Positions 1-64,000 of a stretch of DNA of 64,000 nt are shown here, piece by piece. The notes beneath the pieces are model-generated. The model ran no database searches. It was given only the letters and a program-made list of their open reading frames with translations, and was not told the origin of the DNA. This DNA is from an uncultured Lysobacteraceae bacterium (GTDB lineage Bacteria; Pseudomonadota; Gammaproteobacteria; Xanthomonadales; Xanthomonadaceae). Each line of letters starts with the position of its first letter. Position 1 is the stretch's first letter. The position numbers and the translations under genes were made by a program. The stretch is taken from NCBI GenBank assembly GCA_902825775.1, contig CADECF010000003.1:111800-175799 (forward strand), in the 5' to 3' direction.

Positions 1-93
1 CAAAAGCCGCTCCCGCAAAAAAGCGCTCGGATGTCGATCCCGGCGTCGCTCGTTCGTCAATGGAGTAGTCCACCAAAATCGAGGCAACGCACC

Positions 94-426
94 ATGACCC
101 ACCGCGGAAGCTGCCATTGCGGCCAGATCGCCTTCGAGTTCGAAGGCGATCTCAAGAATGCCGTGTCCTGCAACTGTTCGATCTGCTCGCGCAAAGGGGC
201 GCTGCTATGGGCCGCCGATGCGGCGCAGTTCCGCCTGCTCGATCCGCAGGCGGCGATGGGCGCCTACGCTTTCAACAAGCGCGAGTTGCAGCATCGTTTC
301 TGCACGACCTGCGGCATCCATACGCATGCCGAAGGCGATGGCTGGATCGCCGTGAATCTGCGTTGTCTGGAGGAATTCGACCTCGCAAGCGTGGAGGTCG
401 TGAATTTCGACGGCCGCTCGGCGTGA
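94..426 (+). CDS. GFA family (glutathione-dependent formaldehyde-activating-like) zinc protein
   Basis: A 110-residue protein of the GFA/CENP-V fold. Visible zinc ligands are the N-terminal C-H-C-G element (SCHCGQ), a C-N-C-S-I-C cluster near residue 32 and a later C-T-T-C-G element, which is the usual layout of the family. Family members bind structural and catalytic zinc; few have a proven substrate, so formaldehyde activation should not be assumed. An in-frame ATG lies upstream at 31, but the ATG at 94 is preceded by GAGGC at a good distance and starts directly at the conserved domain, so I chose 94. It stands alone before the autotransporter gene. Confidence 0.85.
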   Translation: MTHRGSCHCGQIAFEFEGDLKNAVSCNCSICSRKGALLWAADAAQFRLLDPQAAMGAYAFNKRELQHRFCTTCGIHTHAEGDGWIAVNLRCLEEFDLASVEVVNFDGRSA

Positions 427-604
427 CGACGACGCGACCCGGATAAGTTGCGGCGCGGCATGACTACCGCCATGCCGGTGCTCCGCCATCGGTGGGCGGC
501 GCTGGCTGACCTTTGGCCTTGACGAAGGAACGCTTTGTTTGGCGACACTTCAGGCGCGTAGCCGCGTCCGTGGCGCGCCATTCAAACCAGGGGGAACCAA
601 AACA

Positions 605-2335
605 ATGAACATGCGACGCGCCTCCAATCCGGGCCGCGGTAGGGTTTTCATGCGCCGCCTTCCCATACTCATTGCGCTGATGCTGTCGGCGCAATATGCG
701 CAAGCGCAGGTCGTGCGGTGCCAGAATCAGAACGGAAATCCTACCGGCACGATTGGTGCTGGAGTGACGGGGGGATTCGTATGCGGAAACAACATAGTTA
801 ATGGAAATAATGCAGTGGTTGCCGGGTACAACAACATCGTCCAGCCCTCGTCTGAAGCTGCCGCTGCTGTCGGCATAGGCAACAGCGTCTACGGCCCCGC
901 CAGCAACGCCTTCGGTCACCTCAACTACGCCGGTAGTGAGGTGAGCAACGCCTTCGGCACAGGCAATGTCGCTAGCGGCGAAGGCAGCTTGGCGACCGGC
1001 ACGTTCACGTCCACGTTCGGTAGGGGCGCGACTGCGGTAGGCGGTTTTGAGGATAGGAACAACGACGGAACCCTGAACTTTGAGATCATCACGGATGCTG
1101 CCGGCAACCCTGTCCTCGATGAGAACGGAACCGTGGTAATGACAACGGACGAAACCGCCTTCGCCATGGGCGACAGCGCAACGGCCGTTGGCGCGGCTGC
1201 GCACGCGCGTGCCGAAGAAGCCACGGCGATCGGCGCCCACAGCCGCGCGTTGGCAGAAGACAGCTTGGCGGCCGGCAGCGATGCGGTCGCCGGCGCGGTC
1301 GACAGCGCCGCGGTGGGCACCGCCGCCAACGTATCGAACACGGCGGTCAACGGTGCGGCTTTCGGCGCGCGCGCTACGACCACCGCCGCCAATAGCGTGG
1401 CGCTCGGCGCGGAATCGGTGGCCGATCGCACTAACAGCGTATCGGTGGGCAGCGCGGGTGCCGAACGTCAGGTCGTCAACGTCGCTGCCGCCAGCGCGCA
1501 AACCGATGCGGTCAATCTCGGCCAATTGGCTACTTCAGTGGATATATTCGGCGGTGGCGCGAGCGTCGCCGGCGGCGTGTTCGTCGCGCCGACATACGCG
1601 ATCCAAGGCAACAATTTCAACGACGTCGGGTCGGCGTTCGCGGCGGTCGACTTGCAGCTGACCGATTTGAGCGCGCGCATCGATGCCATTCCCGCAGGAG
1701 CCGAAGGTCCTGCGGGTCCGCAAGGGCCAAGCGGACCCGAAGGCCCGCAAGGTCCAAGCGGACCGGAAGGCCCGCAAGGTCCGAACGGACCATCAGGCCC
1801 CGCCGGTCCGCAAGGACCGCAAGCGCCTTCGATTCCTCCCAATGGCAGCCCGCTCGCGGTGGTCTACGACAATGCCGGGCTCGATCAAGCGACCCTGCAA
1901 GGCGCCAACGGAACCCGCATCGGCAATGTCGCCGACGGCAGCCTGGGCACCGATGCCGCCAACGTGCGCCAAGTGCAGGCGGGCGACGCGCAAACGCTGA
2001 ACCAGGCCAATGCGTATACCGATGCGCGCATCTCCGCACTGGATCTGGATCTGAGCGGCTTCCGCAACGAAATCAACGATCGTTTCTCCGATCAGGACGC
2101 GCGTATTTCCAGGAACGGAGCCATGGGGGCGGCCATGTCGCAGATGGCGCTCAACGCCAGCGGTACGCGCAGCCGCGGCGGACGCATCGCCATCGGCGCC
2201 GGCATCCAGGACGGTTCGAAGGCGCTGTCGGTCGGTTACGCCAAACCGATAGGCCAGCGCGGATCGTTCTCGCTCGGGGGAGCCTTCAGTGGTTCGGAGC
2301 GTTCGGCCGGCATCGGTTTCGGTATGGATTTATAG
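605..2335 (+). CDS. YadA-like trimeric autotransporter adhesin with collagen-like segment
   Basis: A 576-residue surface protein. The N-terminus has a hydrophobic signal segment ([11 protein letters not shown], ending AQA). Residues about 50-320 contain degenerate head repeats rich in A-x-G and 'AVG/SVALGA' motifs typical of YadA/Hep_Hag heads. Residues 368-406 hold 13 uninterrupted G-P-x triplets, a collagen-like stalk. The last 70 residues (AAMSQMAL to GFGMDL) match the glycine-rich YadA membrane-anchor barrel. Family knowledge: three chains form the outer-membrane pore and display the head. The ATG at 605 has AGGGGG upstream; a second in-frame ATG at 650 sits right at the signal peptide and is possible. 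It is likely single-gene, with a terminator directly after it. Confidence 0.85.
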
Positions 2336-2371
2336 CGCGAGACGATATTGCAAAGCCCCCGCAACGAAAAA

Positions 2372-2403
2372 AAAGGCCGGGCTTTCGCCTGGCCTTTCGT
2401 TTG
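2372..2403 (+). terminator. Intrinsic terminator after the autotransporter gene
   Basis: An 11-bp hairpin (AAAGGCCGGGC / GCCTGGCCTTT, loop TTTC) is followed by TCGTTTGG. It lies 36 bases after the stop codon and ends where the left attachment repeat begins. Confidence 0.8.
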
Positions 2404-2418
2404 GTGCCGAAGGTGGGA
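2402..2418. repeat. attL: 17-bp copy of the tRNA-Leu 3' end
   Basis: TGGTGCCGAAGGTGGGA is identical to 17678-17694; the match breaks on both sides. It contains the complement of the CCA end, the acceptor-stem 3' strand and part of the T arm. It marks the distal end of the integrated element. Confidence 0.85.
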
Positions 2419-2549
2419 GACAGACACGCACCAAAAGTCGGTGAGCTTTCTCTTTCTTGATCAAATAGTTAGGAAGCACAAGGTCGTTCGCGTTAGTAGA
2501 GGTCACGCGAATGTGGCTAGTAGAGTGAAACGCTTTATCGAGCGTCCCG

Positions 2550-3263
2550 TCATGCATGACTTTCAAATGCTGGGCCGCAGCCGTCCATCAACGCTGGCGG
2601 TAGAGAGTGGGGTTGTGGCGGGATCTCTTGGCCGCCAAACAGAATCCTTCTCTCTTCTCCGAGCGCGTCCCTCCGGCCAAAGCCATAGTTGCTCAACGCC
2701 GGATTCGGTTCGATAACCGTTTCCAGACACGCACCAATGACGGCAAATAAGTCAGCCCGAATCAGGGTGAGCATAATGTCGCCCTCGGTCCATCCGGATT
2801 TGCGGCGTGTTAACTGAGGTGTGCCTCCGTGTGTGTACTTATGAAGCCACTTTGCCCGGCCACCCCTTTTTAGTTCATCAACGATAGTTTGGATTGCAGG
2901 GAACATAGGAGCTAGTGCTCGGGCCATCTCGCCGAGCATCGGAATATCAGCGCCTCCGTTCTCGACGGGGCTCGTTGGCAATGCTTGAATTTCTTCGCAT
3001 GTCGCTACGTACATCAACCAAAAAGCAGCGGTCGAGGCCTCAAGTATTGGTCTCAGCAGCGCGCCAGCTGTTCCAAACTCTCCAGCCGCGGCAACCCTTA
3101 TCAGGCCAGAATGGTGTTCGCATGCAAGATCGACGGCGCAGCGCGCGAAGTTAGCTCTAAGCGACGGGGCGGCTCCTTGGGGTAACAAAGCCTTCATCCG
3201 ATCATTCTGCATTCTAGATTGCGCGATCCTTCTTTGAATTAGATCTTGCGACTCTTCGTTCAT
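2550..3263 (-). CDS. Conserved hypothetical cargo protein (DUF6988-like)
   Basis: A 237-residue soluble, mostly helical protein with no signal peptide or membrane segment. Visible features are a paired histidine region (ACEHHSGLI, about residues 49-57), a 'GALLRPILEASTAAFWLMY' helix (about 67-85) and a 'KYTHGGTPQLTRR' motif (about 141-153). From memory these resemble the DUF6988/DUF5677-type helical families, whose function is unknown. It is the second gene of a minus-strand pair: the upstream gene (3272-4108) ends 8 bases before this start. The pair sits directly inside attL, a typical cargo position. A role in defence or host interaction is only inferred from position. Confidence 0.7.
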   Translation of the reverse strand: MNEESQDLIQRRIAQSRMQNDRMKALLPQGAAPSLRANFARCAVDLACEHHSGLIRVAAAGEFGTAGALLRPILEASTAAFWLMYVATCEEIQALPTSPVENGGADIPMLGEMARALAPMFPAIQTIVDELKRGGRAKWLHKYTHGGTPQLTRRKSGWTEGDIMLTLIRADLFAVIGACLETVIEPNPALSNYGFGRRDALGEERRILFGGQEIPPQPHSLPPALMDGCGPAFESHA

Positions 3264-3271
3264 GTCGGCAC

Positions 3272-4108
3272 CTATGCAAAGCGGTCGCGATTGCGATGAG
3301 CGGATAACGTTCTAAACCAATCCTCTGGGTTCGTCAGTACGCCCTCTTGTCGTAGCAGAAGCATATCTCCGCTAAACCGGATCACCTCGTTCTGCGCGGC
3401 CTCTTTGACCTCTTGATCGAGTAGAGGAACTCGGCTTAGGCGGCCGAGCACTTCAGTGGGATAGTCTTCGATTGAAAGGCTCTTGTAGAGATTTTTGTGC
3501 ATCGCCCTATCGAACTCATATGCCTCGCTCCTAAGCGCTGAAGCTTTCGCCTCTTCTTCAGAATTCAAGGGAACATTCTTCCGATCCTTAGCCGCTTGTT
3601 GAAGATTGTGCTGAATATTTCTATGGACTGGATGGAGTATCGCGGTCGTCAAGTCGAACAGCATCATATGAACGAACGGTCGCAGCATGCTTCGTATAAC
3701 TTCCGGTTTGGTTCCAAGCTTGACCATTACGGAGCGCACGGCCTGCGCGTGCATATACGACTCTTCGGCCGTCGGCGCTGAATCCAATCGACCAAGTTTG
3801 CTGTTTGCCGCAACGCTTTCTGTTCCAAGTGTTTCAGCCAATTGACGCAACTGATCGATTGCCAGATCTGCTTCGACAAGTTTTTCGTCCAACCGTCTGG
3901 TCTTGGCTTCGACACCCAGTCCTTTCACCGACTCAAACCGGTCAATAGTGGCGGCGAACAGCAGAAGTATCGCCCCCGCGATACATACCGCAGTCATTGC
4001 TGAGTTGTGGCCGTAAGCAGCCATGACTCCAAACCAGAGCAAGCTGCCTCCGGCGAAGAGGAATGCCACGCTCACTATTACAGCGGCTATTTCCTTAATT
4101 TTATTCAT
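3272..4108 (-). CDS. Two-helix membrane protein with long cytoplasmic helical domain
   Basis: 278 residues. Two transmembrane helices are clear near the N-terminus (about residues 7-29 and 36-56), followed by a charged, coiled-coil-prone segment (about 60-100) and a helical C-terminal domain with 'RSMLRPFVHMMLFDLTTAI' near residue 135. No enzymatic motif was recognised. It is probably co-transcribed with 2550-3263, because only 8 bases separate them. A small membrane protein paired with a soluble helical protein at the edge of a mobile element suggests accessory cargo (possibly defence), but nothing in the sequence proves it. Base composition appears less GC-rich than chromosomal neighbours. 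Confidence 0.7.
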   Translation of the reverse strand: MNKIKEIAAVIVSVAFLFAGGSLLWFGVMAAYGHNSAMTAVCIAGAILLLFAATIDRFESVKGLGVEAKTRRLDEKLVEADLAIDQLRQLAETLGTESVAANSKLGRLDSAPTAEESYMHAQAVRSVMVKLGTKPEVIRSMLRPFVHMMLFDLTTAILHPVHRNIQHNLQQAAKDRKNVPLNSEEEAKASALRSEAYEFDRAMHKNLYKSLSIEDYPTEVLGRLSRVPLLDQEVKEAAQNEVIRFSGDMLLLRQEGVLTNPEDWFRTLSAHRNRDRFA

Positions 4109-4236
4109 GGCTTTATCGCTCTAGTTTTTCAGCACGCTAGATGGAAAATCCCGCTGCTGCTAATTGTTCGGCAGTCGCGGTTCCTGAGAAAAAATTCGAG
4201 GGGGTCTGATAGATCTATCAATCCTAAGCAGCCCCC

Positions 4237-4533
4237 ATGCCCCACCCTAAGATACCTTCTGGACCGCCCATGCCCGACCTCAACGCCACCCTTGATCTAC
4301 TCCAACGCCACCACCGCAATAACCGTCCCGTGGTGAGGCGCGGTGGAGGTGCTACCTCTACTGCCTACCACGCACTGTGGGGACAACTGCGGGATATCCG
4401 CAGTGCCGCCGAAGGTGGGAACGCCGAGTGCGGAGGCTGGCTGGCGCTGCATGGCCCGATGATCGCCGCTGTCGAAGCGTGCCGCGCCCACGATCTAAAA
4501 GACGCCCTGACGTACCGCGGGCCGAACCGGTAG
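4237..4533 (+). CDS. Small hypothetical protein of the island
   Basis: 98 residues from the ATG at 4237; a second in-frame ATG at 4270 would give 87 residues beginning MPDLNATLDLL. Neither start has a convincing ribosome-binding site. No domain was recognised; the C-terminal half (WGQLRDIRSAAEGGNAECGG) is predicted helical. It precedes the serine recombinase by 129 bases, and repeats related to the recombinase upstream region begin at its 3' edge. It may be a real small phage-type gene, but support is limited to an open frame in an otherwise empty gap. Confidence 0.4.
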   Translation: MPHPKIPSGPPMPDLNATLDLLQRHHRNNRPVVRRGGGATSTAYHALWGQLRDIRSAAEGGNAECGGWLALHGPMIAAVEACRAHDLKDALTYRGPNR

Positions 4534-4637
4534 GGCATACCGAAAGGCTCTCCGCGTCGACCCTCGCAAACCTTTGTGCAGCAAGGGCCTATTTCGCTGT
4601 GTTTGCCTATACCGAAACCTGATGTTACGGTATGCCC
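4533..4637. repeat. Inverted ATACCG/CGGTAT repeats before the serine recombinase
   Basis: GGGCATACCG (4533-4542) and CGGTATGCCC (4628-4637) are exact inverted copies. A further ATACCG at 4609-4614 forms a tighter inverted pair with CGGTAT at 4628-4633. They lie just upstream of the recombinase start codon and could be a resolution site or an operator; this is inference from position. Confidence 0.5.
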
Positions 4638-4662
4638 CTCAGCTAACCTCAGGGGATCCGCC

Positions 4663-5268
4663 ATGACACCTCGCAAGCCGCGCAACGTTGCCCTCTACGT
4701 CCGTGTATCCACGAAGGACCAGGCTACGGAGAACCAGCGCAGGGAGCTCGCCGAAGTGGCGGAGCGGGCAGGGTGGAACGTCGTGGCTGTCTACAGCGAC
4801 GAGGGCATCTCTGGTGCCAAGGGACGCGACAAGCGCCCGGGCTTCGATGCGCTGCTACGTGCCGTCACTCGCCGCGAGGTGGACATGGTGGCCGCGTGGT
4901 CAGTGGATCGCCTTGGACGCTCTCTGCAGAACCTTGTGGACACCTTGGGTGCACTGAGGGCAGCCGGCGCGGACCTCTACCTGCACAAGCAAGCCCTCGA
5001 CACCACCACTCCGGCCGGCCGCGCCATGTTCGGCATGCTCGGCGTGTTCGCTGAGTTTGAGCGCGAGATTATCGTGGAGCGTGTACGCGCCGGCATGGCT
5101 ACCGCCAAGGCGAAGGGGAGGCGAGTAGGGCGCCCTGCGGCCAGTGAGGAAACGCTGAAGCGGATCCGCAAGCTACGTGCACAGGGTGTGGGGATGCTGA
5201 AGGTGGCCCGTGAAGTGGGCTGCGGTGTGTCTCTGATCCAGCGCATGGAGGCGCAGGGGACGCCGTAG
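4663..5268 (+). CDS. Serine recombinase, resolvase/invertase family
   Basis: A 201-residue small serine recombinase. The catalytic domain starts YVRVSTKDQ with the nucleophilic Ser16. It continues with the expected 'VYSDEGISGAKGRDKRPGFD' region, 'AWSVDRLGRSLQNL', and 'PAGRAMFGMLGVFAEFEREII' leading into the long E helix. The C-terminal 45 residues form a helix-turn-helix (SEETLKRIRKLRAQG ... SLIQRME). Length and order match full-length resolvases, so it looks intact. An upstream in-frame ATG (4576) exists, but the ATG at 4663 has AGGGGAT before it. It could resolve dimers, invert a segment or be a transposon remnant; no matching terminal inverted repeats were seen. Confidence 0.92.
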   Translation: MTPRKPRNVALYVRVSTKDQATENQRRELAEVAERAGWNVVAVYSDEGISGAKGRDKRPGFDALLRAVTRREVDMVAAWSVDRLGRSLQNLVDTLGALRAAGADLYLHKQALDTTTPAGRAMFGMLGVFAEFEREIIVERVRAGMATAKAKGRRVGRPAASEETLKRIRKLRAQGVGMLKVAREVGCGVSLIQRMEAQGTP

Positions 5269-5439
5269 GAGCGCCCGAGGACTGCCCGAGGTCGCGGCTC
5301 CCTCTCCGTCCCCGGCTGGGTGTACGGACCCGACCCTGCACGTTGTCAACAAGATCGCCGACGTTCGATTAGGGCCCACCCTCGGAGAACTAGAGTCGGC
5401 TTCGGCGAAGTTTTACAGGCAAGTTCCCGATGCCGGCGC

Positions 5440-5501
5440 TGACCGAATCCTGTTTTTTTTCGTCCCGCTTCGTTGCCGTTGACCGAATCCTGTTTTTTTT
5501 C
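5440..5501. repeat. 22-bp direct repeat, period 40
   Basis: TGACCGAATCCTG followed by eight T and a C occurs at 5440-5461 and 5480-5501, exactly 40 bases apart, with unrelated spacer. On the minus strand each copy reads GA8CAGGATTCGGTCA. Function unknown. Confidence 0.85.
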
Positions 5502-5528
5502 ACACGCAGGGTGTAGGGCTTGACGCTG

Positions 5529-5630
5529 TCACCATTCGCATACAACGGGGTCATGGTAGGCAGGTAGCCATGCAACTGGTGAGAGTGTAGGTGCGCCTTC
5601 TACGCGAATGGTGAAGGTCTCCCGGGCATG
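5529..5630 (-). pseudogene. C-terminal fragment of a paralogue of the 7955-8260 zinc-finger protein
   Basis: The minus-strand frame here ends in a segment running ARETFTIRVEGAPTLSP ... VVCEW. The C-terminus of the plus-strand gene at 7955-8260 reads PRETFTARAEDAPTPPP ... VLCAR. The nucleotide sequences also align over about 95 bases (for example GGGAGACCTTCACC in both). The conserved zinc-binding N-terminal half is absent upstream, so this is a broken inverted duplicate rather than a gene. It indicates past duplication or recombination between related phage elements. Confidence 0.65.
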
Positions 5631-6025
5631 TGCGGGGGTGTGGCCGTTCCCGCCAGCCTGAGGTGCACTTGAGACCGCTCCTCCAACTGCCCCCGAGCAG
5701 TGAGACCACACAGATAAAATCTCTCTTGACAAGCACGTCTCAGAAATGCAACGCATGACGCGCGTCCTTAGGTGTTACCCAAGGCTTTCACCTACAGCTT
5801 CCCCTTCTACTTGTTGTCTATGGTGTAACAGGTAGAGGTAACACCTGATGTCCTCCTGAAGTACACCCGAGGATCTCCTGCGGAGATACCTCAAGCAGCT
5901 GACACACAGCACCCATCACTATCTCCGCTTAGAGGCCAAGCCTCTGCGTCCCCATGACTGCAAACGAGATGCTCCCGAGGATTGCCCTCAGGTGCCGCGT
6001 TGCCGCGCCTGAAGGAAACACATCC

Positions 6026-6712
6026 ATGCCCAAGAATCCGCTTCTCAACCCAACTCCGCGCATTGATCGCTACGCGGGCTGCACGTGCGCTGTCGACGGA
6101 TGCACGAGATTTACCCGCCCCATGAGTCGCTATTGCACGATGCACTATCAACGGAACAGACGGACGCGCCACCCGACTGGCTACCTACCCGCGCGACAAG
6201 ACCTCAAGCCCTTCAAGGATCTAGCTCGGGTTGCGCTGGAGGAGTGGGGCTACAACGAGCAGCCGTCAGTGATCGCCGCTGAAGCTTATCTTCAGCGCCT
6301 TGTCGCTGAACCCGGAAACGTGCCAGAGAAGTACCTCAAACACTTCCGCCGGTTGCACCTAAGCGGCGTTACAGGGCGGCAGATGTTGCTTGAACTGCTC
6401 GCCGTCTATGGCCTTCGCTACATCGGCCATCCCGACACGATGCACTACAGCGACGCTACCTTCTGGTGCTGTCTCGGCTCGCGCTTCCTGCGCACTGCAC
6501 CACTCGGCAACAAGCGCCCAGACTGGTTCACTGGTCGTGGCTCCGACCAATACCGCCCAAGCGGTATCACCTGTGAAAACGTCGGCCATGCCATCGCAAC
6601 GAAACTTGGAGCGATGCCGATTCTCCTGTGGCGAGCCATTGATGCCGATCAGCAGCGACGCATGCGGGAGGAGTTCGCTGTGCGGATTGCATTGAGGGAC
6701 AACCCGCTGTGA
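6026..6712 (+). CDS. Phage-type zinc-ribbon hypothetical protein
   Basis: 228 residues. The N-terminal region (about 15-45) carries C-T-C-x4-G-C-x-R ... R-Y-C-x2-H-Y-x-R-x3-R-H, a C-x-C/C ... C-x2-H pattern that probably binds zinc and is common at the start of phage and HNH-associated proteins. The remainder is helical (for example 'PEKYLKHFRRLHLSGVTGRQ') and was not recognised. An upstream in-frame ATG at 5954 would add 24 residues, but the ATG at 6026 follows GAAGGAA at ideal spacing. It is the first gene of the plus-strand block that leads to the giant protein. Confidence 0.65.
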   Translation: MPKNPLLNPTPRIDRYAGCTCAVDGCTRFTRPMSRYCTMHYQRNRRTRHPTGYLPARQDLKPFKDLARVALEEWGYNEQPSVIAAEAYLQRLVAEPGNVPEKYLKHFRRLHLSGVTGRQMLLELLAVYGLRYIGHPDTMHYSDATFWCCLGSRFLRTAPLGNKRPDWFTGRGSDQYRPSGITCENVGHAIATKLGAMPILLWRAIDADQQRRMREEFAVRIALRDNPL

Positions 6713-6857
6713 CCTAAGGACCACCTCAGCCCCACCTCAACCAAACACAAGGCCCTGCTGCAGGACTCCTCCCCTCGGCGGGCTTTGCCGTGCCCGTCGT
6801 TTACGCGCCAGCGACGGGAGATCCACCCATGAGCGCACCACGAAAGGAAAGCAACGA

Positions 6858-7400
6858 ATGAGTAATCGCGAAGAGAATCCGAACAACTACGCCGGCTTCC
6901 ACCCCGGCCGCACGCAGGTTGAAGGCGATGTGGTCACGAAACAGGTAGCGTTCGATCTTCCCAATGGTCGGGAAGCGATGGTCGGTCTGAAGATCGGCCT
7001 CGGCGAGCCCGCAGACCGCGCCAAGCAGCGCGAGGAGTTCCTGCACACCGTCTACCCGCCCGCGCTGACTGAAGGGCTGGAGAAGGATCTCGCTCGACTA
7101 ACTCAGCAGTTTGAGGATTACACGGGTTTCGACAGGCAAGGCCAGCCGATCATGCGTGTGCAAGGCAGGGATCGCGAAATACTTGAGATGAAGCTCGCCA
7201 ATCGCCGCAACGCATTGGCGACCGCCCGCCAAGAACGCGCTCTTGCCGAACGCGCGCAGGCGCAGGCCCGTGCCACGAAGCAAGCTGAGGATGCTCGCAT
7301 CCACGCAGCGGCTCAGGCCAAGGCCCAGCAACTGATCGAGCAGGCTGAGATCGATCGGCAGGCGAAGCAGATCGCCGCACGTGCCGGTGTCCGCGACTAA
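6858..7400 (+). CDS. Hypothetical coiled-coil phage-type protein
   Basis: 180 residues, start supported by GAAAGGAAA upstream. The N-terminal third (about 1-75) is a compact mixed segment (PNNYAGFHPGRTQVEGDVV). Residues about 80-175 form a long, highly charged helix with A/E/Q/R-rich heptads (ATARQERALAERAQAQARAT), i.e. a likely coiled coil. There is no signal peptide or membrane segment. Function unknown; it may be a scaffold or nucleic-acid-associated protein. It lies 145 bases after the zinc-ribbon gene and in the same direction. Confidence 0.65.
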   Translation: MSNREENPNNYAGFHPGRTQVEGDVVTKQVAFDLPNGREAMVGLKIGLGEPADRAKQREEFLHTVYPPALTEGLEKDLARLTQQFEDYTGFDRQGQPIMRVQGRDREILEMKLANRRNALATARQERALAERAQAQARATKQAEDARIHAAAQAKAQQLIEQAEIDRQAKQIAARAGVRD

Positions 7401-7474
7401 TCCTGCAATACAACAACCCAAGGCACATCCGAGGGGCTCCCAAGTGGAGCCCTTTGGCATTCAGGAGTTTCACC

Positions 7475-7672
7475 ATGGAAACAAGCAACACCACGCGAAA
7501 AATCCCCGACGACTTACGCGCGCTGAACATCACCTTTACTGTGACGGGACTGGATATCGTCATGGCGCACCGTGAACGGGTCTATCTGAAAACGGGCCGC
7601 CGCCCCACAATCGCCAAGGCACTCGATGCGCTGCTTAAATCGCACCCTTGCGCGGTTGGGGCGACGGTATGA
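7475..7672 (+). CDS. Small hypothetical protein (65 aa)
   Basis: A 65-residue protein starting METSNTTRKIPDDLRALN. CAGGAG lies 8 bases before the ATG at 7475, which decides the start. Its stop codon overlaps the next start in an ATGA junction at 7669-7672, evidence for translational coupling. The sequence 'IVMAHRERVYLKTGRRPTIA' suggests a short helical, possibly ribbon-helix-helix-like, DNA-associated protein, but this is weak. Confidence 0.6.
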   Translation: METSNTTRKIPDDLRALNITFTVTGLDIVMAHRERVYLKTGRRPTIAKALDALLKSHPCAVGATV

Positions 7673-7968
7673 GCGCGCTAATCACGCATGAGCCGTCCGG
7701 CCTGCAAGTTGATCCGAATCTGGGCCTTGTCTTCTACGCGAACGGAAAGCAAGCGGGCCTGACCACCGCAGACGGCTACCCGGTAGCAATGGTCCGCGGC
7801 AGTCCATCGTGCCGCCTCTATCCGCTCGCTCTCGTGGTCTATGAGGCGGTGCATGGCCCGCTGTCTGCGGGCATGACTCTGCGTAGGGTCAACGGCGAGC
7901 GGTGCGACATCCGCGTTAGCAATCTGCAAGCAGTGCCGAAGTCGGAGGTATCCCATGACGGCACCTAA
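7669..7968 (+). CDS. HNH-fold-like protein lacking canonical catalytic histidines
   Basis: 99 residues. The middle and C-terminus follow the phage HNH-endonuclease pattern 'hrLV.ea.hG.l..g....hiNG...DNR..NL..v': here YPLALVVYEAVHGPLSAGMT, then LRRVNGERCDIRVSNLQAV. The usual histidine before V/I-N-G is Arg, and DNR is DIR. So the fold is likely present but the active site is altered. It could be a degenerate nuclease or a DNA-binding module. It starts in an ATGA overlap with 7475-7672, and its 3' end overlaps the next gene by 14 bases, so these genes form an operon. Confidence 0.65.
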   Translation: MSALITHEPSGLQVDPNLGLVFYANGKQAGLTTADGYPVAMVRGSPSCRLYPLALVVYEAVHGPLSAGMTLRRVNGERCDIRVSNLQAVPKSEVSHDGT

Positions 7969-8260
7969 GCTGACCGGAGGCCGCTGCCAATGCGCTGCTT
8001 GTGGAGAGTATTTCAACTCGGATACCCCATTCGGTCGTCACCGCGTTGGCAGCTACGCCAAGCCGGGGGAGTGGCAGGGCAATCGCCGATGCCTGACTCC
8101 CGCAGAGATGACAGCGAAGGGCTGGCAACCGAACGCTGCGGGCTTCTGGATTACACAGCCTCGGGAGACCTTCACCGCGCGCGCAGAAGACGCACCCACA
8201 CCCCCACCCGCTACATGGATGGCGGCTCCCGTTCCCAGCCCTGTCCTATGCGCGAGGTGA
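7955..8260 (+). CDS. FDXHR-type putative zinc-binding phage protein
   Basis: 101 residues. The N-terminal motif C-x-C-x2-C-G-E-Y-F-x5-F-G-R-H-R-V-G-S-Y matches the small 'FDXHR' zinc-binding family of phages (here F-G-R-H-R). It is followed by the usual RRCLTPAEM element and 'KGW ... FWI'. The C-terminal 35 residues are Pro/Ala-rich. These proteins are small zinc fingers of unknown role. It overlaps the preceding gene by 14 bases and is followed four bases later by 8265-8822. A C-terminal fragment of a paralogue lies inverted at 5529-5630. Confidence 0.7.
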   Translation: MTAPKLTGGRCQCAACGEYFNSDTPFGRHRVGSYAKPGEWQGNRRCLTPAEMTAKGWQPNAAGFWITQPRETFTARAEDAPTPPPATWMAAPVPSPVLCAR

Positions 8261-8264
8261 CACC

Positions 8265-8822
8265 ATGGCCGACAGCGCCACCAATAACGCAGCGGAGATT
8301 GAACGCCGCCGCGCCCGGGCACGCCTGGTGTACGCCAAGAGAAAGCTCGGGGAACTTGAGGTGCGCCTTGAGGCCCTACACGCTGACCGAAGCGGTGCTG
8401 CCGAGCTTGTCTACAAACCGCCCCTGATTCCGGACGAGTATTACTCCGTGGGCCGGTGCCTTGCGCGCGTAGATAGAGAAGCCGCAGCCGGGTGTGAACT
8501 TGCAGCGGCGTGGATGCAGGAGACGGCAGAGCAACGCGCGCACATTGACCACCTACGGGCAACACCGCTTGCTAAGCGCGCTCCTGACTATGACGGGCCG
8601 CGGCTTATGCCCTCGCACGCGACGCGCATGGGAAAGCCGCCCCGCCACAGACCGGGTTGTTATCGGCGGCGCCCCGGCGAGGAACTCGCTGCCGAACACC
8701 TCGCAAAAATCGCTGAACGCGAATCGGAGCGTAAGGCGAGGGGAGAGGCTCTTCGTCGGGAATTCTTGAGAGAGGTCGAGGAAGCTAGAGCCGCGAAAGC
8801 AGGGGCACACGTGCCGCACTGA
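8265..8822 (+). CDS. Hypothetical charged helical phage-type protein
   Basis: 185 residues, strongly basic and acidic, mostly helical (EIERRRARARLVYAKRK; ERESERKARGEALRREF). GAGGTGACACC precedes the ATG. There is no signal peptide, membrane helix or known motif; a central segment (YKPPLIPDEYYSVGRCLARV) may be a folded core. It is the last gene of the tight small-gene operon from 7475, and a hairpin follows its stop. Function unknown. Confidence 0.6.
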   Translation: MADSATNNAAEIERRRARARLVYAKRKLGELEVRLEALHADRSGAAELVYKPPLIPDEYYSVGRCLARVDREAAAGCELAAAWMQETAEQRAHIDHLRATPLAKRAPDYDGPRLMPSHATRMGKPPRHRPGCYRRRPGEELAAEHLAKIAERESERKARGEALRREFLREVEEARAAKAGAHVPH

Positions 8823-8834
8823 CGACGCCTAAGC

Positions 8835-8858
8835 AAAACCCCCTCCTAAGAGGGGGCT
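8835..8858. terminator. GC hairpin after the small-gene operon
   Basis: CCCCCTC-CTAA-GAGGGGG (8839-8856). On the plus strand no T tract follows. On the minus strand the hairpin is followed by TTTTGCTT, so it may act better in that direction. Confidence 0.5.
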
Positions 8859-9188
8859 CTGGGTCACTTCTAGATCAACCTTCTCGACTCAACTGCAGAC
8901 CGTCCCAGCGGCTCCACCAAAGGTGCCGCTTGCCGATGCTGATCCACAGAGAAGAGCGAGAAAACTCAATTTCGATGCGCATGTATTTGAGACCCCCTGA
9001 TTGATCCCCTGCTGACGTGAGGGGTGGCCGTGGGCGTATCAGAACATCTCCGAAAAAACAAAAAAACCTCTGCAGGCGGCTATGGATTCGGCAGCGAATC
9101 GATATCCGCGGATAAGACTTGTTGACGACATCTAAACCTCGCGCGAATGCCCCTGAAAAACAGGCCGCTGCGCCCAAAAGGAAACGCA
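8859..9188. other. 330-base gap before the giant gene
   Basis: No gene is supported. A small CCCCT...AGGGG inverted repeat sits at 9006-9024, and the ribosome-binding site AAAGGA of the next gene is at its end. The gap presumably contains the promoter for the giant gene; no clear consensus could be picked by eye. Confidence 0.4.
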
Positions 9189-12100
9189 ATGACAGACCGT
9201 GAATTGACTCTCGACGACTTTGATGCAATCTCCAAGTCGTCGCCTGAGGTGACCCTTGAGTCACTTCCGGCAGCCACTGCCCCCGCCTCTGCGGAGCGTC
9301 CGGCTTCCCCTGACGGTCGAGGGTTTCTCTCGACCGTTGCACACCAAGACTTCATTCCCTATGCCTTCGCGCGCGCAGCCGCCGCCGACGGTATGGATCT
9401 CGACCTCGACTTCAACCTCGGTGATGAACTGCAGGAGAAGGAGTGGGACGAACTGACCGCCGGTCTGACCGACACGGCGAAAGAGAACATCGCGAGCTCG
9501 GCGAAGAGCAGGGCTCACGCCTACTTCCTGACCGACCTCGCCAAAGAATCGCAACAGGCCGACGACTACCTCGCCTCCTATGGTGGTTGGGGCATCGCCG
9601 GTCGCATCGGCGCGAACGTGTTCGACCCGACCAACGTCCTGCTCGCAATGGGCACGGGCGGTGTCGGCGTCCTCACGAAGGCCGAGCGCCTCGCGCACGC
9701 TGCAAAGATCGCGACCACGGCCGCCGAGCGCGCTGCGGTTGTCGACGGTGCCGGCGCTGCGCTGAAGGCCGGCCACGCCGCGAACGTCCTGAAGATCGGC
9801 ATCCCGGCCGCCGCCGAGAACATCGGCTTGCAGGCCATCGCCAACGAAGGCGACCCGAACCGTGACGGCTGGGATCTGGCGTACGCCGGTCTCGGCGCTC
9901 TCGCCATCGGCGGCGTCACCGGGCGCGTCCTGTCGGGCGCTGAGAAGCGCACCCTGCAGCGCCTGCACTCCGTCGAGAAGGCGAAGCTGGAGGCTCTGGA
10001 ACTGCGCAACGCAGTCGACGCCCGCCGCTCTGCCATCACTGGCGAGCTCGGCGGTGACATCTCTGGTGCGCGCGCACAGCTGGGCGACGCCGCCGGCCGC
10101 GCTGCCGTGTTCCTCGGCGAGCGCGATACCGACCTGACCGACTACTCCGCTTTCCGCCACGCGCTGGAATCGAACGGCAAGGCGAACGCGAAGAACCCCG
10201 AGTCGTCCGCGCTGGGCATCGACCAGTTCACCAAAGGCACGTGGAAGGGCGTCGTCGCCAAGGCGAAACCGAAGTGGGCCGAAGGTCTGTCCGAGGCCGA
10301 GCTCCTGGCTGCTCGCACCGACCCGAAGAAGTCCGCCGAGATGGTGGCCGTCCTCGACGCCGAGAACACCGCCGCACTGCGCCGCGCCAACGCGCCGGTC
10401 AACCACTTCACTCTGTACGCCACGCACCACTTCGGTCCCAGCAAGGGCGTCCGCTTCGCCAAGGCTTCGGCCGAGACGCTGATGGACGACATCCTGTCGG
10501 CCGACCAGCTGAAGGCGAACGCGTACCTGAAGGGCCTGACGAAAGCGCAGGCGATGGCGCATTGGACCGAGAGCGCGCGCAAGGGTGGCGTGGATCTGGG
10601 AGGCATGCTCGACCGCATCCCGGCCAACGGCACCGAAGCGCGCCGTGCTGCACAGCTGGCGGCGTTCGACAAGGACACCGCGACCACGCGTCTGGCGGAA
10701 CTGGAGGACACCCTCAAGGCCCACCAAGAGAACGTCGCGAAGCTCACCTCAGACGCCGAGGGGACCATCCCCTCCGGCGAACTGCGCAAGCTGCGCCGCG
10801 AGGTGGACAAGCTGCAGAGCGAGCTCAACGGCCACAAGGGCACGCCTACGGCGAAGCTCGCGGAAGCCGTGACTCGCCTTGAGCAAGAGATTGCCGGCCT
10901 GTCCGAAGTGCGCGCACGGCGCATCAAGGCGATGAAGGCCGAAGACGACCTGAAGCTGGGACCGGAGGTCTCGGCGAGTAAGCATCGGGTCAAGCTGCGC
11001 GAGAGCGCCGCCGACAACATTACCAAGATCGACCGCACCAACCTGTCGCGCAAGCTCGGCAAGGCGAAGGACGCCCACGGGCGTGCCCGCTTCTCGCTGA
11101 AGGAGCGCCTGCAGAACATCGAGCCGCGCGCCCTGAAGGGCGAGGCTGCGGAGAAAGCGCGCGCCGCTCTCCGTGCGCTACAGGGCGACGACACGCCTGT
11201 CCGGCTGACCGCCGAAGGTAACGAGCTCCGCAAGGCGCTCGGCCTGCACGACAACATGGCGAAGGCGCACGCCGCCGACGGGGCAACCCGCGGTGAACTT
11301 CAGGGTCTCCTGAAGGCGCTGAAGCCGAAGCAGAAGGCGCTCGACGATCTCGACTCGCTGGACAACCTGCAGTCGGCCGCGGACTTCCGTATGGAGTCCT
11401 TGAGTGCCACCGGAAGTGCACCGTCGTTCGGTCCCGATACGCTGTCCGCCGCTCGCGCGGTGGGCTTCGACCCGGGCCTGCACGCTGCGCTGGAAGGAAC
11501 GGCTGCGGGCGCACCTGTTGCGCAGATGAAGCTGGCCGGCGCGGTGAACCTGTTCGGCAAGGGCACCTTCGCTGGTGTCCTGCGTGGTTCCGACAACGAA
11601 GTGGTCCGACGCGAGTTGGGCATGCTGGTCGGCAACTCGCTGGGGCAGGCAGACGATTCCGTCGTCGGCGTCGGCGCGTCCGAAGTCGCTGCGCATCTGC
11701 AGAAGACGATGGCCGGCAAGTTCAACGCTGCGGTGCTGAAGAGCTACAGCGCGTGGATGCAAGAGAACGGCATCTGGCGTGGCCGCCAGTGGAGCCGAGA
11801 CGTGCGTGGTCAGTACATGCGCGAATTGGGCCTGCACATCCGTGGACAGGATTCCGATAGCGCCGCGATCAAGGCCGCCGCCGGCCGCGTGGCTGGTGCC
11901 TTCAAGGACTTCCTCGACGAGGCGAAGGCTGCGGGCGTGAAGGGCTTTGAGAACGTCGAAGCGAACGCCAACTGGCTGCCGCGTGTGTTCGACTTCCACG
12001 CCTTCCATGCGCTCAACACCAAGGTCGGTCCCGACCAGCTGGCCCTTCTCGTACAGAAGGGCATCCAGCAGTTGTACCCCGAGCTCGCTGACGCGCCGGC

Positions 12101-14174
12101 CAACAAGGTCGCTACCGCCTACATCAAGCGCATGCGCGAACTGCGCGTCGGCAACGACGCCGGTCTGATGCAGGGCATGTCGTTCGACGACGTCGGCTTC
12201 CTGCGCCAGTTCCTCGGCGAGTCCGGCCTCGGGTCGGATGAGATCGAAGACGTCGTGTCCAAGTTCGCCGCTGCGAAGCGCCCGAGCAAGGCTGCAGCCA
12301 AACCGCTGCTCGACGAGAAGCGCAAGCTGACCACGAAGATGCGTGTCCTGAAGGAGCGCAAGCGCACCCGCGCAGCGCTGGGCAAAGGTTCACCCAAGGC
12401 CGACAAGCGCCTCACCGAGATCGAAGCCCGACTGGCCGAGATCAAGACCGAGCTCGACACCGCCGCGACCGAACCGGACGCAAAGTCCGTGACGAACCAA
12501 GAGGGCGGCTTCCGCCACGCCAAGATGCGCCAGAAGTTCGACGAGAACTTCGCTATGGAGCTCCGCGACGTGAAGGCCAACGACGGCTCGACTGTACGGG
12601 TTGCGATCAGCGACCTGTTTGAGAATAACGTCGAAGCCCTGTTCGGACGCTACTCGCGCACCATGTCGGGCCACATCGGCTTGGCTAAGGTGGGCATCAA
12701 GTCCCGCGGCGACTTTGAGACGCGCTTGCGTCGAGTCGAACGGGAACTGGAAGCGGATCCTGACCAGCTGGCGAACGTCAAGAAGATGGCCGGCGCAGCG
12801 TACGACATCATCACCGCGCGGCCGTTGGAAGACGCCAACCTGTGGTCTGAGCTCATGCGCACCGGCCGCGACATCGCCTACTCCACGCAGATGGAGAACG
12901 CGGGTTTGGCGAACATCCCCGACATCGCCTCGCTGCTCGCCTACGGCAACTTCAAGTACACCGCCAAGGCATTCTTCGGCGGCGACGTGTTCGGCGCGAT
13001 GTGGAAGCGCGGCACCGACGGCCGTCTCATGGACGACCTGATGCAGGAGATCGAAGAGACCACCGGCATCGGCACGGACTTCTTGAACAACGCGATCCAC
13101 TCGTCCTACGACGTGAGCGAGGAATACGCGGAAGCGATGGTGGGAGGCAAGTGGCTCCCCCGCACGCTGTCCTCAGGCTTCTCCAAGGTGGGCCACGGTG
13201 CGCGCGTAACGTCGCGTGCGGTGACCGCCGGCTCCGGCATGGGTGCGCTCAACGCACTCTCGCAGCGCATGGCCGCTCGCAACATCATCTACCGCATCAA
13301 GGACGACGTCCTGAAGGGTGGAAGGTTTAGCGATGCCCGCGCCGCCGCGCTGGGGTTGGACAAGGCCATGAAGGATCGCATCGCCAAGCAGCTGAAGGCT
13401 CACACCGAGTGGACCAAAGGCGACATGGGCGGGAAGATCCAGCGCGTCAACTTCAACAAGTGGGACGACCTCGACGCGCGTGACGCGTTCCTGTACGCCG
13501 TCCACCGCGAAGCACGGAAGAACATCCAAGAAGAAGACCTCGGGGACACCTTCCTGTTTCAGCACAAGGGCATCGGCAAAGTCCTCACGCAGTTCCGCCG
13601 CTTCGGCATCACTGCATGGACCAAGCAGACCCTCCGCGGTATCGCAGAACACGACGCCGAGACGGCGACTCGCGTGGCCCTGCAGTTCACCCTCGCCGCG
13701 GGTGTGTGGCAAGCAAAGCACCAGATGGTCATCGCCGGCATGGAAGCCGCGGGCGTCGACGACGAGAAGATCCAGAAGTACCGGGACGCGAATCTGACTG
13801 GTGGGCGCATCGCCGCCGCCGGCCTGCGCAACTCGGGCTTCGCTGCACTGATGCCCGACATCTACGACTCGACCGTGGGCTACGCCTTCGGCACGCCGTT
13901 GTTCGATGTCCGCAACTCCGGCAACAGCAGCGGCCTATTCGCGGGTATTCCGCTGGTTGGCTTGACTCGGAATATCGGCGCGGCGGCATCGGGTACATGG
14001 CAGGCCATCGTGCGCGGCGACAAGCAGTTCGATCAGAGGGATGCGCGTGCGTGGCAGGCCCTGGTTCCGTTCGGTCACCACCTGTTGGTGGCTCCTGTAT
14101 TCCAGGCGCTGACCGAACACCTTCCCGAAGGAGACGAGGATCCAGACAATGAGTCGGTCCAGTGGTTCAAGTGA
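9189..14174 (+). CDS. Giant phage ejection/internal virion-like protein with lytic transglycosylase domain
   Basis: 1661 residues. The N-terminus (1-115) is acidic. Residues about 125-265 contain glycine-rich hydrophobic stretches (GIAGRIGANVFDPTN). Residues about 318-460 match the SLT-like lysozyme fold used by podovirus ejection proteins (T7 gp16 type): HALESNGKANAKNP with Glu327 as likely catalytic acid, then SALGIDQFTKGTW and 'LYATHHFGPSKG'. Residues about 500-760 and 1030-1110 are long charged helices. The last 220 residues are amphipathic/hydrophobic, including 'ATRVALQFTLAAGVWQ'. Family knowledge: such proteins are ejected and digest peptidoglycan to make a trans-envelope channel. AAAGGA precedes the ATG at 9189. 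No other virion gene is nearby, which is odd. A polyvalent phage protein is an alternative. Confidence 0.8.
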   Translation: MTDRELTLDDFDAISKSSPEVTLESLPAATAPASAERPASPDGRGFLSTVAHQDFIPYAFARAAAADGMDLDLDFNLGDELQEKEWDELTAGLTDTAKENIASSAKSRAHAYFLTDLAKESQQADDYLASYGGWGIAGRIGANVFDPTNVLLAMGTGGVGVLTKAERLAHAAKIATTAAERAAVVDGAGAALKAGHAANVLKIGIPAAAENIGLQAIANEGDPNRDGWDLAYAGLGALAIGGVTGRVLSGAEKRTLQRLHSVEKAKLEALELRNAVDARRSAITGELGGDISGARAQLGDAAGRAAVFLGERDTDLTDYSAFRHALESNGKANAKNPESSALGIDQFTKGTWKGVVAKAKPKWAEGLSEAELLAARTDPKKSAEMVAVLDAENTAALRRANAPVNHFTLYATHHFGPSKGVRFAKASAETLMDDILSADQLKANAYLKGLTKAQAMAHWTESARKGGVDLGGMLDRIPANGTEARRAAQLAAFDKDTATTRLAELEDTLKAHQENVAKLTSDAEGTIPSGELRKLRREVDKLQSELNGHKGTPTAKLAEAVTRLEQEIAGLSEVRARRIKAMKAEDDLKLGPEVSASKHRVKLRESAADNITKIDRTNLSRKLGKAKDAHGRARFSLKERLQNIEPRALKGEAAEKARAALRALQGDDTPVRLTAEGNELRKALGLHDNMAKAHAADGATRGELQGLLKALKPKQKALDDLDSLDNLQSAADFRMESLSATGSAPSFGPDTLSAARAVGFDPGLHAALEGTAAGAPVAQMKLAGAVNLFGKGTFAGVLRGSDNEVVRRELGMLVGNSLGQADDSVVGVGASEVAAHLQKTMAGKFNAAVLKSYSAWMQENGIWRGRQWSRDVRGQYMRELGLHIRGQDSDSAAIKAAAGRVAGAFKDFLDEAKAAGVKGFENVEANANWLPRVFDFHAFHALNTKVGPDQLALLVQKGIQQLYPELADAPANKVATAYIKRMRELRVGNDAGLMQGMSFDDVGFLRQFLGESGLGSDEIEDVVSKFAAAKRPSKAAAKPLLDEKRKLTTKMRVLKERKRTRAALGKGSPKADKRLTEIEARLAEIKTELDTAATEPDAKSVTNQEGGFRHAKMRQKFDENFAMELRDVKANDGSTVRVAISDLFENNVEALFGRYSRTMSGHIGLAKVGIKSRGDFETRLRRVERELEADPDQLANVKKMAGAAYDIITARPLEDANLWSELMRTGRDIAYSTQMENAGLANIPDIASLLAYGNFKYTAKAFFGGDVFGAMWKRGTDGRLMDDLMQEIEETTGIGTDFLNNAIHSSYDVSEEYAEAMVGGKWLPRTLSSGFSKVGHGARVTSRAVTAGSGMGALNALSQRMAARNIIYRIKDDVLKGGRFSDARAAALGLDKAMKDRIAKQLKAHTEWTKGDMGGKIQRVNFNKWDDLDARDAFLYAVHREARKNIQEEDLGDTFLFQHKGIGKVLTQFRRFGITAWTKQTLRGIAEHDAETATRVALQFTLAAGVWQAKHQMVIAGMEAAGVDDEKIQKYRDANLTGGRIAAAGLRNSGFAALMPDIYDSTVGYAFGTPLFDVRNSGNSSGLFAGIPLVGLTRNIGAAASGTWQAIVRGDKQFDQRDARAWQALVPFGHHLLVAPVFQALTEHLPEGDEDPDNESVQWFK

Positions 14175-14215
14175 AACAATAAGGGGAGGGGCGGGTTACC
14201 GCCTTTCCCCGTTTC
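14172..14215 (+). terminator. Strong hairpin after the giant gene
   Basis: GGGGAGGGGCGGG pairs with ACCGCCTTTCCCC (14183-14210, two G-T pairs), and flanking GAAAC / GTTTC extend the stem. It begins at the stop codon of the giant gene and separates it from the convergent gene at 14234. Confidence 0.75.
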
Positions 14216-14233
14216 ATCTGAGCAAACGAACTG

Positions 14234-15040
14234 CTAGAAAAGCTCCTTCAGCGAAGCTACGAGGCCCACCACGGCAACGATGCCAACCAAAATACTCCAG
14301 ACCCAATGCTCGCTGATTAGCTCCACCAATACCGCGGGATGATAGCCAGTCTTCTCTCTCCAAGAAGCAGTAGTTTTGATTGAGCCATCAAGAACTCGCT
14401 CAAGGATGTTGGACATCAAATCCACCTTGCGAAGAGTGGATTGGTGAAGCTTGACATACTCACCAGCATCAAACGCATCCGCCTCTTGCTGCCCTGTCAA
14501 AGCGTCTCTCGCCGTGATTCGGTTGAGCTCCATAAGGCTGTGAAGACGTCCAGATGTTCCATGCGGTGCGTAGCCGGGGCCAAACTGATTGATCAACTCG
14601 CGAGCCAAATCGAACTTACGCGAATCGTCTACTGTAAAAGATTCGCCGCCGAGTACCTTGTAACGATGCTCGATAGCTTGAAACCCGTAGTTGATGTCTC
14701 GCATATTCCAGTGGATGAAACTGTACCCATGCCGCGACTTTATAAAGTCGAAATATTCATCAAGCATGTGCCTCTCTAGTTCGTCGTAACGCTGATTTAC
14801 ATCGGCGAGCGGAACTCGTAGCTGCTCTGCCGACTTGTGTATTGAGAACGAAGAGGTCTGGCCGGTCGTGAAATTTCTGGCGGCGATTGAGGTAACTCTG
14901 GGTGTTCTTCCGTCCTTAATGTCGTAGAACGATTCGCACGAGTAATGCAAGACGATGTACATGTCTCGGCGTCTATCCAGTTCTTCAAACGCCTTTCGCG
15001 CCGCCCTGCGGCGTCTAAACTTGGTCAGTTGTTCGCCCAC
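14234..15040 (-). CDS. Tail-anchored protein with a DEDD exonuclease-like N-terminal domain
   Basis: 268 residues. A single transmembrane helix lies at the extreme C-terminus (about 246-264), so the bulk should face the cytoplasm. The soluble part has an RNase H/DEDD-like pattern: a beta-strand pair around MYIVLHYSCESF and VTSIAARNF, then FIHWNMRDINYGF (His110, Asp115), then ADAFDAGEYVKLH (Asp191). The usual first D-x-E is S34-C-E36, so catalysis is uncertain. The fold assignment is my inference from motif spacing. It follows the AbiJ-like gene (15111-15983) by 70 bases in the same direction, and the two probably form an operon beside the integrase. A membrane-tethered effector of a defence pair is plausible. 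Confidence 0.55.
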   Translation of the reverse strand: MGEQLTKFRRRRAARKAFEELDRRRDMYIVLHYSCESFYDIKDGRTPRVTSIAARNFTTGQTSSFSIHKSAEQLRVPLADVNQRYDELERHMLDEYFDFIKSRHGYSFIHWNMRDINYGFQAIEHRYKVLGGESFTVDDSRKFDLARELINQFGPGYAPHGTSGRLHSLMELNRITARDALTGQQEADAFDAGEYVKLHQSTLRKVDLMSNILERVLDGSIKTTASWREKTGYHPAVLVELISEHWVWSILVGIVAVVGLVASLKELF

Positions 15041-15110
15041 GAATCCCCCTGCGTTGTTCTGACATTATGAGTTAAACCGCGCTTTTAGGGCGCGTCATTT
15101 CCAATAAATG

Positions 15111-15983
15111 CTATGTGCGCAGCAGGCCAAGATTGGAGCGAAGCTCTTCGGCTGCCGCGCGCAGAACTTGGAGGCAAATTTTGGCTGTATGTTCTCGTGG
15201 TGAGAACCCCGACGCCATCTGTTCAAACGGGTGAATATAGTTTCTGAAACTTCGAAGAGCGTGGCTGAACTTCTGTGTGTCGTGCTCGATGAGGCCCAAG
15301 TCTCTAGCTACATCAATGAAGTTGCTGAGTGACCAGTCTTGAAATCGTTTGACCTTTCCATCTGCATGCTTGGGCGCGGCGGAAGATTCATTGAAGGCGC
15401 GCGGATAGATAGTGGCAAGACCAAGGAGCGCGCCCTCAAGCGTACTGCCTGCGAGTAGGATAACTGCCAACGGCGAGCCAGAGGAATAGCATCTTTCGAT
15501 CTCTCGGAGCCGCTGCTCTAGCACCGCTGCAACGCTTGGCTCTAATCCGAGACCGCTGAACGCCACATCCTTAAACTCCCGGCTTAGGAAGGCGTCCTCA
15601 GCCTGTGCGGGATTCTGAGGTTCCTGAATCTCAACCTTCTCAAGCTTCTTGAATAGTATTTCAGCGCCTTCTCGTTCCAGCCGCCACTTATCAAACGCAA
15701 GGTACTGGCTAAACTCAGCGATCAGGTTATCCAACTCGTTCAAGCGGCCAACGAAGTTGACCGGCGCAAAAGCCTCCTTGATGCACTGGTCTAACTTGGC
15801 TGTCCCATTGATCTTGGAAAGGCGCTCGTCGGTATACATCCACCTAGAGGGAAAGCCCTGGCCGTAGCTATCCTGAAAGCCTAGTGCGTTGAAGAATCTC
15901 ACGAGTTGCGGCCCCGAGCGATACTCGGTTCGCTCGTTGATCATGTCGCGGAGACATTGCAGTGTCCTTTGGCTGAGGATCAT
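15111..15983 (-). CDS. Putative abortive-infection protein (AbiJ-NTD-like plus HEPN-like C-terminus)
   Basis: 290 residues, soluble. Residues 1-95 (LQCLRDMINE, GPQLVRFFNALGF, YGQGFPSRWMYTDERL, SKING) resemble the AbiJ N-terminal-domain-3 type found in abortive-infection proteins. The C-terminal half (about 160-285) is helical and ends with 'LRSFRNYIHPFEQ', where Arg244 and His251 give an R-x6-H arrangement like HEPN ribonucleases. It also has AGSTLEGALLGLA and a following charged helix, typical of Abi C-terminal helical domains. Family knowledge: such proteins sense infection and arrest growth, often by RNA cleavage. It is upstream of, and co-directional with, the tail-anchored protein at 14234-15040. 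Domain calls are from memory. Confidence 0.6.
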   Translation of the reverse strand: MILSQRTLQCLRDMINERTEYRSGPQLVRFFNALGFQDSYGQGFPSRWMYTDERLSKINGTAKLDQCIKEAFAPVNFVGRLNELDNLIAEFSQYLAFDKWRLEREGAEILFKKLEKVEIQEPQNPAQAEDAFLSREFKDVAFSGLGLEPSVAAVLEQRLREIERCYSSGSPLAVILLAGSTLEGALLGLATIYPRAFNESSAAPKHADGKVKRFQDWSLSNFIDVARDLGLIEHDTQKFSHALRSFRNYIHPFEQMASGFSPREHTAKICLQVLRAAAEELRSNLGLLRT

Positions 15984-16189
15984 GGACCAGCGCGCTCCCC
16001 TTGATACATAGCCAGCTAGACGGCTCAGCTGTCCCGGCTGTGCGGCTTACTCTACGACAAACTATTAGATGCCGTGCCCCATGCTGCTGGTCGATCTTAT
16101 GCCGCAGCGATGCTATCAACAAGCCGACGCATGCCGAATCCGGCGGCCAAGCTTGGCGTTCGTTCAAGGCTCCCGACAGTGGGCTCGCC

Positions 16190-17584
16190 TCACTTCCGTC
16201 GCTTCGCAGCCCGCGCTATCGTCAGCCTCTTCGCGGCGTTGCGTATAAGTGCCGTTACATCCTTGCCGTAGGTCACGGCCTTGATGGCCGCCGCCCTGCG
16301 CTCTACGCTGGCAGGATCAGTGTAATGCTCCTCGGTTATCGTCATAGAGTGATGCCCGAGTATCTGCTGCCTTAGCCGTAGGGAGATTCCCGCCGCTTCC
16401 ATCTGCGTTTCTACCGAGTGCCGGAAGCCGTGCGCGACCAATGCCTCGTCGGTTATACCTGCCTTGCGGATCCAGTAGGCCAACCTCTTCCCTATTAAAA
16501 TCCCGCGCTTGTCATCTGCTCCTGATGTGAGCAGCCCGGGAATCAGAAAGCCGTCTGCACTGGTTTCAGTCAGGCGCAGGACGAGGGGCTGGATCACCGG
16601 ATGCAGGGGAATCATGCGCCGTGCTGAGGGCGTTTTTCCGGACGGATTGAACATCGCTGTCTCAGTGACGTTCTTAACGCGCATTGAGCAGAGTTCCTCT
16701 CGCCGCGCTCCCGTGTACGCCATAAGGACAACCAAAGGCCACATAGGATCGTCCTGAGGAACGTACCTCAACACCTTGAGCAACTCCTCTGGCTGCCACG
16801 ACCGGCGGCCGTCGCCTTCATGCTGACCACGCGCCGCGTCCCTGATTAGGCGACCGACCTTGTCGAAGGGATTCGCAGTGACGATGCCGCGCACCTCCAG
16901 CCAGTCGTAGAACTGCCGAACAGTGTTCAGGGCGAAGCGCTTGGTATCCGTCGTCACGTCCCACGGAAGCAGCACTTCCTCGACGTACTCAGTGGCCCGC
17001 GGCTTAGTGATGCTGGACGCTTCGGTGTCACCTCCGGCCCACTTCAGGAACTTCGCGAGGTGTCTGCGCTTATCGCCTAAGGTGGCCCTGCGGATCGATG
17101 AGGATTCTTCGTGCTTGAGCCACCGCTCAGATAGAAGGTCCAGCATGCCGCTGTCGGTGCCAGAGAGGACTGCGCCTGCCTTTCGGATCGCCGCCAGTTC
17201 GGGAGAGGGCAGGAGTGGGCGACCCTCGTCGTCGGTGTCCACTTCCTTTGCTCGACGTGTCAGCAGGGCGCTCAGCGCCGCGTCTAGGTCAACCTCTGCA
17301 ACCTTCGGCTTTACGTCGCCGGCTTCAACGGCTGCGCGCAACTCTTGAGCGAGCTTGACCAGCGCCGCCGCGTCGAACGGCTCAGGCCCTTTCCCCGCGT
17401 TGCGGATCTGTTTGTGGAAGTCCGCAATGACCTCGTGCCGAGCATGCAGAGCCTGCACATGGTCACGGGTGCGGAGGGATCGCTCTAGGGTTTTCCTGCC
17501 AAGCGCGTGCTGCGCTGGTTTCGGCACGGGTACTTGCACGTACCACACGCCGCCGCGTTGGGTGAGGTATGTCGGGGGCGACAT
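16190..17584 (-). CDS. Tyrosine site-specific integrase
   Basis: 464 residues. The N-terminal segment YLTQRGGVWYVQVPVP is the DUF6538-type start common in these integrases. A core-binding region spans about 145-240 and the catalytic domain about 262-430. Catalytic residues visible: Arg294 (TGARREEL), Lys317 (SGKTP), His385 and Arg388 (HGFRH), His411 (LGHHS) and Tyr421 (EEHYTD). All are present, so it is probably active. It is the gene closest to the intact tRNA-Leu, reading away from it, and should recombine the 17-bp core at 17678-17694. Short GGGGACTC/GGGGAGTC repeats between its start and the tRNA could be arm-type sites. Confidence 0.95.
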   Translation of the reverse strand: MSPPTYLTQRGGVWYVQVPVPKPAQHALGRKTLERSLRTRDHVQALHARHEVIADFHKQIRNAGKGPEPFDAAALVKLAQELRAAVEAGDVKPKVAEVDLDAALSALLTRRAKEVDTDDEGRPLLPSPELAAIRKAGAVLSGTDSGMLDLLSERWLKHEESSSIRRATLGDKRRHLAKFLKWAGGDTEASSITKPRATEYVEEVLLPWDVTTDTKRFALNTVRQFYDWLEVRGIVTANPFDKVGRLIRDAARGQHEGDGRRSWQPEELLKVLRYVPQDDPMWPLVVLMAYTGARREELCSMRVKNVTETAMFNPSGKTPSARRMIPLHPVIQPLVLRLTETSADGFLIPGLLTSGADDKRGILIGKRLAYWIRKAGITDEALVAHGFRHSVETQMEAAGISLRLRQQILGHHSMTITEEHYTDPASVERRAAAIKAVTYGKDVTALIRNAAKRLTIARAAKRRK

Positions 17585-17677
17585 TCGGAACCTCTAGGGG
17601 ACTCTTAGGGGAGTCGATTAGTAGAGTATGCCCCTGAATCCCTTGCCCTGTATAGCTTTCAACCGCTTAGGTGTAAC

Positions 17678-17694
17678 TGGTGCCGAAGGTGGGA
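17678..17694. repeat. attR: 17-bp core inside the tRNA-Leu 3' end
   Basis: Identical to 2402-2418. Because integration left this copy in the functional tRNA gene, the tRNA remains intact. The flanking bases CTT AGGTGTAAC at 17667-17677 resemble TTAGGTGTTAC near 5769 inside the element. Confidence 0.85.
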
Positions 17695-17764
17695 CTCGAA
17701 CCCACACGCTTTTAAGGGCGGCGGATTTTGAGTCCGCTGCGTCTACCGATTCCGCCACTTCGGC
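17678..17764 (-). tRNA. tRNA-Leu (anticodon CAA)
   Basis: An 87-nt tRNA including an encoded CCA. The acceptor stem GCCGAAG pairs with CTTCGGC; the anticodon stem GCGGA/TCCGC encloses loop CTCAAAA with anticodon CAA; there is a long class II variable arm and a GGTTCGAGTCC T arm. It is the integration target of the neighbouring element. Confidence 0.95.
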
Positions 17765-17803
17765 GCGGCCGCAAATTATAGCGGAGTCGAGGGCGCCGGT
17801 GTC

Positions 17804-17901
17804 GTAGCCCGGGTGGAGCGGAGCGATATCCGGGGTCGGAGCGACGCGCGCGGCATGGAGATGGCGATCCCGGGTATCGCCTTCGGCTCAACCCGGGCTA
17901 C
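17804..17901. repeat. Imperfect palindrome with GTAGCCCGGGT arms
   Basis: GTAGCCCGGGT (17804-17814) is the exact inverse of ACCCGGGCTAC (17891-17901). The ends of a REP-like element fill the gap between the tRNA and the DUF2214 gene. Confidence 0.75.
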
Positions 17902-18354
17902 TTAAAACCCGCCGTACCGGGCCATCGCGGCGGCGCAGACCAGGATCACTGCGATCAGCACCAGCTCGAATCGGATGATCCTGCCCAGGCCGGCGACTTC
18001 GGCGGCCGGTGGGACGAAGCCCGGGTCGGCCTTCAGCGCCTTGCGCCAGCGCATGAAGCGCAGCGTCGGCCAGATCGACAGCACCGCCGCCAGCAGGAAC
18101 GCGCCGATCTTGGCGTGGAACCAGGGATTGTGCAGGTAGAAGTCGTAGCCCTTGATGCCATGGAAGACCCGCGCGAAACCGACCGCTAGCAGCAGTACCG
18201 CGACGATGCCGTAGCCGCGGTCCACGCCGCTCAGGCGCTTGAGCGCTGCCGCATCGATAGGTCGGCTCAGCAATACCGACTGCGTGACCAGCATCGAGAT
18301 CAGGCCGAAAAACAATAAGTGATGGAACGAAGCCAACAGCAAGTCGGTCAGCAT
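17902..18354 (-). CDS. DUF2214 family membrane protein
   Basis: 150 residues with four predicted membrane helices (about 4-25, 48-65, 84-102, 126-147). The pattern HHLLFFGLI near the N-terminus, 'RGYGIVAVLLLAVGFARVF' and 'KGYDFYLHNPWFHAKI' are typical of DUF2214 inner-membrane proteins, which may be haem-linked but have no proven role. Full length for the family. It is monocistronic or precedes nothing obvious on the minus strand; the cysteine-dioxygenase-type gene starts 54 bases upstream. Confidence 0.75.
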   Translation of the reverse strand: MLTDLLLASFHHLLFFGLISMLVTQSVLLSRPIDAAALKRLSGVDRGYGIVAVLLLAVGFARVFHGIKGYDFYLHNPWFHAKIGAFLLAAVLSIWPTLRFMRWRKALKADPGFVPPAAEVAGLGRIIRFELVLIAVILVCAAAMARYGGF

Positions 18355-18408
18355 GGGCTACCTCGGCTTACGAATGGAAAGCCGGCCTGGGGCCGGCGCG
18401 CTTCGGTA

Positions 18409-19011
18409 TCAGGCGGCTTCGTCGGTCGCCAACGCACTGTCCATGCGCAGGAACCACTCGCCCGATTGCGGCTGGAACTTGGAGCAGCACTCCATCGGCG
18501 CCTTGTAGATGTGCAGCGATACCGCGACGCGGTCGGCGCTGGCGTTGCCGATGGTGTGGTATTCGTGCGGCGGAATCAGGCTGCCGGCGCTGCCGGGACC
18601 GGCGTGCATGCCGCCCGCGGCGCGGAAACGGAAGCGGTCGCCTTCGCGTTCCAGCAATTCGTATTGGGTGATTTCCAATTCGCCGTCCCACACGCCTTCC
18701 ACGCACCACAAACCGGAATGATCGTGGATCGGCGTGCCTTGGCCGGGACCCCAGGTCATCGCCACGACGCTGTAGCCGTGCTCGGCGCTGCGGTAGATCT
18801 CGCGGCGCGCGTAATGGTCTTCGATGGGTTCGAACACGCAATCGGGAAGATGCACGTCCGGATCGCGGATCAGAGCGCACAGGCTGTTGCGCAATGCGGC
18901 GGTGACGGCGTGCTCGTCGGCTTGGGCGACGGCGGCATCGACCGCGGCGACCAGCTTGTCGCGGCCGCGGAATTCGACGCTATGACAGTCTGACGGGGCG
19001 TTGGCGTTCAT
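18409..19011 (-). CDS. Cysteine dioxygenase-type cupin (thiol dioxygenase)
   Basis: 200 residues, the usual length of bacterial type I cysteine/3-mercaptopropionate dioxygenases. The iron-binding His triad is visible as TPIHDHSGLW (His96, His98) and a later histidine in PPHEYHTIGN (149 or 152). The cupin segment 'VVAMTWGPGQGTPIHDH' is characteristic. The enzyme would oxidise a small thiol to its sulfinate with non-haem Fe(II). Sequence alone does not tell cysteine from 3-mercaptopropionate. It lies near the sulfur-assimilation acyltransferase at 19191, which fits a role in sulfur amino acid metabolism. Confidence 0.85.
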   Translation of the reverse strand: MNANAPSDCHSVEFRGRDKLVAAVDAAVAQADEHAVTAALRNSLCALIRDPDVHLPDCVFEPIEDHYARREIYRSAEHGYSVVAMTWGPGQGTPIHDHSGLWCVEGVWDGELEITQYELLEREGDRFRFRAAGGMHAGPGSAGSLIPPHEYHTIGNASADRVAVSLHIYKAPMECCSKFQPQSGEWFLRMDSALATDEAA

Positions 19012-19084
19012 GCGGGCATTCTAACGCCGTAGGGTGGGCCTTGGCCGAACGTGGCGGATTTTCCGCCGGGATGGCGCCGTTAAG

Positions 19085-19189
19085 CCCTCCCCTTCAAGGG
19101 GAGGGTTGGGTGGGGATGGTTTTAACCTCGGTAGCTGGGATCCAGATCAAACCCATCCCCATCCCAGCCTTCCCCTTGAAGGGGAAGGA
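19085..19189. repeat. REP pair with CCCTCCCCTT hairpins
   Basis: Hairpin CCCTCCCCTTCAAGGGGAGGG (19085-19105) and the related CCTTCCCCTTGAAGGGGAAGG (19169-19189) flank inverted GGTGGGGATGG / CCATCCCCATCC. The whole unit is a larger imperfect palindrome between two genes. Confidence 0.8.
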
Positions 19190-19190
19190 G

Positions 19191-20306
19191 TTAAAGCGAA
19201 GCGAGAAACCCGGAGACGGCCGGCCCGAACCGGTCGATATCGACCAGAAAGGCGTCGTGGCCCTGCGGCGATTCCAGCGCCTGGAAGGCCGCCTGGTTGC
19301 CGCCGGCGCGCAGGCCGTCGGCGATCTGCTGCTGCTGCTGCAGCGGGAACAGGATGTCGGTATGCACGCCGATGGCCAATGCGCGGTCGATGCGGATCCG
19401 CGCCAAGCCGTCGTCGGCCGACCCGCCGCAGGATTCGCCGAGGTCGAACCAATCCATGCAGCGGCTGAGATACAGATAGCAGTTGGGATCGAAGCGGCGT
19501 ACGAAGCGGCGCGCGTGGCCCTCGAGGTAGCTTTCGACTTCGAATTCCAGGCCGAACGGATCCTCGTCGTCGCGCCGGTCCGAATCCAATCGCACGCGGC
19601 CGAAACGGCCGTCCCATTCCAATGCCGAACGGTAGGTGATGACGCCGAGCTTGCGCGCCATGCGCATGCCGCTTTCCGGGTAGTTCTGCTCGTCGTAGTG
19701 GCCGTTGTTCCATTTGGGGTCGAGCCGGATCCCCTCGCGCTGCAGCGAGCGGATCGCGATCGAGAACGGCAGCGCGCGCGCCGCGCCGGAAATATTGATG
19801 TGGCTGCGCGCGAAATCCGGATGCCGCGACAGCAGGGCGAGCGCGGTCATGCCGCCCATCGAGTTGCCGATCACGCAGGCCAAATTTTCTACGCCGAGCG
19901 CACGCACGACGTTCACCGCGGCGTCGGCGATGTCCTCGATCGACAGTTCCGGGAAAGCCAGGCGATACAAGTCGCCTGTGGCGGGATTCGCCGAGGCCGG
20001 GCCGGTGGAACCTTTGCAGCTGCCGAGCGAATTGACGCAGACCACGAACCAGCGATCGCTGTCGATCGGCTTGCCCGGTCCGAGCATCGCTTCCCACCAG
20101 CCGGCTTCGGGATTGCCTTCGTTGGCGGCCGCATGCGCGTCGGGCGACAGGCCGGTGACGATCAGCACCGCATTGTCGCGCGCCGCATTCAACGCGCCCC
20201 AGGTTTCGTAGGCGATGCGCGCGCCGTGCAGCTCGCCGCCGCGCTTCATGGGGAACGGCGAGGGCAGGACGGCGAAGCGGGTGCCTGGGGGGATGAATTC
20301 GGTCAT
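19191..20306 (-). CDS. MetX-type acyltransferase, probably L-serine O-succinyltransferase
   Basis: 371 residues, alpha/beta hydrolase of the MetX family. The triad is visible: Ser149 (GNSMGG), Asp317 (GVHTDILF) and His350 (SPQGHDAF). The specificity segment at 52-55 reads GLSP, not the L-T-G-(D/S)-x-H start of homoserine O-acetyltransferases. From published work on the MetX family, xanthomonad enzymes with this signature make O-succinyl-L-serine for cysteine synthesis. I therefore prefer serine O-succinyltransferase over homoserine O-acetyltransferase. The substrate call is inference from one motif. The gene stands alone between two REP units. Confidence 0.8.
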   Translation of the reverse strand: MTEFIPPGTRFAVLPSPFPMKRGGELHGARIAYETWGALNAARDNAVLIVTGLSPDAHAAANEGNPEAGWWEAMLGPGKPIDSDRWFVVCVNSLGSCKGSTGPASANPATGDLYRLAFPELSIEDIADAAVNVVRALGVENLACVIGNSMGGMTALALLSRHPDFARSHINISGAARALPFSIAIRSLQREGIRLDPKWNNGHYDEQNYPESGMRMARKLGVITYRSALEWDGRFGRVRLDSDRRDDEDPFGLEFEVESYLEGHARRFVRRFDPNCYLYLSRCMDWFDLGESCGGSADDGLARIRIDRALAIGVHTDILFPLQQQQQIADGLRAGGNQAAFQALESPQGHDAFLVDIDRFGPAVSGFLASL

Positions 20307-20330
20307 GGGCGCAGTTTAACGGGTTGCCTT

Positions 20331-20409
20331 TGTAGGAGCGGCTTTAACCGCGAGCTTTTCGGGCTGTGCAATGCAAAGTCAAGAGCTCGCGGCTAAAGCC
20401 GCTCCTACA
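20331..20409. repeat. REP palindrome (TGTAGGAGCGGCTTTA type)
   Basis: TGTAGGAGCGGCTTTAACCG (20331-20350) and its inverse GGCTAAAGCCGCTCCTACA (20391-20409) enclose GCGAGCT/AGCTCGC. It lies between the acyltransferase and ccmI. Confidence 0.85.
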
Positions 20410-20431
20410 AAAGCCGCCCACAAAAGCCAAG

Positions 20432-21445
20432 CTACAAAGACGGGGCTCCGATCACCAGCTCCACCGGCTGCTTCGCCGGCAAGGTCACCCGCATCGGCGT
20501 CGATTCCAGATCGCCGTCCTGCCGCATGGCGTTGCCGCTGGCCGACAGCCGCGCGAGGATTTCGACTTCCTGCAATGCGGATAGCTTCTGGGTAGGCATC
20601 GGACCGTCGGCGTCGTCGAGCGTGATGGTCAGCGGCAAGTCCTGAAGCGCATGTTTTTCGACCGCGACCGGCATCGGCGGGCCGCCGGGTTTGCGTGCGA
20701 TCACGAACACGCTGGCGTCGCCGCGCAGGCGCACGCGCGAGGCGAAATCGGGGTCGAGCGAAACTTTGACGGTGAGCGCGTTCGCGGCTGACGGCGCATT
20801 CTTTTCGGAGGCCGGCAACGGCGGCAGGCCCGCGGCCGTGCGCGCGGCATCGATCTGCGGTCGCAGCGTGGCGGCGGTATTCGCGTCGACCATGGCCAGC
20901 AACGGTTCCCATGTCCGTGCGGCATCCGCCGGCTTGTCGGCCTGGCGTTGCGCGATGCCGAGGAACCAGCGCGCGCGCTGATGCTGCGGCGAGCGTTTCA
21001 GCACCGTTTGCAGCGACGCCACGGCTTCATCGTCGAAACGATGCGCGGGGTCGGCGAGGGCGCGCGATTCGGCGTATTCCACTTGGACATCGTCGTTGTC
21101 GGGCGCGAGCGCGGCGGCGCGCGCGTAGGCGTCGCGCGACTTGGCCGGCTGCTCCCGTTCGCGATAGGCGCGGCCGAGCAGGCGCCAGCCGTCGATCTGG
21201 CGCGGATCGCGCTGCATGTCGCTTTCGAGTTGGGCGATGGCTTCTTCGATGCTGGCCGGCGCTTTCGGCGCAGTGTGTTCCAGCGCGGCCGGCGTTCCGA
21301 TCATCCAGTACAGGCCTGCAGTCGCCAGCAACAGCGCACCGAGCAGCGCCATCGCGGGCAGAGGCCGGTTGCGCCACAGCGGACGCAGCACGAAGGCCAG
21401 GACAAGGATCGCCAGCGATGCGGCGAGGACGATGAAAAGCGCCAT
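20432..21445 (-). CDS. ccmI: Cytochrome c maturation protein CcmI (TPR)
   Basis: 337 residues. Two N-terminal membrane helices (about 2-20 and 29-48) are followed by TPR-like repeats (IAQLESDMQRDPRQIDGWRL, LGRAYREREQPAKSRDAYARA, about 70-200) and a beta-rich C-terminal domain (about 235-337). Family knowledge: CcmI holds apocytochrome c at the periplasmic face and hands it to the CcmFH haem ligation complex. The ATG at 21445 overlaps the ccmH stop by one base (TGATG), which fixes the start despite an open frame extending upstream. Last gene of the ccm operon. Confidence 0.9.
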   Translation of the reverse strand: MALFIVLAASLAILVLAFVLRPLWRNRPLPAMALLGALLLATAGLYWMIGTPAALEHTAPKAPASIEEAIAQLESDMQRDPRQIDGWRLLGRAYREREQPAKSRDAYARAAALAPDNDDVQVEYAESRALADPAHRFDDEAVASLQTVLKRSPQHQRARWFLGIAQRQADKPADAARTWEPLLAMVDANTAATLRPQIDAARTAAGLPPLPASEKNAPSAANALTVKVSLDPDFASRVRLRGDASVFVIARKPGGPPMPVAVEKHALQDLPLTITLDDADGPMPTQKLSALQEVEILARLSASGNAMRQDGDLESTPMRVTLPAKQPVELVIGAPSL

Positions 21446-21894
21446 CACCACTCCTGTTTGTCGTCGGCGGGCACCGCTTGGCCTGCGCCGCGCCCGCGCA
21501 CCGCGCGGTAGACGACGAAGCCGCCGATCAGCAGCAACGCGGCCGGGCCGAACCACAGCAGCCAGGTTTTGGATTCCACGCGCGGCTTGTACAGTACAAA
21601 TTCGCCGTAGCGTTGAGCGAGGAAAGTCTTGATCTGCGCGTCGGTTTTGCCTTCGCGCATCAGTTCGAGCACTTCGGCGCGCAGATCGTGCGCGATCATC
21701 GCGTTGGAATCGGCCAGGGACTGGTTCTGGCACATCACGCAGCGCAGTTCGGCGGCGAGGGCGTGGAAGCGGCGTTCTTCGGCGCTGTTTTGGAATTGCA
21801 GCGGGACGGGGTCGGTAGGTGTTTGGGCGTAGGCAACGGACTTCGTAAGCGCGAATATCAAGACGATCGTGAGCGCGAACACCCATACCGTCAT
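21445..21894 (-). CDS. ccmH: Cytochrome c maturation thiol protein CcmH
   Basis: 149 residues. Signal sequence (VFALTIVLIFALTKSVAYA), then the hallmark LRCVMCQNQSLADSNA with Cys52 and Cys55, and a C-terminal membrane anchor (about 114-133). CcmH reduces apocytochrome CXXCH cysteines for haem attachment. The assigned ATG lies inside a REP palindrome (21891-21980); a GTG four codons later (V5) is the alternative start, and no better ATG exists. The stop overlaps the ccmI start. Confidence 0.85.
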   Translation of the reverse strand: MTVWVFALTIVLIFALTKSVAYAQTPTDPVPLQFQNSAEERRFHALAAELRCVMCQNQSLADSNAMIAHDLRAEVLELMREGKTDAQIKTFLAQRYGEFVLYKPRVESKTWLLWFGPAALLLIGGFVVYRAVRGRGAGQAVPADDKQEW

Positions 21895-21980
21895 CCCAGC
21901 GAAAGCTGGGACCCATTTTGATCTTGCGTTCATATGGGGGCGTTCGGAAGCAACATGGGTCCCAGCTTTCGCTGGGATGA
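21891..21980. repeat. REP palindrome overlapping the ccmH start
   Basis: TCATCCCAGCGAAAGCTGGG (from 21891) and its inverse CCCAGCTTTCGCTGGGATGA (21961-21980), extended by ACCCA/TGGGT. The left arm supplies the annotated ATG of ccmH. Confidence 0.9.
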
Positions 21981-22010
21981 CGATTTCGGGGGCGTGGGGG
22001 GAACCGAACA

Positions 22011-22550
22011 TCAACGTTTGCTTTCCGCAGCTTCCAACGCCGGCAGCAACTCTTCCATCACCACCGTATCGGTCAGCGGCCCGACGTGCTTCCAACGCAC
22101 GATGCCCTTCGCATCGACCAGGAAGGTTTCCGGTGCGCCATAGATGCCCCAGTCGATCGCCGTCTTGCCTTCCACGTCGGTAACGACCACGAAGAAGGGA
22201 TTGCCGAACTGTTCCAACCAGCGCAGCGCATCGGCGCGTTCGTCCTTCCAGTTGTAGCCGATCACGCGCACGCGCTTGGTTTCGGCGAAGCGGGTCAGCA
22301 CCGGATGCTCGACGCGGCATTCCGCGCACCAGCTGCCCCATACATTCATCACGAACGGCGCGCCGCGCAGTTGCTTCAACGAGACGCGATGGGCCGGATC
22401 GTGCAGCACCGGCAGATCGAACGCCGGCGCGGGCTTGCCGATCAACGGCGACGGGAGCGCATCGCGGTTTGGATTGCGGCTGAGCCAGACGCCGGCGGCG
22501 AGCAGTACGCCCAGGAGTAAGAAGATAGCCAGTGGCAGCCAACGTTTCAT
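22011..22550 (-). CDS. ccmG: Periplasmic thioredoxin CcmG/DsbE
   Basis: 179 residues. N-terminal membrane anchor (about 4-23) and a thioredoxin fold with active site G-S-W-C-A-E-C (Cys75, Cys78); the CcmG-specific acidic 'GYNWKDERADALRWLEQFGNPF' and cis-Pro region 'YGAPETFLV' are present. It keeps CcmH and apocytochrome thiols reduced in the periplasm. The start overlaps the ccmF stop in ATGA (22547-22550), so the two are translationally coupled. Confidence 0.92.
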   Translation of the reverse strand: MKRWLPLAIFLLLGVLLAAGVWLSRNPNRDALPSPLIGKPAPAFDLPVLHDPAHRVSLKQLRGAPFVMNVWGSWCAECRVEHPVLTRFAETKRVRVIGYNWKDERADALRWLEQFGNPFFVVVTDVEGKTAIDWGIYGAPETFLVDAKGIVRWKHVGPLTDTVVMEELLPALEAAESKR

Positions 22551-24571
22551 GTTCGTGATGCCTCTTCTTTTTCGTCATCCCGGCGAAGGCCGGGATCCAA
22601 TGTTTTTGATCTCGCATATCCCGGCAAAGGTGGCGCGCCTGGATCCCGGCTTTCGCCGGGATGACGAGGCGAAAAGAATCGTCGATCGCTGGCGGCCACC
22701 AATCCGCCCAGCGCCATCAACGCCGCACCCGCCCAGATCCAGCGGACGAACGGTTTCACATGCACGCGCACCGCCCAGGCATCGTTGCCGAGCGGCTCGC
22801 CGAGCGCGACATACAGATCGCGGAATACGCCGGGCGCGATGTCGGCTTCGGTCATCACCTGGCCGCCACTGGCGTAGCTGCGTTTTTCGGGGTGCAGCGT
22901 GGTCAGCGGCACGTCGTCGCGCAGCACTTGCACGGTGCCGCGGTCGGCGACGTAGTTGGGGCCTTCGTCGTGCGTCGCGCCGTCGAAGCGGAACGCGTAG
23001 CGGCCGAGTTCGACCGATTGCCCCGGCGCCAGCGCCAGTTCGCGTTGTTGGCTGAGGCCTTCGGTGAGCAGTGCGCCGACCAGGAAGATGGCGATGCCGA
23101 TGTGCGCCAGCGTCATGCCCAGCATTTCGGCGGTGAAACGCGCGCCCGTGCCGGAGAAGCGCGTCCACAGGAAACGCAGCGTGCCGGCAGCGACCCAGGC
23201 CGCCGCCGCGAGGCCGGCTGCGGTCTTCAACGGACCTTGCGGCGCGAGGAAGAATGCGGCGATGCCGATGCCGAGCGCGAGTCCCAGCCACGGCACCAAC
23301 ATTTTGGTCGGCCGGGAAACGTCCTCGCGCTGCCAACGCGACAATGGGCCGAACGGCAGCAGCAGCACCAGCGGCGCCATCAGCAGCACAAAAAGCAATG
23401 AGAAATAAGGCGGGCCGACCGAAATCTTGCCCAGTTCGAGCGCATCGGCCAGCAGCGGGTACAGCGTGCCGAGCAATACCATGCCGCAGGCGGCGACCAG
23501 CAGCAGATTGTTGGCCAGCAGCAGCGTTTCGCGGGATGCCGCGGCGAACGGCTTGCCCTCGTCCTTGGCCGGCGAGCGCAATGCGTACAGCAGCAGCGAG
23601 CCGCCGATGACGATGCCGAGAAAAATCAGGATGAAAAGTCCGCGCGACGGATCCGCAGCGAACGCATGCACGCTGGTCAGCACGCCCGAGCGCACGAGGA
23701 AAGTGCCCAGCAACGACAGCGAAAACGTGGCGATGGCCAGCAATAACGTCCAACTGGCGAAGCTGCCGCGTTTTTCGGTGACGGCTTGCGAATGCAGCAA
23801 GGCAGTGCCGGCCAGCCAGGGCATGAAGCTGGCGTTCTCGACCGGATCCCAGAACCACCAACCGCCCCAGCCCAACTCGTAGTACGCCCACCAGCTGCCG
23901 AGCGCGATGCCGGTGGTCAGGAAGGCCCAGGCGACATTCGTCCACGGCCGCGTCCAGCGCAGCCAGCGCGCGTCGATGCGGCCGTCGAGCAGCGCGGCGA
24001 TGGCGAAAGCGAACGGCACCGCGAAACCCACGTAACCGACGTAAAGCATCGGCGGATGGATGATCATGCCCGGATCCTGCAGCAGCGGATTCAGGTCGCG
24101 GCCTTCGGCGGCGGCCGGCAACAAACGCAGGAAAGGATTGCTGGTGAAGATCAGAAAGGCGAGAAAGCCGACCGCGACCAGGCCCAGCACGCCGAGCACG
24201 CGCGCGATCACCGGGGCCGCCAGCGATTTCGAGAAATACGCCACCGCGCCGGTCCACAACGCCAGGATCAGCGCCCACAACAGCAGCGAGCCTTCGTGCG
24301 CGCCCCAAACCGCGGTGTAGCGGTACACGGCCGGCAGCAGCGAATTGGAATTCTCCGCAACGTACTGCAGCGAAAAATCCTGGGTCACGAAGCCGTAAGT
24401 GAGGACGGCGAACGCGATCAGCACTAGCGACAGCTGCGCGTAGGCCGCCGGTCGCGCGACCGCCATCCACGCATCGATGCCGCGCTGCGCGCCGACCAGC
24501 GGCAGGGCCGCCTGCACGGCGGCGATCAGCATCGCCAGGATCAGTGCGATTTGGCCGATTTCGGGAAGCAC
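22547..24571 (-). CDS. ccmF: Haem lyase subunit CcmF
   Basis: 674 residues, many membrane helices. The tryptophan-rich haem-handling motif GWGGWWFWDPVENASFMPW is near residue 230, and conserved histidine regions such as VWGAHEGSLLLW precede it. CcmF ligates haem from CcmE to apocytochrome c. The start is GTG at 24571, directly after the ccmE TAA. The last about 38 residues (from HPGESRDPG) are encoded by a REP palindrome (22573-22666) and are not part of the normal family C-terminus, which should end near the last membrane helix. Confidence 0.92.
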   Translation of the reverse strand: MLPEIGQIALILAMLIAAVQAALPLVGAQRGIDAWMAVARPAAYAQLSLVLIAFAVLTYGFVTQDFSLQYVAENSNSLLPAVYRYTAVWGAHEGSLLLWALILALWTGAVAYFSKSLAAPVIARVLGVLGLVAVGFLAFLIFTSNPFLRLLPAAAEGRDLNPLLQDPGMIIHPPMLYVGYVGFAVPFAFAIAALLDGRIDARWLRWTRPWTNVAWAFLTTGIALGSWWAYYELGWGGWWFWDPVENASFMPWLAGTALLHSQAVTEKRGSFASWTLLLAIATFSLSLLGTFLVRSGVLTSVHAFAADPSRGLFILIFLGIVIGGSLLLYALRSPAKDEGKPFAAASRETLLLANNLLLVAACGMVLLGTLYPLLADALELGKISVGPPYFSLLFVLLMAPLVLLLPFGPLSRWQREDVSRPTKMLVPWLGLALGIGIAAFFLAPQGPLKTAAGLAAAAWVAAGTLRFLWTRFSGTGARFTAEMLGMTLAHIGIAIFLVGALLTEGLSQQRELALAPGQSVELGRYAFRFDGATHDEGPNYVADRGTVQVLRDDVPLTTLHPEKRSYASGGQVMTEADIAPGVFRDLYVALGEPLGNDAWAVRVHVKPFVRWIWAGAALMALGGLVAASDRRFFSPRHPGESRDPGAPPLPGYARSKTLDPGLRRDDEKEEASRT
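22573..22666. repeat. REP palindrome within the ccmF 3' end
   Basis: CGTCATCCCGGCGAAGGCCG (from 22573) and the inverse arm GGATCCCGGCTTTCGCCGGG ... ATGACG (ending 22666). It lies inside the ccmF reading frame just upstream of ccmG. Confidence 0.9.
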
Positions 24572-25036
24572 TTATTGCGCCTTCGCTGCGGGCGGCGCCG
24601 GCACGTCGTGCTTCTTGTGCGCGGCGCCCATCTTGTCGGCGACTTCCTTGGGCATATAGGTCTCGTCGTGCTTGGCCAGCACTTGCTCGGCGATGAAGAC
24701 GTCGCCATGCATGCGGCCGGTGGCGATCACCGCCTGCTTCTCGCGGAACAGATCGGGCAGGATGCCGGTGTAGCTGACGGGTAGGGTGGCATCGCCGTCG
24801 TCGACGACGAAATGCGCCTCCATCGAACCCGGCGCACGCTGGAACGAACCGGCCTTGACCATGCCGCCGAGCCGGAAGCGCGCTTGTTCGCCGGCTTCGC
24901 CCTTGAGCACTTCCGATGGCGTGTACAGGTAGGCGACGTTGCGTTGCAGCGCTAGCGCGACCAATGCGGTGGCGACCGCGGCGGCGGCGACTAGGGCCAG
25001 GATCAGTAGTAGGCGGCGTTTGCGGGTGGGGTTCAT
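24572..25036 (-). CDS. ccmE: Haem chaperone CcmE
   Basis: 154 residues from the ATG at 25036, preceded by AGGA; an upstream in-frame start at 25063 falls in a repeat and is less likely. A membrane anchor spans about 8-29, followed by the OB-fold with 'YLYTPSEV' and the haem-binding [12 protein letters not shown], where His123 forms the covalent haem bond. The C-terminus is Pro/Ala/Lys-rich. It carries haem from CcmC to CcmF. The next gene starts immediately after its stop. Confidence 0.92.
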
Positions 25037-25057
25037 CGGTTCCTGTTCTTGACCTTC

Positions 25058-25135
25058 CGTCATCCCAGCGAAAGCTGGGACCCAACTTGATCTGGCTTCA
25101 AATCAAAATGGGTCCCGGTTTTCGCTGGGATGACG
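25058..25135. repeat. REP palindrome between ccmD and ccmE
   Basis: CGTCATCCCAGCGAAAGCTG (from 25058) with inverse CAGCG-type arm ending GGGATGACG at 25135; same family as 21891-21980. Confidence 0.9.
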
Positions 25136-25145
25136 GTCTGCTAGT

Positions 25146-25316
25146 TCAACTATCTCGTGTCAACGGCTCGTTCTTGTTGGAAGGGGATTGGCGCGCCACG
25201 CGCGTCCTCGCTGCCCGCAGCAGTTGCCGGATGCCGATCCGCGGCGCGACGAAATCCCACAGCAACACCGCGAAGAACACCGCATAAGCCGCGATAACGT
25301 AATTCTGGTAACTCAT
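25146..25316 (-). CDS. ccmD: Haem exporter small subunit CcmD
   Basis: 56 residues: MSYQNYVIAAYAVFFAVLLW forms the single membrane helix with the family's conserved Y-V-xx-AY pattern, followed by a basic cytoplasmic tail (RQLLRAARTRVARQ). CcmD stabilises CcmABC and releases holo-CcmE. Its ATG overlaps the ccmC stop as ATGA (25313-25316), which decides the start although the frame is open further upstream. Confidence 0.9.
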   Translation of the reverse strand: MSYQNYVIAAYAVFFAVLLWDFVAPRIGIRQLLRAARTRVARQSPSNKNEPLTRDS

Positions 25317-26065
25317 TTCGCGTCTCCTGCCGCCAGCTGCCGCACCCAATCCTTGCCGGATTCGCGACGCAGATTGTCCGCGCGCGCGCGCATCAGCAGC
25401 GAGCCGATAAACCAGAACTTGGTGCCGACGATCATCCAGATCAGCGGCTGCACCATGCTCGCGTCCATCGTCGACTTGCCGAACAGGCTGATGGTCTGGC
25501 CCTGGTGCAGCGAGTTCCACCACACCACCGAGTAGCGGATCACCGGCAGCAACGCGACGCCGACGATCGCCAGCAAGCCGGCGGCGCGCGCGGCGGCGCG
25601 GCGGTCGTCAATCGCGTGGTAGAGGCCGATGACGCCGAAATACAGGAACAGCAGCACCAGCTCGGTGGTCAGGCGCGGGTCCCAATCCCACCACGTGCCC
25701 CACATCGGCTTGCCCCAGATCGAACCGGTGGCGAGCGTGATGACGGTGAAGGCCGCACCGATCGGCGCGCAGGCCATCGCCAGGATTTCGCACAGCTTGA
25801 TCCGCCAGATCAACGCGATCGCGGCATAGAACGCCATCAGCGCGAACACGAACAGACTCATCCACGCGCTCGGCACGTGGATGTAGAGGATGCGGAAACT
25901 GTCGCCTTGCTGATAGTCGGCCGGCACGTTGAACAGCGCGCCCCACAGGCCGTACGCCATGATCAGGACGGCCAGGCCGTAAGACCACGGCGCACAGCGC
26001 GCGGCGAAGCGATCGAAGTAGGGCGGCGAACCGAGTTGGTGGAACCAGCGGACGACAGGATTCAT
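25313..26065 (-). CDS. ccmC: Haem exporter subunit CcmC
   Basis: 250 residues, six membrane helices. The periplasmic WWD-type motif WGTWWDWDPRLT and the flanking histidines (ILYIHVPSAW and WNSLHQGQT) bind haem for transfer to CcmE. Full family length. It sits 73 bases after ccmB and is coupled to ccmD. Confidence 0.93.
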   Translation of the reverse strand: MNPVVRWFHQLGSPPYFDRFAARCAPWSYGLAVLIMAYGLWGALFNVPADYQQGDSFRILYIHVPSAWMSLFVFALMAFYAAIALIWRIKLCEILAMACAPIGAAFTVITLATGSIWGKPMWGTWWDWDPRLTTELVLLFLYFGVIGLYHAIDDRRAAARAAGLLAIVGVALLPVIRYSVVWWNSLHQGQTISLFGKSTMDASMVQPLIWMIVGTKFWFIGSLLMRARADNLRRESGKDWVRQLAAGDAK

Positions 26066-26138
26066 TCTTTTCTTTCCCTCTCGCGCAGCGCGAAAGAGGG
26101 CGGGGGGATAGGTGGGTGGCTAGGCATCTGTGGCGACC

Positions 26139-26825
26139 TCAGCTGAGCGCGATCCGGATCGCCGCCGCTGCCGCCAGCGGCGCCAGTACCAGCGCCAGCG
26201 CCAGGCCCGCGGCCAGCATCAGCAGCGCGCCGACCGGGTCCAGGCCCTGTGCGGCGCGAGCCACGCTCCCGGCCCCGAACACCAGCACCGGCACATACAA
26301 AGGCAGCGCCAGCAGGGCGACTAGGATACCGGAGCGGCGCATGCCGACGGTTAAAGCAGCGACCACCGCGCCCAGCAGGCTCAGCAGCGGGGTGCCCAGG
26401 GCCAGCGAGGCCAGCAATACCGGCAATTGTTCGTGGGGAAGATGCAGCAGCTCGGCCAGCACGGGCGTCGCGACGATCAGCGGCAGGGCGGTGGTCGCCC
26501 AGTGCGCCAGTACGCGGACCGCGACCAACCAAGTCAGCGGCACCGGTGCCAGCAGCCATTGCTCCAACGAACCGTCCTCGGCATCGCCGCGGAACAAGGT
26601 ATCCAGCGCCAACAGGCCGGCCAGCAGACAGGCCAGCCACAGCACCGGCGCGGCGATACGGGCCAGGGCCTGCGCTTCGCCCCCCCCCATCGCCAGGCCG
26701 AACAGCATCGTCACCAGCAGGGCGAATAGTGCCGGTTGCAAGGCATCGCCGCGGCGGCGCCAGAGCAGGCGCAGGTCGCGGACGAGCAGGGCGCGGGCGG
26801 AGGCAAGTAAAGAAGGAGCAGTCAT
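26139..26825 (-). CDS. ccmB: ABC transporter permease CcmB
   Basis: 228 residues with six hydrophobic segments and the N-terminal RDLRLLWRRRGDALQP characteristic of CcmB. 'RGDAEDGSLEQWLLAPVPL' is a well-kept family element. It forms the membrane part of the CcmAB ATPase that drives release of holo-CcmE. It is separated from ccmA by a 351-base repeat-filled gap, so the operon could be split or read through. Confidence 0.92.
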   Translation of the reverse strand: MTAPSLLASARALLVRDLRLLWRRRGDALQPALFALLVTMLFGLAMGGGEAQALARIAAPVLWLACLLAGLLALDTLFRGDAEDGSLEQWLLAPVPLTWLVAVRVLAHWATTALPLIVATPVLAELLHLPHEQLPVLLASLALGTPLLSLLGAVVAALTVGMRRSGILVALLALPLYVPVLVFGAGSVARAAQGLDPVGALLMLAAGLALALVLAPLAAAAAIRIALS

Positions 26826-26846
26826 GTGCCGCCCGCTTTGCTTTTA

Positions 26847-27152
26847 GCCGTCCTTCCCGCGAAGGAGGGACTGCGTAGGCCGAAGGCCGAAGCGAACATC
26901 TGCGTAAGCAGACGGCCCGAAGGGCGAGCGAAGCGAGTAATCCAGTGACTTCGCTTTAGCCCTCTCCCGCCTTGCGGGGCGATGCTGCATACGCTGGCGC
27001 GGCACTGCCGCGCGTGCAGCTGAGCGCTCGCGCGGAAGCGCGGGCCGGGGCGCGGAGCGGGGTTGGGTGAGGGCGCGCGGGATAGCAGGTCGTGTCGTCG
27101 CTTTCTGGAGAAGCCAAAGTCACTGGATTCCCGCCTTCGCGGGAAGGACGGC
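26847..27152. repeat. Composite REP block separating ccmA and ccmB
   Basis: The outer arms GCCGTCCTTCCCGCGAAG (26847-26864) and CTTCGCGGGAAGGACGGC (27135-27152) are exact inverses. Inside are secondary inverted parts (CCAGTGACTT / AAGTCACTGG) and GC-rich hairpins. The whole 351-base gap 26826-27176 holds no gene. Confidence 0.85.
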
Positions 27153-27176
27153 TTGAAGAGCGACGGCACAGATCGG

Positions 27177-27824
27177 TTATGCATTCCCGCCCCCAAGCAC
27201 CAACTCCCGCGTCCGCACCGGCGGCGCCGCATACGCGCCGTGCGTGGTTACCAGCGCCGCGCCGCCGTCCTGCAGGTGCGCGGAAATCATCCGGTTGACC
27301 AGATGGATGCCGTCCAGGTCGAGATTGGCGTACGGCTCGTCCAGCAACCATAGCGGTGCCGGAGACAGCCACAGGCGCGCCAGCGACAGGCGCTTTTTCT
27401 GGCCTGCCGACAGCTGCCGCGCCAGCGCGTCCTCGTAACCGGACAGGCCGACGATATCGAGCGCGCCGGCGATCGTCTGCTTGGGGCGGCGGCCGTGCAG
27501 GCCGCAGAGGAATTCCAGATTCTCCAGCGCGCTCAAATCCGCCTTCAAGGCCGGCAGATGGCCGAGATAGGCGATCGCATGGCTGCGTTCGCGGCTGCGG
27601 GCGCGCCGGCCTTCGATATCGATCTCGCCCGCGTCGGCGCGCAACAGACCCGCCAGCACCCGCAACAGAGTGGTCTTGCCGGCACCGTTGTCGCCTTGCA
27701 CCAGCAGCGCCTCGCCGGTCTCGACGGCGAAATCCAGCGGCCCGAACACGGCCTGTTCGTTGCGCGCGAAACTCAGGCCGCGTGCGGCCAGCAACGGCGG
27801 GGCGTGGGAAATGGCTTCGGTCAT
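27177..27824 (-). CDS. ccmA: ABC transporter ATPase CcmA
   Basis: 215 residues. Walker A GDNGAGKT (44-51), signature LSAGQKKR, Walker [13 protein letters not shown] and switch histidine in TTHG are all present. Cytoplasmic ATPase of the CcmABCD haem-handling complex. It is the first gene of the ccm operon on the minus strand; a DUF3293 gene lies 35 bases upstream. Confidence 0.93.
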
Positions 27825-27859
27825 CGGCGGTCGCAGGCCGCGGTCTGGCGGCTAGCCGC

Positions 27860-28345
27860 TCATTCTACCCAGTCGACGAAGCCGAGTCGTTCCAGCGGGT
27901 CGTCCAGCCGATCGGGCATCTGCGCGAGCATGCGCAACCGCAACGGCTGTCCGCGTTGCCAGGTGACCATGCCCAATTGGCCGAAGCGGCGGCCCATCGC
28001 GTCCAGATCGGGCATCGGCAGGTCCATCACCAGCCAGCTCGGTTCGCGCCAGCGCCGGTCCGGCGCCGACGAGAACGCCGGCACGAAGGTCCTGCCGCTG
28101 GCGAGCAGGGTGTCGTGCAAGGTCTGGTCGGCGCGGCGGTTCAGCGATTCGGCGCGAGGGATGGATTGCGGATCCCATGCGGACAGCAACGCGAACTCGC
28201 CGGCATCGCCGAAGACCAGTTCAGGCCCTGGAGCGGGCAGCCCGATGCGCAAGTCGTGCCAATTGCCTTCGTGCTGCCAGCGATAGTCCGCCGCCAGGTA
28301 AGCGAACAGCAGATTGGCGACACGTTCGTTTTCGGTTTGTTGCAT
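27860..28345 (-). CDS. DUF3293 domain protein
   Basis: 161 residues, soluble. The family pattern is visible: 'LLFAYLAADYRW' near the start, 'FALLSAWDPQSIPRAESLNRRA' (the 'iTAwNP.s.....N' element) near residue 55-75, and a C-terminal 'RLRMLAQ' strand. Function of DUF3293 is unknown. An alternative TTG start exists two codons upstream; the ATG at 28345 was preferred. It is in line with ccmA (35 bases) and may share its promoter, without implying a role in haem handling. Confidence 0.75.
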   Translation of the reverse strand: MQQTENERVANLLFAYLAADYRWQHEGNWHDLRIGLPAPGPELVFGDAGEFALLSAWDPQSIPRAESLNRRADQTLHDTLLASGRTFVPAFSSAPDRRWREPSWLVMDLPMPDLDAMGRRFGQLGMVTWQRGQPLRLRMLAQMPDRLDDPLERLGFVDWVE

Positions 28346-28410
28346 TGCCAAGGTTTAACCGATCATCGTCAATCCGTAAACTCGGGAATCTCGCATCGCC
28401 GGACGCCTCC

Positions 28411-29556
28411 ATGCTGCAGACCAAGTTGCCCAAGGTCGGGACGACGATTTTTACCGTGATGTCGCAGCTCGCGGCCGAACACGGCGCGGTCAACCTGGGC
28501 CAGGGCTTTCCGGATTTCGCCGTGCCGTCGCGCCTGGTCGACGAACTCGACAAGGCGATGCGCGCCGGCCACAACCAATACGCGATGATGACCGGCGTGC
28601 CGGCGCTGCGTCAGGCCATAGCCCGTAAGACAGAACGCGTTTACGGCCACCGACCGGACGCCGATGCCGAGATCACGGTCACCAGCGGCGCGACCGAGGC
28701 GATTTTCAACGCGATCGCGGCGGTGGTGCGGCCCGGAGACGAAGTGATCGTGCTGGATCCGTGCTACGACTGCTACGAACCGGCCATCGATCTGGCTGGC
28801 GGACGTGCGGTGCATGTCCCTCTCGATCCGCACGATTTCTCCGTTCCGTGGGCTCGGGTCAAAGCTGCGATTACGGACAGGACGCGGATGCTGATGATCA
28901 ACAGCCCGCACAATCCATCCGGCGCCATGTTCGATTTCGCGGATATGGACCTGCTGGCGGAGATATTGGATGGCAGCGATATCTACCTGTTGTCCGACGA
29001 GGTCTACGAGCACATCATCTTCGACGGAGAACGCCACGAATCGGTGCTTCGTTACGAAGACCTTCGCAACCGCGCTTTCGTGATATCCAGTTTCGGCAAG
29101 ACCTATCACTGCACCGGCTGGAAAGTCGGCTACTGCATCGCGCCGCCCGCGCTGAGCGCGGAGTTCCGCAAAGTGCATCAATACAACGTGTTCTGCACTT
29201 TCAATCCGGCACAGCATGCGTTCGCGGCGATGCTCGATGCCGAGCCGGAGCATTACGAACGGCTCGGCGCGTTTTACCAGGCCAAGCGCGACCGTTTCCG
29301 CGAGCAGTTGTCGACCACCCGCTTGAAGCCGCTGCCGGTGCCGGGCGGCTATTTCCAGTTGGTCGATTACTCGGCGGTCAGCGATCTGGACGACCTTGCG
29401 TTCTGCCGCTGGCTCACTACCGAAAAAGGCGTCGCGGCGATCCCGCTGTCGCCGTTCTACGAAACTCCGCCGGCGGGGCAGCGGTTGGCGCGGCTGTGCT
29501 TCGCGAAGAACGAAGCTACGCTGGATGCGGCGATCGAACGTCTGCAGAAACTCTAG
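28411..29556 (+). CDS. PLP-dependent methionine/glutamine aminotransferase (YbdL/MtnE-like)
   Basis: 381 residues, fold type I aminotransferase. PLP-lysine is Lys230 in SSFGKTYHCTGWK; NSPHNPSG and the downstream YLLSDEVYEH are the cofactor-binding elements. The closest known group (YbdL) transaminates 2-oxo acids of methionine and aromatic amino acids, often using glutamine. The next gene is an omega-amidase, the usual partner that hydrolyses 2-oxoglutaramate from glutamine, which supports a methionine-salvage last step. The open frame extends far upstream; the ATG at 28411 is where similarity begins. Confidence 0.87.
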   Translation: MLQTKLPKVGTTIFTVMSQLAAEHGAVNLGQGFPDFAVPSRLVDELDKAMRAGHNQYAMMTGVPALRQAIARKTERVYGHRPDADAEITVTSGATEAIFNAIAAVVRPGDEVIVLDPCYDCYEPAIDLAGGRAVHVPLDPHDFSVPWARVKAAITDRTRMLMINSPHNPSGAMFDFADMDLLAEILDGSDIYLLSDEVYEHIIFDGERHESVLRYEDLRNRAFVISSFGKTYHCTGWKVGYCIAPPALSAEFRKVHQYNVFCTFNPAQHAFAAMLDAEPEHYERLGAFYQAKRDRFREQLSTTRLKPLPVPGGYFQLVDYSAVSDLDDLAFCRWLTTEKGVAAIPLSPFYETPPAGQRLARLCFAKNEATLDAAIERLQKL

Positions 29557-29562
29557 CCGGCT

Positions 29563-29592
29563 TTGTGGGAGCGGCTTGAGCCGCCCCCACAA
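29563..29592. repeat. Short REP hairpin between aminotransferase and amidase
   Basis: TTGTGGGAGCGGCTTGAGCCGCCCCCACAA is a compact palindrome, REP 'GGGAGCGGCT' type. It could also weaken transcription into the next gene. Confidence 0.75.
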
Positions 29593-29632
29593 GAAAAGCA
29601 TTGCCACGGCAAGCGAAATTGGGATGATGAAA

Positions 29633-30430
29633 ATGAATAATTTGCGTATTTCCCTCGTCCAAGGCGCCACCCGCTGGCACGACCCGGCCGGCAACCGCGA
29701 CTACTACGCCGACCTGATCGCGCCGCTGCACGGCACCACCGATCTGGTCCTGCTGCCGGAAACCTTCACCAGCGGCTTCAGCAACGAAGCGATCGGCCAG
29801 GCCGAGGCCATGGACGGGCCGACGGTGGCCTGGATCAAAGCGCAAGCGAAGAAACTCGATGCCGCGATCACCGGCAGCGTGCAACTGCGCACCGACGAAG
29901 GCGTGTTCAACCGTTTGTTGTGGGCGACACCCGACGGCGGACTCAAGCATTACGACAAACGCCATCTGTTCCGCTATGCCAAAGAGCACGAACGCTATGC
30001 CGGCGGCCGCGAACGGCTAACGGTGGAATGGAAAGGTTGGCGTATTTGCCCGCTGGTCTGTTACGACCTGCGTTTTCCGGTGTTTTCGCGCAATCGCTAC
30101 GACGTGGAACGCAAGGGCGGCCTGGACTACGACCTGCTGCTGTACGTCGCCAACTGGCCCGCGGCGCGCGCCTATCCGTGGAAAACGCTTTTGCGCGCCC
30201 GCGCCATCGAGAACCTGTGCTACGTCGCAGGCCTCAACCGCGTCGGTACCGACGGCAACGGCTTGAACTATTCCGGCGACAGCGCGGTGATCGATTTCCT
30301 CGGCCATCCGGTCAGCGAGTGCACCGACGAGGAAGTGGTGGTCACCACCACGCTGCTCGCGTCCGAACTCGCCGCGCATCGCGAGCGTTTTCCCGCGATG
30401 CTGGACGGCGACGCCTTTTCGCTTTCGTAG
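29633..30430 (+). CDS. Omega-amidase, nitrilase superfamily (YafV/Nit2-like)
   Basis: 265 residues. Catalytic triad: Glu43 (LPETF), Lys109 (YDKRHLF) and Cys143 (VCYDLRFP), with 'NWPAARAYPWKTLLRARAIEN' near the C-terminus as in YafV. It hydrolyses 2-oxoglutaramate or 2-oxosuccinamate. In-frame ATGs at 29624 and 29627 precede; the ATG at 29633 has GGGA at 8 bases. Immediately follows the aminotransferase and probably completes glutamine-dependent methionine salvage. Confidence 0.87.
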   Translation: MNNLRISLVQGATRWHDPAGNRDYYADLIAPLHGTTDLVLLPETFTSGFSNEAIGQAEAMDGPTVAWIKAQAKKLDAAITGSVQLRTDEGVFNRLLWATPDGGLKHYDKRHLFRYAKEHERYAGGRERLTVEWKGWRICPLVCYDLRFPVFSRNRYDVERKGGLDYDLLLYVANWPAARAYPWKTLLRARAIENLCYVAGLNRVGTDGNGLNYSGDSAVIDFLGHPVSECTDEEVVVTTTLLASELAAHRERFPAMLDGDAFSLS

Positions 30431-30472
30431 GCTGGGTTGGCTCCCTCGACCCAGCGCCGCGTCGCATGCCCC

Positions 30473-31042
30473 TCAGCGGCAAACCCCGCCGCTCAGTTTG
30501 GGCCGCGAATCGGCCACGAAACGCAATTCGCGGTAGCTCCAAACGTAGCGTTCGCCGTTCTTGACCATCCACGCATGGGCTTGCGCGTGCTCGCCGCGGC
30601 GGTGCAGCGAGGCCATCAGGCTCGAGGTTTCGTAGCACTGGGGGCTTGCGACTATCAAAGCCGAATGCATACTGGCTACACGCACGATCTCCCCCGAAAA
30701 AAGGGGGAGCCAGACGGCGAAGAACGGCATGTAGAAGAAATATGCGAAGGCCGGCGGACCGAACAGGTACCGTCCGAAAAAGACGCAGATCGCCGACAGG
30801 CTGAAGAAGTAGACGCCGGCCGACCAAAGCGAAAAGGCCGTGAAATTCCCAAGCTCGTATGTTGCGGCGAATAACAGAACCGGCGGAAAGACGACATAGA
30901 TCATCGCCAGCAAGGGATGGATAGCCAACATCAGGTTTAGCGCCAACCATAAATGCGCGGCGAGCGCCGTACCGATGGCGCGCGCCGCATCGCAGAAGAG
31001 CGAAGCGATCGCCTGGCGCCATTCGGACGCTTCGCCGTTCAT
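30473..31042 (-). CDS. Hypothetical membrane protein
   Basis: 189 residues with several hydrophobic helices (about 25-45, 50-68, 72-90, 95-115) and a charged C-terminus containing 'CYETSSLMASLHRRGEHAQAHAWM'. No family was recognised. It starts 5 bases after the flavoprotein gene (31048-32148) ends, so the pair is an operon. The start at 31042 is the first ATG after that stop; longer open frames in this register overlap the flavoprotein out of frame. Confidence 0.65.
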   Translation of the reverse strand: MNGEASEWRQAIASLFCDAARAIGTALAAHLWLALNLMLAIHPLLAMIYVVFPPVLLFAATYELGNFTAFSLWSAGVYFFSLSAICVFFGRYLFGPPAFAYFFYMPFFAVWLPLFSGEIVRVASMHSALIVASPQCYETSSLMASLHRRGEHAQAHAWMVKNGERYVWSYRELRFVADSRPKLSGGVCR

Positions 31043-31047
31043 TGCGG

Positions 31048-32148
31048 TCAAGCGCCGCGCCGATGGAAATAGATCTGTTCCGCGGCCCAGCGCAGCGGCG
31101 CCGAATTCAACAATAGATCGAAAGGCCAGTCCGCCTGGAAGCGGTCGTATGCGCCGCGCAGCGCACGTTTCAGCCGGAATCGCGGTGCGGCCTGATTGGC
31201 GATGCCTTCCGGAGCCGGTCCGCCATGCCGCATACGCTTGGCGATGGCCTCGCCGACCGCCCAACCGTGTTTCCACGCCGAATGGATGCCGCCGGCGGTG
31301 ACCGGCGACACGATGCCGGCCGCATCGCCGACCAGCATCACGCCTGGCGCGGATATCGACGACACCGGTCCGCCGCACGGGATCAACCCGGCGCGCGTCG
31401 CGCTGGTTTCTATGCCTGCGGAAAGTCCGATCAGCGGGCGGATGCGTTCGAGGAAGCCATCGATATCCGGCCCCCGCGTGCCGGCGCTGCGGTGCCGCAG
31501 CGCCAGTCCGACCTGCACGCCGGTCGGATTCTGCGTCGCCCATCCGATATAGCCGGGCGCGTAACGCTTGCTGATGAAGCAATGCAGCGCATCGGCTTCG
31601 CGCAATTGCGCGCCGGCGAATTCGTATTCGATGCCGTACAGGAAATCCTGCACGCGCCCGAGACCGGCCCGCTGCGCGACGCGCGACTTGGCGCCGTCGG
31701 CGCCGACCAGATAGCGCGTGCGCCCCAGGTTTTCGAGTTCCCAAGCGTCGCCGTCGCGTTGCGCCGAATGGAAAGAGCACTGCAGGCGCAGATCCACGCC
31801 TTGCGCCAGCAATTCGTCTGCCAGCCAGCGCATCAGATTGGGCGTGTCCGTGGTCAGGAAGTAATAGTCCGGCGCCCGCAGCGGCAGGCTGCGCAGGTTC
31901 GGCGAATACAGACGCACGCCTTCGACACGGCGGTACAGCGCATCGGGCATGCGGTTGAGCCAGGTCTGCTCGGCGGCCTCTTTGACGATGATGCCGGTGG
32001 TGTGCAGCTTGATGCCGGGGTCGCGTTTGCGCTCGATCACGCACACGCGTAGGCCGTATTGCGCCGCCGCCAGCGCACAGGCGGTGCCGGCGAAGCTGGC
32101 GCCTACCACGGTCAGATCCCAGTCCGATTTTCCGTTCGTTTTTGCCAT
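31048..32148 (-). CDS. FAD-dependent oxidoreductase (geranylgeranyl reductase-like)
   Basis: 366 residues. The N-terminal dinucleotide fold LTVVGASFAGTACALAAA is followed by acidic ER (IERKRDPG). 'LVGADGAKSRVAQRAGL' is the DG motif, and 'VMLVGDAAGIVSPVTAGGIHSAW' is the GD flavin-ribityl motif. This matches the GGR/PHBH-type flavoproteins acting on lipids, quinones or isoprenoids. Substrate unknown. It is followed directly by a small membrane protein, so the reaction may occur at the membrane. Confidence 0.85.
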   Translation of the reverse strand: MAKTNGKSDWDLTVVGASFAGTACALAAAQYGLRVCVIERKRDPGIKLHTTGIIVKEAAEQTWLNRMPDALYRRVEGVRLYSPNLRSLPLRAPDYYFLTTDTPNLMRWLADELLAQGVDLRLQCSFHSAQRDGDAWELENLGRTRYLVGADGAKSRVAQRAGLGRVQDFLYGIEYEFAGAQLREADALHCFISKRYAPGYIGWATQNPTGVQVGLALRHRSAGTRGPDIDGFLERIRPLIGLSAGIETSATRAGLIPCGGPVSSISAPGVMLVGDAAGIVSPVTAGGIHSAWKHGWAVGEAIAKRMRHGGPAPEGIANQAAPRFRLKRALRGAYDRFQADWPFDLLLNSAPLRWAAEQIYFHRRGA

Positions 32149-32170
32149 TGCCTTTGACGTCAGCCTTTCG

Positions 32171-32234
32171 CTTTTGTGGGAGGGGCTTCAGCCCCGACAA
32201 GTCTGCGTCGGGGCTGAAGCTCTTCCCACAAAAG
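32171..32234. repeat. REP palindrome (CTTTTGTGGGAGGGGCTTC type)
   Basis: CTTTTGTGGGA-GGGGCTTCAGCCCCGAC (from 32171) inverts to GTCGGGGCTGAAGCTC-TTCCCACAAAAG (to 32234). It lies upstream of the flavoprotein gene. Confidence 0.85.
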
Positions 32235-32413
32235 CGCGTTCGCCGGAAGTAAGCGCATTCTCGTGTGATGCCGCGTGCGCACGATGGGCGGAATGTGAAG
32301 CCGGCGCGAAGTGACCCATATGCCATCGACGGATCGAGGCGCTAACGAACGCCTCACCTGGCGATTACGCGATCGCGCGGATGCTGCCGGCAGGATTTCG
32401 AGGAGCCGCCGCC

Positions 32414-32701
32414 ATGGGCCAATTCGCTGAGTGCATCTACACCGACCAGGCCGACATCGCATTGCTCGAAGCCCGCGCCGCGCAGTTGCCGGACGAGGCC
32501 AAGGTCGAGCTGGTGCTGATCGACGGCAGCAAGCTGCAGGGCGTGGTGTCCGTGCGGCCGACGGTGCAGATGTTCCGCGACAACGATGGTGATGAAGGCA
32601 TCAACGGCATCGTGCGGATCGACGACGCAGCCGACCCGGCGCAGGCGCATTACCTCTGGCTCGACGAGATCCTGGAAGTCCACCGGGCGGGAACGGCCTG
32701 A
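32414..32701 (+). CDS. DUF3247 family small protein
   Basis: 95 residues, soluble. The pattern 'YTDQADIALLEARAAQLP', 'VELVLIDGSKLQGVVSVRPTVQMF' and 'LWLDEILEV' is typical of DUF3247, a family seen mainly in Xanthomonadaceae and with a small beta-barrel-like core (Sm-like fold has been suggested; not shown here). AGGAG at 32401 fixes the ATG at 32414 although the frame is open upstream. Function unknown. Confidence 0.8.
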   Translation: MGQFAECIYTDQADIALLEARAAQLPDEAKVELVLIDGSKLQGVVSVRPTVQMFRDNDGDEGINGIVRIDDAADPAQAHYLWLDEILEVHRAGTA

Positions 32702-32808
32702 CCGACCGTCCGTCGGTTTCGGTAGCGGGCGGGGGCTTTCGCGCCGTCCACACCGCCCGGGCGGGTAGATACTGAATGCGGTCCATGCGTTCAACCCAGG
32801 AGGGCACC

Positions 32809-33267
32809 ATGAAAGCAGCTACCAAGCACACGCTCCTTCCGCTTTTCGCCGCGCTGGCCTTTGCGCTGGGCCTGTCGTGCACGCCGCGCGCGCTTGCCGC
32901 GGACACGCTCGAATGCAAGCTCGCCTTCGATATCGACGGCTGGTCATTGGTCTATAAACACGCGACCGGCGAGGGTACCGTGACTTGCAACAACGGTCAG
33001 ACGATGCCGGTGAAGATCAAGGCGCAGGCATTGGGCATTACTGCGGGCAAATGGGCGATCCACGATGGCCGTGGACGCTTCAGCAACATCCGCAAGATCG
33101 ACGACATACTCGGCGGTTACGCGCAGGCCGAAGCCAACGCCGGTTTGGTGAAGAGCAGCTCTGCACAGGTACTGACCAAGGGCACCGTGTCCCTAGCGCT
33201 AGCCGGTGCGGGCGAGGGCATCAATTTGGGCGTGGATGTCGGGCGTTTCGAGTTGAGCCGTCCTTGA
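32809..33267 (+). CDS. Periplasmic hypothetical protein
   Basis: 152 residues with a signal peptide (LLPLFAALAFALGLSCTPRALA). The mature part has two conserved-looking cysteines (ECKLAF and VTCNNG) likely forming a disulfide, and a glycine-rich beta segment near the end (SLALAGAGEGINLGVDVGRF). No known domain was recognised. A perfect AGGAGGG ribosome-binding site precedes the ATG. Monocistronic, closed by a strong terminator. Confidence 0.78.
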   Translation: MKAATKHTLLPLFAALAFALGLSCTPRALAADTLECKLAFDIDGWSLVYKHATGEGTVTCNNGQTMPVKIKAQALGITAGKWAIHDGRGRFSNIRKIDDILGGYAQAEANAGLVKSSSAQVLTKGTVSLALAGAGEGINLGVDVGRFELSRP

Positions 33268-33291
33268 TATCGCGGCTCGATCGCATCAACG

Positions 33292-33323
33292 AACAAGGCC
33301 GGCATAAGCCGGCCTTGTTTTTT
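33292..33323 (+). terminator. Intrinsic terminator after the periplasmic protein gene
   Basis: AACAAGGCCGGC-ATAA-GCCGGCCTTGTT, a 12-bp perfect stem running into six T. It also serves the convergent rluB end, since the stem has A-rich flanks on the other strand. Confidence 0.92.
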
Positions 33324-33343
33324 GCGTTGCTGCGATGACGCGA

Positions 33344-35053
33344 TCAGGTGCGATTGCCGCCCTGCGGTCCGCGATTCCCGCCTGGTCCGCGATTGCCGCC
33401 CGGACGCGGTCCGCGCGGCCCACCCGGCGGACGATTGCCGCCAGGACGATTGCCGCCGGCAGGGCGCGGCCCGCGCGGACGATCGTAAGGATTGAACGTG
33501 CTCGGATTGGCGTGATCGGAAGGGAAGCTCGGCGCGTTGCCGGGGTGCCCGTACGGACGCGGCGAACGCTGGCTCTGTCCCTGGCCTTGACCCTGTCCGG
33601 GACCCCGCGGTCCGCGCGGTCCGCGCTGGTCGTTGCCGGGGCCGCCTTCGCGACGCGGTCCGCGCTCGCCGTGGCCCTGACCCTGATAACCGCCACCGCC
33701 GCCTTCATTGCGATCGCCGCGGTACGGCGCACGATTGCCGCCCGGTGCGCCGCTGCGTGCGCCGCCCGGACGCGGACCGCCGCCAGGACGCGCGCCGCCC
33801 GGCTTGTTGCCGTAAGGCTTGCCCGGTCCGCGACGCGGCTGCTGGCCATCGGCATTGCGGTGGCCGGTGGGACCGGTGTCGACGCCTTCCGGCACGTACC
33901 AGGTGCGGAACGCAGCGGGATTGCCATCGGGCAACGGCTTGGGTCCCTTGTGCGCGCGCTGCTTGAACGGTTTCTGCGATTGCTTGGCGGCGGCTTCGCC
34001 GCTCACCGTCAAACCGCCGTGCGGTTTCTTGTTGCCGAAACGGCCGCGGCCGCGATCTTCGCGGACGTGATCGAAGCGGCGCAGCTCGCGGCCTTCGTCG
34101 GCCGTGTTGTGGCCGCCGACATAACCGTGCGAACGCTCGCCGCCGATATGCACGGTCGACTTGGCGGCCTTGCGCTGGCCGATCACCGGCTGCAGTGTCA
34201 GCGCCGGCGGCGGGCCTTCTTCCAGTTTCAATTCCTTGCGCAGCGCTTCGACCTTGTCGGCCGCCATTTCCTGCGACTGTCCGCGCAGCAGCGGCTGCGG
34301 CAGCGATACCGAGCCGTAACGGATGCGTTTGAGGCGGCTGACCTGGCAGCCCTGGGATTCCCACAGGCGGCGCACTTCGCGGTTGCGGCCTTCCTTCAGC
34401 AGCACGCGGAACCAGTCGTGCGAATCGGTGCCGCCGATGCGTTCGATGTCGTCGAACTTGGCCGGGCCGTCGTCCAGCGCCACGCCGCGGCGCAGGCGGT
34501 CGACGATGTTGTCGGGTACGGTCTCCATGCCTTCCGGCGCGCGTACGCGGCAGACGTATTCGCGTTCGACTTCGAACGACGGATGCATCATCGCGTTGGC
34601 CAACTCGCCGTCGTTGGTGAGCAGCAGCAGGCCGGTCGTGTTGATGTCGAGGCGGCCGATCGCGATCCAGCGCGCGCCCTTCAAAGCGGGCAGCGCTTCG
34701 AAGATGGTCGGACGGCCTTCGGGATCTTCGCGGGTGGTCACTTCGCCTTCGGGCTTGTTGTACAGCAGCACGCGGGCCGGTTCGGTCAGCGCGCTGGCGA
34801 CGAAGCTGCGGCCGTCGAGTTCGACCTTGTCGCCGCTCTTGATGCTCATGCCGGTCTGCGCGACTTCGCCGTTGACCTTGATCAGGCCGTCGGCGATGCG
34901 CTGTTCCAGCGCGCGGCGGGAACCGAGGCCGGCCTGGGCCAGCACCTTGTGCAGGCGCTCTTCCAGGCGCGGGGCGGTATCGTTGTTTTGCTCGGCGCCG
35001 CGCTTCAGCGAAAGCTTGCGCGTGCCGTTATTGGGAGTGGTTGAATCACTCAT
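33344..35053 (-). CDS. rluB: 23S rRNA pseudouridine(2605) synthase RluB with long basic tail
   Basis: 569 residues. An S4 RNA-binding domain (about 31-78, LHKVLAQAGLGSRRALEQ) precedes the pseudouridine synthase domain with catalytic Asp136 in GRLDINTTGLLL; family elements 'NKPEGEVTTREDPEGRPT' and 'LKEGRNREVRRLWE' are present. RluB modifies U2605 of 23S rRNA. Residues about 290-569 are an exceptional low-complexity tail rich in Gly, Pro, Arg and Asn (RGPRGPRGPGQGQG style), likely disordered and RNA-binding. E. coli RluB is about half as long. Its ATG abuts the scpB stop (TAA ATG), so translation is coupled. Confidence 0.9.
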   Translation of the reverse strand: MSDSTTPNNGTRKLSLKRGAEQNNDTAPRLEERLHKVLAQAGLGSRRALEQRIADGLIKVNGEVAQTGMSIKSGDKVELDGRSFVASALTEPARVLLYNKPEGEVTTREDPEGRPTIFEALPALKGARWIAIGRLDINTTGLLLLTNDGELANAMMHPSFEVEREYVCRVRAPEGMETVPDNIVDRLRRGVALDDGPAKFDDIERIGGTDSHDWFRVLLKEGRNREVRRLWESQGCQVSRLKRIRYGSVSLPQPLLRGQSQEMAADKVEALRKELKLEEGPPPALTLQPVIGQRKAAKSTVHIGGERSHGYVGGHNTADEGRELRRFDHVREDRGRGRFGNKKPHGGLTVSGEAAAKQSQKPFKQRAHKGPKPLPDGNPAAFRTWYVPEGVDTGPTGHRNADGQQPRRGPGKPYGNKPGGARPGGGPRPGGARSGAPGGNRAPYRGDRNEGGGGGYQGQGHGERGPRREGGPGNDQRGPRGPRGPGQGQGQGQSQRSPRPYGHPGNAPSFPSDHANPSTFNPYDRPRGPRPAGGNRPGGNRPPGGPRGPRPGGNRGPGGNRGPQGGNRT

Positions 35054-35857
35054 TTAAGTACTCCGGGCGCTGTCGCCGTCATCGGCGAGGGCGGTGTCGT
35101 TCGATTCGTCTTGCGATTCGGGATGGATGAGGGCCGCGTCTTCGTCGTCGTGCGCGGCGTGTTGCGGGTCTTGTTCGTCTTCGTCGGCGATATCGGCGTC
35201 GGCGTCGTAGCTGTCGGTTTCGGCGGCGAGTTCGGCGTCGATGCCGGTTTCGGCATTGGCTGCGTCGACCGCGACATCGCCGACCGGCAGCGCTTTTTCG
35301 CCGTCCAGCTGCAACTGCGGTTCGAGTTCGCCGAAGTCCTTCAGTTCGGACAGCGGCGGAAGTTCATCGAGGCGTTTGAGGCCGAAATAATCCAAGAAGC
35401 CCTTTGTGGTGCCGAGCAGTTCCGGCCGGCCCGGCATGTCGCGATGGCCGACCACGCGGATCCACTCGCGCTCTTCCAGCGCCTTGATGATGTTGCTGTT
35501 GACCGCCACGCCGCGGATCTGTTCGATCTCGCCGCGCGTGATCGGTTGGCGGTAGGCGATCAGCGCCAGCGTTTCCAGCGTGGCGCGGGTGTATTTGGTC
35601 TGGCGTTCGGTCCACAGCCGCGCCACCCAGGCATGCACGTCGGCCTGTACCTGGTAGCGGAAGCCGGAAGCGACTTCGACCAGTTCCACGCCGCGTTCGG
35701 CCGATTGTTCGCGCAGCGTTTCCAGCGCCTTTTCGACGCTGTCGGCCGGGGCCGGCTGGTCCTCGGGGAATAGCGCATGCAGCTGCGCTAGCGTCAGCGG
35801 CTGGTTGGCCGCGAGGAGTGCGGCTTCGACGATGCGATTGATGAGTGTTTGATCCAT
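35054..35857 (-). CDS. scpB: Condensin kleisin-associated protein ScpB
   Basis: 267 residues with two winged-helix domains (about 5-85 and 95-170), including 'TRATLETLALIAYRQPITRGEIEQIRG', the best conserved ScpB signature, and 'WIRVVGHRDMPGRPELLGTTKGFLDYFGL'. ScpB binds ScpA in the SMC complex that compacts and segregates chromosomes. The last about 75 residues are very acidic (Asp/Glu/Ala) and probably disordered, opposite in charge to the RluB tail encoded next. The ATG at 35857 was chosen; the open frame before it lies in a repeat. Confidence 0.92.
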   Translation of the reverse strand: MDQTLINRIVEAALLAANQPLTLAQLHALFPEDQPAPADSVEKALETLREQSAERGVELVEVASGFRYQVQADVHAWVARLWTERQTKYTRATLETLALIAYRQPITRGEIEQIRGVAVNSNIIKALEEREWIRVVGHRDMPGRPELLGTTKGFLDYFGLKRLDELPPLSELKDFGELEPQLQLDGEKALPVGDVAVDAANAETGIDAELAAETDSYDADADIADEDEQDPQHAAHDDEDAALIHPESQDESNDTALADDGDSARST

Positions 35858-35898
35858 CGGGAAATTACGATTCTTTTGTCCGTTGGTTTGTCTTGAGC

Positions 35899-35968
35899 CG
35901 CCGTTCCCGCGAAGGCGGGAATCCAGCGACTTTGTTTCCCGCCATCCCAGCTTTCGCTGGGATGACGG
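35899..35968. repeat. REP composite between scpB and scpA
   Basis: A CGTTCCCGCGAAGGCGGGAA arm (35901 onward) is paired with CATCCCAGCTTTCGCTGGGATGACGG (to 35968), so the unit combines arms of two REP subfamilies. Confidence 0.75.
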
Positions 35969-35984
35969 ACGTGATGCTCTGTTA

Positions 35985-36905
35985 TTACTCCGCGTCGTTC
36001 GCCGCCGGCACGTCGTCGTCGAATTCGCTAGACAGTTCCAGCGCCGTGTTGCCGTCGCCGCCATCGGCGATGGCCAGCGACTTCAGGTAGATCGGCGCAA
36101 GCGGCGCTTCCTGCACGATATCGAGCAATTGCTCCTTGGCCAGCTCCAGCAGCGCCAGGAAGGTCACGACCACGCCCAACTTGCCTTCGCGCGGCTCGAA
36201 CAGCGATTCGAAACGATGGAAGGCGCCGTCGCCGAGCCGGGTCAGCAGCTCGCCCATGCGCTGGCGCACGCTCAGCGCGTCGCGCTTGATCGCATGGCCG
36301 GTGAACAGCTCGGCGCGCTTGAGCACGTCGTGCAGGGCCAGCAGCATCTCGCGCAGGTCGACCGGCGGCGGCAACCGCACCGCGGCGCGGTCGGGCACGA
36401 AGGCGTTCGCGGTAGCGGTGTCGCGGTCGAGCCGGGGGAGGGTGTCGATGTCCTCGGCGGCCTGCTTGAAACGCTCGTATTCCTGCAGGCGGCGCACCAG
36501 GTCCGCGCGCGGGTCGTCTTCCAGGCCTTCCTCGGTCGGCGGCCGCGGCAGCAGCATCCGCGACTTGATCTCGGCCAGGATCGCGGCCATCACCAGGTAC
36601 TCGGCCGCCAGCTCGAAGCGCAGCTCGTGCATGGCCTGGATGTAGTCCACGTACTGGCGGGTGATCTCCGCCACCGGGATGTCCAGGATGTCCAGGTTCT
36701 GGCGGCGGATCAGGTACAGCAACAGATCCAGCGGGCCTTCGAAGGCCTCCAGGATCACTTCCAGCGCATCCGGCGGGATGTAGAGATCCTGCGGGATCTG
36801 CAGCAACGGCTGGCCGAGCACCATCGCCAGCGGCATTTCCTGCTGCTGCGGGTGGACGGGCGCGTGGTTTTGGGGTGTCGCGTCGGGCGCGGTTTCTGCA
36901 GTCAT
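35985..36905 (-). CDS. scpA: Condensin kleisin ScpA
   Basis: 306 residues. '[35 protein letters not shown]' near residues 55-90 is the defining ScpA N-terminal element (binds SMC); the C-terminal winged helix (about 215-290, [21 protein letters not shown]) is present. It bridges SMC heads together with ScpB. An alternative in-frame ATG at 36932 would add 9 residues. It is followed by scpB after 127 bases that hold a REP unit. Confidence 0.92.
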
Positions 36906-37342
36906 CTTGGGTAGCGGCCCCCTCTGGGCCACTGGACGTACGGGTGGGCGCGCGGCGGGCCGCGGCGCTTGGATCGGTACCGCTTAAGTTCTGCGAACCC
37001 AGTCGCAAGGGCGGAGCGTCGCCCAAACATCACGACCGGCCGCGCCGCGGGGGGGACGAGGCGAAGGACGGCGGAAGAGATGGTCAGGCGCGAGCCGGTG
37101 GGGGCAGCGATTCGAGCGTCAGCGTGGGCGTGGGGCGCCTGGTTCGCGACGGCCGCTGCTTCCGGCCTCGAGCAATGGATCCAAGGGTACGGGCTGCGAT
37201 GGGCTGTGTCCAGCCTGCCGGCTCCGCGATCGGCAGGCGCTTCAGCTGGCGGTATCGCGTCAGGTGGCGCGATCTCGGCGACGCAGGCTGGGGGCCCGAT
37301 ACAATCGCATCCTCATTGTTTATCGAAAGCGGGTGCGAGCGG
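36906..37342. other. 437-base intergenic region between scpA and yciI
   Basis: Divergent promoter region of scpA (minus) and yciI (plus). GC-rich, several frames are open but none shows a family motif, plausible start signal or codon pattern. CGATACAATCGCATCC at 37298-37313 is the most promoter-like patch before yciI. I see no RNA gene. Confidence 0.4.
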
Positions 37343-37642
37343 ATGTGGTATGCGATCGAAGGCCACGATGGCCCGGATGTACTGGCGCAACGCGTGCAGG
37401 CCAGGCCCCAGCATCTCGCGCGCCTGACCGCGCTGCGCGACGAAGGCCGCCTGCTGCTGGCCGGCCCCTGTCCTGCGATCGATGCCGAAGACCCCGGTCC
37501 GGCCGGGTTCAGCGGCAGCATCGTGATCGCCGAATTCGCGTCGTTGGCGGCGGCGCGCGAATGGGCCGATGCCGATCCGTATATCGCGGCGGGCGTCTAC
37601 CAGCGGGTCGACGTACGCCCGTTCCGGCCGGTGCTGCCTTGA
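37343..37642 (+). CDS. YciI family protein
   Basis: 99 residues, ferredoxin-like YciI fold. Visible elements: [12 protein letters not shown], '[24 protein letters not shown]' with the conserved His, and '[22 protein letters not shown]' carrying the D-P-Y motif. YciI relatives are proposed to bind or cleave small molecules; E. coli YciI itself has no settled role. Its TGA overlaps a TTG start of bolA (37639-37642), indicating coupling. Confidence 0.85.
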
Positions 37643-37926
37643 GCCTGCCGCGCGAGCGACGCGTCGATGCGATCCGCGCCGCACTGCAGGCGGCGTTGGC
37701 GCCGGTGCAGTTGGAAATCCGCGACGACAGCCAGCGCCACGCCAAACACGCCGGTGCGCAAGACGGGCGGGGGCACTTCCACGTCGAGATCGTCAGCGAT
37801 GCGTTTGCCGGCCTGGCGCCGCTGGCGCGGCACCGAGCGGTCTATGCCGCGTTGGGCGAGTTGATGACGACCGATATCCATGCGTTGTCGATGCGCGCGC
37901 GTACACCTGAAGAGGCGGCTGTGTAG
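37639..37926 (+). CDS. BolA family protein
   Basis: 95 residues. Typical BolA core: '[25 protein letters not shown]', then '[30 protein letters not shown]' and '[14 protein letters not shown]'; conserved His in KHAG and H-x-H in GHFHV. BolA proteins pair with monothiol glutaredoxins and [2Fe-2S] clusters. The only sensible start is TTG at 37639 within the yciI stop (TTGA); no in-frame ATG precedes the domain. Confidence 0.87.
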
Positions 37927-37933
37927 CGTTCTT

Positions 37934-38121
37934 GTAGAGCGGCTTTTGTGGGAGCGGCTTTTGTGGGAGCGGCTTCAGCCGCGAGCTCTTGACCTTGTGG
38001 GAGCGGCTTCAGCCGCGAGCTCTTGACCTTGTGGGAGCGGCTTCAGCCGCGAGCTCTTGGAATCGATGGCGCTCGGAAGAGCTCGCGGCTAAAGCCGCTC
38101 CTACAAAGGCCGCTCCTACAA
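37934..38121. repeat. Tandem REP array
   Basis: Three partly tandem copies of a 34-bp unit containing GTGGGAGCGGCTTCAGCCGC and GAGCTCTTGACC (37961-38060), preceded by two truncated GGGAGCGGCTTTTGT copies and closed by the inverse AGAGCTCGCGGCTAAAGCCG. The array lies within the 375-base gap (37927-38301) before the LacI gene, whose remaining part carries its promoter and operator. Confidence 0.9.
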
Positions 38122-38249
38122 AGGGCAGTAAGCGTGTCGCATCGTGTCGTGTTGCGGTGCAGCAGGCGCCATGGTCTGTCCGTTGCGAGTTCCTTTACCG
38201 CCAAGGCGATGCTGCACTTGCAGCATAACGTTTGCTTTACATCGCGCGT

Positions 38250-38263
38250 TGTAAACGTTTACA
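38250..38263. promoter_or_regulatory. LacI-type operator before the regulator gene
   Basis: TGTAAACGTTTACA, a perfect 14-bp palindrome with the central CG typical of LacI/GalR operators, 39 bases before the GTG start. Near-identical sites occur at 39357-39370 and 58462-58475. Confidence 0.8.
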
Positions 38264-38301
38264 TTCCGGGCACACCCGAGTCGGTGGAGGCGAATAAACG
38301 C

Positions 38302-39327
38302 GTGAACGTGACGATCAAGGACGTAGCGCGAGCGGCGAACGTGTCCGTCGCCACAGTTTCGCGAGCCCTCAACGGCCACCACAACGTGGCCGAAGCCGTC
38401 CGCCTTCGCGTGATCCGCGTCGCCAGCGAGTTGCGCTACAGCCCGCACGCCGCGGCGCGCAGCCTGAGCAGCCGCCGCACCCACACCATCGGCGTGGTGC
38501 TGCCCGATCTCTACGGCGAATTCTTTTCCGAGTTGATGCGCGGCGTGGACCAGGTCGCGCGCGAGCGCGGCTTCCACTTGCTGGTGTCCAGCTACCACGG
38601 CAACCCGGAAGAGCAGGGCGCTGCGCTGCGCGCGATGCGTGGCCGAGTCGATGGTTTGCTGCTCATGTCGCCCTACATCGGCGATAGCGGCCATCTCACC
38701 GACAACCTGTCGCCGACGCAGCCGGCCGTGCTGATGAATACGCATCTCCCCGAAAGCGGCTTGGCTTCGCTCAGCGTCGACAACTACGGCGGCGCCGTGG
38801 CGATGGTCAAGCATCTGGCCGACAGCGGCCGCAAGCGGATCGCGTTCGTCGCCGGGCCGAGCGACAACTTCGATGCGCGCGAACGCCTGCGCGGCTACAC
38901 GGACGCGCTCGCCGAGCATGTGCCCGGCGCGCAGCCGTGGATACTGCCCGGCGATTTCAACGAAGCCTCCGGCCACGATGCGGGGCAGCAATTGGCTTCG
39001 GCGCAAACGCGCCCGGATGCGGTCTTCGCCGCCAACGACATGATGGCGTTGGGCTGCCTGTCCGCATTCAAGCAAGCCGGCTTGCAGGTGCCGCAGGAGA
39101 TCGCGCTGGCCGGTTTCGACGACATTCCCTTATCGCGTTACGTGCAGCCGTCGCTGACCACGGTGCGCGTGAACATCGCCAGATTGGGCGGACAGGCCAT
39201 GAGCGCTCTGTCCGACGCCATCGGCACGGATGCCACTCCAGCCGCTTCGGTGTCGTTGCAACCGGAGCTGATCGTGCGCGAATCCACCGTCGTGGCGCGC
39301 GCCGGCACATCCGCCGAGAGTTCCTGA
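38302..39327 (+). CDS. LacI family transcriptional regulator
   Basis: 341 residues from GTG at 38302 (GGTGGAGG upstream); the open frame continues upstream through repeats and is not coding. Helix-turn-helix 'TIKDVARAANVSVATVSRALNG' starts at residue 3, followed by the hinge 'RYSPHAAARSLSSRRT' and a periplasmic-binding-fold sensor ('FFSELMRGVDQVARERGF', 'VDNYGGAVAMVKHL', 'PDAVFAANDMMALG'). It should repress sugar genes until its ligand binds. A matching palindrome lies before itself, the TonB receptor and the GH1/ATPase promoter region, so it is likely the local regulator of the carbohydrate locus. Confidence 0.9.
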   Translation: MNVTIKDVARAANVSVATVSRALNGHHNVAEAVRLRVIRVASELRYSPHAAARSLSSRRTHTIGVVLPDLYGEFFSELMRGVDQVARERGFHLLVSSYHGNPEEQGAALRAMRGRVDGLLLMSPYIGDSGHLTDNLSPTQPAVLMNTHLPESGLASLSVDNYGGAVAMVKHLADSGRKRIAFVAGPSDNFDARERLRGYTDALAEHVPGAQPWILPGDFNEASGHDAGQQLASAQTRPDAVFAANDMMALGCLSAFKQAGLQVPQEIALAGFDDIPLSRYVQPSLTTVRVNIARLGGQAMSALSDAIGTDATPAASVSLQPELIVRESTVVARAGTSAESS

Positions 39328-39356
39328 TTTCGTAAAGACGTTTTTTTGCCTTTCGA

Positions 39357-39370
39357 TGTAATCGATTACA
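39357..39370. promoter_or_regulatory. LacI-type operator before the TonB receptor
   Basis: TGTAATCGATTACA, perfect 14-bp palindrome, 31 bases before the receptor ATG; differs from the site at 38250 only in the two positions flanking the central CG. Confidence 0.8.
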
Positions 39371-39401
39371 ACTGCAGCATCGCCCTGGGAGGGGACGCGC
39401 C

Positions 39402-42233
39402 ATGAACCATAAGCAAAAGAAGCCACGCCAGTTGAACCGCAAGCTGCTCAGTTGTGCGCTAGTGAGCTGCTTGTTGATGAGCGCGCCGGTGGTATTCGCG
39501 CAGAACACCACGGCCAGCATCCGCGGCAAGGTCGGCGCGAATGCGCAGATCACCGCGACCAACACGGCCAACGGTGCGGTGCGCCGCGTCAACGCCGACG
39601 CCAACGGCAATTACGCGTTGGTGGGTTTGACGCCGGGCACGTACCGGATCGATGCCAATGCGAGTGGCGCGAGCACTTCCAAGGTGGTCAGCGTGCAGGT
39701 CGGCCAGGCGGCCACCCTGAACCTCACCGCTGCGGCCGCGGCGCCGGCGCCCACGGGCGATGCGACCAACCTCGACACCGTCACGGTGGTCGGTACGCCG
39801 CTGATCGAAACCAAGACCTCGGAAATCGCCACCAACGTGACCCAGCGCCAGATCCAGACGCTGCCGCAGAACAACCGCAACTTCCTCAATTTCGCCGCGC
39901 TCGCGCCGGGCGTCACCATCACCAATACCGATACGTCCAAGTCCTTCAGCTCCGCCGGCCAGCCGTCCAACCAGGTCAACGTATTCATCGACGGCACCAG
40001 CCAGAAGAACAATGTGCTGCAGGGCGGCTTGGTCGGCCAGGACGCCAGCAAGGGCAACCCCTTCTCCCAGGAAGCGGTGCAGGAATTCCGCGTGCTGACC
40101 CAGAACTTCAAGGCCGAGTACGAGCAGGCCGGCACTGCGGTCATCACCGCCATCACCAAGTCCGGCACCAACGAATTCCACGGCTCTATCTATGGTTTCT
40201 ACCAGGACAAGAGCATGGTGGAGAAAGACTATTTCGAAAAGCGCGACGACAAGGAGAAGGCCGACTACGAGCGCAAGCAATACGGCGCGACGCTCGGTGG
40301 CCCGATCATCAAGGACAAGTTGCACTTCTTCGTAAGCTACGAAGGCAACCGCGAAGACGCCAATGCGCGCGTCACGATCAACGACCCGACCTTCAGCAGC
40401 TTGAACGGCACTTTCGCGCGCCCGTTCGAGCAGGACGTGTTCTTCGGCAAGTTGAGCTGGATCGCGACCGAAAACGACGACGTCGACCTCACCTTCACCC
40501 GGCGCCGCGATACCGAAACGATCGGCTTCGGCGGCACCACCGCGTTCGACGCGCGCCAGAACCGCGACAACGACGTCGACGACCAGCAGATCAAGTGGAA
40601 GCATTACGGCGACGGTTGGCTGAACGAGCTGACGGTGAGCCACGGCGAGTACCAATGGAGCCCCAATTCGGCCAACCCCAACGTCGTCGCCCAGGACTTC
40701 CAGGGTTGCTGCCGCGTCGGCGGCGCCAATCTGCTGCAACGCAAGGGCCAGGAGCATTACACGCTGCGAAACGACTTCACCCTCAGCGATATCGACTGGC
40801 ACGGCACGCACGTCATCAAGATGGGCTTGAAGTACGCCATGTACGAGATGAATCTGCTGGAGCAGAACAACGCCAATCCGATCTACGTCTACAACCGCGA
40901 TCGTCCGGGCGGTTTCGACAGCCCGTTCCAAGCGCGGTATTCGCCGATCGGCAAGCGCGCCAACATCGACAACGACCAGATCGGCCTGTACATCCAGGAC
41001 GACTGGGACATCACCGACCGGCTGCAACTCAATCTGGGCCTGCGTTGGGACTACGAGACCGATCCGTACAACAAGAACTACGTGACGCCCCAGACCCACA
41101 TCGACGTGATCAACGCGCTGGGCTTGTCGCACGATTACATCTCCACCGGCAGCAACCGCGAGCCGGACAAGGACATGTTCCAGCCGCGCTTGGGCTTCTC
41201 GTACGATTTCAGCGCCGACAACGACCAGTCCTGGGTCCTGTTCGGCGGCGCCGGCCGTTACTACGACCGCACGCCTCTGGACAACGCCATCCAGGAGGAG
41301 TTCCACTCGGTATTCCCGGATTACACGATCTGGTTCTCGCCCGATGGTTCGCCGGTGGACGGCAACCCGGCCGTGGTGTGGGATCCGAAGTACCTCAACG
41401 TCAACGAGTTGCAGGCGCTCATCTCCGGCCCCGGCAATTTCAGTTCGGAAATCGATCTGCTCAACAACAAGACCAAATCGCCGTACAGCGACCAATACAG
41501 CCTGGGCGTGCGCCGCGTGATGGGCGAGTGGAACGCGTCGGTCACGCTGAGCCATGTGCTCGGCAGGGACCAGTTCACCTGGGTCTGGGGCAATCGCCTG
41601 CCGAACGGCAACTTCATCAGCCCGCTGCCGAACAATCTGGGCCCTGTGCTGGTGAATTCCACCAAGGACTACGAGTCCACCGGTATCTTCTTCACCCTCG
41701 ATAAGCCGTACACCGAAGCCTCCGGCTGGGGCGCCGGCTTGTCGTATACGTTCATGGATGCGAGCAAGGAAGGCGGCGACGCATATTCGCTCGATTACGT
41801 ATCGCCGGGCCTGTACCCGGAGAACCATGTCGGTGCGCACAACCAGCTGGTGGTCAACGCATCGGTGCGGTTGCCCTGGGACATCCTGCTCACCGGCCTG
41901 GGTACCTTCAACGACGGCACGCCGTACGACGTGTTCTACACCTTCGACTACAACGGCGGACCGAGCGGACCGAGCAACACGACCGGCATCCATTTGGGCG
42001 GCGGCCGCAAGGCGCCGTACAAGCAGGTCGACCTGTCGCTGAGCAAGGACTTCAAGTTCGGCGCGAGCCAAGTCCTGCAGATCCGCCTGGACGGCTTCAA
42101 CGTCTTCAACTCGAACAACTTCGATTGCTACGAAGGCTTCTATCAGAACGAAAAGTTCGGCGTGCCCAGCTGCACGCTGCCGCAATCCCGCAGTGCCCGC
42201 AGCTTCCAGGTCGGGGCCAGGTATTCGTTCTAA
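39402..42233 (+). CDS. Oar-like TonB-dependent receptor
   Basis: 943 residues. Signal peptide (LLSCALVSCLLMSAPVVFA) then an N-terminal carboxypeptidase-regulatory-like beta-sandwich (about 35-110, IRGKVGANAQITATNTANG; GNYALVGLTPGTYRID). The plug begins 'LDTVTVVGTPLIE' (TonB-box-like) with QNNRNFLNFAALAPGV, and the barrel ends VGARYSF with the terminal aromatic. Such receptors import large oligosaccharides across the outer membrane using TonB energy. GGGAGGGGACG precedes the ATG. Next to a LacI regulator and an extracellular glucanase, it probably takes up beta-glucan fragments. Confidence 0.9.
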   Translation: MNHKQKKPRQLNRKLLSCALVSCLLMSAPVVFAQNTTASIRGKVGANAQITATNTANGAVRRVNADANGNYALVGLTPGTYRIDANASGASTSKVVSVQVGQAATLNLTAAAAAPAPTGDATNLDTVTVVGTPLIETKTSEIATNVTQRQIQTLPQNNRNFLNFAALAPGVTITNTDTSKSFSSAGQPSNQVNVFIDGTSQKNNVLQGGLVGQDASKGNPFSQEAVQEFRVLTQNFKAEYEQAGTAVITAITKSGTNEFHGSIYGFYQDKSMVEKDYFEKRDDKEKADYERKQYGATLGGPIIKDKLHFFVSYEGNREDANARVTINDPTFSSLNGTFARPFEQDVFFGKLSWIATENDDVDLTFTRRRDTETIGFGGTTAFDARQNRDNDVDDQQIKWKHYGDGWLNELTVSHGEYQWSPNSANPNVVAQDFQGCCRVGGANLLQRKGQEHYTLRNDFTLSDIDWHGTHVIKMGLKYAMYEMNLLEQNNANPIYVYNRDRPGGFDSPFQARYSPIGKRANIDNDQIGLYIQDDWDITDRLQLNLGLRWDYETDPYNKNYVTPQTHIDVINALGLSHDYISTGSNREPDKDMFQPRLGFSYDFSADNDQSWVLFGGAGRYYDRTPLDNAIQEEFHSVFPDYTIWFSPDGSPVDGNPAVVWDPKYLNVNELQALISGPGNFSSEIDLLNNKTKSPYSDQYSLGVRRVMGEWNASVTLSHVLGRDQFTWVWGNRLPNGNFISPLPNNLGPVLVNSTKDYESTGIFFTLDKPYTEASGWGAGLSYTFMDASKEGGDAYSLDYVSPGLYPENHVGAHNQLVVNASVRLPWDILLTGLGTFNDGTPYDVFYTFDYNGGPSGPSNTTGIHLGGGRKAPYKQVDLSLSKDFKFGASQVLQIRLDGFNVFNSNNFDCYEGFYQNEKFGVPSCTLPQSRSARSFQVGARYSF

Positions 42234-42248
42234 GCGGCACCCAAGCAC

Positions 42249-42285
42249 GCGTCGGTTCTCCAGGGACGGAGAACCGGCGTTTTTT
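42249..42285 (+). terminator. Intrinsic terminator after the receptor gene
   Basis: GCGTCGGTTCTCC-AGGGAC-GGAGAACCGGCG with one G-T pair, followed by six T. It suggests the glucanase and transporter genes can be transcribed at a different level from the receptor. Confidence 0.85.
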
Positions 42286-42308
42286 AAACGAAGAGGCGCT
42301 ACACGTTA

Positions 42309-43934
42309 ATGCGATTGCGAGCCACACACGTCCGAACGATCTTCGCCGTCTTGTTGGCGGCTTCCATGCTGGCCGGTTGCGGGCCGCAGGAACAACCCAA
42401 GCCCGATGCGCAGGCGCCCAAGCCAGGCCCGATCACGCAGACGCCTCCGTCAGCGCCGGTCAAGCCGGGGCCGCCCGAACTGCCGCCGTTGTTCCGCGAC
42501 ATCGAGCGCAAGACGTTCCAGTTCTTCTGGGACACCACCAACGAATTGAACGGGCTCACGCCCGACCGTTTCCCGTCGCGGCCGTTCGCCAGCATCGCCT
42601 CGGTGGGCTTCGCCCTGACCGCGTACCCGATCGGCGTCGAGAACGGCTGGGTCAGCCGCCGGCAGGCGGTCGACCGCACCCTCGTCACGCTGAAATTCTT
42701 CCGCGACGCGCCGCAAGGCCCGCAGCGCACCGGCCGCACCGGTTATCACGGTTTCTACTACCACTTCCTCGACATGCAGAGTGGCCATCGCTACGAGCCG
42801 TGGGTCGAGCTATCCAGCATCGACACGGCGCTGTTGATGAGCGGTGTGCTGTTCGCGCAGAGCTATTACGATCGCGACGATCCGCGCGAGAAGGAGATCC
42901 GCGACCTGGCGGAGGAGTTGTACCGGCGCGTCGACTGGGCCTGGTTGCAGCAGCGCAAACCGCTGATCTCGATGGGCTGGTATCCGGAAAGCGGCTTCAT
43001 CCAGCACGACTGGAGCGGCTACAACGAGGCGATGATGCTGTACATCCTGGCGATGGCCTCGCCGACGCACCCGGTCGGCCCGGACGCGTGGCCGGTATGG
43101 ACGCGGACCTACGACCTGAGCTGGGGCGTTTTCGAGGGACAGGAATATCTTAGCGGCGCGCCGCAGTTCTGGCACCACTACGCTCATGTTTGGATCGACT
43201 TCCGCGGCATCCGCGACGATTACATGCGCAATCGCGGCATTGATTATTTCGAGAATAGCCGGCGCGCGACCTACGCGCAGCGCGCGTACGCGATCGAGAA
43301 CCCCATGAAGTGGAAGGAATACGGCGAGAACGTTTGGGGCCTGACCGCGAGCGACGGGCCGCAGCGCACCACTCAGTATTATCAGGGCCAGCAACGCGAG
43401 TTCCGCCACTACAGCGCGCGCGGCGCCGGCCTGCGGGACGATTTCGACGACGGCACGCTCGCTCCGACCGCCGTGGTGGCATCGTTGCCGTTCGCACCGG
43501 AGATCGTGATCCCGGCGACGCAGGCGTTGCACGAGCGCTACGGCGAGTACCTGTATTCCAGCTACGGTTTCCTCGACTCGTTCAACCCCAGCTTCGATTA
43601 CGACATTCCGTTGAAGACGGGGCGGTTGGTGCAGGACAAGGGCTGGGTGGCGAGCGATTACATCGGCATCGATCAGGGGCCGATCCTGGCGATGATCGCC
43701 AACTACCGCAACGAGTTCGTCTGGAAGGTGATGAAGCGCAATCCGCACGTCCGCAGGGGTCTGGAACTGGCCGGATTCCAAGGCGGTTGGCTGACGCCGC
43801 AGGGCGAGCAGCCGCAGGTTTCGCCGCCGGATCCCAAAGCGGCGGCGGCGCGGGCGGTCGGCGTAGCTGAATCGCGCGCTGCCAATGCGCAATCGCCGCC
43901 GCCGGAGGCGCCGCGCCCGGCGCCTCCGCAATAA
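42309..43934 (+). CDS. Lipoprotein glycoamylase-like hydrolase, GH144-like (beta-1,2-glucanase candidate)
   Basis: 541 residues. Lipobox LAASMLAGC with Cys24, Pro-rich linker (about 30-58), then the glycoamylase (PF10091) six-hairpin fold: 'IERKTFQFFWDTTNELNGLTPDRFPS', 'GYHGFYYHFLDMQSG', 'ELSSIDTALLMSGVLFAQSYY', 'YNEAMMLYILAMASPTHP', 'WGLTASDGP' and 'YGFLDSFNP ... YIGIDQGPILAMIANYR'. Characterised relatives in GH144 are endo-beta-1,2-glucanases. It would be anchored in the outer membrane or periplasm and feed the ABC importer downstream. The C-terminal 45 residues are Pro/Ala-rich. Confidence 0.85.
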   Translation: MRLRATHVRTIFAVLLAASMLAGCGPQEQPKPDAQAPKPGPITQTPPSAPVKPGPPELPPLFRDIERKTFQFFWDTTNELNGLTPDRFPSRPFASIASVGFALTAYPIGVENGWVSRRQAVDRTLVTLKFFRDAPQGPQRTGRTGYHGFYYHFLDMQSGHRYEPWVELSSIDTALLMSGVLFAQSYYDRDDPREKEIRDLAEELYRRVDWAWLQQRKPLISMGWYPESGFIQHDWSGYNEAMMLYILAMASPTHPVGPDAWPVWTRTYDLSWGVFEGQEYLSGAPQFWHHYAHVWIDFRGIRDDYMRNRGIDYFENSRRATYAQRAYAIENPMKWKEYGENVWGLTASDGPQRTTQYYQGQQREFRHYSARGAGLRDDFDDGTLAPTAVVASLPFAPEIVIPATQALHERYGEYLYSSYGFLDSFNPSFDYDIPLKTGRLVQDKGWVASDYIGIDQGPILAMIANYRNEFVWKVMKRNPHVRRGLELAGFQGGWLTPQGEQPQVSPPDPKAAAARAVGVAESRAANAQSPPPEAPRPAPPQ

Positions 43935-43943
43935 ACTGGGCGG

Positions 43944-45227
43944 GTGCGCATCGCCAAGCCTCTGTCGATATTCGCCCTGGTCGCGTGGCTGCTGGCCGGC
44001 TGCGCGCGCGAACCCGAGGTCACCACGATCCGTTTCTGGGCGATGGGCCGCGAGGCGGAAGTCGTCGGCGAGCTGATCGAGGATTTCGAACGCGACAATC
44101 CGGATGTCCGCGTAGACCTGCAACAGATCCCGTGGACCGCAGCGCACGAAAAGCTGCTGACCGCATTCGCCGCCGACGGCCTGCCCGATATCTGCCAGCT
44201 GGGCAATACTTGGATCCCCGAATTCGCTGCGCTCGGCACGCTCGAGCCGATGCAGCCGTACGTCGATGCTTCGAAAGTCGTCGATCCGAAGGATTATTTC
44301 CCGGGCATCTGGGACACCAACGTCATCGACGGCCGCCTGCTCGGCGTGCCCTGGTATGTCGACACGCGTTTGGTCTTCTACCGCAAGGACATCCTGGCCA
44401 AGGCCGGTTTCGATCATCCGCCTGCGTCGTGGGAGGAATGGGATCGCGCGATGGCCGCGGTGAAGCGCGAAGTCGGCCCGCAGCGCTACGCATCGATGCT
44501 TCCGCTCAACGAGTTCGAACAGTTGTTATCGCTGGGGTTGCAGCAGGACGATCCGCTGCTGCGCGACGACGACGGCCGAGGCAATTTCCAAAGCCCGGGT
44601 TTCCGCCGCGCATTGGCGTTCTACGACAACATGTTCCAGCGCGACTGGGCGCCGCCGATGTCCGAGACGCAGATCTCGAACGTATGGGACGAGTTCTTCA
44701 AGGGCTTCTTCACTTTCTACGTGTCGGGCCCTTGGAATATCCGGGAGTTCAAAAAGCGCGTGCCGCCGGGCTTGGAAGACGCGTGGGGCACCGCTGCGCT
44801 GCCGGGGCCGAACGGGCCCGGCGCGGGCATCGCCGGCGGCACCAGTCTCGTGCTGTTCCGTTCTTCGCCGCGCAAGGCCGCTTCATGGAGATTGGTCGAA
44901 TTCCTGTCGCGGCCGGACATACAACAGCGTTTCCATGCCGCGATCGGCGATCTGCCGCCGCGCCGCAGTACCTGGGAATATCCGCAGTTGAAGAACGATC
45001 CGTACGCGAAGGCGTTCCGCGACCAGCTCGAGCGCGTCAAGCCCACGCCCAAGGTGCTGGAGTGGGAGCGCATCGTGCAGGAGATGCGCCTGGCCAGCGA
45101 ACGCGTGGTGCGCGGCGGCGAAAGCCAGGACGACGCGTTACGCGACCTGGACAAGCGCGTGGACGAGATCCTGGAAAAACGGCGCTGGATGCGCGATCGC
45201 GACCGCCGCGCGGCAGGTGCGCCATGA
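43944..45227 (+). CDS. Sugar ABC transporter substrate-binding lipoprotein
   Basis: 427 residues starting with GTG. Lipobox WLLAGC (Cys20), then a family 1 solute-binding fold: 'TTIRFWAMGREAEVVGELIEDFERDNPDVRVDLQQIPW', 'LPDICQLGNTWIPEFAALGTLEPM' and 'GVPWYVDTRLVFYRKDILAKAGF'. It delivers oligosaccharides to the two permeases that follow; the stop overlaps the next ATG (ATGA at 45224-45227). Substrate is inferred from context to be beta-glucan fragments. Confidence 0.92.
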   Translation: MRIAKPLSIFALVAWLLAGCAREPEVTTIRFWAMGREAEVVGELIEDFERDNPDVRVDLQQIPWTAAHEKLLTAFAADGLPDICQLGNTWIPEFAALGTLEPMQPYVDASKVVDPKDYFPGIWDTNVIDGRLLGVPWYVDTRLVFYRKDILAKAGFDHPPASWEEWDRAMAAVKREVGPQRYASMLPLNEFEQLLSLGLQQDDPLLRDDDGRGNFQSPGFRRALAFYDNMFQRDWAPPMSETQISNVWDEFFKGFFTFYVSGPWNIREFKKRVPPGLEDAWGTAALPGPNGPGAGIAGGTSLVLFRSSPRKAASWRLVEFLSRPDIQQRFHAAIGDLPPRRSTWEYPQLKNDPYAKAFRDQLERVKPTPKVLEWERIVQEMRLASERVVRGGESQDDALRDLDKRVDEILEKRRWMRDRDRRAAGAP

Positions 45228-46105
45228 ATAAGGCCTCGCTCGCCGGCTGGATGTTCGCGGCGCCCGCGCTGATCGTGATCGGCGTGTTCTTCGGTCTGCC
45301 GGTGCTGGCGGCGCTGGGCTTGAGCCTGACCGATTTCGATCTGTACGCGCTGGCCGACATGAATAACCTGCGTTTCGTCGGCGCAGGCAATTATCTGGAA
45401 TTGCTGCGCACGCCGATGTTCTGGAAGTCGCTCGGCAATACCACTTACTTCGTGGCGGTCGGCGTGCCTCTGTCGATCGGCGTATCACTGGGTGCGGCGA
45501 TACTGCTCAACGCGCCGGTGGCGCGTTTCAAGGCGTTGTTCCGCACAGCCTTGTTCGCGCCGGTGGTGACCACGCTGGTGGCGGTGGCGGTGATCTGGCG
45601 TTATCTCTTCCACACCAGCTACGGCCTGGTGAACTGGGTGCTGGGGCATTTCGGCATCGCGCCGGTCGATTGGCTCGGCGACCCGACCTGGGCGATGCCC
45701 ACGATCATGCTGCTCGCGGTGTGGAAGAACTTCGGCTACAACATGGTGATCTTCCTGGCCGGTTTGCAGTCGATTCCTCAGGATCTGTACGAGGCGGCGC
45801 GGATCGACGGCGCATCGAAGTGGCGGCAGTTCCTGCACATCACGCTGCCGATGCTCGGCCCGGTGCTGCTGGTAGTGGGCGTGATCACCATTTCCGGCTA
45901 TTTCCAGCTGTTCGCCGAACCTTACGTGATGACCCGCGGCGATCCGCTGCAGAGCACCGTCAGCGTGCTGTACTACATGTTCGAGGAAGGATTCCGCTGG
46001 TGGAATCTGGGCCGCGCTTCGGCGGTGGCGTTCCTGCTGTTCCTGATCATCCTGGCGGTGACCACGCTGCTGCTGCGCTTCGGGCGTAGGAAGGAGCTGG
46101 TATGA
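45224..46105 (+). CDS. Sugar ABC transporter permease (MalF/UgpA type)
   Basis: 293 residues, six membrane helices, starting 'LAGWMFAAPALIVIGVFFGLPVLAAL'. The EAA loop EAARIDGASKWRQFLHITLPML (about 192-213) contacts the ATPase. It overlaps both neighbours by four bases. Forms a heterodimer with 46102-46938. Confidence 0.93.
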   Translation: MNKASLAGWMFAAPALIVIGVFFGLPVLAALGLSLTDFDLYALADMNNLRFVGAGNYLELLRTPMFWKSLGNTTYFVAVGVPLSIGVSLGAAILLNAPVARFKALFRTALFAPVVTTLVAVAVIWRYLFHTSYGLVNWVLGHFGIAPVDWLGDPTWAMPTIMLLAVWKNFGYNMVIFLAGLQSIPQDLYEAARIDGASKWRQFLHITLPMLGPVLLVVGVITISGYFQLFAEPYVMTRGDPLQSTVSVLYYMFEEGFRWWNLGRASAVAFLLFLIILAVTTLLLRFGRRKELV

Positions 46106-46938
46106 GCCGCCAGGTCGGCGAGTCCCGCTTGAGCGCGTTCGCGGTCAACGCCGCGCTGCTGTTGCTGGCGGCGATCAGCCTGGCGCCGCTGGCGTGGATG
46201 GTGTCGGTGTCGTTCATGCCGATCGGCGAGGCCAGCCATTTCCCGCCGCCGTTGCTGCCGTCGTCGGCGACGCTGGTCAACTACCACCAGTTGTTCGAAC
46301 GCACCGGCATGGCGCGCAATTTCGCCAACAGCTTGCTGGTGTCGGTGGCCATCACCGGACTCTCGCTGCTGGTCAACACGATGGCCGGCTACGCCTTCGC
46401 CAAGCTGCGTTTCGCCGGTCGCGAGCGCATTTTCCAGCTGTTGCTGGCAGCGCTGGTGATCCCGGCGCAGGTGGCGATGCTGCCGCTGTTCCTGATGATG
46501 AAGCAGCTGCATCTGGTCAATAACTACGGCGGCGTGATCGTGCCGGCGTTGGCGACGGTCTTCGGCATCTTCCTCGTGCGCCAGTACGCGAGGTCGATCC
46601 CCGACGAGCTGCTCGAAGCCGCGCGCATCGACGGCGCCAGCGAATTGCGCATCTTCTTCCAGATCGTGCTGCCGATGCTCAAGCCGGTGCTGGTGACGCT
46701 GTCGATCTTCACCTTCATGGCCGCCTGGAACGATTTCATGTGGCCGTTGATCGTACTGACCGACCAGGAGCACTACACGCTGCCGGTGGCGCTGGCCTCG
46801 CTGTCGCGCGAACACATTCAGGACGTGGAAATGATGATGGCCGGCGCGGTGATCACGGTGTTGCCGGTGCTGCTGCTGTTCCTGCTGTTGCAGCGCTACT
46901 ACATCCAAGGGTTGTTGTTGGGGAGCGTGAAGGGTTGA
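46102..46938 (+). CDS. Sugar ABC transporter permease (MalG/UgpE type)
   Basis: 278 residues, six membrane helices; EAA loop EAARIDGASELRIFFQIVLPML (about 173-194). AAGGAG precedes the ATG inside the end of the previous gene. Inner-membrane partner of 45224-46105. No ATPase gene follows; the likely one is at 58602-59687. The next gene's ATG shares one base with this stop. Confidence 0.93.
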   Translation: MSRQVGESRLSAFAVNAALLLLAAISLAPLAWMVSVSFMPIGEASHFPPPLLPSSATLVNYHQLFERTGMARNFANSLLVSVAITGLSLLVNTMAGYAFAKLRFAGRERIFQLLLAALVIPAQVAMLPLFLMMKQLHLVNNYGGVIVPALATVFGIFLVRQYARSIPDELLEAARIDGASELRIFFQIVLPMLKPVLVTLSIFTFMAAWNDFMWPLIVLTDQEHYTLPVALASLSREHIQDVEMMMAGAVITVLPVLLLFLLLQRYYIQGLLLGSVKG

Positions 46939-49900
46939 TGGCTAGGAAAAGTCGAAAGCAAATCCCCCCCAGCTCCCCTTTTTCAAAGGGGGGAACAGCC
47001 GATGGCAACGGAAATATGCATCGCTTTTCTCCCCCCTTTGAAAAAGGGGGGCTGGGGGGGATTTGCTTTTGCTTGGCGTTGCTTCATGCGTCGTCGACCC
47101 ACGCCCAGCAAGGCACCCGTCCGATCGATGCGTTCGAAAACCCGTCCGATTGGAAAGTCGTCGTCTCCAACCAGGTCGCCGGAAAATTGAGACAGGTGCA
47201 AGGCGTCGACGGCAAGGCCCTATGCCTCGACTACGACTTCAACGGCGTCTCGGGCTACGCCGGCATCCAGCGCGATATAGCGATCGACTATCCGCAGAAC
47301 TACCAGTTCACGTTCCAGCTGCGCGGCGATTCGCCGAAGAACGACCTCCAGTTCAAGCTGATCGACGCCAGCGGCGACAACGTATGGTGGGTCAACCGCC
47401 CCAAGTACGACTATCCGCGCGATTGGACGCCGGTGCGCTATAAAAAGCGGCATATCGACAAGGCCTGGGGTCCGGATCCGGATCGCGTCCTGCGCCGCAG
47501 CGCCAAGCTCGAATACACCATCTACAACAACGAAGGCGGCAAGGGGTCGGTGTGCTTCGACGAACTCGCGTTCGCGCCGTTGCCGCCCGAAGACGCATCG
47601 CCGCTGAGGGCGACCGCGACTGCCACCAGCGCCAATGCCGGCGCTGTCGCAGGCAGGGCGGTGGACGGCGATCCCGGCACCGCCTGGTTCGCCGATATCG
47701 GGGCGGAACCGGGTCCGCAGCTCACGCTAGACCTGGGTAAGCCGCGCGAGTTCGGCGGGCTTGCGCTGCAATGGGACTCGCGCGAATACGCCTCCGATTA
47801 CCTGGTGCAGTTGTCCGACGACGGCCGACATTGGCGCGATGTCCGCACTGTGGTCGGCGGCAACGGAGGCACCGATTATCTTGCGCTGCCGGAATCGGAA
47901 GCCCGCTACATCAAACTTCTGGTCGGCGACGGCCCGCAGAATTCGTTCGGTTTGTCCGAAGCGACGGTGCAGCCATTGGCATTCGCCGCGACGCCCAACG
48001 ATTTCGTCCGCTCGGTAGCCAAGGACTCGCCGCGCGGCTGGTATCCGCGCGGTTTCGTCGGCGAGCAGCCGTACTGGACGATCGTCGGTATCGATGGGGG
48101 AGAGGAACAAGGCTTGATCGGCGAAGACGGCGCGATCGAAGTGGCGCGAGGCGGTTTCAGCATCGAACCTTTCGTAGTCGTCGATGGCGGAGTGGTGACT
48201 TGGGCCGACGCCGCACCGGTGCAATCGTTGCAGGATGGTTATCTTCCGATCCCCAGCGTCGATTGGAAGCACGATCTTTTCGGGTTGAAGGTGACCGCAT
48301 TCGCGCAGGGCGAACGCAAGCATTCGCAATTGGTCGCGCGCTATCGGTTGACCAATTCCACGGATACTGTGCAGAACTACGTCCTGGCGCTTGCTGTGCA
48401 GCCGTTCCAGGTGAATCCGCCGACCCAGTTCCTCAACACGGTCGGCGGCGTCAGTGCGATCCACCAACTCTCGTTCGACGGCCGCACCGCGTCCGTAGCC
48501 GGTAAGCAGCGCGTATTCGCCGCCGAGCCGCCCGAAGGCAGTTTCGCCACGGCATTCGACGCCGGCATGGCGGTATCGCATCTCGACGGGGCCGTACCCA
48601 GCACGCGCAACGTCGAAGACACCACGGGGCTGGCCTCCGGCGCCATGCTGTATCGCATCGATCTGGCGCCGGGAGAATCGCGCGACGTAGATTTGATGGT
48701 TCCGATGACCGGCGACAGTGCGATCGCCGCCGGCCGTTGGGACGCCGAACGCCTGCAGCAAGCCATCGCCGCTGCCTGGCGCGACAAGCTGGATCGCGTG
48801 CACGTTTCAGTGCCCAAGCAAGGCCAAGCGCTGGTCGACACGCTGCGCACCGCGACCGCGCACATGCTGGTCTCGCGCATCGGCCCGCGTTTGCAGCCGG
48901 GCACGCGATCGTACGCGCGCAGCTGGATTCGCGACGGCGCGATGATTTCCGAAGGCCTGTTGCGCATGGGTCGGGAAGATGCGGTGAAGGATTACGTGGC
49001 CTGGTACGCGCCGTACCAATTCAAGGACGGCATGGTGCCGTGCTGCGTCGACCGACGCGGCAGCGATCCGGTGCCCGAGAACGACAGCCACGGCGAACTG
49101 ATCTTCAACATCGCCGAGCTCTACCGCTACAACGGCGATCGCGTCTTCCTCGCCAAGATGTGGCCGCATGTGCTGGGCGCTTTCCAATACATGGAGAAAC
49201 TTCGGCTGAGCGAGCGCACCGAAGCCAATCGGGCCAAGAACCCGGCCTTCTACGGCATGATGCCGGTGTCGATCAGCCACGAAGGCTATTCGGCCAAACC
49301 CGTGCATTCGTACTGGGATAATTTCTGGGCGTTACGCGGCTACAAGGATGCTGTGGACGTCGCCCAATGGCTCGGCAAGGAGGCCGAGGCCAAGCGATTC
49401 GCTCGATCGCGCGATCAATTCCGCGACGATCTGTACGCTTCGCTCGGCGCGACGGCCAAGAACCATAAGATCGATTATCTGGCCGGTTCGGCCGAGCTCG
49501 GCGATTTCGACGCGACTTCGACGACGATCGCGCTCGCGCCCGGCGGCGAGCAGGGCAGGTTGCCGAAAGATCTGCTCGACAATACGTTCCAGCGTTATTG
49601 GCGCGAATTCGAGCAACGCCGCGATGGCAAGCGCGAGTGGGAAGCGTACACGCCCTACGAATGGCGCAACGTGGCGGCCTTCGTGCGCCTGGGATGGCGC
49701 GAGCGCGCATGGAGCGCGATCGATTTCTTCTTCGCCGATCGCGAACCCGCAGCCTGGAACCAGTGGGCCGAAGTGGTCGCGCGCGAACGGCGCAAGCCGT
49801 TCTTCGTCGGCGATCTGCCGCATGCCTGGGTCGCATCGGATTTCGTGCGCTCGGCGCTGGACATGTTCGCCTATGTCCGCGAGATCGACGACAGTATCGT

Positions 49901-50186
49901 GTTGGCGGCCGGCCTTCCTGCCGATTGGCTGGACGGCGAGGGCATCGCGATCCGCGATCTGCGCACCGCCAACGGCAAGCTCGCCTATTCGCTGCGACGC
50001 GAAGGCGGCGCACTGCGGCTCGATATTCCGAAAGGGCCGACGTTGCCGAAAGGCGGCCTGGTGCTGCCCTGGCCTTACAAGAACGCGCCGGGAATCGCGA
50101 CGGTCGATGGCCGGCCGGCACAGTGGCGGCAGGGCGAATTGCGGATCACGTCGCTGCCGGCGAAGGTGGAAATCGCGGCGCCTTGA
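46938..50186 (+). CDS. Exported discoidin-domain six-hairpin glycosidase
   Basis: 1082 residues from the ATG at 46938, overlapping the permease stop by one base; an internal ATG at 47016 is the alternative. A hydrophobic ICFCLALLHASSTHA signal core ends near residue 56. Then a beta-sandwich (about 60-220, FENPSDWKVVV; FTFQLRGDSPKNDL) and an F5/8 type C domain (about 220-350, AVDGDPGTAWFAD ... LTLDLGKPREFGGLALQWDS). The rest is an alpha/alpha six-hairpin glycosidase-like region ('ARSWIRDGAMISEGLLRMG', 'NDSHGELIFNIAELYRYNGDR', 'YTPYEWRNVAAFVRLG'). Probably periplasmic or cell-surface oligosaccharide processing. The N-terminus up to the signal core is encoded by a REP palindrome. Confidence 0.82.
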   Translation: MARKSRKQIPPSSPFSKGGTADGNGNMHRFSPPFEKGGLGGICFCLALLHASSTHAQQGTRPIDAFENPSDWKVVVSNQVAGKLRQVQGVDGKALCLDYDFNGVSGYAGIQRDIAIDYPQNYQFTFQLRGDSPKNDLQFKLIDASGDNVWWVNRPKYDYPRDWTPVRYKKRHIDKAWGPDPDRVLRRSAKLEYTIYNNEGGKGSVCFDELAFAPLPPEDASPLRATATATSANAGAVAGRAVDGDPGTAWFADIGAEPGPQLTLDLGKPREFGGLALQWDSREYASDYLVQLSDDGRHWRDVRTVVGGNGGTDYLALPESEARYIKLLVGDGPQNSFGLSEATVQPLAFAATPNDFVRSVAKDSPRGWYPRGFVGEQPYWTIVGIDGGEEQGLIGEDGAIEVARGGFSIEPFVVVDGGVVTWADAAPVQSLQDGYLPIPSVDWKHDLFGLKVTAFAQGERKHSQLVARYRLTNSTDTVQNYVLALAVQPFQVNPPTQFLNTVGGVSAIHQLSFDGRTASVAGKQRVFAAEPPEGSFATAFDAGMAVSHLDGAVPSTRNVEDTTGLASGAMLYRIDLAPGESRDVDLMVPMTGDSAIAAGRWDAERLQQAIAAAWRDKLDRVHVSVPKQGQALVDTLRTATAHMLVSRIGPRLQPGTRSYARSWIRDGAMISEGLLRMGREDAVKDYVAWYAPYQFKDGMVPCCVDRRGSDPVPENDSHGELIFNIAELYRYNGDRVFLAKMWPHVLGAFQYMEKLRLSERTEANRAKNPAFYGMMPVSISHEGYSAKPVHSYWDNFWALRGYKDAVDVAQWLGKEAEAKRFARSRDQFRDDLYASLGATAKNHKIDYLAGSAELGDFDATSTTIALAPGGEQGRLPKDLLDNTFQRYWREFEQRRDGKREWEAYTPYEWRNVAAFVRLGWRERAWSAIDFFFADREPAAWNQWAEVVARERRKPFFVGDLPHAWVASDFVRSALDMFAYVREIDDSIVLAAGLPADWLDGEGIAIRDLRTANGKLAYSLRREGGALRLDIPKGPTLPKGGLVLPWPYKNAPGIATVDGRPAQWRQGELRITSLPAKVEIAAP
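46958..47066. repeat. REP palindrome in the 5' end of the glycosidase gene
   Basis: GCAAATCCCCCCCAGCTCCC (from 46958) with TTTTTCAAAGGGGGG inverts to CCCCCCTTTGAAAAAGGGGG and GCTGGGGGGGATTTGC (to 47066). Both arms lie inside the open frame. Confidence 0.92.
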
Positions 50187-50242
50187 TGCCCTGACGCCGC
50201 ATCGGGTGTAAGTTCGCCTCCTGGCAATCCGCGGGAGGGTAC

Positions 50243-50926
50243 GTGGAACGCATCGCCGCTCCGCTGTGGCCGCTGCCGCTGGCGATCGCGCTGGTGATGC
50301 TGGTCGCCACGCATCTGGCCTGGATGTTGTCGGTGCAGGCGGGTTACGTACCGCTGTGCAATCCGTACTGGGATGGCTGCACATCGATCAGCCGCGCCGC
50401 GCGCCATGGTCTCGGCAATCATTTGTTCCGTCTGATGATGCTGCCGTGCGCATTGCTGCAGGGGCTGCACTGGTGGGCGGCGCGCGACTGGCTGCGTTTG
50501 CGCCGGCCTGGGGATAGCGGCGGAAGCGGTTTGCTTCCGCTGGGTATCGCGGCTGCGTTGTCGCTGGCGGTATACGCGACCTTTTTGGGAAGCGAAGGCG
50601 AGATCTATCGTTTCCTGCGGCGTTATGGCGTGGTGGCCTATTTCGCCAGCAGCTATCTCGCGCAGCTGGTATTCCTGCGCCAGTTGCGCCGGCATGCGCT
50701 GGCGAAGCCGGCGTTGATCCGCGCGATGCTGGCGATATGCCTGGCGATGCTGATGTTGGGCGTGATCAATGCGCTGATCGGCGCGTTCGCGGGCGAAAGT
50801 CTGAAAGACCGGCTGGAAAACGCGCTGGAATGGCAGCTGGGCTTGTTGCTGGTGATGTGGTTCGTGGCGCAGGCTTGGCTGTGGCGGCGCAGCGGCTATG
50901 CGCTGCGGGTGCGGGCGGACGTCTGA
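50243..50926 (+). CDS. Multi-pass membrane protein of unknown function
   Basis: 227 residues from GTG at 50243, with GGGAGG at good spacing. Six hydrophobic segments are visible (about 12-30, 60-76, 95-110, 128-145, 156-178, 192-210). The loop 'CNPYWDGCTSISRAARHG' carries two cysteines and is the most conserved-looking part; it loosely recalls Frag1/DRAM/Sfk1-type proteins but I am not sure. It follows the glycosidase by 57 bases and could be the last gene of that operon. Confidence 0.7.
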   Translation: MERIAAPLWPLPLAIALVMLVATHLAWMLSVQAGYVPLCNPYWDGCTSISRAARHGLGNHLFRLMMLPCALLQGLHWWAARDWLRLRRPGDSGGSGLLPLGIAAALSLAVYATFLGSEGEIYRFLRRYGVVAYFASSYLAQLVFLRQLRRHALAKPALIRAMLAICLAMLMLGVINALIGAFAGESLKDRLENALEWQLGLLLVMWFVAQAWLWRRSGYALRVRADV

Positions 50927-50944
50927 GTCGCGATGTCACCGCTT

Positions 50945-51089
50945 CTGTAGAGTCGAGCTTGCTCGACTGCTCCTGTTTTGTAGAGCGGGGCTTGCTCCGC
51001 TGCTTTTTTTAGAAAGCAACAGCAGCGGAGCAAGCTCCGCTCTACAAAGCGGGAAGGGCAGCGGAGCAAGCTCCGCTCTACAAAAGGCG
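50945..51089. repeat. REP cluster (GTAGAGCGGAGCTTGCTCCGC type) with terminator-like end
   Basis: Several copies: TGTAGAGTCGAGCTTGCTCGAC, AGCGGGGCTTGCTCCGCT (50984-51001) and two of AGCGGAGCAAGCTCCGCTCTAC. The copy at 50984 is followed by GCTTTTTTT (51002-51010), so it may terminate the operon ending at 50926. Confidence 0.88.
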
Positions 51090-51093
51090 GGGG

Positions 51094-51750
51094 TTACGCG
51101 TCGCGTGCGCGTACGATCGCCGCTGCGCGCGCAGAACTTTCGCGGACCTTGGCGTAATCGCCGGCCGCCAGCCATTCCTTGGCCAGCATCCACGAGCCGC
51201 CGATGCAGACGACGTTGGGTTGGGCGAGATAGTCGGCCGCATCGTGTTCGCCGATACCGCCTGTCGGGCATAGTTTCAGTTCCGCGAGCGGGCCGGCCAG
51301 GCCCTTGAGCATCGCCAGGCCGCCGACGGCGCTGGCCGGAAACAATTTGCAGACGCGGAAGCCGCGCGCCATCAGCGACAGCAGTTCGGTCGGCGTGGCG
51401 GCGCCCGGAACCGCAGGAATCGCGGCTTGCGCGAGCGCGTCGGCAAGCGCGGGCGGCGTGCCCGGCGTCACCAGGAAATCGGCGCCTGCATCGATGGAAC
51501 GCTGGATCTGTTCGGTCGTCAGCACGGTGCCCGCGCCGATCGCGATTTCCGGCAAGGTTTTCTTCAATGCCGCTAGAGCGTCGATGGCCACCGGGGTACG
51601 CAGCGTCAGTTCGATGGCGCTCAGTCCGCCCGCCAGCAGCGCGTCGGCGAGTTTGTGCGCCTGCTCGATGCTATCGACGGTAACGACGGGAAGAATGCCT
51701 GCGGCGCGGAGCAGCCGTTCTGCCTTGTCTTGGTGTTGGGCGGTGGTCAT
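51094..51750 (-). CDS. eda: KDPG/KHG aldolase Eda
   Basis: 218 residues. Schiff-base Lys135 (CKLFPAS), Glu47 (AIELTLRTP), and 'GAGTVLTTEQ' and 'PTGGIGEHDAADYL' are all standard. It splits 2-keto-3-deoxy-6-phosphogluconate into pyruvate and glyceraldehyde-3-phosphate. Last gene of the minus-strand operon after edd (85-base gap holding a short REP). Confidence 0.94.
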   Translation of the reverse strand: MTTAQHQDKAERLLRAAGILPVVTVDSIEQAHKLADALLAGGLSAIELTLRTPVAIDALAALKKTLPEIAIGAGTVLTTEQIQRSIDAGADFLVTPGTPPALADALAQAAIPAVPGAATPTELLSLMARGFRVCKLFPASAVGGLAMLKGLAGPLAELKLCPTGGIGEHDAADYLAQPNVVCIGGSWMLAKEWLAAGDYAKVRESSARAAAIVRARDA

Positions 51751-51793
51751 CGAATTTCCAGTGTCGGGTTTTGCAGGTTCGAGTAGCTCATGT

Positions 51794-51822
51794 CGTCATC
51801 CCGGCTTTCGCCGGGATAACGG
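51794..51822. repeat. Short REP hairpin between edd and eda
   Basis: CGTCATCCCGGCTTTCGCCGGGATAACGG, a single compact hairpin of the CATCCCGGC family. Confidence 0.8.
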
Positions 51823-51835
51823 CTTAAAAAGCGGA

Positions 51836-53761
51836 TCAGGCATCTTTCGCTTCATGCGGCGCTTCCGCCGCGACCGTGCCACCGCCGAGCTCGTACTCGG
51901 CGTCGTATTCCGGTTCGGTGACGCCGTGGCGGAACGCCGGTCCGCAGGAAATCGACAGCGCGCCCTGATCCGGCGGCGTCACCAGCGCACGGCTGTTGGC
52001 GAACAGATTGCGGCCCATGTCGAAAGCGGGCGGGGTGCTGTCGACGGCGATGTCGCGCGTCGCCCATTCGGCGGCATCGACCAGCGCTTCCAGCACGCCG
52101 GCTTCGCCGTCCAAGCGCACCATGTCGCCTTCGCGCAACTTCGCCAGCGCGCCGCCGTGCGCGGCTTCGGGCGTGACGTGGATCGCGGACGGGATCTTGC
52201 CCGAAGCGCCCGACAAGCGGCCGTCGGTGACCAGCGCCACGCGCCGGCCCTGGTTCTGCAGCATGCCCAGCAGCGGCGTCAGCGAATGCATTTCCGGCAT
52301 GCCGTTCGCATGCGGGCCTTGGAAGCGCACCACGGCGATGAAATCCTTGGGCAGCGCACCGGCGGCATGCAGCTTGTTCAACGCCTGCGGATTGTCGACC
52401 ACCACCGCGGGCGCGGTGATGCTGCGATGCTCCGGTTTGATCGCCGACAATTTGATCAGGGAACGGCCGAGGTTGCCTTTCAGCAGGCGCAGACCGCCAT
52501 GCGCTTCGAACGGCGCGGATACCGGACGTACGACGGCTTCATCGCCCGATTGCGCCGCGCCGGGCGCGTAAGCCAGCGATTCGCCATCCAGCCGCGGTTC
52601 GTCGCAATAGGCGCGCATGCCGCCGGCGACGACGGTCGGGATGTCGGCGTGCATCAGGCCTGCATCGATCAATTCGCGGAATACGTACGCGGTGCCGCCG
52701 CTGGCGGCGAAGCGGTTAACGTCCGCCTCGCCGTTCGGGTAGACGCGGGCCAACAACGGCACCGCCAGCGCCAGCGCATCGATGTCTTCCCAGGTCAATA
52801 CGATCCCGGCCGCGCGCGCCACCGCGACGAAATGGATGGTGTGGTTGGTGGATCCGCCGGTCGCCAGCAGCGCGACGATGGCGTTGACGATGGCGCGTTC
52901 GTCGATCAGCCGGCCGATCGGACGGTAGTCGGCGCCGAGCGCGGTGATGCGCAGTGCGCGTTCGGTCGCGGCCCGGGTCAGCGCATCGCGCAACGGCGTG
53001 CCGGGATTGACGAACGACGCGCCCGGCAACTGCACGCCCATCGCTTCGAGCAGCACCTGGTTGGAATTGGCCGTGCCGTAGAACGTGCAGGTGCCAGGCG
53101 CATGGTAGGAACCCGACTCGGCTTCGAGCAATTCCTCGCGCGTGGCTTCGCCGGCGGCATAACGCTCGCGCACTTCGGCTTTCTGCTTGTTGGGGATGCC
53201 GGGCGTCATCGGCCCGGCGGGGATGAAGATCGCGGGCAGATGGCCGAACGCCAGCGCGCCGATCAGCAGGCCGGGCACGATCTTGTCGCACACGCCCAGA
53301 TAGACGGCCGAGTCGAACATGTCGTGCGAAAGCGAGACTGCGGTGGCCTGCGCGATCGCGTCGCGCGAGAACAACGAAAGCTCCATGCCGGCGCGGCCCT
53401 GGGTGACGCCGTCGCACATCGCCGGCACGCCGCCGGCGACCTGGGCGGTGGCGCCGAGCGTGCGCGCCATGTCGCGGATCTGCGTGGGATAGGTCTCGAA
53501 CGGCTGGTGCGCGGACAGCATGTCGTTGTAGGCGCTGACGATGCCCAGGTTCGGCACCGCATCGGCCTTCAACCGCGACTTGTCGGTGGCGTTGCTGGCG
53601 GCGAAACCGTGCGCCAGGTTGCCGCAACTCAGGCGCGAACGCAGCGGCCGGTTTTCGTGCATGGCCGCGATGCCGTCCAGATACGCCGCGCGCCAACCGC
53701 GGCTGCGCTGGCGGATGCGTTCGGTGACTTCGTGCAGCACGGGATGCAGGGTCATGGACAT
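51836..53761 (-). CDS. edd: 6-phosphogluconate dehydratase Edd
   Basis: 641 residues, full length for the IlvD/Edd family. Iron-sulfur cysteines lie in AMCDGVTQG and [10 protein letters not shown]; '[22 protein letters not shown]', 'GGSTNHTIH' and the C-terminal '[12 protein letters not shown]' are diagnostic of Edd. It converts 6-phosphogluconate to KDPG. ATG at 53761 (MSMT) or 53755 are both possible. Located 66 bases after pgl. Confidence 0.94.
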
Positions 53762-53827
53762 CTTTCTGTCGTATCGCGGGCCTTCAGCCCGCTGCGGTTT
53801 ATTTCGGGAGGCGGGCCGAGGCTCGCC

Positions 53828-54577
53828 TTACGGACACCAATGGATCTGCAGCGCGGCGCCCGGCGTGGTGAACGCCATGCGTACCGGCATCGCGCTTGCG
53901 TCGTCGCTGTCGAGCGCGCGATCCAGCAGGCGGCGTTTGGCGTCGCCGCGCACCAGCAGCATGCGCGCGCGCGATTTCGACAAACCGGTCGGCGTCAGCG
54001 TGATGCGCAACGGCCATGCGCCTGCGCCGGGACAGCCGGTGGCATCGAAGGCGACGTAATCGGATTTGCTGGACAAAGCACGCGGCAGATCGCGCGCGCC
54101 AGGAAACAGCGATGCGGTGTGGCCATCCTCGCCCATGCCGAGCACCGCTGCGCTCGTGTCGCGCCGCGCATACGCGTTGGCGCCGGCCACGGCGCTTTCC
54201 AGAGTGCGGCCGATGCGCGTCAGCGGCTCGAAGTGGGCGGCTTTGGCGTGGTTCTGAAGTAGCGTTTCCCGCACCAGGTGCGCGTTGCTGTCGCGATCGT
54301 CGGGCTGCAGCCAGCGCTCGTCGACCAAGGTGACTTCGACCTTGCTCCAATCCAGCGGCGCTTTCGACAATGCGCGATACACCGGCGCCGGCGTGGTACC
54401 GCCCGACAGCAGCAGCCGCGCGCGGCCGTATTGGTCTAGGTCGCGGCGCAAAATCGTCGCCAGCGCCACCGCGCAAGTCCAGGCCCAGGCATCGGCGTCC
54501 GGATGGACGTGCAATTTCACCCGCGTCGGCGACGCGAGATCGTCATGAATCGGCGGTGGCTGCGTTTCGGTCGGCAT
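53828..54577 (-). CDS. pgl: 6-phosphogluconolactonase (DevB type)
   Basis: 249 residues. Family motifs: 'LLLSGGTTPAPVYRALSKAPLDWSKV', 'LVDERWLQPDDRDSNAHLVRETLL' and 'LGMGEDGHTASLFPG'. Hydrolyses 6-phosphogluconolactone in the cytoplasm, linking zwf to edd. Starts one base into the glk stop (TGATG). Confidence 0.93.
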   Translation of the reverse strand: MPTETQPPPIHDDLASPTRVKLHVHPDADAWAWTCAVALATILRRDLDQYGRARLLLSGGTTPAPVYRALSKAPLDWSKVEVTLVDERWLQPDDRDSNAHLVRETLLQNHAKAAHFEPLTRIGRTLESAVAGANAYARRDTSAAVLGMGEDGHTASLFPGARDLPRALSSKSDYVAFDATGCPGAGAWPLRITLTPTGLSKSRARMLLVRGDAKRRLLDRALDSDDASAMPVRMAFTTPGAALQIHWCP

Positions 54578-55599
54578 CAGATGCCAGCAGGTTGCGCGTT
54601 GCCGTATTGCAATGCCAGCGCGGCGGCGCCGAGCAGGCCGGGGTGGGGGTGGACGACGGCGAGCGTCGGCACAGCCGCCATGTTGGACGAGAAACGTCCC
54701 TTGTGCTCGAAACGCTGGCGAAAACCGGAGTGCTGCAGCGCATTCAGCATCTTCGGCACCAAACCGCCCGTCAGGTAGACCCCGTCCCAGGCGCCGGTAG
54801 TGAGCACCAGATCGCCGGCGATCGCGCCGAATACGGCGCAGAACACGTCGACCGCGCGCATGCAGCGCACATCGCCCTGCGCCGCCCGCTCGGTGATATC
54901 GGCCGGCCGCATCGGGCCGGGATCTTCGCCGGCGATCTCGCTCAGCGCGCGATGGATGTTGACCAGGCCGGGTCCGCAGATCAGCCGTTCGTTGGATACG
55001 CGCCCGAACTGGCGGGACAGGTTTTCGAGAATGGCGATTTCTTCCGGCGTGCCGGGCGGGAAACTCACATGCCCGCCTTCGGTCTCGAGCGGATATGCGC
55101 GGCCATCGCGCACGATCAGCGCACCCACGCCCAAACCGGTGCCGGGGCCGATCACCGCATAGGTACGGTCCGCGGCGCCGCGCACGGGTTTGGCGGCCGC
55201 GCCGCCGACTTGCACCACCCCTTCGCCTTCGAGCAGCAGGATCGCCATCGCCTGCGCCGCGAAATCGTTGATGAGATGCAGTTCGTCGAAACCGAGCGCC
55301 GCTTGGGTGCGGCTGCGCGAGATCACCCAGGGATGGTTGGTGACGCGCGCCTGATCGCCCTCGACGCGTCCGGCCACTGCGAACACGCCGCTGCGTATGC
55401 CGCCGTCGTCCAGCGGAGTGGGCTCGATCGTATCCAGATAGTGACGGGCGGCGTCGCCGAGCGAATGGAAATCGGCGACCGCGAATTCGCGCACGCTCTC
55501 CACGACCAGCGGCATCGCCGCAGCGGTATCGGCCAGCGCGAAGCGCGCATTGGTGCCGCCGATGTCGGCCAGCAGTACGCGGGCGCCGGACGCCGTCAT
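54577..55599 (-). CDS. glk: Glucokinase Glk
   Basis: 340 residues, ROK-unrelated bacterial glucokinase family. ATP site 'LLADIGGTNARFAL' at the N-terminus, 'INDFAAQA', 'VIGPGTGLGVGALI' and 'LETEGGHVSFPP' (glucose-binding His region). Phosphorylates glucose released by the GH1 enzyme. It overlaps zwf by four bases (ATGA) and pgl by one. Confidence 0.94.
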   Translation of the reverse strand: MTASGARVLLADIGGTNARFALADTAAAMPLVVESVREFAVADFHSLGDAARHYLDTIEPTPLDDGGIRSGVFAVAGRVEGDQARVTNHPWVISRSRTQAALGFDELHLINDFAAQAMAILLLEGEGVVQVGGAAAKPVRGAADRTYAVIGPGTGLGVGALIVRDGRAYPLETEGGHVSFPPGTPEEIAILENLSRQFGRVSNERLICGPGLVNIHRALSEIAGEDPGPMRPADITERAAQGDVRCMRAVDVFCAVFGAIAGDLVLTTGAWDGVYLTGGLVPKMLNALQHSGFRQRFEHKGRFSSNMAAVPTLAVVHPHPGLLGAAALALQYGNAQPAGI

Positions 55600-57029
55600 G
55601 CGGACTTCTTCTTTTTATGCCCGTTGCCGGACAAAGTGGCAGGCAAGAAAGGCTCGGCCGCTGCCGGTCCCCATGAGCCGGCCGGATAGGGCTGCACCGG
55701 CGTGCCGGCTTTCTGCCACGCGGCGCTGATGCTGTCGATCCAATGCCAGGCGGCTTCCACTTCGTCGTCGCGCACGAACAGCGTCTGGTCGCCCTTCAGC
55801 GCATCCACCAGCAGGCGTTCGTAAGCGATGCGGCGTTTGGGCGCCGGCGACATCGACAGGTCCAGCGACATCGGCTGCAATTCGGTGGCGCCCCATTCGG
55901 GCGCGGCCAAGCTGCCCATCAGGCCGAGTTCGATGGTTTCTTCCGGTTGCAGCCGCATGCGCAGGCGGTTGTGGCGGGCGCGTTCCTTGCTCGGCCGCTC
56001 GAACAGCCAATGCGACACCGGTTTGAACGACACCAGCACTTCGGTCGCCCGCGAAGGCATGCGCTTGCCGGTGACCAGCCGGAACGGCACGCCGGCCCAG
56101 CGCCAGTTGTCGATGTAGGCGCGCAATGCGACGAAAGTCTCCACCTCGCTGTCGTGCTTGAAGCCGCCTACTGCGGCGCCGTCGACGACGCCGTCGGTGT
56201 AGCGGCCGCGGACGCTTTCCTGGGCCACATCGGCCACGGTCATCGGCCGCAGCGAGCGCAGCACTTTGCGTTTCTCGTCGCGGATGCTATCGGCGTCGAG
56301 CGCGGACGGCGGCTCCATGGCGATAAGGGCCAGCAATTGCAGCATGTGGTTCTGGACCATGTCGCGCAGCGCGCCGTAATGCGCGTAGTAGCCTTCGCGG
56401 CCGTCGACGCCGGCGGTCTCGGCGACCAGGATGTCGACCGATTCGATCCAGCGGTTGTGCCACACCGCTTCCATCAGCGTGTTGCCGAAGCGCAGCGCCA
56501 GCAGGTTCTGCACCGGCGCTTTGCCCAGGTAATGGTCGATGCGGAAGATGCGCGACTCGTCCAGGCAATCCTTCAGCGCGGTATTGATCTCGTGCGCCGA
56601 GGCCAGGTCGCGGCCGATGGGTTTTTCCAGCACCAGACGGGAAGGGTCTTCGAGCAGCCCCGCCGCTTTCAAACCGCGGCAGGCCGGCACGAACAGATCG
56701 GGAGGAGTGGCCAGATAGCTGACGCTGGGCCGGTCGGCGTATTGCGACAAGGCGGCGACCATCGCGGCTTCGTCGCCGAGGTCCAGCGCGATGTAGTGCG
56801 TGCGTCGCAGCAGTTCTTCGAGCGCTTCGGCGTCGCGCGTGTCGCTGGCGTCGATGCGTTCGCGCAGCCAGGCCTGGAAGCCGCCGTCGTCGTGCTCGCT
56901 GCGGCCGACGGCGATCACGCGGAAGTCCGGCGGCAGCAACCGGTCGCGCAGCAGGTGTTGCAGGGAAGGGAAGAGGTAGCGCTGCGAGAGGTCGCCGGTG
57001 GCGCCGAACAGCAACAGGGTGTCGTGCAT
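55596..57029 (-). CDS. zwf: Glucose-6-phosphate dehydrogenase Zwf
   Basis: 477 residues. NADP-binding GATGDLSQRYLFPSL, EKPIGRD (135-141), and active-site RIDHYLGK (163-170). Oxidises glucose-6-phosphate to 6-phosphogluconolactone. It has a Lys-rich C-terminus (GHKKKKSA). Located 20 bases after the GH1 gene and overlapping glk, so the operon order follows the pathway. Confidence 0.95.
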   Translation of the reverse strand: MHDTLLLFGATGDLSQRYLFPSLQHLLRDRLLPPDFRVIAVGRSEHDDGGFQAWLRERIDASDTRDAEALEELLRRTHYIALDLGDEAAMVAALSQYADRPSVSYLATPPDLFVPACRGLKAAGLLEDPSRLVLEKPIGRDLASAHEINTALKDCLDESRIFRIDHYLGKAPVQNLLALRFGNTLMEAVWHNRWIESVDILVAETAGVDGREGYYAHYGALRDMVQNHMLQLLALIAMEPPSALDADSIRDEKRKVLRSLRPMTVADVAQESVRGRYTDGVVDGAAVGGFKHDSEVETFVALRAYIDNWRWAGVPFRLVTGKRMPSRATEVLVSFKPVSHWLFERPSKERARHNRLRMRLQPEETIELGLMGSLAAPEWGATELQPMSLDLSMSPAPKRRIAYERLLVDALKGDQTLFVRDDEVEAAWHWIDSISAAWQKAGTPVQPYPAGSWGPAAAEPFLPATLSGNGHKKKKSA

Positions 57030-57049
57030 GGCGCGGCTCTGCAGCTCCG

Positions 57050-58423
57050 TCAGTAAGGTAAGGGGTCTGAAAGCGCGTCGCCATTGCTGGCGATGACCTT
57101 GCTGTAGAAGCGCGCGCTGTCCTTCGGCGTCCTTTCCTGCGTGCCGTAGTTAACGTGCACGATGCCGAAGCGCTTGGAGTATCCCAGCGACCATTCCAGG
57201 TTGTCCAGCAGCGACCACACCATATAGCCGCGGATGTCGCAGCCGGCGGCGATCGCGTCGTGGATCGCCGACAGGTGCTTGCGCAGGTAGTCGATGCGGA
57301 GCGGGTCGCGGATGCGGCCGCCTTCGGCCACGGGCGGGTCGAAGAACGCGGCGCCGTTCTCGGTGATATAGGTCGGAATATTGCCGTAGCGGTCCTTGGC
57401 CCAGACCAGCAAGTCCGTCAGGCCCTGCGGGAAGACTTCCCAGCCTGTCTCGGTGTACGTGCCGAGCGGTTGTTTGACCGGTCCGGCGCGCAACGGATAA
57501 CTGTCGTTCGCCTGGGTGACGTTGCGCGTGTAGTAATTGATGCCGATGAAGTCCAGTTTCTGTCTGATCAGGTCGAAATCTTCGGCCGGCCAGTCAGGCC
57601 ATGCCTCGCCGAAGATCTCTTTCATTTCGTCCGGGTAACTGCCGAGCAGGGCCGGATCCAGGTACTGCCGATTCATATAAGCGTCGGCGCGGCGAACGGC
57701 TGCCTGGTCCTCCGGCGAATTCGATGCGGCGTACTTCGGTTCGATGTTCACCACCAGGCCGATCTCGTGCTTGCCTTCGGCGCGATAGGCCTGCACCGCG
57801 GCGCCATGCGCGCGCATCAGATTGTGCGAGGCGATCGGCGCCTCGAAACGGCTGCGATGGCCCGGCGCCAGCGCGCCGTGCAGATAGCCGCCATCGGTGA
57901 TGACCCACGGCTCGTTGAGCGTGACCCATTTCTTCACCCGGCCATCGAGCGCGCGGTACAGCACGTTGCCGTATTCGGCGAACCAGTCGGCGCAGTCGCG
58001 GTTGAGCCAGCCGCCGCGGTCGTCGAGCGCCGCTGGCAGATCCCAGTGGTACAGCGTGAGCAGCGGTTCGATGCCGTTGGCGAGCAGTTCGTCGACCAGC
58101 CGCGAATAGAAATCCAGGCCTTTCTGGTTCACCCGCCCGGTGCCCTCGGGCAGGATCCGCGACCAGGACACGCTGAAGCGGTAGGCCCGCATGCCCAGCT
58201 CGCGCATGATGGCCACGTCGTCCTTCCAGCGCCGATAGTGGTCGCAGGCCACATCGCCGGTGTCGCCGTTCAAGGTCATGCCGGGGGTGTGCGCGAATCG
58301 GGTCCAGATGCTCGGACCGGCGCCATCGGCCAACGGCGAGCCTTCGATCTGGTGGGCGGCGGTGGCCGATCCCCACAGAAAACCCTTAGGAAATTGCTTT
58401 ACGGCGGTAAGCGGTGGGCTCAT
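57050..58423 (-). CDS. GH1 family beta-glucosidase
   Basis: 457 residues from the ATG at 58423. Acid/base Glu171 (TLNEPW), nucleophile Glu355 (ITENGAAF), and N-terminal 'FPKGFLWGSATAAHQIEGS' are all present. Cytoplasmic (no signal peptide), cleaving imported beta-linked gluco-oligosaccharides to glucose. First gene of the operon with zwf-glk-pgl-edd-eda, divergent from the importer ATPase gene. A LacI-type operator lies 38 bases upstream. Confidence 0.93.
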   Translation of the reverse strand: MSPPLTAVKQFPKGFLWGSATAAHQIEGSPLADGAGPSIWTRFAHTPGMTLNGDTGDVACDHYRRWKDDVAIMRELGMRAYRFSVSWSRILPEGTGRVNQKGLDFYSRLVDELLANGIEPLLTLYHWDLPAALDDRGGWLNRDCADWFAEYGNVLYRALDGRVKKWVTLNEPWVITDGGYLHGALAPGHRSRFEAPIASHNLMRAHGAAVQAYRAEGKHEIGLVVNIEPKYAASNSPEDQAAVRRADAYMNRQYLDPALLGSYPDEMKEIFGEAWPDWPAEDFDLIRQKLDFIGINYYTRNVTQANDSYPLRAGPVKQPLGTYTETGWEVFPQGLTDLLVWAKDRYGNIPTYITENGAAFFDPPVAEGGRIRDPLRIDYLRKHLSAIHDAIAAGCDIRGYMVWSLLDNLEWSLGYSKRFGIVHVNYGTQERTPKDSARFYSKVIASNGDALSDPLPY

Positions 58424-58461
58424 CGCATGATCCTTGGCGGTAGACGGCTCGGCAGAGCCTG

Positions 58462-58475
58462 TGAAAACGATTACA
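58462..58475. promoter_or_regulatory. LacI-type operator between GH1 and importer ATPase genes
   Basis: TGAAAACGATTACA, 12 of 14 positions like the operators at 38250 and 39357 (central ACG half-sites). It can serve the divergent pair at 57050-58423 and 58602-59687. Confidence 0.65.
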
Positions 58476-58601
58476 TGGCAGAATACCGCATGCGTCCGGC
58501 CAGTGTAATGGTGCGACCGCACAGAATGGGTCCCCTGCAATCGTATGCGGTGCGCAGGGCGCCTTCAGGCAGGATGGAAACAGGCAGCAGCCGGAGAACC
58601 G

Positions 58602-59687
58602 ATGGCCAGAGTCCAGCTAGACCAGGTGCGCAAGGTGTACCCCAACGGCTTCGTCGCTGTGGCCGGGGCCAGCTTCGAAGTCGCCGACGGCGAGCTGCTG
58701 GTGCTGGTCGGACCTTCGGGCTGCGGCAAGTCGACGCTGCTGCGGATGATCGCCGGGCTGGAATCGATCAGTTCCGGCACGCTGAAGATCGGCGAGCGCG
58801 CGGTCAACGATGTGGCGCCGAAGGATCGCGATATCGCGATGGTGTTCCAGAGCTACGCGCTGTATCCGCACATGACCGTGGCCGAGAATCTCGCTTTCGG
58901 ATTGAAGCTGCGCGGCCACGACAAGGGCGCGATCGCGTCGCGCGTGGCCGAGGCGGCCAAGACGCTCGAACTCGACGCGCTGCTAGATCGCAAGCCGGCC
59001 GCGCTATCCGGCGGCCAGCGCCAGCGCGTCGCTTTGGGCCGCGCGCTGGTGCGGCAGCCGCAGGCCTTCTTGCTGGACGAGCCCTTGTCCAATCTCGACG
59101 CCAAGCTGCGCATGTCGATGCGGGTCGAGATCGCACGCCTGCATCGCCAGCTCGGCGCAACCATGATTTACGTCACCCACGACCAGATCGAAGCGATGAC
59201 GCTGGGCCAGCGCATCGTGGTGCTCGATAAGGGCGTGATCCAGCAGATCGATACGCCGATGGCGCTGTACGAAAAGCCGGCCAATCTGTTCGTGGCGACT
59301 TTCCTCGGCAGTCCGGCGATGAACGTGCTGCGCGGGCGTTTGCTGGCCGAAGGCGGACTATTCGCGTTGCAAATGGCCGATGGCGTGCGCGTGCCGCTGC
59401 CTGGGGCGCGCGTGCGCGAACAGTGGATCGGGCGCGATATCGATATCGGCATCAGGCCCGAGCATCTGCGTCCGGCGCCGAACGGCGAGACGGGCGCTTT
59501 CGAGGCCGAAGTGGAAGTGGTCGAACCGGTCGGCAGCGAGGTTTTCGTCAATTTGCGGCTGCAGCGGCAACCGCTGATCGCGCGCTTCGAACCGAACGTG
59601 CTGCCCGAGCGCGGCAAGCCGATGGCGATCGCCGTGGCCGGCGAGCGCGCGCACTTCTTCGATCCCGATACCGGTACCGCCTTGTAG
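58602..59687 (+). CDS. Sugar ABC transporter ATPase (MalK/UgpC/MsmK type)
   Basis: 361 residues. Walker [11 protein letters not shown]-loop [12 protein letters not shown], signature [15 protein letters not shown], Walker [16 protein letters not shown], switch His in [10 protein letters not shown]; the C-terminal about 130 residues form the MOI/TOBE regulatory domain. Type shared by oligosaccharide importers. It is not next to its probable partner permeases (45224-46938) but divergent from GH1 in the same locus. GGAGAACC precedes the ATG at 58602. Confidence 0.93.
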
Positions 59688-59707
59688 AGCGGAGCTTGCT
59701 CCGCTGT
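59687..59707. repeat. REP half-unit after the ATPase gene
   Basis: GAGCGGAGCTTGCTCCGCTGT, a single hairpin of the TGTAGAGCGGAGC family; the gene stop TAG sits in its 5' flank. Confidence 0.7.
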
Positions 59708-59730
59708 TCTTGATCCTACAAAAAACGCCG

Positions 59731-61932
59731 CTACGGCATGTCGCCGCGAAAATCGCTGCCGCTGATCAGCATGTTGCGCTTCAGATGCGCACGCAATTCC
59801 CTGCTCGGCGGCTTAGGCGCCGCACCGCCGAGACGCTGGTGCAGGATGCGCTCCATCAAATAGAGATAAGCCTCGCGCGTGAGCGGATCGGCCAATTGGT
59901 GCCGGCCTTCGGCATCCACGAACAGGCTGACGTCCTTGTCCAAGGTTTTCAGTTCGGCGGCGTAGTGCAACACGCTGCGGATCGGCACGCGCTCGTCGTC
60001 GCCGCCGGCGAGCAGCAGCACGGGGCGATTCATGCGGGGCGCGTTCGCGATCGGAGATTGCGCGCGCAATCGTTCGGCGACGGCCGCATCGGCCGGGTCT
60101 AGCGACAGCAGACGCATGCTGGTCGAGAGCGGAATGCCCCGCGACAGCTGATCGACGCTGCGCGAATACGAACGCAGCACCCAGCCGAAGTCCGCCGGCG
60201 GTACCGCAGCCACGCCCACCTTGAACAACTCGGGTTGGAACGTGACGCCCTGCAGCGCGGAGTATCCGCCGAACGACGCGCCGATCATGCCGACGCGGTC
60301 GCCATCGCCGATGCCCTGGGCGAGCAGATAGCGCACGCCGTCGACGATATCCTGCTGCACGCGGCCGTTGCCGAAATCGCCCTTGCCCGCGAACATGTAT
60401 TCGCGGCCCAGTCCGGTGGACCCGCGGAAATTGGGCTCGAAAACCGCATAACCGCGATTGGCCAGCAGTTGCGACTGCGCGCTGAATTCCGGGCGGAACA
60501 GATTGAACGGTCCGCCGTGCACATGGGCGACCAGCGGCGCGCGCGCCGGATCGATACCGGGCGGCAGCAGCACGAAGCCTTGCAAACGCATGCCGTCCGA
60601 ACCGGGATAGGCGAATGCGATCTTGCGCGCCATCTGCGCTTCCGGAAGCCGCGGTTCCGGCGTACGGTCGTGATGGAAGCCGGCATGGCCGAGGATTTCG
60701 CGGAAATCGCCGGAGCCGGGGTCGTACAGATGCAGCCGTTCGCCTTTCAGCGACCCCGCGCGTTCATGCACGAGCCAGCGCGCGCCGGCGCCGCGGCCGA
60801 CTTCGATCCGAAGGTTGCGTTGCGGATAGCGATTTTCGATGGCATCGACATGGCGCTTGGCGTCTGCCGTCAACCCATAGTTCGCGACGACCGTGCTGCG
60901 GTAGCTCGCGATCAAAGGTTGCCGAGTGAGCGGATCGAGCACGACCTCGTCGAGGTCGGCTTCGCCGCGCGGGTCGTCCTGCAAGGTTTGCAGCTTGCCG
61001 CCGGCATCCAGACGCGCGATGCGGATGCGATCGCTGCCGACGTTCGTTTGCAGCAGCGCATTGCCGTCGTTGCCGGCCGACAGCAGCGTGCAGCGTTCCA
61101 GGTTCACGCAGCGCATGGCTTCGCGCAGGCGGCCGCCCGCGATGCGGTAGACGACGTATTTGTCGTTTTCAACGCGGTTGACGAAGGCCAGCTTCGCGCG
61201 ATCGTCGAAAGCGAAGCCGACGATCTGCCTGGCATCTTCATGCAGCAGTGTTTGCTTGCCGTCGACGCCGATCCGGTACAACCGCCAGCGCTTGGGCAGG
61301 CGCGATACCAGCGGCGGGCTTTCCAGGACGATAGCCGCGGCGGGCGATACGGGATCGGCCGTCTCGAACTCGCGCTCCCAGCGTCCGCCGAGTTTGGCGA
61401 TCGCGCCGGAACCGGCTTGCCCCGCCGTCGCCAGCGCGAACAATTGCCGTGGCGAGGCCAGGAACAACCAGCGGCTGTCGCGCGACCACGACAATTGCGC
61501 AGCGTCCGTTTGCGACAGCAGCCGCTTCGGCGCACCGCCGGCCGCCGGCAACAGCCAAACGCCGCGGTTGCGGCCTTCTTCGCGCAGATACGCGACATGG
61601 CGGCCGTCGGGCGAGAGCGTGGCGCCGGTAACATCGGGCCGGGCGAGGAACTGGATGCGATCGAATTGCTGCGGCCGCGGGCGAGCCTTCTCGGTCGCCG
61701 CCGCTGTGCGCAGTGCGTTCGCATCGTCAGCATGGGCTACCGGCGCCAACAGCATCAGCGCGAGCACCGTTTTCGCGACTCTTCGTAGGAGCGGCTGTAG
61801 CCGCGAGCTTTCCCTCTCGGATGGCGTGGGCGGGCAAGGGCTCGCGGCTACAGCCGCTCCTACGAAAAGCCGCCAGCGAATTTCCGGGGCCGAATGCGCC
61901 CGCGCCCCGCGATACTCCGGGAACGTTGCCAT
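59731..61932 (-). CDS. S9 family prolyl-oligopeptidase-like peptidase
   Basis: 733 residues from the ATG at 61932, which has AGGAG upstream. Beta-propeller N-terminal domain (about 90-440; repeated 'LSWSRDSRWLFLAS'-type blades) and alpha/beta hydrolase C-terminus with nucleophile in GASFGGYSA (about residue 553), the Asp in GGDDERVPI and the His in EGRHQLAD. The signal peptide core is VAKTVLALMLLAPVAHA at about residues 52-68, displaced by a REP insert (residues about 23-50). Such enzymes cleave short peptides in the periplasm. The ABC-2-like gene (61987-63804) ends 54 bases upstream. Confidence 0.87.
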   Translation of the reverse strand: MATFPEYRGARAHSAPEIRWRLFVGAAVAASPCPPTPSERESSRLQPLLRRVAKTVLALMLLAPVAHADDANALRTAAATEKARPRPQQFDRIQFLARPDVTGATLSPDGRHVAYLREEGRNRGVWLLPAAGGAPKRLLSQTDAAQLSWSRDSRWLFLASPRQLFALATAGQAGSGAIAKLGGRWEREFETADPVSPAAAIVLESPPLVSRLPKRWRLYRIGVDGKQTLLHEDARQIVGFAFDDRAKLAFVNRVENDKYVVYRIAGGRLREAMRCVNLERCTLLSAGNDGNALLQTNVGSDRIRIARLDAGGKLQTLQDDPRGEADLDEVVLDPLTRQPLIASYRSTVVANYGLTADAKRHVDAIENRYPQRNLRIEVGRGAGARWLVHERAGSLKGERLHLYDPGSGDFREILGHAGFHHDRTPEPRLPEAQMARKIAFAYPGSDGMRLQGFVLLPPGIDPARAPLVAHVHGGPFNLFRPEFSAQSQLLANRGYAVFEPNFRGSTGLGREYMFAGKGDFGNGRVQQDIVDGVRYLLAQGIGDGDRVGMIGASFGGYSALQGVTFQPELFKVGVAAVPPADFGWVLRSYSRSVDQLSRGIPLSTSMRLLSLDPADAAVAERLRAQSPIANAPRMNRPVLLLAGGDDERVPIRSVLHYAAELKTLDKDVSLFVDAEGRHQLADPLTREAYLYLMERILHQRLGGAAPKPPSRELRAHLKRNMLISGSDFRGDMP
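61783..61864. repeat. REP palindrome inside the S9 peptidase 5' coding region
   Basis: CGTAGGAGCGGCTGTAGCCG (from 61783) with CGAGCTTT inverts to CGGCTACAGCCGCTCCTACG (to 61864). Entirely within the open frame, upstream of the signal core. Confidence 0.9.
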
Positions 61933-61986
61933 GTTCTTCTCCTGCAAGGCCCGTCCGCGGACGGGCCGGAATAGGTTAGCGACGGG

Positions 61987-63804
61987 TCATGCGACCGCGG
62001 CTGCGGCGAGCGGCAGATCCACCAGCGTTTCGCGTTTGGGATACAACAGCCAGAGGCTCATCAGTGCCGGCAGGCCGATCGCGCCGCAGAGCACTATCCA
62101 AGCGATGCGGGTCGCCATCGGCAGCGATGTCTGCCGCGTACGCCACACCGCGCCCAGCAGCGACAACAGCATCAGCGCCGCGGCAATCGCCTTCGCGCTG
62201 CCAGGCACCGACGGACGGTTCGTGTCGAAGTAGGGCACGTACCCGGCGAACATATTCGTCGCCGCTTTTTGCGCGGCGTACAGGACGGGCGACGCATACC
62301 AATTGCGATAGCGCCATGCGACCGGATAGTCCAGGCCGACCTCGCGCCGCGCGATCTGCGATACGCGGCCTTGCTCGTCCACGCGCACGATTTCCTGATA
62401 GGGCAGGGCGCCTTCGGCGTTGTACGAACGCCAGGTGAAGGCGAAGGAAACCAGATAGCCGTCGAGCAGTTCCATCATGTCGATCCGCGACATGTCGCCG
62501 ATCTTGCCCGGCAGCGGTACGCGCTGGCGCGGCGTCAGCACGCCATCGTCGTTCTTGAACTCGCCGGCGTCGTAGAAATACAACGCGCGATCGCTGAGCA
62601 GGGCCATGCTGTCGCCGACGTTGCCGTAGCCGGCGACGATCTCGCCGGCGGGCAGGCGCGCGCGGGGCAGCACGATCTTGTCGTCGCTGTCGTACTGGTA
62701 GACGGTATCCCGGCTGACCAGGATGCCGTCGGCAGCGGGCAGCGGCGGATACGGGAACGGCGCCTGCCCGGCGACGCCCAACGCGCCTACCGGACGCTTG
62801 TCGACCAGGCTGTAGCCTTCGAAGCGCATGCTGTCGTGGCTGAACACCCAGCGCACGCGGCGTTCGCCGTCGTCGAATTCCATCGGCGCAAGATTGGTCA
62901 GTTCGTTGCGCACGGGCGCCGCGCGGAAGTACTGGTCGATGCCGTAAATCTCGGAGATCCCGGCCTGCTCGCGCCACAGCGGCGCTTCCGGGTCGCGGCT
63001 GTTCTTCAGGCCGATGACGATCAGGTCCTTGCCTTCCGCGTTCTCGGCTTCCTTCTCGCCGCCGGTCATCGGCACGGCGCGGTTGTTGGGATGCGAGCCC
63101 TGCGCGATCCAAACGAATTCGACGCCGAAGAACACCATCACCAGCGCGAACCACATCGCCATCTGCAGCGGCGCGGCGGTCGCGACCGTGCCTACCGCGC
63201 CCCGCGGCGTCGCGCTGAGGTCGGGTTTGAACGCGGTCAGCACCATCGCAGACAGGAAGGCCAGCGCCATCAGTTGCACCGCGATCGCGCCGATGCCGGT
63301 AGCCCGGCCGAACGCGAGCAGCAGCAGGAATACCAGCGCGCAGAAGCTGTAGCGCTTGTTCGCCAGCATCGCGTAGCCGCCGGCAAGATAGGCGCATAGC
63401 GCGATCAGCCATCCCGACAGGCACAGCAGCAGGTGCCGCGAGTCGACCACACGCGCGGTCATGAACTCCTGCCAGCCCGCGATCAGCAGCGTCGGCAGCA
63501 GCACCGCGATCGCCAGCAGGGCGACGCCGGCTCCGAAAAGCGCAGCGGCCACCTGCCAGTGCGGCATCGGCCTGTGCAGCAGGTTCAACCAGGTGTTGGG
63601 ACGGCGATATCCGCCCATCTGGTACAGGCCCAGCAACACGCCGGTGAGGCCGTACACGCCTCCCAGCACTTCGTAGACGAGTTCGGGTTGCTGCGCCAGA
63701 TCGACCACGCGGGTCATGAAACCCAGCACGATCACCTGCAGCGCGGCGTAGGCGGCCGCCCAGCTGCGGAAGCGCAGGATTTCGGCTTTGAATAGATCCC
63801 ACAT
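61987..63804 (-). CDS. Large membrane protein with ABC-2-type permease-like ends
   Basis: 605 residues. The N-terminal 230 residues hold about seven membrane helices ('LLGLYQMGGYRRPNTWLNLLHRPMPHW' is the most conserved-looking loop). A soluble beta-rich region (about 250-520) with PQRQ/DYPVAW-type strands follows, and there are two or three C-terminal helices. This layout resembles ABC-2 permeases with a large periplasmic insert, but no ATPase is complete in the window; the truncated gene upstream (63907-64000) might be one. No function assigned. Confidence 0.65.
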   Translation of the reverse strand: MWDLFKAEILRFRSWAAAYAALQVIVLGFMTRVVDLAQQPELVYEVLGGVYGLTGVLLGLYQMGGYRRPNTWLNLLHRPMPHWQVAAALFGAGVALLAIAVLLPTLLIAGWQEFMTARVVDSRHLLLCLSGWLIALCAYLAGGYAMLANKRYSFCALVFLLLLAFGRATGIGAIAVQLMALAFLSAMVLTAFKPDLSATPRGAVGTVATAAPLQMAMWFALVMVFFGVEFVWIAQGSHPNNRAVPMTGGEKEAENAEGKDLIVIGLKNSRDPEAPLWREQAGISEIYGIDQYFRAAPVRNELTNLAPMEFDDGERRVRWVFSHDSMRFEGYSLVDKRPVGALGVAGQAPFPYPPLPAADGILVSRDTVYQYDSDDKIVLPRARLPAGEIVAGYGNVGDSMALLSDRALYFYDAGEFKNDDGVLTPRQRVPLPGKIGDMSRIDMMELLDGYLVSFAFTWRSYNAEGALPYQEIVRVDEQGRVSQIARREVGLDYPVAWRYRNWYASPVLYAAQKAATNMFAGYVPYFDTNRPSVPGSAKAIAAALMLLSLLGAVWRTRQTSLPMATRIAWIVLCGAIGLPALMSLWLLYPKRETLVDLPLAAAAVA

Positions 63805-63826
63805 ATCAGTAGTCCTTTTTTCCGTG

Positions 63827-63892
63827 TCATCCCGAACGAAGTGAGGGATCTGCTTTCCGAGGGAGTAGATCCCTCACTTCGTTCGGGATGAC
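63827..63892. repeat. REP palindrome (TCATCCCGAACGAAGTGAGG type)
   Basis: TCATCCCGAACGAAGTGAGG...(from 63827) and inverse CCTCACTTCGTTCGGGATGA (ending 63892), separated by a short loop. Located before the membrane protein gene. Confidence 0.9.
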
Positions 63893-63906
63893 GAATTGGG
63901 TGATGT

Positions 63907-64000
63907 TCAGGCCGTCTGCTGCGCCGGCGCCGCGTGGTTCTTCGCCAGGAAACTGTTCACCGCACGATCCAGGCTCACCTGCATGCTCTGCACGGAGCGC
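63907..64000 (-). CDS. C-terminal end of a gene cut by the window edge
   Basis: About 30 codons ending in TGA read RSVQSMQVSLDRAVNSFLAK then NHAAPAQQTA. The frame is closed by a stop followed by a REP unit, consistent with a real 3' end. Too short to assign; an ABC ATPase or membrane protein partner of 61987-63804 would fit the position but is speculation. Confidence 0.5.
   Translation of the reverse strand, partial: RSVQSMQVSLDRAVNSFLAKNHAAPAQQTA

Follow-up and report, generated by a model that had tools for sequence, protein, structure and literature searches.

Probable independent cargo genes, one AbiJ/HEPN-like and one of the PHROG 8766 family, in a prophage-like element of a Lysobacteraceae genome

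Two adjacent genes, A and B, at the attR end of a 15.3-kb element in an uncultured Lysobacteraceae bacterium are probably two independent accessory (moron-type) genes of a prophage remnant in tRNA-Leu, with A as a stand-alone HEPN-type protein and B as single-gene temperate-phage cargo. A sequence-only reading of the same DNA had proposed that they form a two-gene anti-phage system. Its description of the locus was confirmed, in that two co-directional ORFs lie 70 bases apart beside the integrase, and the residues it had named (E36, D115 and D191 in B, R244 and H251 in A) are at those positions. The partnership itself was not borne out in other genomes, where A and B relatives were found apart at every locus examined. 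We accept both as real genes since relatives of each are found across phyla. The window, by which we mean the whole 64,000-nucleotide stretch of DNA that was analysed, lies on contig 3 of a 3.76 Mb genome, and all coordinates (Table 1) refer to it.

Table 1. Position and evidence for the element's features in the window
Feature	Position	Strand	Evidence or detail
Left end of the element, an attL-like repeat identical to the 17 bp at attR	2402-2418	.	repeat search; junction in same-genus genome G002
Internal-virion-protein-like gene	9147-14174	+	1675 aa; phrog_342 1.3e-106
Gene B, PHROG 8766 family, weak PolB-exonuclease-like similarity, degenerate acid set, predicted C-terminal membrane helix	14234-15040	-	268 aa, GTG start
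A-B gap, 70 bases, without promoter-like or terminator-like site	15041-15110	-	site scan
Gene A, HEPN-type abortive-infection-like, AbiJ/Stk2-like N-terminal stretch, R244-x6-H251	15111-15983	-	290 aa, ATG start
Tyrosine integrase of the element	16190-17584	-	Phage_integrase E 6.7e-14; phrog_1 2.6e-39
attR-like 17-bp repeat, end of tRNA-Leu	17678-17694	.	repeat search
tRNA-Leu	17678-17764	-	integration target of the element

The element and its integration site

Because exact 17-bp repeats stand at both ends and a same-genus genome has a junction like that of an empty site, the segment 2402-17694 is most likely a 15.3-kb insertion in tRNA-Leu. In that genome (G002, L211), window positions 2371-2418 were matched (48 bases, 93.8%, some 30 of which lie beyond the repeat), and this left-flank match directly adjoins the tRNA-Leu match, as expected of an empty site. 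A second genome of the genus (G001, L209) matched the left flank only farther out, at window 93-343 with 73%, and no match to the left flank was found in a third (G003, L210). The internal-virion-protein-like gene suggests that the element is a prophage remnant, possibly podovirus-like; a serine resolvase and an HNH protein are also encoded. Low-GC genes sit at both ends of the element, and the GC content of genes A and B (0.54 and 0.51) compares with 0.65 in the neighbouring virion gene.

Several other features of this region were noted. At the left end, window 2550-4108 holds a second low-GC cargo pair on the minus strand, made up of a DUF6988 protein (2550-3263) and a 278-aa protein (3272-4108) in which a hydrophobic stretch is visible by eye at the N-terminus. 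Two near-identical 25-base repeats with T-run ends lie 40 bases apart at 5437-5501, and a 12-pair terminator-like hairpin (14183-14210, plus strand) follows just past the virion gene, converging with gene B. Outside the element, 17803-17901 is a dispersed-repeat copy with inverted ends, parts of which, among the matches listed and with tRNA matches mixed in, match many places in its own genome and in two of the three genus-mates.

Gene B, a probably membrane-associated family with weak exonuclease likeness

Gene B is by sequence a member of PHROG 8766 (window protein E 4e-71), as are all 31 members of our alignment, window included. The PHROG library gives this family no function, and no paper under that name was found in the open-access literature; the parts of two papers available to us (PMC9122126, PMC9519451) hold no lead on B. 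A viral scan with B as a single-sequence query returned no relative. Relatives at 33-54% identity were collected from 45 viral loci, and family members occur in phages or plasmids whose hosts include Gram-negative and Gram-positive bacteria as well as cyanobacteria. Gene B mostly stands alone: in 22 of 33 non-redundant viral loci no ORF on its strand lies within 150 bp, as is true of 17 of the 25 loci with both flanks in view; at 8 of the 33, the two neighbouring ORFs are on the opposite strand. In Streptococcus phage Javan150, for example, B lies between opposite-strand genes, near a Cro/CI regulator and an integrase. The C-terminal membrane helix predicted for the window protein, whose hydropathy peaks at residues 246-264, is a trait of the family, and 27 of 31 members have it by a simple rule rather than a topology predictor (19-residue hydropathy of at least 1.6 within the last 75 residues).

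An exonuclease-like character had also been suggested for B, and here the profile similarity held up as weak and repeated. The PolB exonuclease model PF03104 matches 7 of 31 members (best 3.5e-4) and PF10108 matches one, all below threshold; the DNA-polymerase PHROG 262 matches 16 (best 8.3e-4), and an exonuclease PHROG matches two. In a rescan of ten members, PF03104 was matched by two, and in one of these (L029) residues 14-127 align with profile positions 77-182, including the HWNMRD stretch, which in our own reading may be motif II. Unrelated models match a few members at like strength (phrog_12702 at 8.4e-4 in one, phrog_9077 at 0.0032 in three, Nudc_N at 0.01 in three). A profile-profile comparison (hhalign) with nine PF10108 proteins was weak (probability 0.7%, P 0.079) and showed a strand-helix-W-N pattern, with W111-N112 under the motif-II W-N and D115 opposite a gap. 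A search of solved-structure profiles with B gave nothing relevant, only BRICK1 at E 0.58. B may have an exonuclease fold of the RNase H-like kind.

The DEDD chemistry suggested along with this fold was not supported. PolB-type DEDD 3'-5' exonucleases share with B the sub-threshold matches and the strand-helix-W-N pattern, but B differs in having Ser or Ala for the first Asp, a variable E36/D115 pair, no third-motif Asp, and an added membrane helix. Replacement of the first motif-I Asp by Ser, as reported for the window protein, was verified across the family (S34 in 30 of 31, Ala in the other). In the same alignment, E36 is kept in 27, N112 in 29, D115 in 26, H199 in 18 and D207 in 16. The proposed motif residue D191 is Asp in only 7, and we reject it as a catalytic residue. 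Invariant in all 31 are H32, Y33, E72, E89, H110, W111, M113, R114, R126, N173, E186, S201, T202 and K205. In 48 non-identical members, positions 36 and 115 read ED in 40, QN in five, QD in one and EN in one, with one member cut off. From these column counts and residue pairs, invariance in B falls on residues other than the nuclease acids, and the four conserved acids in three motifs that define DEDD enzymes are not found across the family.

It is unlikely, in our estimate, that B is nevertheless an active membrane-tethered exonuclease with a rearranged site built from S34, E36 and D115 together with invariant E72, E89 or E186. Such an enzyme would agree with the retention of E36 in 41 of 47 and D115 in 42 of 48 non-identical members, with unvarying E72 and E89 (47 of 47 each) and E186 (48 of 48), and with the reach of the L029 match over HWNMRD. 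However, E36 and D115 tend to vary together, and the paired change to Q36/N115 occurs at two separate places in a midpoint-rooted FastTree tree (L158 with L055, L060 and L061; and L052), with Q36 alone in L031 and N115 alone in L049. No third-motif Asp is conserved across the family either (D207 in 28 of 48; position 199 His or Ser in 42 of 48), and we lowered our estimate slightly because D115 falls opposite a gap in the PF10108 comparison.

B is most likely a membrane-tethered, degenerate exonuclease-like protein, and its genomic setting makes an anti-phage role plausible. The notion that a protein anchored in the membrane acts on nucleic acid where phage DNA enters the cell has a parallel in SNIPE, a membrane-bound nuclease described, in the part of the paper available to us, as cutting phage DNA at injection (PMC13190303). 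We claim no sequence link, and B differs from SNIPE as described there in probably having no complete nuclease site (PMC13190303). More speculatively, and in our view less likely than not, the family may have arisen from a PolB-type exonuclease domain whose catalytic acids were lost and which acquired a membrane tail along with an invariant H-Y / H-W-x-M-R / S-T-x-x-K pocket, and may now serve as a membrane-bound sensor of phage DNA or nucleotides that excludes other phages.

Gene A and its neighbourhoods

Gene A looks like a HEPN-type protein. Its relatives were confirmed at 124 genome loci across phyla, the best 80 of these at 43-83% best-segment identity, and 58 intact relatives were aligned with the window protein (n = 59, 47-83% identity). 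In this alignment R244 is present in 58 members and R247, N248 and H251 in all 59, with a spacer of six, such that the R-x4-6-H motif of the HEPN superfamily is near-invariant across the family. A spacer of six residues is allowed for in HEPN motifs in the available part of the survey by Anantharaman et al. (PMC3710099), which also places DUF4145 among the HEPN families. The DUF4145 profile matches 36 of 59 members (best 2.6e-5); the window protein itself reaches 13.6 bits against a cut-off of 23.1.

The earlier assignment of A to an AbiJ/HEPN-like group stands at the level of the family and not for the window protein. The PADLOC AbiJ profile matches 16 of 59 members (best 1.5e-5), and AbiJ_NTD3 matches one, at E 0.095. 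No AbiJ profile was matched by the window protein at E up to 1, for which reason we dropped the reading of A as AbiJ proper; nor does any Pfam or NCBIfam model score above cut-off with it. Across the family, one of 59 members matches any NCBIfam model at E 0.01. Comparison members for AbiJ_NTD3 (PF18860) were sought in 90 genomes and found in none, and a search of solved structures with the A profile gave FAM118B (E 0.29 and 0.43) and ApcH (1.2) as best matches, which were not used. The PADLOC Stk2 profile (PDLC02375) matches all 59 members; in the window protein the likeness comes to about 50 residues, with residues 18-69 aligned to profile positions 20-72 of 500, and, unlike in Stk2, no protein kinase Pfam domain was matched in A.

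The AbiJ/HEPN class, including solos in restriction-modification (R-M) operons, was described in 2013 by Anantharaman et al. (PMC3710099). In the part of that account available to us, AbiJ proteins bear several N-terminal domains, two of which, AbiJ-NTD1 and NTD3, are found on protein kinases as well, and some AbiJ solos and other HEPN proteins are in operons with R-M systems (PMC3710099). Gene A fits this account well, sharing with AbiJ/HEPN proteins and HEPN solos a separate N-terminal part, a HEPN-like C-terminus bearing R-x6-H and, at some loci, an R-M gene neighbourhood. It is most likely an abortive-infection RNase of a known kind, with RNase activity predicted from its motif.

Gene A is often found in defence neighbourhoods, and its partner is not fixed, as the mixed Pfam families among 91 immediate neighbours indicate. 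Among the families listed (25 of 51, where a single protein can match several), R-M-type matches were N6_N4_Mtase (6), N6_Mtase (2), HsdS (2), ResIII (2) and AlwI (1). Further matches were DUF4391 (2), ApeA (2), caspase (2), AbiH (1), TIR (1), DUF4011 (4) and AAA_11 (4), and others were Phage_lysozyme (3), TatD (2), HTH_3 (2) and LysE (1). In six near-copy phage contigs (L064, L065, L007, L008, L066, L067), the A relative is flanked by a pair of large phage ORFs that by eye are terminase-like and portal-like.

These neighbourhoods bear on a modular reading, in which A would combine with many different effectors, caspase, trypsin-like, DUF2971-like or methylase, and B would be one such. In Prevotella and Hallella (L012:6001-8312, L138), a caspase-like ORF directly adjoins or overlaps the A relative, and R-M genes are neighbours of A at some loci. 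What we take to be a trypsin-like gene lies beside the A relative in L063, and a presumably DUF2971-like gene comes after it in the six phage contigs. The DUF2971-like cases, however, come from closely related contigs, and a same-strand ORF, as called mechanically, lies within 150 bp in only 44 of 88 loci upstream and 47 of 88 downstream. The neighbouring families vary and include non-defence ones such as Phage_lysozyme, TatD and LysE, a pattern that is that of a solo gene in defence neighbourhoods, and we regard the modular reading as improbable. We hold it just as improbable that A and B are decaying, functionless passengers of a dead prophage. The small size of the element (15 kb) and the few phage genes recognised in it, on a partial annotation, would agree with decay, but both ORFs are full length and have kept the family-invariant residues.

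Co-occurrence of the two genes

At the window locus A and B may be co-transcribed, since they share a direction and no promoter could be recognised in the 70 bases that separate them. A scan of 2.2 kb gave one promoter-like site (mean of shuffles 0.9) and three terminator-like sites (mean 2.2), none of them inside the gap, and the RNA fold of the gap is not special (z 0.30).

Across other loci the two genes do not accompany each other. The B profile had no match among the ORFs of 95 A loci (with a positive control run), and the A profile had none at 45 viral B loci. With better profiles and more loci, B was found at 0 of 111 A loci (E up to 1) and A at 0 of 58 B loci (E up to 10), again with positive controls run. 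The loci taken in were the best 80 of 124 A genome loci, 6 of 27 plasmid matches and 1 of 8 phage matches. These counts are to be read with the reach of the flanks in mind: 16 of the 111 A loci have only 1-2 kb, other loci are short contigs and the six A phage contigs are near-copies, and 11 of the 45 viral B loci have fewer than 100 bases upstream, with two of the 58 B loci (L002 and L003) being one place. The nearest A relative seen (83%, Luteimonas colneyensis, L075) is without B, and the nearest B relative seen (63-66%, on a Robbsia plasmid, L011) is without A. That plasmid has, some 1 kb away from the B relative and on the opposite strand, a gene annotated as HEPN (L011:7879-8769), to which the A profile gave no match.

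Whole genomes were also counted. With the window's genome included, A was present in 10 and B in 5 of 398 genomes of a phylum sample, and in 7 and 2 of 398 in an order sample; both genes occurred together only in the window's genome. As a pairing test these joint counts are uninformative, because only about 0.09 joint genomes are expected by chance. In print, we found neither the A+B pair nor the B family in the open-access literature.

We therefore reject, on the absence of co-occurrence at 111 A and 58 B loci, a two-gene anti-phage system in which A is sensor or toxin and B a nuclease or membrane effector: its common strand, 70-base spacing, promoter-free gap and cargo slot beside the integrase stand against partner-less nearest relatives and the frequent solitary position of B, and we consider it highly improbable.

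Under the explanation we favour, that of two independent genes, each would act by itself. The C-terminal half of A bears the R-x6-H motif of metal-independent HEPN RNases, following an N-terminal stretch common to AbiJ- and Stk2-type defence proteins. The N-terminal part may sense infection or the failure of a neighbouring restriction system, upon which the HEPN part would cleave RNA and growth would stop. The soluble domain of B, possibly with a PolB-type 3'-5' exonuclease fold and apparently without a complete set of metal-binding acids, would be held at the inner membrane by its C-terminal helix, where it may bind nucleic acid or a nucleotide and hinder incoming phage by binding or signalling, not by DEDD catalysis.

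With this comparison a false two-gene candidate falls away, and two clear candidates of one gene each are left. Gene A adds a large, well-conserved family to the known AbiJ/HEPN class, and gene B marks an uncharacterised family of wide spread, in which the strongest conservation falls outside the nuclease residues. If it is true that B acts at the membrane against incoming phage, this would be a new use of an exonuclease-type fold.
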